Position numbers and translations under genes: made by a program | Assembly: GCA_015520565.1 (NCBI GenBank) | Contig: WAPW01000099.1 | Span: 1 to 32,226, forward strand | Length of the DNA: 32,226 nucleotides | Direction of reading: 5' to 3' | Source: Candidatus Aciduliprofundum sp. | GTDB taxonomy: Archaea; Thermoplasmatota; Thermoplasmata; Thermoplasmatales; Aciduliprofundaceae | Shown here: in pieces, positions 1-32,226 of the stretch | Numbering within the stretch: the stretch's first letter is position 1 | Layout of the letters: each line of letters starts with the position of its first letter | Notes under the pieces: generated by a model | The model's database searches: none | What the model saw: only the letters and a program-made list of their open reading frames with translations | What the model was told of the DNA's origin: nothing

Positions 1-90
1 CTGAGCCATATGAATGTAATAATCTACATCCACATCCTCATCCAAGAGTGCTTTGTAGTACATAAGGTGCTCAGTTATTTCATGCTGCAC
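1..90 (-). CDS. 5'-terminal part of a CDS immediately downstream of smc (GTG start overlapping the smc stop); possibly the kleisin ScpA
   Basis: Open frame on minus strand from GTG at 90 (VQHEITEHLMYYKALLDEDVDVDYYIHMAQ...) to the window edge, overlapping the smc stop. ScpA identity is inferred from position only. Confidence 0.4.
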   Translation of the reverse strand, partial: MQHEITEHLMYYKALLDEDVDVDYYIHMAQ

Positions 91-3000
91 CCTCACTCAC
101 CCCCGGAATGTTCTGTGAGAATACCCTTGATAAGCCATCTCCCTGCTGTGTCACTCCTATTACATAATCGGCAAATTTCAGAGTTGCCTTTCTGAGCGAG
201 ATGACTATGAATTGAGCTGTGCGAGAATTTCTCTTTATTATCCTTCCAACCATCTCTGCATTCACACCATCCAAGAACATATCAACCTCATCAAGTACAT
301 AGAATGGAGATGGGTCATATTGCTGTATGGCAAATATGAATGCCAATGCAGTTAAACTCTTTTCTCCTCCACTTAGAGATTCCAATCTCACGAATTTCTT
401 ACCAATTGGCTTGACTCTTATTATAAGCCCTCCCTTGAACGGATTTTCTGGATTCTCAAGCAAAATCTCTGCATCTCCGCCATTGCTTATCTCCTTGTAA
501 ATCTTCTTGAAATTCTCGTTTATGGCATTGTAAACCTTCATTAATCCATCCTTCTTCTTCCCGTTCAATTCTCTAACTAAGCTCAATAAATTCTTCTTCT
601 CTTTCTCTAAATTCTTATACTCCTCCTTTAATTTCTCGTATCTCTCCTTTTCCTCATCGTACTCTTCTATGCTCCTCATATTCACAGGTCCCATTGACAT
701 CATTTGGGCTTGAACATCATTTAACCTGTTCTTCAACACAGATATGGGCTCCACATTCTTAACTTCAATTTCATAACCCTCATATTCCCTCTTGAATTCT
801 TCATACTTCCTCTGCTCTTCATTGAGTTTTGCTAAAATGTGTATCTTCAAACTCTCCTTAACTTTCACATCCCCTTCCTTCTTGGATATATCGTCCACTA
901 TCCTCTCTTTGCTCTTTACAAGTTTGTCTCTCTCGCTCACCAAATCTTTTATCTTCTCTTCCTCTCTTCTCACAACTTCTTCAAGCTTTCTCCTCTCAAG
1001 CTGTACCTTTTCCATTTCCTTTTCTGAATTCTCTATCTCTTCCCTCATCTTTTCAATCTCTTCCTTTACATTCTCAATATCCTTGCTTAACGACTCTTTT
1101 TTCTCCTCTGCTCCATTTATCTCGCCTTCAACCCTAACTATATCCTTCTCAATATCCTGCATTTCACTTCTTAGAGAATCTACCTTACTACGAAGCTCTT
1201 TTATCTCATTTGAAAGCTTCTCTGGAATGAGTTTATTCATCCTTTCCCTTATATCAGCATCTTCCTTTTCCATCTCTTCAATCTTGGCCTTTATCCTCTC
1301 ACCTTCGCTTCTTATGCTCTCCCTCAAATTTTCATAATTCCTTTTCTCCTCCTCTAATTTCTCAATCTGTCTCTTTATCTCCTTCAATTTCTCTTGATTC
1401 TTTTTCTTCTCTTCAATCCAGACCGAGAGTTGAGCAGAATTGTCTTGAGTTTTAATATTTCTTATCTCTTCAATTAACCTATCCAATTCATCCCTAACGG
1501 CATTTAATCTCCTCTCAATCTCTTCCTTCTCATCCCTCGCATCTCTCAATTTCTTGCCGATTTCATCCAGATTCCCCATGCTTACTTTCTTCCTGCGCTC
1601 AACAGAGCCACCTACCATGGCTCCACTTGCCTCTATGAGCTGACCATCTAGAGTGACAAGGCGAACTCCACCCATTAATCTCCTCGCATTATCCAAGTTA
1701 TCCACAATAATTGTATCACCGAAAACATACCAGAATGCTGCCTCAAACTTTGGATCAAATTTTATTAAATCCATGGCAAAACCTATTGCGTGGGCATCCC
1801 GAGAAGCTAAAATTGCCTTCCCTCTAGGCCTTCCACGGAGCATCTTGTTTAAGGGCAAAAATATTGCCCTGCCCAACTTATTTCTCTTCAAGAACTCTAT
1901 GGCTCTAGCTGCAGATTCATCATCCTCACAAACTATGCTCATAATCCTATTTCCTGCAGCCACTTCTATGGCAAGAGCATACTTATCATCAACATTTCCA
2001 AGCTCGGATATGGTTCCATATATACCCTTCAACTCTCCCCTATCCCTAGCGGCTAGAACAGCCATAACCGCCCTGCTGAGAGAATCTTGACTACTCTCCA
2101 TCCTCGCTTTAATCTTCTCGTACTCAATGCTCAACTCTTTAACTTCTTTCTCCTTCTCTTTCAACTCTTTAGATAGTTTAGTTTCCTCATTTCTGAGCTC
2201 ATAGTACTTCTTTTCAAGAGCTTTTCTTTTCTTCTCCACATCCTTGTTCTCGTCCTTAAACTGGGAGATTCTCCATTCTGCATCCTTTATGGCCGCTTCA
2301 ATATCCTTCATACTCTCTTCCTTAGCTGCAATATCTCCCTTAATTCTGCTTATATTGCCCAAAACCTTATTTTCTTCCTCCACCTTCATAGCGTATTCGT
2401 TCCTAAGCTTTTTAAGTTCTTCTTGAATCTCCAATGCCCTCTTTTGCAATTCCCTGAACTTTTCATTGGCATTGCCCAAATTTTTCTCTTTATCCTCCAA
2501 TTCTTTAGCTCTGCTCTCATACTCATTCTTTATACTCTCTCTCTTCTCTTTAAGAGCTTTGAGCTCTTCATTCTTATTCTTTAACTCCTTCCTTATCTCA
2601 GATAATTGCTCCTTCCATTCTTTTATCTTTTCTTCATATTCTTGAATTCTATCTTCCTTGTTCTCCTTCTTCATCTTCTCTTCAGCATATTTTATCTTGA
2701 GCTCCTCAATTTTATTCTTCATCTCCACGATTTCCCCGCTGCCCATGGCACGAATCTTGTTATCCACTTCTTCAATCTTTTTCTTTATCTCCTCTTCCTC
2801 TTTTTTCTTATCTTCTATCTCTTTTTTCAAGGATTCTATGGCATTTTCAATTTCCTTCATTTGAGAATTGTAAGAGTTAATGGAATTTTCTGCATTTTTC
2901 ATATTTAAATATGCAATCTTTGCCTTTGTCTCCTTTAATTCCTCCTCTAATTCCTTGTACCTTAGCGCCTCTTTTCTATCCTTTTCTAGCTTCTCCATAT

Positions 3001-3616
3001 TCCTCTTTATCTCATCAAGCCTAGCTTCAATCCTCCCCATATTCTCCTCTGTTATCTTCTTCTTATCCTCGGCTTTCTTTATCTCATTATCAAATTTTGT
3101 TATACCTGCGATATCATCTAGTATTGTTCTACGCTCAACAGGAGTCATCTCAACTATGCGAGTAACATCCCCCTGTTGCACAAAGTTATAGCCATCCGCC
3201 TCAATCTTTGCGTGGATTAGAATTGAGTTGAAATCCTGCAACCTTGCCTGTTCGTCATTTATGTAAAAATAGCTATTGTATCCAAGCTCGTTGTTCGCCC
3301 TCTTTATGTACCTTGTTAGCTTTACCTCATCCTCATCCAAGGGCAAAATACGGTCTCTATTATCAAAGATCAAACTCACACGGCAATAATCTGCAGGCCT
3401 GCCATTCTTGCCCCCGTTGTAAATTAAATCCGTTAATCTTTGAGCCCTTATCTTCTTTGAAGATTTTGGACCTAAAACGAAGAGAATTGCATCGGTTATA
3501 TTACTCTTTCCACTTCCATTGGGACCACTAATGGCTGTAAACCCCTCTTTAAACTCTAATCTGGTCTTCCTCCCGAAAGATTTGAAATTTTCAAGCTCAA
3601 TGGCTTTAAGATACAT
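80..3616 (-). CDS. smc: Chromosome segregation ATPase SMC
   Basis: N-terminal MYLKAIELENFKSFGRKTRLEF...GPNGSGKSNITDAILFVLG (Walker A), long E/K-rich coiled coils, hinge region, C-terminal LSGGEKSLTALAFIFAIQ and FYVLDEVDMFLD. ATG at 3616 preferred over the longer ORF start at 3634 (AAGGTGAT-type RBS upstream). Confidence 0.97.
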   Translation of the reverse strand: MYLKAIELENFKSFGRKTRLEFKEGFTAISGPNGSGKSNITDAILFVLGPKSSKKIRAQRLTDLIYNGGKNGRPADYCRVSLIFDNRDRILPLDEDEVKLTRYIKRANNELGYNSYFYINDEQARLQDFNSILIHAKIEADGYNFVQQGDVTRIVEMTPVERRTILDDIAGITKFDNEIKKAEDKKKITEENMGRIEARLDEIKRNMEKLEKDRKEALRYKELEEELKETKAKIAYLNMKNAENSINSYNSQMKEIENAIESLKKEIEDKKKEEEEIKKKIEEVDNKIRAMGSGEIVEMKNKIEELKIKYAEEKMKKENKEDRIQEYEEKIKEWKEQLSEIRKELKNKNEELKALKEKRESIKNEYESRAKELEDKEKNLGNANEKFRELQKRALEIQEELKKLRNEYAMKVEEENKVLGNISRIKGDIAAKEESMKDIEAAIKDAEWRISQFKDENKDVEKKRKALEKKYYELRNEETKLSKELKEKEKEVKELSIEYEKIKARMESSQDSLSRAVMAVLAARDRGELKGIYGTISELGNVDDKYALAIEVAAGNRIMSIVCEDDESAARAIEFLKRNKLGRAIFLPLNKMLRGRPRGKAILASRDAHAIGFAMDLIKFDPKFEAAFWYVFGDTIIVDNLDNARRLMGGVRLVTLDGQLIEASGAMVGGSVERRKKVSMGNLDEIGKKLRDARDEKEEIERRLNAVRDELDRLIEEIRNIKTQDNSAQLSVWIEEKKKNQEKLKEIKRQIEKLEEEKRNYENLRESIRSEGERIKAKIEEMEKEDADIRERMNKLIPEKLSNEIKELRSKVDSLRSEMQDIEKDIVRVEGEINGAEEKKESLSKDIENVKEEIEKMREEIENSEKEMEKVQLERRKLEEVVRREEEKIKDLVSERDKLVKSKERIVDDISKKEGDVKVKESLKIHILAKLNEEQRKYEEFKREYEGYEIEVKNVEPISVLKNRLNDVQAQMMSMGPVNMRSIEEYDEEKERYEKLKEEYKNLEKEKKNLLSLVRELNGKKKDGLMKVYNAINENFKKIYKEISNGGDAEILLENPENPFKGGLIIRVKPIGKKFVRLESLSGGEKSLTALAFIFAIQQYDPSPFYVLDEVDMFLDGVNAEMVGRIIKRNSRTAQFIVISLRKATLKFADYVIGVTQQGDGLSRVFSQNIPGVSEGAA

Positions 3617-3644
3617 CCCATCACCTTCTGGCATACATTTTGTC

Positions 3645-3667
3645 TGACATGATAATGTTACATGTCA
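3645..3667. promoter_or_regulatory. Inverted repeat TGACATG-N9-CATGTCA upstream of smc
   Basis: TGACATG(3645-3651) ATAATGTTA CATGTCA(3661-3667), perfect 7-bp arms, in the divergent smc/3808 intergenic region; a further CATGACA lies at 3672-3678. Confidence 0.6.
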
Positions 3668-3768
3668 GCACCATGACAGATAACATATTCATAGTATTTA
3701 AATCTTTTTATACCTTTCCTCTTCCCTAATTTTTTGTAATTTTTCGCAAAAACTTTAAATACTTCTAT

Positions 3769-3798
3769 GTCATATGATTGTCTGACAATAGTCATATG
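3769..3798. promoter_or_regulatory. Palindrome ATTGTCTGACAAT flanked by direct repeats of GTCATATG
   Basis: GTCATATG at 3769-3776 and 3791-3798 (22-bp period) flank the palindrome ATTGTCTGACAAT (3777-3789), just downstream of a TATA-like CTTTAAATA. Confidence 0.55.
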
Positions 3799-3807
3799 GT
3801 GGTAAAA

Positions 3808-4746
3808 ATGGGAAAATATCCTTATAGCTTTGGTGAAGCCGTAATATATTCTGGCGTTCTTCTCATTACTCTGTGGTGGATCCCTGTTCTTGGGCCTATA
3901 ATAATAGGATACATTACGGGGAGGAAATCTGGGGGACCTTTAAAAGGCCTGTTTGCCATGGCAATTCCCATCCTTCTTTATACTCTCTTTATAAACTCCA
4001 TACACTGTGGAGCTCTAAATATTCCTCCATCAATAATGTCCTATATACAAGGAAACTCAATACCTAACTTATTAGGCATATCATCTCTGCCTTTTATGAA
4101 CTATATTAACACAACGATTAATTTAGCTTCAAATGTGGGAATCCAAATAGAGAGCCATCTTTATTATGTGCCATCCTCATTTTTCATTATGCTTGCCTTT
4201 GCTTTTATCGGTGGAGCTGTTAGCAGGCAGGTAATTCTTGAAAGGGGCCTCTATAAGGAAACTATGGAAGAGAAAGAAGTTAAAAAGAGAGCACCAAAAC
4301 CGTATAACCCTAATCCTCCAGAAGAGAGTAATGAGGATGACGAGCCAAAAAGAGCTCCAATACCTCAAGCTCAATACCCTCAGCAAATTTATGCACAACC
4401 ACAACCCTATCCCCAGCCAGTGTATGTGCAACAAGTTCCTCAATATCCCACATATCCCCAATATCCACAAGCTCAGTATAATCCTTATCAAGCCCCACCT
4501 CAAGCTCCACCAATGCAGCAAATCCCGCAGGGCTACTATGCCCAAAGCATGCCTAGAGAAGTAGAGAAGCAAAATAAAGCAGTGCATGCTACTCCTCAAA
4601 AATCAAAGAGAAAAAGCAAGAGGAAGAAAATAAAGGAATTCAAGGAGGAAGATAGCAAATTCGTTGTGCATCCAATGGACACAAAGAAAGAAATTGCAAT
4701 AAATAAAAAAAGGATAAATAACGAGAATTCAATAGCATTTCTATGA
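3808..4746 (+). CDS. Predicted membrane protein with Pro/Gln/Tyr-rich and basic C-terminal region
   Basis: ORF 3778-4746; ATG at 3808 preferred (GGTGGT RBS). Hydrophobic N-terminal segments (VIYSGVLLITLWWIPVLGPIIIGYITG; GLFAMAIPILLYTLFI; FFIMLAFAFIGGAVS), then PIPQAQYPQQIYAQPQPYPQPVYVQQVPQYPTYPQYPQ and KSKRKSKRKKIKE. Confidence 0.75.
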   Translation: MGKYPYSFGEAVIYSGVLLITLWWIPVLGPIIIGYITGRKSGGPLKGLFAMAIPILLYTLFINSIHCGALNIPPSIMSYIQGNSIPNLLGISSLPFMNYINTTINLASNVGIQIESHLYYVPSSFFIMLAFAFIGGAVSRQVILERGLYKETMEEKEVKKRAPKPYNPNPPEESNEDDEPKRAPIPQAQYPQQIYAQPQPYPQPVYVQQVPQYPTYPQYPQAQYNPYQAPPQAPPMQQIPQGYYAQSMPREVEKQNKAVHATPQKSKRKSKRKKIKEFKEEDSKFVVHPMDTKKEIAINKKRINNENSIAFL

Positions 4747-4886
4747 TATTTGCAGGAATAGACCTTGCAGCTAGGGAGAAAAACATAACTGGGATTGCAA
4801 TAATTAATGGGGGAGGAATAGAGATTATTGGATGTTATATTATTTTACACTGCACATCCATCTTCCCACGGGGGAGGTCATAAGAA
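4743..4886 (+). pseudogene. Truncated N-terminus resembling a DUF429 / RNase H-fold family protein
   Basis: ATG overlapping the previous stop (ATGA); reads MIFAGIDLAAREKNITGIAIINGGGIEIIGC then an unrelated tail and stop after 47 codons. The GIDLA...TGIAI start is typical of DUF429-like proteins. Confidence 0.5.
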
Positions 4887-5224
4887 GTGAAGTGCAAATT
4901 TTTATGGATATTGCAAACTTAATTAACGCTGTTGATTCTCTTCTTTTATTTAAAAAAGGAGCAGTTCTTTTTGACAGCGGCGGTAAATATTCAATAGGGT
5001 TTGATATAGTGGATAATTTTTATGTTGAAATCTGGGTTGAAAATGGAGAAAGAAAATCGTTTAAAATTGAGAATAGGGTATTATTAAGAAATATGCGTGA
5101 CCTTTTGATTAAAATTAGAGATATATGCAACATGGTGGAAAAACCTTCAGAGAAATTATTGGAAAGTTTGCGATTGATAAACATTTATCTGCACGTAATG
5201 AGCTTGAGGAGGGAATTATCATGA
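4832..5224 (+). CDS. Hypothetical protein, 130 aa
   Basis: Open frame MLYYFTLHIHLPTGEVIRSEVQIFMDIANLINAVDSLLLFKKGAVLF..., protein-like composition; no family recognised. Confidence 0.5.
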   Translation: MLYYFTLHIHLPTGEVIRSEVQIFMDIANLINAVDSLLLFKKGAVLFDSGGKYSIGFDIVDNFYVEIWVENGERKSFKIENRVLLRNMRDLLIKIRDICNMVEKPSEKLLESLRLINIYLHVMSLRRELS

Positions 5225-5240
5225 CAGGAAGTGTGAAAAA

Positions 5241-5538
5241 ATGAAATTCATAGATATCCATATGGCCGATGATGACAAAAAAAGCTGTCTGAAGTTGATG
5301 ACCCAACCATAATAAATATAGAGGTTGCACTTTTCTGTGGAGATAGATTCGTTTTGAGAGATACTACTTGGATGATGTTTATGACTGTGGAATTCCGTTT
5401 TTAGATTTAGTAGAAAATGTTTCATCGACTGTTAGAATACTATCAGAATTTATTATTGAAAACAGAGAAAATTTGAGAAATGACCAATTCATACATCGTC
5501 TGATTCATCTTTCAAGAAGTATGAGTGCTATTGTATAA
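5241..5538 (+). pseudogene. Frameshifted remnant of a hypothetical protein gene
   Basis: Protein-like text is split between frames: MKFIDIHMADDDKK..., then EVDDPTIINIEVALFCGDRF, then ERYYLDDVYDCGIPFLDLVENVSSTVRILSEFIIENRENLRNDQFIHRLIHLSRSMSAIV* ending at 5538. Confidence 0.5.
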
Positions 5539-5560
5539 GGTATGAATTAGATATTAAAAA

Positions 5561-6742
5561 TTGACATGTGGCAGGTATGAAATTTGTCCTACCGTAAAAA
5601 TTTTTAGAATAGATGGATATCCAATTTCCATGAAAATCATTTCCGTAAACGAGCCTAGGAAACTCGCCAATATTCTGCTCAGCGTGAATGTTGGCTGGAG
5701 CCATGAGCCCATTGGTAAAAGAGGAATTTCGCATTTTCTTGAGCATTCCATCTTTTTGGGAAGTGAAGAGTACCCAGAGCCGGATACGGAGGTAGCGAAG
5801 TACGGAGTGAATTTAAGTGGAGAGACGCAGCCAGATAGGACCATTTTCTTCTTTTCCTCTCTTCCCGAGGATGCTGCAGAAGTTTTGGAGATTCTGCTCT
5901 CTCTTATTTACTCTCCTGCATTCTCGCCTGAGAAAGTTGAGGAAGAGAAAGAAAGTAAAATAATTCCTGCCGTTGTAAAGGAGAGTGATTATGCTCCTTG
6001 GGAACTAGCATACGAATGGGCCCGCAACCTAATTTTTGAATGGGATTTCAGGTACAGTATGGGAACCGAGGAAGAACTCCGCGGAATAGGGATTGAAGAG
6101 TTAAGAGAATGGCATAAGAGGTATTATAACAAGCACAATTCGGTGGCTCTCATACCAGAGGGAATTGAATTTCCAGATTTTGAGATACCAGAAAGTGGTA
6201 CAAATCCAGAAGTTCAAGAAATTAAATATGAAGAAAGGGAGAAGGTCATTGAAAAGGGATTAGAGAATGCAGAAATTGTATGTGCATTCCCCTTGCACAA
6301 ATATGATATTCGTGCATATCTCCTCAGCACCTTGCTTGGAAATTTTCCAACATCTAAGCTATGGCAAGAATTTCGTAGGGAGGCGTATATGGTTGAATCC
6401 AGAGTGGAATGGCATAACGGAAAGGGAGGATTTTTCCTCTATGCAGGGGCAAATTCTCGTGATTTTGAGAGTATATGTAGGAAAATGGGGAGATTCTTGG
6501 AGGATTTGCGATTCTCTCAAGAGGAAGTTGAAATAGCGAAGAAAACCCTTGCGATAGAGATGCTGGAGAGAGATAATAGCATTTACAGGATGGAAAATTT
6601 ATTGCACTTGGACCCTGAAATGAGATTTGGGAGCTTGGAGAGGATTTTGGAGGCCATAGAGGAATTGGAATTGCGGGAGAGCAATGAGTATGCATCTCAA
6701 GTTTTTAATTTGGAAAAAATGAGGAGAGTTATGGTGAGATAA
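5561..6742 (+). CDS. M16 (insulinase/pitrilysin) family zinc peptidase
   Basis: HxxEH zinc motif in GISHFLEHSIFLGSEEYP, plus M16-like GVNLSGETQPDRTIFFFSSLPEDAAEVLEILLSL. Confidence 0.88.
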   Translation: MTCGRYEICPTVKIFRIDGYPISMKIISVNEPRKLANILLSVNVGWSHEPIGKRGISHFLEHSIFLGSEEYPEPDTEVAKYGVNLSGETQPDRTIFFFSSLPEDAAEVLEILLSLIYSPAFSPEKVEEEKESKIIPAVVKESDYAPWELAYEWARNLIFEWDFRYSMGTEEELRGIGIEELREWHKRYYNKHNSVALIPEGIEFPDFEIPESGTNPEVQEIKYEEREKVIEKGLENAEIVCAFPLHKYDIRAYLLSTLLGNFPTSKLWQEFRREAYMVESRVEWHNGKGGFFLYAGANSRDFESICRKMGRFLEDLRFSQEEVEIAKKTLAIEMLERDNSIYRMENLLHLDPEMRFGSLERILEAIEELELRESNEYASQVFNLEKMRRVMVR

Positions 6743-6751
6743 TACCCAAAT

Positions 6752-8086
6752 ATGTTTAGAAATGCTTATTTACCTTTGCACAATGAAGGTTTGGTGAGTT
6801 CTATGCAGATGAAGAGTGCGAAGAATGGAGAATACACTGAAGAAATGAGATATATTGCGAAGAAAGAAGGAGTAGATCTTGAGAAGCTCCGTAGGGCTAT
6901 TGCTAAGGGACATGTTGTGATATTGAAGAATTTAAAGCATGATGTTGAGCCCGTTGGAGTGGGCTCTGGATTGAGAGTTAAGGTTAATGCAAATATTGGT
7001 ACATCAATGGATATTGTGGATGTTGAAGCCGAAGTGCGTAAGGCAAAAATCGCAAAAAAATATGGTGCGGATACCATAATGGATTTGAGCACAGGGGGCA
7101 ATCTTCCAGAGATTAGGCACAGGATAATGAAGGAAGTGCCAATGGTAATAGGCACCGTGCCAATATACGAGGCAGCATGGCAGATGCTTGAAAGAAAAAA
7201 AGCTATAGTGGAGATGAGTGAGGATGATATGTTCAACGCAGTAGAATCGCATTTGAAAGATGGTGTGGATTTTCTCACAATTCATGTTGGTGTAACTCGC
7301 GAGGCAGTGGAGAAGATGAAAAAGCATCCTCGTGTGGTGGGCACGGTCTCTCGCGGGGGTACATTCCATGCAGCTTGGATTCTGCATAATGGCAAAGAAA
7401 ATCCCTTTTACGAGAATTACGATTATCTTCTTGAATTACTTGCCGAATATGATGCTACTATAAGCTTGGGTGATGGACTCCGCCCTGGAGGATTGCCAGA
7501 TGCCACAGATTTTCTGCAAATTCATGAATTATACACCATTGGAAGATTGGTTAAAAGGGCTAGAGAAAAGGGTGTGCAAGCCATGGTTGAAGGCCCCGGG
7601 CACATACCTATTGACCAAATAGAGGCAAATGTGAAGATGGCTAAAATCGCGACGGATAATGCACCCTTCTATGTCCTCGGTCCCCTCGTTACCGATATTG
7701 CATCTGGCTATGACCATATTACAGCTGCCATAGGGGGTGCTATAGCTGCAAAGGCAGGAGCTGATTTTCTATGCTATGTTACCCCTGCTGAGCATCTCGC
7801 TTTGCCCAATGAGGAAGAAGTGAAATTAGGGGTAATAGCAACGAGAATAGCGGCACATGCAGTGAATCTAACAAGGTTTGAAGATGAGTACAAATGGGAT
7901 TACGAGATGTCAAAAGCCCGTGCCTCCCTGCGCTGGGACGAGCAACTCAATCTCAGTATAGACAAGGAGAATGCTATAAAAATAAGGAAGGAAAGGTATC
8001 CCCATAGCCCGCAGGTATGCACAATGTGTGGAGAGTTCTGCGCTATAAAGATATTGAGAGAGTATCTAAACGAAGGAAAAGAATAA
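6752..8086 (+). CDS. thiC: Phosphomethylpyrimidine synthase ThiC or a ThiC-family radical SAM paralogue
   Basis: VKVNANIGTS, GADTIMDLSTGG, DGLRPGGLPDATD, VEGPGHIPIDQIEANV, LVTDIASGYDHITAAIGGA, YVTPAEHLALP and C-terminal CTMCGEFCAIK. Confidence 0.92.
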   Translation: MFRNAYLPLHNEGLVSSMQMKSAKNGEYTEEMRYIAKKEGVDLEKLRRAIAKGHVVILKNLKHDVEPVGVGSGLRVKVNANIGTSMDIVDVEAEVRKAKIAKKYGADTIMDLSTGGNLPEIRHRIMKEVPMVIGTVPIYEAAWQMLERKKAIVEMSEDDMFNAVESHLKDGVDFLTIHVGVTREAVEKMKKHPRVVGTVSRGGTFHAAWILHNGKENPFYENYDYLLELLAEYDATISLGDGLRPGGLPDATDFLQIHELYTIGRLVKRAREKGVQAMVEGPGHIPIDQIEANVKMAKIATDNAPFYVLGPLVTDIASGYDHITAAIGGAIAAKAGADFLCYVTPAEHLALPNEEEVKLGVIATRIAAHAVNLTRFEDEYKWDYEMSKARASLRWDEQLNLSIDKENAIKIRKERYPHSPQVCTMCGEFCAIKILREYLNEGKE

Positions 8087-8112
8087 TATGCCTTTGAGAA
8101 ATAGGGTGAAAT

Positions 8113-8973
8113 GTGCTAGCTGTAATCATATTGACTCTTGCTATAATAATCGCATTTACGCTAATTTCCTTCAAGAAGAATCCAGTGTTTTACCTCTCCT
8201 TAGCATTCGTTTTAGTTTATTTGATTGAGCTTTACTCTTACTACCAAGGTTCAATTTTGCAATTCTATGAGCTCTTTGCTTGCAAATCAAATATTTTTGA
8301 TATGGGCATATTCACAGCCATCTATGTGCATAGTTTGAACCCTGCTCATATATTTTTCAATATTCTAATATTCTTCTTGGTTGGCTTACCCTTTGCCCAG
8401 AAGGTTGGTAATTTTAAATTCACAAGTATATTTCTCATTTCCGGACTCCTTGCAAACATTGGCTATTCCCTATTTCTTAAAATGAGTGGCATAAACTCGT
8501 TTCTCATAGGTGCATCTGGAGCTATATTTGGAATAATGGGTGCATTCTTAATTCTATATCCAAACGAGGAAATAACAATGTTCCTAGGCCCTATTTTGAT
8601 GCCCCGTGTGAAGGTTAAGTATGCAGTCCTTGCTTTTATGGCAGTTGAATTCTTTGCAACTCTATTTTGGGTCAACGATAATGTGGCACATGGTGCGCAT
8701 GTAATAGGTGCCGTGAGCGGTGCCTTATTTGCCTATGCTTTGAGAAATTATAGAGTAGAAAGAATTAAAATGAAAGGCCTTAACTATGAGCTCTTGGATG
8801 AACTCGCAGATACTCCAGAACTTAAAAGAATTGCAAATAAGATAAAGGGAGAGAAAGACGAAATAATACGCAGCTCTTGGCTCCTTGAATTTTTTAGAAA
8901 GAAGAATGGGGATGCCGAATTTGAAGGAAAGTATGTGAAGAGTGGAGGTAAGAGGTATAGGGTTTATAGGTGA
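8113..8973 (+). CDS. Rhomboid family intramembrane serine protease
   Basis: Multiple TM segments; GASGAIFGIMGAFLIL (catalytic GxSG) and HGAHVIGAVSGALFAY (catalytic His). GTG start. Confidence 0.9.
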   Translation: MLAVIILTLAIIIAFTLISFKKNPVFYLSLAFVLVYLIELYSYYQGSILQFYELFACKSNIFDMGIFTAIYVHSLNPAHIFFNILIFFLVGLPFAQKVGNFKFTSIFLISGLLANIGYSLFLKMSGINSFLIGASGAIFGIMGAFLILYPNEEITMFLGPILMPRVKVKYAVLAFMAVEFFATLFWVNDNVAHGAHVIGAVSGALFAYALRNYRVERIKMKGLNYELLDELADTPELKRIANKIKGEKDEIIRSSWLLEFFRKKNGDAEFEGKYVKSGGKRYRVYR

Positions 8974-8978
8974 TTCCC

Positions 8979-9959
8979 ATGCTTATTGATGGCTCTTATG
9001 GAGAGGGAGGCGGTCAAATTCTACGCACTTCCATAGCCCTATCAGCCATATTGGGAGAGGATGTGGAGATAATCAATATCAGGGCAAAGAGGAGAAATCC
9101 AGGATTGGCAGCGCAACATCTCTGGGGCATAAAGCTCGCTGGAATGATGAGCAACGCCAAAATTTCAGGCCTCAAGGTTGGTTCACAGTGTGTAGTTTTC
9201 TCTCCAAATAAGATAAAGGGGGGAGAGTACAGAATTGATATAGGAACGGCAGGAAGTATAACTTTGCTTCTTCAAACCGCTATTCCCATTGCTCTATTTG
9301 CCGATGATAAAGTAATCTTAAAAATCACTGGAGGCACTGATGTATCTTGGTCACCTCCCATTGATTACTATCGCCATGTTCTTTCATATTTTCTGCGAAG
9401 AATGGGAGCAAAGATGGACATAGAAGTGATTGAGAGGGGCTACTACCCAGAGGGAGGAGGAAAGGTTAGAGTGGAAATTGAGCCAGCAGAGCTTGAGGGA
9501 TTAAAGATTCTTGAGAGGGGAGAGATGAAGGGCAGGAGAGCTTACATAAATATGAGGGGCTTGCCAATGCATATTGTAGAAAGGATGAAGAAAAATCTAA
9601 GAGGGTATGAGCTCTTTGAAGATGTTGGCAATGCGAGTAGGAGTAGGGGATGTGGATTGGTTATTTTAGAAGAATATTCCCACACCATCCTTGCTGGAGA
9701 TTCTCTATGCAAAAAAGGACTTCCCGCTGAGAAAGTTGCTAGAATTGCCATTGAAAAATTAGATAAGGAAAGAAATTCAAATTCTACAGTTGATGTAAAT
9801 ATGGGAGACCATCTAATCACGTTTGGCTCATTGGCAAATGGCACAACGGCTTATTATGTTAGAGAGTTAACAGAGCACATAAAAACCAATGCTTGGGTAG
9901 TGCAAAAATTTGGTAAGAGAGTAAAGATAGAAGGGAATAAAATAGAGATTTATGCATAG
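8979..9959 (+). CDS. rtcA: RNA 3'-terminal phosphate cyclase
   Basis: MLIDGSYGEGGGQILRTSIALSAILGEDVEIINIRAKRRNPGLAAQHL and IDIGTAGSITLLLQTAIP; ORF track start 8970, ATG 8979 preferred. Confidence 0.95.
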   Translation: MLIDGSYGEGGGQILRTSIALSAILGEDVEIINIRAKRRNPGLAAQHLWGIKLAGMMSNAKISGLKVGSQCVVFSPNKIKGGEYRIDIGTAGSITLLLQTAIPIALFADDKVILKITGGTDVSWSPPIDYYRHVLSYFLRRMGAKMDIEVIERGYYPEGGGKVRVEIEPAELEGLKILERGEMKGRRAYINMRGLPMHIVERMKKNLRGYELFEDVGNASRSRGCGLVILEEYSHTILAGDSLCKKGLPAEKVARIAIEKLDKERNSNSTVDVNMGDHLITFGSLANGTTAYYVRELTEHIKTNAWVVQKFGKRVKIEGNKIEIYA

Positions 9960-10735
9960 ATATAATCTTTTGGAACCTTTTTAACTTTAGCAGCTTGCTC
10001 TCTAATCTGCGCTAAATTCTTTTCTATTTTTTCAGCCTCTTCGTACAATGGCTTAGGATCTATCTTTATCCCTTGCATAATTTCGTTTAATACTTCAACT
10101 ATCTTTGCCGCAGCTCTTGCGTCCGGATAATCAGGATGCGCCTCTGCAAGAAGAGCTATAACATCAGTGTCTCTCTTTTTCCCTTCTGTTAAAAGCACAC
10201 CTGTAACCCCTGTTATAACTCCTTCTCCAAATTCTAAAATTCCTTGAGGAATTTTCTTTTTAGCGTAATCTGTGCTTGTTACAGCATAAACATTTACCTC
10301 CTCTTTCTTCTCTTCTTGAATTATGCCCTCTGGAGTTATCACTGTTGATATCTTCTGCTCATCTGCCCAGTCAAGCATAAGAGTACCCATGGATTTGAGC
10401 AAGGAAGTAGGTATTTGGAACTCAGATACAAATACAGATATCTTTAGATTCTCCTTTACCTTTCCACCATATATCCTAACAGGACTTAAAGGCACACCAT
10501 TCCTAACAAGTGCCACAGCTGGGAAATATGGGCTATCAACTATTGCTATTTGCTCTAGATTCAACGATTCAATTATGTAATTTGCAACAATTGAGCTCAC
10601 GAGCCCCACAGATGGAAAGCCATCTATGACGATTCCATCACGAAGGTCAATCTTCTTTAGTTCATAAATTTCCAAATCCATAGGGGTGTATATAATTTTA
10701 GGCGTAAAAATTTTTCCTAATCGCAACATTAACAT
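9950..10735 (-). CDS. PAC2 family protein (proteasome assembly chaperone-like)
   Basis: GFPSVGLVSSIVANYIIESLNLEQIAIVDSPYFPAVALVRNG; ITGVTGVLLTEGKKRDTDVIALLAEAHPDYPDARAAAKIVEVLN. True start may be ATG at 10681. Confidence 0.88.
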   Translation of the reverse strand: MLMLRLGKIFTPKIIYTPMDLEIYELKKIDLRDGIVIDGFPSVGLVSSIVANYIIESLNLEQIAIVDSPYFPAVALVRNGVPLSPVRIYGGKVKENLKISVFVSEFQIPTSLLKSMGTLMLDWADEQKISTVITPEGIIQEEKKEEVNVYAVTSTDYAKKKIPQGILEFGEGVITGVTGVLLTEGKKRDTDVIALLAEAHPDYPDARAAAKIVEVLNEIMQGIKIDPKPLYEEAEKIEKNLAQIREQAAKVKKVPKDYIYA

Positions 10736-10759
10736 ACTCCTAGAGCATAGGGTTATTAC

Positions 10760-12364
10760 ATGAAGTACATTGTTGTCACAGGAGGAGTGATTTCAGGTCT
10801 TGGAAAGGGTATAACAACAAGCTCTCTGGGAAAGATTTTGCAGGTTCGTGGTTTGAAAGTAACGGCGATAAAAATTGACCCTTACCTCAATTACGATGCA
10901 GGCACTATGAATCCTTACCAGCATGGCGAGGTTTTTGTGCTTGATGATGGAGGCGAGGTAGACCTTGATTTGGGCAATTATGAGCGCTTCTTGGATGAGA
11001 ATTTGACATTTGATCATAATATCACAACGGGCAAGGTTTATAGAACGGTTATAGAGAGGGAGAGAAAGGGTGAGTATTTGGGCAAAACGGTGCAAATCAT
11101 TCCCCACATAACTGAAGAGATAAAGAGGAGAATTAAAAAAGTTGCAATAGAGAGCAATGCAGATATCATTTTAATTGAAGTCGGAGGTACAGTTGGGGAT
11201 ATAGAGAGCATGCCATTCTTAGAAGCCATGAGGCAACTTCGTATGGAGGAGGGTGAAAGAAATGTTTTCTTTGTGCATACAACCCTTGTGCCAACAGTTG
11301 AAGTTGTGGGGGAGCAAAAGACAAAGCCCACGCAACACAGTGTTAAAGAGCTTCGCTCTCTTGGTATCCAGCCAGATATGATTGTTGGACGCTCTAAAGA
11401 GCCCTTGAGAGAGGAAACAAAGAGAAAAATCTCTCTTTTCTGCGATGTGCCCTATGAGGCGGTTATTAGCGCTCCTGATGCAAAGTCCATATACGAAGTA
11501 CCCTTAATTTTTGAAGAGCAAGGAGTTGGGGAGTATATTCTTGGTAAGATGCAGATAAGGGGCGAAGCTCCAAGATGGAGAGAATGGAAGAGGTATCTTT
11601 CTAAATTATACAACCCAAAAAATGAGGTAACCATTGGAATTGTTGGCAAGTATGTACATCTCAAAGATTCTTACATAAGTCATAGGGAGGCATTTACGCA
11701 TGTATCCTCTGCCCTCCAAACGAGAGTGAATTTGAAATGGATTGATAGTGAAGATTTAGAGGATGAGGGATTAGATCTCCTAAAGGGTGTGGATGGTATA
11801 TTAATCCCCGGGGGTTTTGGTCCAAGAGGTACTGAAGGTAAAATAATGGCTGCAAGGTATGCTCGGGAAAACAATATTCCCTTCTTGGGCGTGTGCTTTG
11901 GATTTCAGCTTGCCGTGGTTGAATTTGCTCGTCATGTTTTGGGTTATGAGGATGCCAATAGCACTGAACTGCATCCTAGCACTGATGCACCCGTCATTGA
12001 TCTCCTTCCAGAGCAAAGAAGTGTAAAAAATCTGGGGGGCACGATGCGTTTAGGAACTCAGAAAATAATTATTGAAAAGGGTAGTATGGCGCATAAAATA
12101 TACGGGAAACTGCAAATTTTTGAGAGGCACAGGCATAGGTATGAGGTGAATCCAAAATATATAGAGGAGTTTGAGAAGAATGGATTACACTTCTCAGGCA
12201 AGGATGAGAGTGGCACGAGGATGGAGATATTTGAATTGAAAGAGCATCCATTCTATATGGGCTCTCAGTTCCATCCAGAATTCAAATCAAGGCCATTAAA
12301 GCCATCCCCATTGCATCTTGCATTAGTTAGGGCAGCATTGAAGTACAAGGAAAATCATAAATAA
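10760..12364 (+). CDS. pyrG: CTP synthase
   Basis: [68 protein letters not shown], glutamine amidotransferase [15 protein letters not shown]. Confidence 0.99.
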
Positions 12365-13482
12365 AGGGAATAAACCTCCATTAATTTTTTATAAGAATTT
12401 TCCCAAGTGTATTTTTCTATGGAACCCCTTGCATTCTTCTTCAATTTCTCATACAAATTTTCATCATTTATAAGCATTTCTAATTTCTCCCTTAACTCAT
12501 TTACATCTCTGGGCTCAGCTAGCAATCCATTGTATCCATCTCTCACTATTTCCGGTATCGCCGTTATCCTGAATGATACCACGGGCTTCCCAGCAGCTAA
12601 GGCCTCTGCTATGCTCATACCAAACCCCTCAGATATGCTCGGAAGACAAAAGATGTCAAAGGAATCATAGTAAAGGGGCACTTCTTCATCTCTTATTTTT
12701 CCTGCAAAAATGACCCTATCTTCCATTCTATATTTTTTTACTAAATTTTTCAGCATGTCCTCTATCCCCAAAATCCCAGATGTTTTTGGATTTGGATTTG
12801 GGCCTACCAGCACTATATATACATCTTTCATCTCTTTTGCTGCTTCAATAAGATATTGGGGGCCTTTTCCTGTGCTCAATCTTCCCACGAATCCTATAAT
12901 TTTCTTATCCTTCGGGATTTTGTATTTCTCCCTTAAATAATTTCCATCGCTCTTTCCAAATTTTTCAATATCCACGCCGGGATGCACCACATGTATCCTT
13001 TCCTCTGGCAAGCCCAATTCCACTAGCCTGCTTTTTGTGTATTTGCTAGGGGTGATGTATGCAGTGTAAGGTAATTTGATTATGAAGCCCTCAAATCTCT
13101 CATACGTTTTTGAGCCTTCCCAGCCGGAGTATTCCTCGTACTTGCCTATATAAACATCGTGGATGTGTCTTAAAATAGGAATGTTTGAATTGATTTTGTG
13201 AAAATAAGAAAGTACGGGAGCTGCTATGTAAGAATGAGTATGTACCAAATTCGGCTTAATTTTTTTTATTTTTGATATTATTGATGTACCCATTTCCGCC
13301 TTTGAGAGACGATAATAGGGTACGCCGTCAATTTCTTCAAAATCCTTTGTATTGGGTAATTTTGAGGTAATAACATAACTTTTGTGCCCATCCCATCGTT
13401 GCATAGTGGAATATTTATGTACCACATACTCAACACCACCAATGTGTGGCAATGCAACATCGCTGATATGCACAAATTTCAT
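12355..13482 (-). CDS. Glycosyltransferase family 4 (GT-B)
   Basis: [43 protein letters not shown] (EX7E), N-terminal [11 protein letters not shown]. Confidence 0.93.
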
Positions 13483-13550
13483 ACAGGGTGTATGTTTTTA
13501 AAGTTTTTAATACTTGGCTGAGAAAGATTTAAATTAGAGATTTTCAAAAA

Positions 13551-13559
13551 ATTTATATA
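13551..13559 (+). promoter_or_regulatory. TATA-box-like element upstream of the 1441-aa surface protein
   Basis: ATTTATATA at 13551-13559, spaced so that the predicted transcript would start near 13580. Confidence 0.5.
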
Positions 13560-13586
13560 GGAAAATTTCCATAGAGGGCTGACAAC

Positions 13587-13619
13587 TGCACTCCTCTATA
13601 ATCCAATAGAAGGAGTGTA
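13587..13619 (+). promoter_or_regulatory. Predicted 5'-UTR stem-loop
   Basis: CACTCCT(13589-13595)/AGGAGTG(13611-13617), continued by CTAT(13596-13599)/ATAG(13606-13609), bulged A13610, loop AATCCA; extendable by one G-U and one U-A pair at the base. Confidence 0.7.
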
Positions 13620-13641
13620 AGAAAGTAGGGAGGATGTAAAT

Positions 13642-16600
13642 ATGAACGAAAGAAGTATGAAAAAAATATTGTTAGTGACAATAGTGTTAGCAGCAGTATT
13701 ACTCAGTGGCTTTTCAGTGATGTCTGGGAGTGCTGCAGCGGCAGCACCCAAACCTTCTAGTAATAACGGCACACTAGTGGTTGCATTTCAGAATGACATT
13801 TCAAACTTGAACTATTTTGACCCGACGACTAATACAGTGTGGAAGTCAGATGCCATTGGTTGGAGTTTTGAGACCTTGTATAGTTATACACCTGACTTGA
13901 TACCATACCCAAACTTGGCAAAGAGTGCAACAGTTACTAGCCCTGATGGCTTGAATATTACAGTGGAATTGAGGCACAATGTGCATTTCCAAGATGGAGT
14001 ACCTATGACTGCTAAGGATGTGGTGTTTAGCTACCAGACATTGTATTTTGACTCAATGTTTAAGACAAGCCTTGAGTGTCTATACTGGCCAACAGCAAAG
14101 TGGCCTCGTTGGGATGGAAATGGTACATCCCACATAGGTGTTGTAGCCACTGGCACATATACAGTTGTATTCCACTTGCATGAGCCGTATCCTCTGTTCT
14201 TCCAAGTGACTCTCAACAATCCTATAATTCCAGAGCATATATGGGCTCCTAACCACATAAAGTCCGCTGGTACTGGAGATAGTAATGATATGCAGCTGGA
14301 TACTTCTTGGAGTGCCCCTGCAGCAACCATTGGTACTGGTGCATTCAAGTTTGTTGAGTGGAAGCCAGGTAACTATGTGAAGATAGAAGCATACAAGAAT
14401 TACTGGGGTAAGGGATTATATACCACTTGGAGAGGCAAGCAGTGGCCTTGGTATCCTCAGTATGTTAGGACAATAATATTCAAGATTTACAATACATTGG
14501 ATACAGCGGTTCTTGCTTTGAAGAGAGGAGAAGTTCAGTACATTGACTGGTCAATACCCGCAGGATATTACAACCAGTTAAAGACAGACCCACATATTGG
14601 CTCTATTATTGTTAATGATCAGGGATTCTTCTACCTAGCGTTCAATATGAGAAAAGAACCTATGAAAGACCTTGCATTTAGGCAAGCTGTTGCTTATTCA
14701 ATTGATAAGGATTACATAGTTACAACCCTGCTGCAGGGTTATGGTACAAAGGGTACCGTTCCTATATCAATCACATCTGGTGCTTATGTTAATACCTCGG
14801 CAATTCCACCACCATTTGATTTGAATGCTGCTCAGAAGGTATTGGATAACGCAGGATACAAGGTTGGCTCAGATGGATGGAGACACGCACCTGATGGAAG
14901 TCCAATTAAAGAAACAATTCTCACACCTCCTAAGAGTTATGATCCTGTTAGGGCTGAAGCAGGTATAATGATACAGGCAAACTTGCAGAAGATAAAGCTC
15001 AACATACAGAGCATACCTACCGACTTTGATACAATAGTTGCAAGGGCATTTGTGCAGGTTAACTTTGATATGTACATTCTTGGATGGCTTGTAGGTGCAT
15101 TTCCTGAGACATACTTGGAGGACTTCTTTGCAAGCTGGATGGCTGCTCCTATAGGTGATAATACACCTGGCTATAGTAATCCTACAGTTGACAAGCTTCT
15201 CAAGGAGATTAGGACAGATATGAACACTCAGGATAGAATTAACAAAATTAAGGAGATTGAAGGTATATTAGTGCACGATTTGCCTTACGATGTGCTTTAT
15301 TACAGAAAGAACATAATGGCATTTAGAAAAGATATGTGGCAGGGATGGGTAGCAGCCTATGGTACTATTTGGAATGGCTTCTCACTTGGAGTTCTCCATC
15401 CGCCTATAGCCCCACCAACTCCTCCTGGGCCTGGTGGCGGTGGCCATCATCCAGGTCCTGTGACTAATGTTACTGGAAAGGCATTAACCGGCGTAGTTCC
15501 ACATCTCTATGTGCCAAATGTTGCATATGCAGGTCAGTCAATTAACGGTGCGTTCTATGTAACTGATGCAAATGGTTTGCCCATAAAGGATGTTAAAGTT
15601 GCTATCTATGCATCCAATGGAGTTTGGGCAAATGGTACCACTGGTAGCTCTGGTGGATTTGCATTTAGCGTGCCTTTGAAGTTCCAGATGTATACTAAGC
15701 CAGTTACGCTCACATATTCCTTCTCGGTGAATATGAATGGACATAGCTACAATTACACTGGAGTTAAAGATATCAATGTGTATCTTCCAAAGAATGTTGC
15801 AAGGCTTAAACTAAGCATTGATAAGCCAATACTCACTCCTGGAGCAAGTGCCACTGTGACTGCCAAAGTAACTGATTTGTATGCGCATCCACTTGCAGGT
15901 GTGAATGTCACCTTGATGACAGAAGAAACATCCGGTTCTATAACACCTAGTTATGGTATAACAAATAGTGATGGTATTGTCACATTCCAGTACACGGCAC
16001 CAACAACGATGACAAATATCAACTTCGTAGATATTGTGAAAGCAAAGATAAATGTGAATAATACAATCCTTACAAATCTACAGACCAGCACGCTATTTAT
16101 ACCTATACAAACTCAGGGAAGCAGCTGGTACAAAGTGCTCATAGAGCATGTTAGCAGCTATGGAATAACAGCAGGTCAGAATTCTCAGATAACTGTTAAA
16201 GTTGTGGATATTCATGGCAATCCTGTAGCAAATCATAAGGTATATGTAGCCGCTTATTACTCCAATGCAACTGATCCTAACTGGTATGGCGAGCAGCTTA
16301 TACCAGCATGGGGAGTGCAGTGGGATACAACTCAGAAGACAACTGATAGCAATGGTGAGGCAACATTCACTCTAACTGCAACCCAGAATGCAGATATTCC
16401 TGTGATAGTTAAGGCCTACACTCAGGATACATATATGGCCTACGATACTGTGCAGATTTATGTGGGTAATGAAACAGGATTTGACCCATACATTGGTGCA
16501 TGGACTGGTTTGTATGCAATGGATATGCATCTAAATAAGATAACTGCTGGCAATGGACAGCAGGTACAGGTAACAATGACCGTTTATAATGCCCAGAATG

Positions 16601-17967
16601 GCACACCTCTTGCCAATGCACTGGTCTTCATGGCAGTGTTTGGTACAAGCTATGGAATGGGTGCTGATTGGGCAAATAACGCAGGTACATATGTATGGTG
16701 GGCTGCTCAGAGTGTTATAGGAGGATACACTGATAGTAATGGTCAGTTCTCATACACTTTGAACACCAGTGCTCTAAGAGCAGATGCACCTATCTATGTG
16801 AGCGGTTGGATGGATGCTTATGGATATGGTAGTAATGCAGTATGGACAGGCCTTGGATTTAACTTCCCGTATCTCTTCGGCGTAAAGGATGGATTTATCC
16901 TCCAGAGGGCACCTATAATGGGCATATCCAAGGTAACAGTGAATGAGTTCTACTTCAGTGATACTATAAATAGCATGATTATGAGCGTAAAGGTTGTTGA
17001 TGTGAATGGACCTCTCTCTGGAGTAACCGTATCTGCTAAATGGAGCCTTGGTACATACAAGAACAGCACAACTGCAACCACAAATGCTCAGGGTATTGCT
17101 CAATTCAACATAACAATTCAGCCAACTATTGGAGATAGCATAGTGGCTGTCTCTCTAAGCTTATCCTCGCCGAATCATGCAATGAATCTCAACTATGAGT
17201 ATGATATACCATTCTTGACTGGCACGGCACAGCTCTCCAAGACAGAAGTATTCAGCTGTCTCAAAGTGATGACTGGCAGCCCAACCACCTATGTGGATAT
17301 GGTACCATATATGGGCACAGCAACAATCAAGGTACAACTAGTTGGTGGATTGGAAGGCAAGCCAATTGCAAATGAAGAGGTAACCCTTTCAACACCTGCT
17401 GGAAGTGTTTCTCAGGCCACAACTGAAACCAATGCAAATGGTGTAGCTGTGTTCAACTACACAGCACCGAACATACTGCTACCTGCACACTATGTATTTG
17501 AGGTGTATTCCAAGAGCGGAGCCGTGTATTACTTCGGTGTTGAAGTAGGCGGCAAGTACAATAATACACTAGAAATAAGCAACTACATAAACGAGCTCAA
17601 CCAGAAGATTGCAAATCAGAATGCACAGATTCAGGATCTACAGACCAAGTATAACAACTTGAATAACCAGTACAACTCCCTGCAGGATAACTACACATCC
17701 TTGCAGAAGGATTACAATAATGTGAAGAACCAGAAGAACTCTGCAGTTACAATGGAGTATGTGTGGCTCTCATTGTTCATTGTGTTCCTGATAATATCCA
17801 TAGTGATGTACTTCGTTGGCAGAAAGAGCGGTGCTAAGAAGGCAGCTGTACCAGAGGAAGAGAGCACAGAGGAAGAGGAAACAGAAGAAGAGGAAACCAC
17901 CGAAGAAGAGAGCTCTGAGGAAGAGATAACCGAAGAGAACGAAGAGGAAGAAAACAAAGAGGAGTAA
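13642..17967 (+). CDS. Cell-surface protein: family 5 (peptide-type) ABC solute-binding domain + Ig-like repeats + coiled coil + C-terminal TM + acidic tail
   Basis: Signal peptide MKKILLVTIVLAAVLLSGFSVMSGSAAAAA; SBP_bac_5-like LRHNVHFQDGVPMTAKDVVFSYQTL, GTGAFKFVEWKPGNYVKIEAYKNYWG, FRQAVAYSIDKDYIV; PPTPPGPGGGGHHPGP linker; repeated Ig-like units; TM VWLSLFIVFLIISIVMYFVG; Glu-rich C-terminus. GGAGG RBS before ATG 13642. Confidence 0.93.
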   Translation: MNERSMKKILLVTIVLAAVLLSGFSVMSGSAAAAAPKPSSNNGTLVVAFQNDISNLNYFDPTTNTVWKSDAIGWSFETLYSYTPDLIPYPNLAKSATVTSPDGLNITVELRHNVHFQDGVPMTAKDVVFSYQTLYFDSMFKTSLECLYWPTAKWPRWDGNGTSHIGVVATGTYTVVFHLHEPYPLFFQVTLNNPIIPEHIWAPNHIKSAGTGDSNDMQLDTSWSAPAATIGTGAFKFVEWKPGNYVKIEAYKNYWGKGLYTTWRGKQWPWYPQYVRTIIFKIYNTLDTAVLALKRGEVQYIDWSIPAGYYNQLKTDPHIGSIIVNDQGFFYLAFNMRKEPMKDLAFRQAVAYSIDKDYIVTTLLQGYGTKGTVPISITSGAYVNTSAIPPPFDLNAAQKVLDNAGYKVGSDGWRHAPDGSPIKETILTPPKSYDPVRAEAGIMIQANLQKIKLNIQSIPTDFDTIVARAFVQVNFDMYILGWLVGAFPETYLEDFFASWMAAPIGDNTPGYSNPTVDKLLKEIRTDMNTQDRINKIKEIEGILVHDLPYDVLYYRKNIMAFRKDMWQGWVAAYGTIWNGFSLGVLHPPIAPPTPPGPGGGGHHPGPVTNVTGKALTGVVPHLYVPNVAYAGQSINGAFYVTDANGLPIKDVKVAIYASNGVWANGTTGSSGGFAFSVPLKFQMYTKPVTLTYSFSVNMNGHSYNYTGVKDINVYLPKNVARLKLSIDKPILTPGASATVTAKVTDLYAHPLAGVNVTLMTEETSGSITPSYGITNSDGIVTFQYTAPTTMTNINFVDIVKAKINVNNTILTNLQTSTLFIPIQTQGSSWYKVLIEHVSSYGITAGQNSQITVKVVDIHGNPVANHKVYVAAYYSNATDPNWYGEQLIPAWGVQWDTTQKTTDSNGEATFTLTATQNADIPVIVKAYTQDTYMAYDTVQIYVGNETGFDPYIGAWTGLYAMDMHLNKITAGNGQQVQVTMTVYNAQNGTPLANALVFMAVFGTSYGMGADWANNAGTYVWWAAQSVIGGYTDSNGQFSYTLNTSALRADAPIYVSGWMDAYGYGSNAVWTGLGFNFPYLFGVKDGFILQRAPIMGISKVTVNEFYFSDTINSMIMSVKVVDVNGPLSGVTVSAKWSLGTYKNSTTATTNAQGIAQFNITIQPTIGDSIVAVSLSLSSPNHAMNLNYEYDIPFLTGTAQLSKTEVFSCLKVMTGSPTTYVDMVPYMGTATIKVQLVGGLEGKPIANEEVTLSTPAGSVSQATTETNANGVAVFNYTAPNILLPAHYVFEVYSKSGAVYYFGVEVGGKYNNTLEISNYINELNQKIANQNAQIQDLQTKYNNLNNQYNSLQDNYTSLQKDYNNVKNQKNSAVTMEYVWLSLFIVFLIISIVMYFVGRKSGAKKAAVPEEESTEEEETEEEETTEEESSEEEITEENEEEENKEE
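17584..17740 (+). other. Coiled-coil segment of the surface protein
   Basis: YINELNQKIANQNAQIQDLQTKYNNLNNQYNSLQDNYTSLQKDYNNVKNQ, heptad-like Leu/Ile spacing with N/Q-rich positions. Confidence 0.75.
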
Positions 17968-17994
17968 TCCTCTTTTAACTTTTTATTTTATTTT
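17956..17994 (+). terminator. Hairpin overlapping the stop codon followed by a T-rich tract
   Basis: AAAGAGGA(17956-17963)-GTAA-TCCTCTTT(17968-17975), perfect 8-bp stem with the TAA stop in the loop, then TTAACTTTTTATTTTATTT. Confidence 0.65.
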
Positions 17995-19590
17995 TGTTAG
18001 ATTTAGCTCCATTGCAATTGTTGGATATCCAAGCTCAAAATTCTCTAGGACCTCTGGATGTATTTCTCCAAAGAACCCTATCTCCTCGCCTTTATAAATT
18101 CCTGCAACTCTACCTGAAATGAAGCTATTGTGCTCTATTTCCTTTATTTCATATTTCCCAATGCCTAAATCTCTCAGTATGGCTTCTGCATAGGACTTAC
18201 TTAGTGTGAAGCTCGCTGAAGAATCTATGTACAAGAACGCAAGATGCTCTTCTTTCTCTTCTTGCATCACATATCCAATTTCAAATATTTTCTGTGGCAG
18301 TTCTCTATGCTTATTCTTTCGTAGAATTTCCATCAGGGAAGGAATGAGCCAGCTGCGCAGAGTGGTTCCATCTTCCGTTATTGGATTTTCAATCTCTACA
18401 AAGTTCTCTCTTGATAATCGCATAGCATTGTATTGAATTTTTGGAGATGTTATTGTTAAGGTTGTAACCTCTGAGAATCCTAGGCCAAGCATTATTTCCC
18501 TCACCATATTTTCAAAATCTTTTATCGTGCTTCCTATCTTCTCTTTCGTTGGCAAAGAGGGCTCAAAATTCTGAAAAGTCAAACCCTTGGCAATGTCTTC
18601 AATTATATCCACAGGGTGAAGAATATCCATTCTGTAGGGGGGAATTGTGACTTTTATTCTTTCATCCTTTATTTCAGCATCAAAGCGCATTCTTTGCAAG
18701 GAATCCAAAATCTCTCCATCGCTCAATTTCTTACCTAAAATCTTTTCAATATAATCTTTTTCAACTTCAATTTTTCCATACTCTAATTCTGGGGTTCTAA
18801 TAATACTATCAGGATATTTTATTTCCACTCTTTCAATTGAAACACCTCTATCTGCAAAGGAGCAAGCTAGGATGTTGAGCACAGAGTTCAGGGTATTCAA
18901 ATCTGTGCCTGTTATATCAATGAATATATTTTTCGTTTCATTAGTTATTTGAGTTAAATTTCCGTTGATTATTGGAGGAAATGATAGAACATTTCCTTGC
19001 GAGTCAAGTATAATTGGATATTCTTTCAATCCTTTGAGGATATGTGCATACTCTATACCTTTAGGATGCTCTTTTAGAATTTCCTCTAAGCTCATCTCAT
19101 CTTGAAATCCCAAAGGGGCAAATTTAAAATCTTTATCCTTTGGAACATAGTAAAAAGGTGGCTTGACTTTATCAAAATCATGCAGTCCTATAGCCAATTT
19201 TTTTCTTTTTCTACCCACCGTTATATGCAATTTCTCTTGAAAATCCATCATACTCTTTATCATCAAATCGTCCACTTCTATCCCTTTAATTACAGCCCCC
19301 ACGATGTAAGGCCTTATATTTTTCATTCTTTCATCCACAAATATTTCCACATTTCCATCTCTTGCTCCATATTTTGGAGCTCCTCTATCAATGCCCCAGA
19401 ATCCCCTTATGGCTCTAACCACACCCTCAATTGTGTAGAGATCAGGTCTATCTGGAAAGAATTCTACACGAAGCTCCTTTTCATCTTCATCTTTAAAATC
19501 TGCTCCGAGCATATTCACATCTTTTATGAATTTATCTTCGTCAATGTTGAATCTCCTAAGCTCTTCTCTCTGCAATCTTATAACAGGCAT
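17983..19590 (-). CDS. pheT: Phenylalanyl-tRNA synthetase beta subunit
   Basis: MPVIRLQREELRRFN...RVEFFPDRPDLYTIEGVVRAIRGFWGI; YRMDILHPVDIIEDIAKGLTFQNFEP; ISGRVAGIYKGEEIGFFGEIHPEVLENF. Confidence 0.96.
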   Translation of the reverse strand: MPVIRLQREELRRFNIDEDKFIKDVNMLGADFKDEDEKELRVEFFPDRPDLYTIEGVVRAIRGFWGIDRGAPKYGARDGNVEIFVDERMKNIRPYIVGAVIKGIEVDDLMIKSMMDFQEKLHITVGRKRKKLAIGLHDFDKVKPPFYYVPKDKDFKFAPLGFQDEMSLEEILKEHPKGIEYAHILKGLKEYPIILDSQGNVLSFPPIINGNLTQITNETKNIFIDITGTDLNTLNSVLNILACSFADRGVSIERVEIKYPDSIIRTPELEYGKIEVEKDYIEKILGKKLSDGEILDSLQRMRFDAEIKDERIKVTIPPYRMDILHPVDIIEDIAKGLTFQNFEPSLPTKEKIGSTIKDFENMVREIMLGLGFSEVTTLTITSPKIQYNAMRLSRENFVEIENPITEDGTTLRSWLIPSLMEILRKNKHRELPQKIFEIGYVMQEEKEEHLAFLYIDSSASFTLSKSYAEAILRDLGIGKYEIKEIEHNSFISGRVAGIYKGEEIGFFGEIHPEVLENFELGYPTIAMELNLTKIK

Positions 19591-19622
19591 AAGTACCAAA
19601 AAGATGTATTGTAAAAAAAGTT

Positions 19623-20090
19623 TTACCTTATTTCCTTTAAAGCGAGATCAACGGCTTCTTCGGGAGAGCTTGCCTCTATATACTTTCCTTTCGTTATCTT
19701 CTCCTCCTCCAATTTCCAAGAGTTCAACGCAATTACCGTCTTTCCTTCGTTCAAGGCAAAGGATATTTCGGATAGGGTGCCTACAAATCCATCTATGGCA
19801 ATTAGAACATCTGCACTTCTTACTAGCAAATGATTTCTCGCTAAGCCATAGTATGTTGGAATGGCAATATCAACATAGGGATTTGCCTCTTCTTTGCCAT
19901 AAGGCAAAATTCCAATGGTTAATCCACCCGCATCCTTTGCACCCTTTGAGGCATGTAGCATAACACCTCCCAAGCCACCGGAAGCGAGGATGCATTTATT
20001 CTTTGCAATTAGCTCTCCAACCCTATATGCCATCTTGCAAATCTCTTCTTCGCATTTAGAGCCACCTATCACGCCTATAATGGAATACAT
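19623..20090 (-). CDS. TIGR00725/LOG-like Rossmann-fold protein (putative nucleotide-binding/lysine decarboxylase-like family)
   Basis: IGVIGGSKCEEEICKMAYRVGELIAKNKCILASGGLGGVMLHASKGAKDAGGLTIGILP. Confidence 0.85.
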   Translation of the reverse strand: MYSIIGVIGGSKCEEEICKMAYRVGELIAKNKCILASGGLGGVMLHASKGAKDAGGLTIGILPYGKEEANPYVDIAIPTYYGLARNHLLVRSADVLIAIDGFVGTLSEISFALNEGKTVIALNSWKLEEEKITKGKYIEASSPEEAVDLALKEIR

Positions 20091-20132
20091 AAAAACATAA
20101 AAGAAAAGAGTGAGTTAAAATTTTCTAAAAAC

Positions 20133-20543
20133 TTACCATCTGTTGTAGCTTCTCTTCTTGTAATTATTGTACCTTCTATTGTACTGCCTCTCGTGCTCTT
20201 CAGCGCTCATATCCAATTCTTCATTTATATCTCCAAGTTCTTCCTCACTCTTCTTTATACTTCCATACTTTCCAACATTCAGGCGCATGTGCCCGCGCAC
20301 CAAAGAAATATAGCCATTGTCCACGTATATTGTCTCTCCCTCGTCAATCATATCTGCCTGCTCATTCCACAATGACATTATTATGGTGCCTGTCTCATCT
20401 CCAACAACGGCTTCGGTCACATGCTTTGTCTCACCATACTTGGTGTTAATCTCTTTTGGCTCTCCCTTATGCAGAACCTTTGCCAAAACATTAACTCTTT
20501 TGGCATTTGGGTTCAAGTCCTTTATTTTGGTTAATTCTTCCAT
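20133..20543 (-). CDS. Single-stranded DNA-binding protein, single OB fold (RPA/SOSS-B-like)
   Basis: MEELTKIKDLNPNAKRVNVLAKVLHKGEPKEI...VTEAVVGDETGTIIMSLWNEQADMIDEGETIYVDNGYISLVRGHMRLNVGKYG; basic/aromatic C-terminal tail. Confidence 0.9.
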   Translation of the reverse strand: MEELTKIKDLNPNAKRVNVLAKVLHKGEPKEINTKYGETKHVTEAVVGDETGTIIMSLWNEQADMIDEGETIYVDNGYISLVRGHMRLNVGKYGSIKKSEEELGDINEELDMSAEEHERQYNRRYNNYKKRSYNRW

Positions 20544-20695
20544 TTTCTACACTTCCTTTTTCTTCAGGGCTAAAAGCCCAAGGCACTCTAAATGCTGATT
20601 GTATAAAAATATTCGTATATCCTATATTGCTATGTCTTATCACGACATGCTTGAGGAAAGAAATTAAATATTTGTTTTTAATAGCATATAATAGG

Positions 20696-21445
20696 ATGAA
20701 AATAGTTCCCTTGGGCGTAAAGGATCTAGATACATTTATTCCTGGGGTACGGGAAGAATCTTTGAACATGATTTATGGCCCTCCAGGCTCAGGCAAAACA
20801 ATATTTGCAATGCAGTATCTAGCTAGTGGAGCATTAAAAGGCGAGAGTGTTTTGTATATTTCCCTTGACCAACCAAGCTGGATGGTTCGCGAGAATTTTG
20901 AGGATTTTGATATACTTCTTGATGAAATTTATATTTTTGATGCAGTGCCTATAATTTCAGGAAAAGCGGAGATAAAGCCAGTTAGGGAGGTAACCCCCTT
21001 TGCTAAACCATCTAAAATGAAAAATGCTGAGAGAAACAGGAAACCTTTTGAAGCGGATGTATTGTCACTAAGGGCCACATTGAAAAATGTTTTTGATAGG
21101 ATAAAATTTGATAGAATTGTGGTTGATTCTATAACCTCATTGAGATATTTTTATATGCGAGGACTAAATCCTAACTCTGGTGTGCATGCATTTTTGAACT
21201 TTTTAGAGGAAAGCTCTAATAGTGCCGTTCTAGTAACTGCTGAGGATTATGATAACCTTCTTTCTTCTAAGCCTTTAATGGATTCTGTATTTTATATAAA
21301 CTCTGCGAATAGGAGTTTTGAGATGATAATTGAAAAGAGCACAGTTGCCCATGTTATTGATAAAATACCCTTGAGCCTGACTAAAAAGGGATTTTCAGTG
21401 GATGAGAGGTTCTATGTCAAATTTACTAGGAGGAAGGTTAAATGA
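20696..21445 (+). CDS. KaiC-like RecA-superfamily ATPase (single domain)
   Basis: Walker A YGPPGSGKTIFAMQYLASGALKGESVLYISLDQ, Walker B FDRIVVDSITSLRYF. ATG 20696 chosen; the longer ORF start at 20507 would run antisense through ssb. Confidence 0.88.
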   Translation: MKIVPLGVKDLDTFIPGVREESLNMIYGPPGSGKTIFAMQYLASGALKGESVLYISLDQPSWMVRENFEDFDILLDEIYIFDAVPIISGKAEIKPVREVTPFAKPSKMKNAERNRKPFEADVLSLRATLKNVFDRIKFDRIVVDSITSLRYFYMRGLNPNSGVHAFLNFLEESSNSAVLVTAEDYDNLLSSKPLMDSVFYINSANRSFEMIIEKSTVAHVIDKIPLSLTKKGFSVDERFYVKFTRRKVK

Positions 21446-22170
21446 AGGTGAAGTTTGGAGTAGTGGGGCTTGACAAGATGCTTGAAGGGGGCTTGATTAA
21501 GGGTAATACCTACCTCTTAATTGGCTCTTCAGGTACTGGAAAAACTGTTTTATCTACAAGATTTTTGCTAGAAGGATTAAATAATGGTGAAAATTGTTTA
21601 TACATTTCCGTGGACAAACATCCTTCCTTGGTTCTCCAGCGAATTATGCTTGGTTTTGGTTGGAACCTTAGCAGATTGAGAGTCATGGATGCAGTTCCTA
21701 CAGAAGCTCTTTACTCTGAATCTCCCTCCATAAAGGATATAACTGCCAAGGGAGAAATTCGTGCTGCCTATGAGGATTCAAAGAAGACAAAAGGGGGAGG
21801 GCTAAGTGTGGAGGCATTGGTTATAAAGGTAAATCAAGAGCTTAAAAGGAGTAAGATAGATAGGATAGTTCTAGATTCTCTCACAGTTTTCAAGAATTTT
21901 GCCATAGAAGAAAGTCGCACTTTGCTCAGCATACATAGATTGTTTGCATTCTTTCAGAATATTGGAGCAACAACGATAATAACAGCCTCAGATAAGATGG
22001 ATTTGCGTGGTGAGATTCTTTTAAGCTCAGGAGTAATAAAGCTTGAGAAAAACCCGAGCAATAGTGGTGAGGAAAGATATATTAGGATTTTGAAAATGCG
22101 GGGCTCTGGCTACGACCCAAGGGCAAAGAGGATGTACATAACTGAGGATGGAGTATTCGTTTTAAGATGA
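21442..22170 (+). CDS. KaiC-like RecA-superfamily ATPase (single domain)
   Basis: GLDKMLEGGLIKGNTYLLIGSSGTGKTVLSTRFLLEGLNNGENCLYISVDK; Walker B IDRIVLDSLTVF. Overlaps the preceding gene by ATGA. Confidence 0.9.
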   Translation: MKVKFGVVGLDKMLEGGLIKGNTYLLIGSSGTGKTVLSTRFLLEGLNNGENCLYISVDKHPSLVLQRIMLGFGWNLSRLRVMDAVPTEALYSESPSIKDITAKGEIRAAYEDSKKTKGGGLSVEALVIKVNQELKRSKIDRIVLDSLTVFKNFAIEESRTLLSIHRLFAFFQNIGATTIITASDKMDLRGEILLSSGVIKLEKNPSNSGEERYIRILKMRGSGYDPRAKRMYITEDGVFVLR

Positions 22171-22203
22171 AATTTTATATACTCAAAAATTTATAATGTT
22201 TTA

Positions 22204-22599
22204 ATGAGCTATGAAATTCCTAAAGAGGATGAAATCAAGGAAATCTTGCTTAAAATTATGAAGAGAAGGGGCATAGTGGAATCCCAAGCTGAGTTGCATA
22301 GGGAGGTTATGAAACATCTTAAGAGGAGAAATAAAGAGTACAAGTTGAGTGGTAAAAGAATGAGAATAATTGCCCTTGCTACAGGCAAAATTAAGATAGA
22401 GATAAGGTACAAACTCACAGATAGAATTGTGGAAGAGATGGACAAATGCCCAGTTTGCGGAGGAAATATGGTAAGAATAGAGAATTCAACCCTTGATGGA
22501 GAGAATGTTGTTATAGGGTTCAAATGCACAAAGTGCCCTTACTGGACTGGGAAGAAGCTTAGAGTGCCCATAAGGTACATATTTCGCTACAAATCTTAA
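22204..22599 (+). CDS. Conserved archaeal-type protein with C-terminal zinc ribbon
   Basis: CPVCGGNMVRIENSTLDGENVVIGFKCTKCPYW, two CxxC knuckles; helical N-terminus. Confidence 0.75.
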   Translation: MSYEIPKEDEIKEILLKIMKRRGIVESQAELHREVMKHLKRRNKEYKLSGKRMRIIALATGKIKIEIRYKLTDRIVEEMDKCPVCGGNMVRIENSTLDGENVVIGFKCTKCPYWTGKKLRVPIRYIFRYKS

Positions 22600-22794
22600 T
22601 TATACCCAGGTAGCACGCTCTAATTCTCTCTCTTTTTTTGTTTTCTTCTTAAACTCTTTGTAATGCTTCTTGCATAGATGCACCTTTGTGCTCTTTCCTC
22701 CTTTTAGATTGAAAATTTTTTCTGCTTTTTTTCTAGATACCGTTTTAACCGCTACTTCATCGCATCCAACCACATCACATGTTTTCTCGCTCAT
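22600..22794 (-). CDS. Small putative zinc-binding protein, 64 aa
   Basis: MSEKTCDVVGCDEVAVKTVSRKKAEKIFNL...VHLCKKHYKEFKKKTKKERELERATWV; C-x4-C and C-x2-H pairs. Confidence 0.7.
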   Translation of the reverse strand: MSEKTCDVVGCDEVAVKTVSRKKAEKIFNLKGGKSTKVHLCKKHYKEFKKKTKKERELERATWV

Positions 22795-22844
22795 AGGTTA
22801 GCAATTTCTTCGTGTATAATAATTTTTGCCTTTTCTCACGATAA

Positions 22845-22854
22845 CTTTAAAATA
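22845..22854 (+). promoter_or_regulatory. TATA-box-like element upstream of rps6e
   Basis: CTTTAAAATA about 35 nt upstream of the ATG at 22889. Confidence 0.4.
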
Positions 22855-22888
22855 AAAGTTACTATTATGCGGGTAAAGGTGATGGTAC

Positions 22889-23278
22889 ATGGCGACTTTC
22901 AAAGTGGTTATAAATGATACTAAGACGGGAAAATCGTATCAGAAGGAGATTACTGGCACTAAGGCTAACTCCCTCATAGGAAAGAGAATCGGGCAAGAGG
23001 TTGATGGAGTTTTTGTAGATTTGCCAGGGTATAAGCTTCTAATAACTGGTGGTACCGATAAGGATGGTTTTCCGATGAGAAAGAATCTTCAAGGTGCTCG
23101 CAGGAAAAAACTGCTTCTCAAAGGAGGCATAGGATTCCATCCCACTAGGTCAGGTATGAGAAAGAAGAAGATGGTGAGAGGTAATACAATCTCTGCAGAC
23201 ATTGTGCAGATTAATATGAAGATTGTGCAGTATGGTCCAAAGCCCATTGAGGAGGCCATAAAGGAAGGTGAAGCATGA
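22889..23278 (+). CDS. rps6e: 30S ribosomal protein S6e
   Basis: [23 protein letters not shown]...[49 protein letters not shown]. Confidence 0.97.
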
Positions 23279-24501
23279 GCCTTCCAAAACAGCCTGAAGT
23301 GAATATCGGAATGGTTGGGCATGTGGACCATGGTAAGACCACATTAACAAAGGCAATTACGGGAAAATGGACAGATACCCATAGCGAAGAGATGAGGAGG
23401 GGTATAACTATAAAATTGGGCTATGCCGATGCTGCCTTTTATAAATGCAAGGATGTTGAGCCTCCATCTTGTTATGTTTCAAACCCTTCAAAATGTCCAG
23501 ATGGAGCCAATTTATTGCGTGTAGTTTCTTTTGTAGATGCTCCCGGGCACGAGACCCTTATGGCCACTATGCTAAGTGGAGCTGCCATAATGAATGGTGC
23601 GCTTCTTGTAATAGCCGCGAACCAGAAATGCCCTCAGCCACAAACTAAGGAGCATCTTATGGCTCTGGATATTGTGGGAGTAAAGAAGATAATAATTGTC
23701 CAGAATAAAATTGATTTAGTGAATGATGAGAGGGCTAGGGAGAATTATAGGGAGATTAAAGAATTCGTAAAAGGCACTGTGGCCGAGGATGCACCCATTA
23801 TCCCTGTGAGTGCTCATCATGATGCAAATATTGATGTTCTCATTGAGGCAATAGAAAAGCACATACCTACTCCCAAATTTGACCCTAGCAAGCCTCCAAG
23901 ATTGTACATTGCTAGGAGCTTTGATGTGAATAAACCGGGCACTAGGCCCAAGGATTTAGTAGGAGGGGTGATAGGGGGCTCCTTAATACAGGGAAAATTC
24001 AAAGTTGGAGATAAAATTGAAATTCTCCCGGGATTTTACATTTTGAAGGGGAACAAGGTTGAATGGGAACCCATACACACAGAAATTGTCTCCCTAATGT
24101 CTGGCGGAAGGTACTGGGATGAGATAAAGCCAGGGGGCCTTGTTGGGATAGGAACAAAATTGGATCCAGCTATCACAAAGAATGATGGTTTAATTGGAAG
24201 AATGGCTGGAAAGCCGGGAACATTACCCCCTGTGCTAACTAGCATAACCATGGATGTTCATTTACTTGAGCGTGTGGTTGGCTCTCGTGAAGAGAGGAAG
24301 GTTGAGAAGATAAAAACCAATGAGCTTTTAATGCTGAACATAGGTACTCTTGCCACCGTGGGTATTGTGACAAGTGGTAGAGACGATACTGTGGAGCTCA
24401 AGTTAAAATATCCAGCTGTGGCAGAGAAGGGCCAGAGAGTTGCAATCGGAAGGAGAATAGAGAACAGGTGGAGATTGATAGGTTACGGGATAATAAAATA
24501 A
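23275..24501 (+). CDS. eif2g: Translation initiation factor aIF2 gamma subunit
   Basis: [47 protein letters not shown], zinc-knuckle [59 protein letters not shown]. Confidence 0.98.
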
Positions 24502-24502
24502 T

Positions 24503-25087
24503 TTAATATTCTAATTTCATCTGATGCTGCTCTTTATTAACAAAACCTTTTAGATTATAACCCTCCACGACTAATTCGCTTAGTATTTGCACATAAGCAT
24601 TATCGTAATTCTTGGTGGGAATGTAGGCAGAATTATTACGGGGCACATTGAATCCTTGCGATAGTAAAATCTCCAGAGCTTTTTTTCTCTCCTCTCCAAC
24701 TATCTTCTCCCTATATTGGGGAATGCCAACATTGCATTTTTCAAGCTCTCTCATAAATATAGGCCTATTGAAAAGTTTGTAAAGAGTGTAAAGGGTTATA
24801 TCAGGGGCCTCTTCCTCATCTATATCCCTTGCCTTCTTCCCAATTATTTCGTATATTGTCTTTTTTCTATTTTGCTGCACACTGTAAACCTTTGCAGGCT
24901 TAATGAATCTTTCTTTTAGGATTCCCATATCTGCCATGGCTTGCAAGTATCCTGTTAAAATAAGACGATGCTTCTTCACCCCCTTTTTCGCAAGCTCCTT
25001 GGATAAATCATTTATGGATCTACCATCCTTGCCCAAGATTTCGATTATCAGGTCCTTCAATGACTTGCCCACAATCTCCTTCTCCAT
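24503..25087 (-). CDS. Hypothetical protein with N-terminal winged-helix-like region
   Basis: KDLIIEILGKDGRSINDLSKELAKKGVKKHRLILTGYLQAMADMGILKERFIKPAKVYSV resembles a winged helix; no precise family recognised. Confidence 0.6.
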   Translation of the reverse strand: MEKEIVGKSLKDLIIEILGKDGRSINDLSKELAKKGVKKHRLILTGYLQAMADMGILKERFIKPAKVYSVQQNRKKTIYEIIGKKARDIDEEEAPDITLYTLYKLFNRPIFMRELEKCNVGIPQYREKIVGEERKKALEILLSQGFNVPRNNSAYIPTKNYDNAYVQILSELVVEGYNLKGFVNKEQHQMKLEY

Positions 25088-25197
25088 GAAAATCTAAGAT
25101 GTGATTTGCAACACTCTATAAATAGCTTTTGTTTTTTCATTCTTTCCCTTTATAAAATTCTTGAGCATTCTTTATATTTCTAATTCCATTTAACTCT

Positions 25198-25741
25198 GTG
25201 AGAGCTTATGTCCTCGTTGGGGAATCATCACGCTTGCCAAAAAAGCATCTTGTTGAAGTTCTACCAGGGAAGAGATTGATAGATTTGGTTGTTGAAAATT
25301 TGCAAAATATGGGGGCTGGATGTAGTTATTTACTCAAAAATATCCTTGAATGCTAACGCTCCTGTTATTGAGGATAAATCATCTTGGATTCTTGAATCTG
25401 TGTGCTCATTATTCAATCTTAGCAAAGAATTTTTTCTGTTTGGAGGGGATATGCCCCTCGTGAAAAGGGAAGCCCTCGCTATGCTTTTTGAGCAATTGGA
25501 TGGAAAGAATGGTGTAGTGCCAAGATGGAGTGATACTGGCTATTTAGAGCCATTGCATGCGATTTACACTAAGAGAATGCTTTCTTGCCTTTGCAATGCA
25601 AAGAGTTTGACTAAGGGAATTGAAAATTGCCCCGCTGTGAAATTCGTGCCTGCTGAAAAAATGCCTAAAGAAACATTTTTCAATGTCAATACCAAGGAGG
25701 ATTTAGAGAAATTAAAGAGTATGCTTTATTCGTTTAAATAA
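25198..25741 (+). pseudogene. MobA-like / NTP_transf_3 nucleotidyltransferase interrupted by a frameshift at 25311-25315
   Basis: GTG 25198 frame: VRAYVLVGESSRLPKKHLVEVLPGKRLIDLVVENLQNMG; frame of ORF 25289-25741: LDVVIYSKISLNANAPVIEDK...FLFGGDMPLVKREAL...GVVPRWSDTGYLEPLHAIYTKR...FFNVNTKEDLEKLKSML. Removing one G from GGGGG joins them as ...QNMGLDVVIYSK.... Confidence 0.75.
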
Positions 25742-25802
25742 TGAATTTCATCAAATTTCCCAAATTCGCAAAAGATAAATAATTCTGTTTCCATCTCTCC
25801 CT

Positions 25803-26252
25803 ATGGAAGAAAAAGTGAGGAAGATAATTTATAAGCATAGGAATGACGATTCAAAGCTTCTGGCAATTCTGCACGACGTTCAGAATGAATTCGGCTACAT
25901 TCCCGAGGATGCGATAAAAACTATTGCGAAAGAGTTAGGCATGAAGAAGGGAGAAGTTTACGATGCTGCATCGTTTTATTCCTTTTTCAAGTTCAAACCC
26001 GAAGGGAAGCACGAAGTGATGATCTGTGACTGCATAGTTTGCTACATCAAAGGCTCGGAAAGAATTATTGAAAGAATCGAAAAAGAGTTCGGGGTGAAGA
26101 TGGGCGAGACCACGAAGGATGGCAAATTCACATTCAAAATCGTTGAAGGTCTCGGACATTGCGAGCATTCGCCTGTGATGATGGTAGACGGAAAAATTTA
26201 CGGGGATTTAACTCCCGATAAGGCGGTGGAAATTTTGAGGGGGTGCGAGTGA
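25803..26252 (+). CDS. NuoE-like (24 kDa, thioredoxin-like [2Fe-2S]) subunit of NAD-linked formate dehydrogenase
   Basis: LLAILHDVQNEFGYIPEDAIKTIAKELGMKKGEVYDAASFYSFFKFKPEGKHEVMICDCIVCYIKGSE...GLGHCEHSPVMMVDGKIYGDLTPDKAVEIL. Confidence 0.93.
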   Translation: MEEKVRKIIYKHRNDDSKLLAILHDVQNEFGYIPEDAIKTIAKELGMKKGEVYDAASFYSFFKFKPEGKHEVMICDCIVCYIKGSERIIERIEKEFGVKMGETTKDGKFTFKIVEGLGHCEHSPVMMVDGKIYGDLTPDKAVEILRGCE

Positions 26253-27466
26253 TGCTACTTCTCAAAGATGCACGGAATGTGGAAGATTACCTCGCACAAG
26301 GAGGATTCAAGGCGCTCCGCAAAGCATTGGAATTCGAGCAAGATGAAATAATAAAAGAGGTGGAAACTTCTGGGCTTTGGGGAAGAGGAGGTGCCGCGTT
26401 CCCCACGGGGCTGAAGATGAAATTCGTAAGAAAGGAGAGAAAGACGCCGAAGTACATCGTGGCCAACGCGGACGAGGGAGAGCCGGGAACTTTTAAAGAT
26501 AGAGTTCTCATGGAGAGAAATCCGTACCAAATATTGGAAGGGATGATTATCTCCGCGTACGCCATAGGCGCCAAGAAGGGTTTTTTCTACATCCGCTACG
26601 AATACAGGGACATAGCAAAGGACATAGAGAGAAAAATAGAGGAATTACGAAGGTTAGGAATACTGGGCCCGAACATATACGGCTCGAAATTTTCATTTGA
26701 CATTGAACTCGTGTTAGGTGCAGGAGCTTATGTTTGCGGGGAAGAAACGGCGCTGATGGAGAGCATTGAGGGGAAGAGGGGATTTCCGAGAATAAAACCA
26801 CCTTATCCTGCGCAGTACGGGCTTTGGGGAAAGCCTACGCTGATTAACAATGTGGAAACCCTCGCGAATATACCCGTAGTGATGAGGATGGGAGGAGCGA
26901 ACTACAGCAGATTGGGAAAAAAGGGGTGTAGTGGGCCAAAGCTTTTCAGCGTGAGCGGATTCGTGAAGGAGCCGGGAGTTTACGAGGCGAATTTAGGGGA
27001 GAAAACAATCGGAGAGATTATCGAGCTCGCCGGAGGAGTTGAGGGGAAATTCAAAGGAATCATGCTGGGCGGCGGGGCCGCGGGGTTCATACTCAACGAA
27101 GAGTATTTAGATATGCCTCTTTGCTTTAAAGATGCAAAAGAGCGCGGCTTATTTTTAGGCACAGGAGATATAATAGTTTTCAACGAATCAGTAGAGCTTT
27201 GGGATATTCTGCTCAACATCGCAAAATTCTTCGAGCACGAGTCCTGCGGGCAGTGCTTCCCCTGCCGCTATGGCACCAAGAGGATGCGGGAAATAATTGA
27301 AAAAATTGTTTGCGGCGAGGGGAGAAAAGAGGATATAGAGAAACTTAATGCGACTGCGAGGGCGATGAAAATAGCCTCGCTCTGTCCTCTTGGCACGAGC
27401 GCGATGCTCGCTTATGAATCCGCCATGAATAATTTCCGCGAGGAGCTCATGGGGGTGATTCAATGA
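26252..27466 (+). CDS. NuoF-like (51 kDa, NAD/FMN/[4Fe-4S]) subunit
   Basis: GLWGRGGAAFPTGLKMKFV, YIVANADEGEPGTFKDRVLMERNP, GAGAYVCGEETALMESIEGKRGFPRIKPPYPA, ESCGQCFPCRYG. ATG 26252 preferred over ORF start 26243. Confidence 0.96.
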   Translation: MLLLKDARNVEDYLAQGGFKALRKALEFEQDEIIKEVETSGLWGRGGAAFPTGLKMKFVRKERKTPKYIVANADEGEPGTFKDRVLMERNPYQILEGMIISAYAIGAKKGFFYIRYEYRDIAKDIERKIEELRRLGILGPNIYGSKFSFDIELVLGAGAYVCGEETALMESIEGKRGFPRIKPPYPAQYGLWGKPTLINNVETLANIPVVMRMGGANYSRLGKKGCSGPKLFSVSGFVKEPGVYEANLGEKTIGEIIELAGGVEGKFKGIMLGGGAAGFILNEEYLDMPLCFKDAKERGLFLGTGDIIVFNESVELWDILLNIAKFFEHESCGQCFPCRYGTKRMREIIEKIVCGEGRKEDIEKLNATARAMKIASLCPLGTSAMLAYESAMNNFREELMGVIQ

Positions 27467-30102
27467 TTATAACGATTGATGGAAAGAGGGTTGAAGTTGA
27501 GGAAGGGAAGACCATTCTTCAGGTTGCGAGGGAAAATGGCATCGAGATTCCTGCGCTTTGCAATTACATTGATGGGAATCCCATAGGCTCCTGCGGGCTG
27601 TGCGTGGTAAGCATAAAAAATGGTGGAAGAGAATATCACGCGAGGGCATGCGCCACGAAAGTTGCAGAGGGAATGGAAATAGAAACACATACTCAAGAGG
27701 TGGAAGACGCAAGGAGAACGATTTTGAAGATGTTGGCTGAGGAGCACGGGGAGATTGGGGGCGAGGCTAAGGAATTGTTTTTGAAGTACGGAATAAAAAT
27801 AAAGAGCGATAAAAAGAGGGAAGCGCCGAATCTCTTAAATAATCCTTTCATCTCTTTCAACCCTAACGCCTGCGTCTCATGTTTCCGCTGCGTGCAGGCC
27901 TGCTCGCTCATAAAAGAGAACCATGTTTTGGTGCGAGAGAATCGCGGATCAAATATAGGAATCGTAGCAGGGATAAATGAAGCTCTCAAGGATGCTGGCT
28001 GCGCCTTCTGCGGCGCGTGCGTGGACGCGTGCCCCACCGGAGCGCTCATGGATTTGACCGCAAAAGAGGAAGAGACGAAAAAGATCACATCTATCTGCCC
28101 GTACTGCGGCGTGGGGTGTGCCATAGATTACTATGTTTCAGGCGATGAAATAATCTACGCTAAGGGCTCTCCCAACGGGGTGAACAAAGGGGACGATTGC
28201 ATTAAAGGCCGCTACGGCTGGCAATTTGTACACAGCGAAGAGCGATTGAAGAAACCTCTCATAAAGAAGAATGGAAAGTTTGAAGAAGTCACGTGGGATG
28301 AAGCTTTGAACTATGTGGCCTCGCGCCTGAAAGAAATAAAGGAGAAATACGGCGCGGACAGCATCGCTGGTCTCTCATCTGCGAAATGCACCAACGAGGA
28401 GAATTACCTATTTCAGAAGTTCATGCGCATCGTAGTGGGCACTAACAATGTGGACCACTGCGCGAGGCTATGTCATGCTTCCACCGTGGTCGGATTATTC
28501 AAAGTGTTTGGCAGCGGAGCAATGACAAACAGCCTGGAAGATTTGGAGAAAGATGCGGAGTTGTATTTTGTGATAGGTTCAAACACGACCCATGCGCATC
28601 CTGTGATTGGGACTATGATTAAAAGATCGGTTAAAGGTCGTGGCGCTAAATTGATAGTTGCGGACCCGCGGGATATCGAGCTTGCGGAGTATTCCGATAT
28701 CCATTTAAGGCATAGGCCGGGCACCGATGTCGCTTTGATCAACGGAATGATGAATGTGATAATCTCCCACGGGTTGGAAGATAGAGAATTCATAGAAAAC
28801 AGAACGGAGGGATACGAGAAATTAAAGGAAATCGTTAAGAAATATACGCCGGAGTATGTGGAGAAGATAACCGGTGTGCCTAAGGAGGACATAATAAAAG
28901 CGGCGGTTCTGTATGCAGCCCATAGATCAGCGATAATTTACGCAATGGGAATAACGCAGCACACTTCTGGCACGGCAAATGTGGCCTCGCTCGCAAATCT
29001 TGCGCTTCTAACTGGCAACGTGGGGAAGAGAGGCACTGGAGTGAATCCCCTCCGCGGGCAGAACAACGTTCAGGGTGCCGGCGACATGGGCGCTTTACCC
29101 AATGTGCTTCCCAGTTATGCGAAATTGGGAACGAGAAGAGCGAGGGAAATAGAAAAAATATGGGGTGGAAAAATACCGGATAAAGAGGGATTAACCATTG
29201 TTGAGATGATGCACGCCGCTTCTAAAGGAGTGATAAAGGCGATGTACATAATGGGCGAAAATCCGGCGGTGAGCGACCCTGACCAGAAGCATGTGATTCA
29301 GGCGCTAAAGAACTTGGAATTCTTAGTAGTACAGGATTTATTTATGAGCGAAACCGCTCAACTTGCGGATGTAATTCTTCCCGCAGCTTCCTCTCTCGAG
29401 AAAGAGGGCACGTTCACCAACACAGAGAGAAGAGTGCAATTACTTCACCGCGTTCTTGAACCCGTAGGGGATGCTAAGCCCGATTGGTGGATAATTCAGG
29501 AAATAGCTAAAAGAATGGGCGCGGAGTGGAATTATGAAAGCCCGAAGGACATATTTGAAGAGATAAGGAAGGTTGTTCCGCAGTACCGTGGGATAACATA
29601 CGAGAGAATAGAGAAAATGGGATTGCAGTGGCCGTGTCCCAGCATGGAGCATCCCGGGACTAAAATTCTCCACGAAGATACCTTCCCGACTCCAAACGGA
29701 TTGGCCAAATTCTCCCCTTACGAGTACAAGCCGCCGGCAGAAGAGCCGGACGAGGAGTATCCATTTGTGCTCACCACAGGGCGCACTTATGAGCATTTCC
29801 ACACGGGCACGCTGACGAGAAAAATAGATGGCTTCAATGAACTCATTCCAGAAGCATTCGTTGAAATTCACCCAGAGGATGCGGAGAAATTAGGTGTGGA
29901 AGAAGGAGATTGCATAGAGGTGGAATCTCGTAGAGGAAAGATAAGGGTGAAGGCGAAAATAGCGAGGATAAAAAAAGGTGTTGTGTTCATTCCATTCCAC
30001 TTCGCAGAGAGCGCAGCGAATGTTCTTACCATAGACGCACTGGATCCTGAGGCGAAGATTCCAGAGTTGAAGGTTGCGGCAGTCCGTTTGAAGAAGTGCT
30101 AA
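27463..30102 (+). CDS. fdhA: Formate dehydrogenase alpha subunit (Mo/W-bisMGD, Cys type) with N-terminal NuoG-like Fe-S domains
   Basis: N-terminal [2Fe-2S] CNYIDGNPIGSCGLCVV...AC, two [4Fe-4S] motifs (CVSCFRCVQAC, CAFCGACVDACP), CPYCGVGC, NNVDHCARLCHASTV active-site region, QHTSGTANVASLANLALLTGNVGKRGTGVNPLRGQNNVQGAGDMG. Confidence 0.95.
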   Translation: MIITIDGKRVEVEEGKTILQVARENGIEIPALCNYIDGNPIGSCGLCVVSIKNGGREYHARACATKVAEGMEIETHTQEVEDARRTILKMLAEEHGEIGGEAKELFLKYGIKIKSDKKREAPNLLNNPFISFNPNACVSCFRCVQACSLIKENHVLVRENRGSNIGIVAGINEALKDAGCAFCGACVDACPTGALMDLTAKEEETKKITSICPYCGVGCAIDYYVSGDEIIYAKGSPNGVNKGDDCIKGRYGWQFVHSEERLKKPLIKKNGKFEEVTWDEALNYVASRLKEIKEKYGADSIAGLSSAKCTNEENYLFQKFMRIVVGTNNVDHCARLCHASTVVGLFKVFGSGAMTNSLEDLEKDAELYFVIGSNTTHAHPVIGTMIKRSVKGRGAKLIVADPRDIELAEYSDIHLRHRPGTDVALINGMMNVIISHGLEDREFIENRTEGYEKLKEIVKKYTPEYVEKITGVPKEDIIKAAVLYAAHRSAIIYAMGITQHTSGTANVASLANLALLTGNVGKRGTGVNPLRGQNNVQGAGDMGALPNVLPSYAKLGTRRAREIEKIWGGKIPDKEGLTIVEMMHAASKGVIKAMYIMGENPAVSDPDQKHVIQALKNLEFLVVQDLFMSETAQLADVILPAASSLEKEGTFTNTERRVQLLHRVLEPVGDAKPDWWIIQEIAKRMGAEWNYESPKDIFEEIRKVVPQYRGITYERIEKMGLQWPCPSMEHPGTKILHEDTFPTPNGLAKFSPYEYKPPAEEPDEEYPFVLTTGRTYEHFHTGTLTRKIDGFNELIPEAFVEIHPEDAEKLGVEEGDCIEVESRRGKIRVKAKIARIKKGVVFIPFHFAESAANVLTIDALDPEAKIPELKVAAVRLKKC

Positions 30103-31295
30103 ATCACTATTTTTCCATTTACTATTGTATGCTCAACATTCAGTCCGTTTAGGGAGTACACGATGTTTGAGACAATAGTATCCTTTCTCAAAGGCAGTCC
30201 ATTTGGCTCTGGATTCAAAATGACTAAATCTGCAAGTTTTCCCTCTTCTATGCTTCCCGCATTCAATCCCAAAGCTTTTGCAGCGTTTATTGTGGCAAAA
30301 TCAAGGATGCTTTGAGCATTAGTTGCAGAGGCATCCCATCTCTCATTCTTATGCAACAAAGCTGCGAATTTCATAACCTCAAACATGTCAAGATTGTTAT
30401 TACTCACAGTGCTATCCGTGCCCAAAGTTATGAGGATTCCATTATCAAGCATTTCAGGCAGAGGCATTGAGCCACCGTTTCCAAGCTTCATATTGCTCGT
30501 TGGATTGTGAGATGCCTTAACCCCATTTTTTGCCAGAATTTTTATTTCGTGAAGAGTTAGCCAAACAAGGTGCGCTGCTATGAGCTTTGGATTTAAGAAC
30601 TCTATCTTTTCTAACCATTCCACAGGCCTCATCCCTGTTTTTTTCCTATGCTCATAAACTTCTTTCCTTGTTTCTGAGATGTGCATGGTTATGAGGGTAT
30701 CATATTTCTCCGCAATTTCCTTTGCCTTTAACAATGTTTCTTCGTTGCAAGTATAGACGGCATGGGGAGCTATTAGGGGAGTTATCAAATCCTCATTTTT
30801 AAATTCTCTAATGAAATTTTCAGCATTATTTAGAGGATTTCCCTCTTGGGTGGTTATATCTTCATCCACCACAGCCCATCCCAAAAATGCCCTTATTCCT
30901 AATTCTTTGGCTGCTTTTGCAATTGCATCCTCATCGCTGTACATATCTACAAAAGCCGTTGTTCCTGTGCGAAGCATCTCTCTTATTCCTAATTTTGCAC
31001 CATTGTAAATACCTTCCTTGCCCCTTTTTGCCTCCTCTTTCCACATCCTCGTTAAGAATTCTTCAAGATTAACATCATCCGCTATACCCCGCATATCCGT
31101 CATTCCCACATGCGTGTGCGTGTTTATCAGTCCGGGCATTGCAATTTTTCCCTTTGCATCCAAGATATACTCTGCTTCTACATTTACATTTCCTATCTCA
31201 GCAATTTTATTTTCTTCAATGTAAATATTTCCCTGCAGAATCTCCCTTTTCTCGTTCTGCGTAACAATCCAAGCGTTTTTTATCAGAATGCTCAT
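30099..31295 (-). CDS. mtaD: Amidohydrolase, 5-methylthioadenosine/S-adenosylhomocysteine deaminase-like
   Basis: MPGLINTHTHVGMTDMRGIADDVNLEEFLTRMWKEE, HISETRKEV, SHNPTSNMKLGNGGSMPLPEMLDNGILITLGTDSTVSNNNLDMFE. Confidence 0.92.
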   Translation of the reverse strand: MSILIKNAWIVTQNEKREILQGNIYIEENKIAEIGNVNVEAEYILDAKGKIAMPGLINTHTHVGMTDMRGIADDVNLEEFLTRMWKEEAKRGKEGIYNGAKLGIREMLRTGTTAFVDMYSDEDAIAKAAKELGIRAFLGWAVVDEDITTQEGNPLNNAENFIREFKNEDLITPLIAPHAVYTCNEETLLKAKEIAEKYDTLITMHISETRKEVYEHRKKTGMRPVEWLEKIEFLNPKLIAAHLVWLTLHEIKILAKNGVKASHNPTSNMKLGNGGSMPLPEMLDNGILITLGTDSTVSNNNLDMFEVMKFAALLHKNERWDASATNAQSILDFATINAAKALGLNAGSIEEGKLADLVILNPEPNGLPLRKDTIVSNIVYSLNGLNVEHTIVNGKIVI

Positions 31296-31370
31296 AGCCG
31301 AGTAATCTCTCTTGGATATAAAAATTTAATCAAGCCAAAGATTATATGAGAGAAAGGTATTAGCATTCCA

Positions 31371-32153
31371 GTGACGAGGATAACATTCTTGGGAAGTGGC
31401 GGAGGTAGATTTACCACAATTTATCAAGTTCGGGCCACTGGAGGGGTTTACATAGAGGATACCCTCAATATTCACATAGACCCTGGTCCGGGGGCTTTGG
31501 TTCAGATGCATAGATTCAAAGTTGACCCAACTAAAACGGATATAATTGCCATCTCCCATGCGCATACTGACCATTATACAGATGCAGAAGTTCTTATAGA
31601 GGCCATAACAAATGGAGGCACGAAGAAGAAGGGCTTGCTTGTTGGCTCAAAGAGCGTTTTAGAAGGATACGATGAATTTGATCCGATTATTTCAAAATAC
31701 CATAGAGGATTGGTGGATAAGGTTGCAGTTCTCTCTCCCGGAAATGTGGTGCGTTATAAAGGGATTAAAATTAGAGCAACAAAATCTTATCATAATGACC
31801 CAACAACGATTGGATTTAGAATTGAGACATCTCAGGGCTTAATTTCCTATGTGGCAGATACAGATTACAACAATTCTTTGATAGGTGCCCATAGAAATGC
31901 AAGGGTGCTCATTCTTCCTGTTACAAGGCCTCTGGGGGCTAAGATACCATACCATCTGAGTACAAAAGAAGCTGCAAAAATAGTGAAAGGAATAGAGCCA
32001 GAGATTGCCATATTGACACATTTTGGACTTAAAATGATAGAAGAAAATCCAGAATTTCAAGCTGACTGGATATGGAAAGAAACGGGGATAAGGACGATAG
32101 CTGCGGATGATGGTATGGTTGTGGAAATAGATAAGGAGATAGAGATTATTTAG
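31371..32153 (+). CDS. MBL-fold metallohydrolase
   Basis: ITFLGSGGGRFTTIYQVRATGGVYIED, ISHAHTDHYTDAEVLIEA (HxHxDH), SYVADTDYN, LTHFGLKM. GTG start. Confidence 0.9.
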   Translation: MTRITFLGSGGGRFTTIYQVRATGGVYIEDTLNIHIDPGPGALVQMHRFKVDPTKTDIIAISHAHTDHYTDAEVLIEAITNGGTKKKGLLVGSKSVLEGYDEFDPIISKYHRGLVDKVAVLSPGNVVRYKGIKIRATKSYHNDPTTIGFRIETSQGLISYVADTDYNNSLIGAHRNARVLILPVTRPLGAKIPYHLSTKEAAKIVKGIEPEIAILTHFGLKMIEENPEFQADWIWKETGIRTIAADDGMVVEIDKEIEII

Positions 32154-32226
32154 ACCTCCTCTCTCTAAAGTACCTATCTTCTTCCAAGAGCTCTTCCATC
32201 AAATCGCTTATCTTCCATTTTAGAGA
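32146..32226 (-). CDS. C-terminal end of an unidentified CDS running off the window
   Basis: Minus-strand open frame ...SLKWKISDLMEELLEEDRYFRERRSK* ending at TAA (32148-32146), overlapping the MBL gene stop. Confidence 0.45.
   Translation of the reverse strand, partial: SLKWKISDLMEELLEEDRYFRERRSK

Follow-up and report, generated by a model that had tools for sequence, protein, structure and literature searches.

A stalked peptide-type binding protein of Aciduliprofundum is probably the receptor for a "tall" Opp/Dpp-type ABC importer whose genes lie on another contig

Here we ask what a large surface protein with a peptide-type solute-binding domain does in an Aciduliprofundum genome when no importer permease or ATPase gene is found within the 32,226-nt stretch of DNA analysed around its gene (hereafter the window). 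The first-pass annotation of this DNA had already remarked that no such gene is adjacent and had supposed for that reason that the protein might be an orphan receptor, while asking that its permease be sought elsewhere in the genome (1.51 Mb, in 103 contigs). This search recovered a cognate set on another contig, C6, and taking the evidence together we consider it very probable that the window protein acts as the membrane-tethered receptor for the substrate of a "tall" Opp/Dpp-type ABC importer whose partner subunits are encoded on C6.

The domain order proposed for the protein (signal peptide, solute-binding domain, hinge, at least six Ig-like units, coiled coil, transmembrane (TM) helix and Glu-rich tail) was confirmed by Pfam searches, AlphaFold2 (AF2) modelling and hydropathy analysis (Table 1). 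The SBP_bac_5 match (E 1.1e-74) covers profile positions 2-360 of 368, and because the domain spans most of the profile the protein can be counted among the SBP_bac_5 (cluster C) binding proteins. Only two segments of the receptor are strongly hydrophobic, the one in the signal peptide and that at residues 1366-1398. In the region where Ig folds had been anticipated (residues ~600-1320), Pfam recovered Big_1 in five stretches (E 1.6e-25) together with MG4 and bMG3. Like these two families, Invasin_D3 and CarboxypepD_reg also scored above the Pfam cut-offs in the protein, and the Ig-like motifs picked out by eye in the earlier reading map to residues 640, 743, 854, 981, 1118 and 1233. The AF2 model of residues 575-1441, built on an alignment of 11 sequences, consists of a disordered linker (pLDDT below 50 in model residues 1-39), consecutive beta-sandwich domains in which most blocks have pLDDT 80-95, and a single long helix at 1309-1389 that takes in both coil and TM segment. 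Foldseek matched the model best to bacterial alpha-2-macroglobulin, complement C5 and titin domain arrays; since multi-domain chains differ in how they bend, overall TM-scores were low, and these matches back the fold of the domains and not the whole shape of the array. Pfam, AF2 and Foldseek hence agree on an array of about six repeated Big_1/macroglobulin-like beta-sandwich domains, and the idea that they form a stalk is supported.

Table 1. Features of the receptor gene, its product and its flanks (positions in the window)
Feature	Residues	Positions	Strand	Basis
Stalked solute-binding receptor, complete gene	1-1441	13642..17967	+	Single unbroken ORF, 1441 aa + stop
Signal peptide, boundary approximate	1-35	13642..13746	+	Hydrophobic segment 4-34
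SBP_bac_5 solute-binding domain	36-585	13747..15396	+	Pfam match 88-495; AppA 1xoc match
Flexible Gly/Pro/His linker	586-613	15397..15480	+	Sequence; AF2 model
About six Ig/macroglobulin-like beta-sandwich domains	614-1304	15481..17553	+	Pfam, AF2, Foldseek
Single Ig domains, approximate bounds	614-719, 720-819, 820-944, 945-1080, 1081-1177, 1178-1304
Asn/Gln-rich coiled coil	1309-1365	17566..17736	+	One long AF2 helix; 40% N+Q
TM anchor	1366-1393	17737..17820	+	Hydropathy; kept in homologues
Glu-rich tail, predicted cytoplasmic	1394-1441	17821..17964	+	25 Glu in 48 residues
TTTATATA, resembles archaeal TATA-box		13552..13559	+	Read from sequence
Divergent glycosyltransferase gene, one flank		12355-13482	-
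Convergent pheT, other flank		17983-19599	-

Full-length homologues with 78-82% identity are present in three further genomes of this genus, and related proteins include one of 81% identity in Aciduliprofundum sp. and one of 58% in a DHVE2 group archaeon. The composition of the linker varies among orthologues, and the acidic tail of homologues keeps its composition and not its sequence. Matches among distant receptors lose strength beyond Ig domains two to four (most end at query residues 830-1060), which indicates that the membrane-proximal part is the most variable. The Ig array has 12 N-glycosylation sequons where 9.2 were expected, which is not a significant enrichment. At the level of the gene, the TATA-like box suggests a promoter of its own, and this box, a GGGAGG motif immediately 5' of the ATG and the divergent and convergent orientation of the two flanking genes indicate that the receptor gene is probably transcribed singly.

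As regards the substrate, the nearest solved relative of the binding domain is Bacillus subtilis AppA (1xoc, E 2.4e-33), which was reportedly crystallised with a nonapeptide. In OppA and DppA the Asp of the motif 'GW..D..DP' holds the amino group of the peptide. The window receptor has GWLVGAFPETYL in its place, without the 'D..DP' Asp, and its motif 'GW....FPETY' resembles AppA GWSLSTFPDQY; the compact paralogues of the same genome keep the Asp. The substrate mode of OppA and DppA can therefore not be transferred to this receptor, which we file as an AppA-like SBP_bac_5 protein only. Aciduliprofundum is a thermoacidophile that ferments peptides. Judging from the kinship of the domain, the ligand is most likely an oligopeptide.

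Examination of the source genome yielded three oligopeptide-class permease/ATPase sets, three pairs of oligo_HPY ATPases (two on contig C13 and one on C6) and three SBP_bac_5 proteins, namely two on C13 and the window receptor. Both C13 sets are complete operons of compact systems with binding proteins of their own (SBPs of 530 and 571 aa, OppC of 289 and 305 aa). The C6 operon comprises oppB, oppC and the oligo_HPY ATPase genes oppD and oppF, has no binding-protein gene and is unlinked to the receptor gene. Both permeases of this operon are oversized. OppB, of 491 aa, carries an extracellular insert of about 150-180 residues. In OppC, of 822 aa, Pfam places OppC_N at 18-64 and the core of the permease at 636-821, so that some 520 residues separate TM1 from TM2. 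This loop lies outside the membrane in the established topology of Opp/Dpp permeases.

The genes that lie apart in the source genome are linked in its relatives. In four of these (G008, G010, G004 and G027) an SBP-Ig-TM gene, oppB, extended oppC, oppD and oppF lie in this order on the same strand and nearly abut, the Ig-SBPs measuring 1558-1685 aa and the extended OppC proteins 752-769 aa. Loci L132-L145 and L157 of more distant Thermoplasmata show the same gene order; their receptors measure 900-2202 aa and have a terminal TM segment wherever the reading frame is complete. An SBP homologue lies within 15 kb of at least 35 of the 55 extended-OppC loci (on the same strand in 34), and this is a lower bound, since scoring was confined to a few candidates in each genome and the contigs are often short. 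A survey of genomes for the SBP-Ig-coil-TM architecture had been proposed, and it proved recurrent across Thermoplasmata. In the measured pairs of the tall system the SBP never has fewer than 866 aa nor its OppC fewer than 695 aa, and in the compact systems SBPs of 530-613 aa go with OppC proteins of 281-305 aa. Stalk and permease insert occur together, and neither is present in the compact importers that this genome also encodes. Since receptor and operon are also apart in two single-contig genomes, by 42 kb (G003) and 84 kb (G002), the split in this lineage is real. The ancestral receptor-importer operon would accordingly have been broken up in the Aciduliprofundum lineage, leaving a receptor gene that looks orphan. 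Two further candidates for split loci (G048 and G067) were set aside as probable assembly breaks, their genes ending at contig ends.

Phylogenetic analysis led to the same pairing. In the SBP tree the window SBP and its orthologues are sister to a group made up of G058a, G074, G048, G067, G162, G093 and G123, and the compact systems fall outside both. In the OppC tree the C6 protein groups with the same sets (G058a, G074, G162 and G093), again apart from the compact systems, and both proteins nest within operon-linked clades, although in the OppC tree deeper nodes are weak and G123 and G021 are less firmly placed. Receptor and OppC distances were correlated over 35 matched pairs (mirror r = 0.833), and none of 5000 permutations reached this value, the highest permuted value being 0.361. 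The correlation is owed in part to shared species history, which does not account for the fact that both proteins stand apart from the genome's own compact systems. The two trees are congruent. We assign the C6 operon to the receptor because it lacks an SBP, because the two are encoded together in relatives, because their trees match and because both are extended, and on this genomic evidence the pairing is well supported.

No Pfam family matched the insert of C6 OppC. An AF2 model of C6 OppC based on 10 sequences (mean pLDDT 71.5) shows a nearly all-beta insert with many blocks at pLDDT 80-94. Foldseek matched the core best to OppABCD and DppABCDF cryo-EM chains, and the matches of the insert, after permeases, were mostly beta-propellers (among them Ski8, EED and sortilin) with TM-scores below 0.5. 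The insert of a homologue of 1071 aa (L140) matches kelch propeller models with E 2.4e-35. Because of these Foldseek matches and the kelch match, the predicted C6 insert is probably a beta-propeller.

Placing these results into a model, the AppA-like domain would catch oligopeptides at the tip of a flexible arm, built from about six Ig domains and the coiled coil and perhaps 25-30 nm long if fully extended. The receptor would then swing back over the Gly/Pro linker and dock on a platform formed by the outer domains of OppC and OppB, a contact that we infer, and would release its substrate into the channel, with OppD and OppF driving uptake. We put forward tentatively, and jointly at a little under an even chance, that these type I ABC importers form a structurally distinct subclass whose substrate is relayed outside the membrane, with a receptor on an Ig stalk of variable length docking on an OppC propeller tower and an OppB domain, and that receptor and permease height have co-evolved across Thermoplasmata, S-layer-free cells included.

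Other readings of the locus have to be weighed against this pairing. An orphan receptor that has no transporter and serves chemosensing or scavenging would fit a window with no importer gene, but the same genome holds an SBP-less cognate operon, the genes are operon-linked in relatives and the trees are congruent; the supposition of the first-pass annotation was hence not borne out, and with the permease and ATPase searches of the genome and the synteny in relatives we rule it out as a working explanation, granting it a very small residual probability. It is less improbable, and still unlikely, that the receptor serves, alone or besides the C6 permeases, a permease pair on contig C60 that would borrow the C6 ATPases. 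This pair (OppB-like, 531 aa; OppC-like, 614 aa) has large outer domains and no adjoining SBP or ATPase gene, and its OppC-like subunit retains a recognisable EAA-type coupling loop; pairs of this type are found only in the receptor's own family, mostly in genomes with a detached receptor, and in G006 and G009 they lie a few kb from the Ig-SBP gene (3 kb in G006) with other genes intervening. However, the core of the C60 OppC-like protein sits on a very long branch and does not fall in the clade whose genes share operons with the receptor in other genomes, and in none of the genomes examined does a C60-type pair share one operon with an Ig-SBP.

About as unlikely as the C60 pairing, and if anything slightly more so, is that the protein has mainly a structural, S-layer or adhesion role, or acts as a receptor reaching through the S-layer, with the binding domain being secondary. 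Parts such as an Ig array, a coiled coil and a TM anchor are characteristic of surface stalks, and the module of coil, TM segment and acidic tail occurs also in another surface protein of the same genome; against this, the SBP domain is complete and conserved and a complete importer is encoded with it in relatives. Family f6 bears on the S-layer in particular, for it too has long SBPs with extended OppC, and in one of its genomes a single gene cluster encodes a receptor of 1327 aa together with an OppC of 716 aa. In the Thermoplasmatales cell-wall-deficient members clearly outnumber S-layer-bearing ones (PMC5155288), and if f6 corresponds to Thermoplasmatales sensu stricto its members would mostly be S-layer-deficient. 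If they are wall-less, the stalk does not serve solely to cross an S-layer. Of the earlier proposal that the array projects the binding domain through or above the S-layer, the stalk therefore stands, whereas passage through the S-layer as its whole reason, or only explanation, is weakened by the f6 genomes. In the receptor-importer pairing that we prefer, the stalk may set reach or serve as a docking arm.

Compared with known systems, the importer has the subunits of Opp/Dpp/App importers such as B. subtilis AppA, Escherichia coli DppABCDF and Mycobacterium tuberculosis OppABCD, that is, SBP_bac_5, two BPD_transp_1 permeases and two oligo_HPY ATPases, and it shares with AppA the motif 'GW....FP(D/E).Y'. 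It differs from them in that their receptors are free or lipid-anchored, whereas here there is an Ig array with a coiled coil and a C-terminal TM anchor, and in that the receptor gene is unlinked in Aciduliprofundum. In the maltose importer, too, the permease has an additional extracytoplasmic domain, the P2 loop of MalF, which meets the binding protein; that permease belongs to another family, its added domain is single, small and set in another loop, and the receptor is soluble. The Sulfolobus bindosome and other anchored archaeal SBPs likewise keep the receptor at the cell surface, but the SBPs of the bindosome are sugar binders that carry class III (pilin) signal peptides and rely on an assembly system of their own (PMC2910488), whereas the receptor here has an ordinary-looking signal peptide, a C-terminal TM segment and an Ig stalk. 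The architecture might also have been a catalogued common archaeal family; it is indeed common in Thermoplasmata, and we found no description of this receptor, of an extended OppC or of a propeller-bearing ABC permease in the open-access literature. These results point to an apparently undescribed, class-wide "tall" variant of the Opp/Dpp importer in Thermoplasmata, with operon fission in Aciduliprofundum. The pairing gives a seeming orphan receptor its partner and a receptorless transporter operon its receptor. The solved Opp/Dpp importers matched here have compact permeases and stalkless receptors, and Thermoplasmata appear to have enlarged both together; the tall system is thus a natural test of the role of outer permease domains in receptor docking, and it bears on the feeding of peptide-eating archaea, whether through an S-layer or in the absence of one.

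With respect to the permeases, a further difference from the Opp/Dpp/App systems lies in the roughly 500 extra outside residues of OppC, and OppB is sometimes enlarged too. Short receptors may trade off against large OppB inserts: in a count that is only exploratory, the loci being related, OppB exceeded 450 aa in five of the eight with receptors under 1000 aa and in one of the 15 with longer receptors.

Large inserts were found in the OppB permeases, of 556-663 aa, at four loci outside the window (L133, L140, L145 and L157), and the receptors neighbouring them are mostly shorter than 1000 aa, which possibly reflects a trade-off between permease height and the length of the receptor stalk. The extracellular insert of the OppC-type permease at L140 is matched by kelch beta-propeller models (E = 2.4e-35). 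As for the permease pair on contig C60, a possible alternative or additional partner of the receptor, it comprises an OppB-like protein of 531 aa, in which an EF-hand-like stretch is present, and an OppC-like protein of 614 aa; neither a binding protein nor an ATPase was found near it, and the Aciduliprofundum family was the only group where pairs of this type were seen.

Features noted around the receptor gene and at other loci
Feature	Location	Strand	Length
Surface protein other than the receptor (CARDB, CUB and Big_13 domains)	L053:2-2329, G000 contig C20
Rhomboid protease, RNA 3'-phosphate cyclase, PAC2, CTP synthase and GT4 glycosyltransferase genes, before the receptor	window 8113-13482
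OppC-type permease	L140:3820-7032	-	1071 aa
Second permease gene pair, large extracellular inserts	L104:8249-11682, G000 contig C60	-

The surface protein of L053 ends C-terminally, like the receptor, in an Asn/Gln-rich coiled coil, a TM helix and a Glu-rich tail. This combination looks like an anchor module common to surface proteins within the genus.

Within the window, the Pfam search gave no matches for the ORFs at 3778-4746, 4832-5224, 22204-22599 and 24503-25087. The GT4 glycosyltransferase and receptor genes are divergently transcribed. The order of the genes preceding the receptor looks unchanged in another genome (G006, locus L087), and is probably conserved housekeeping synteny.
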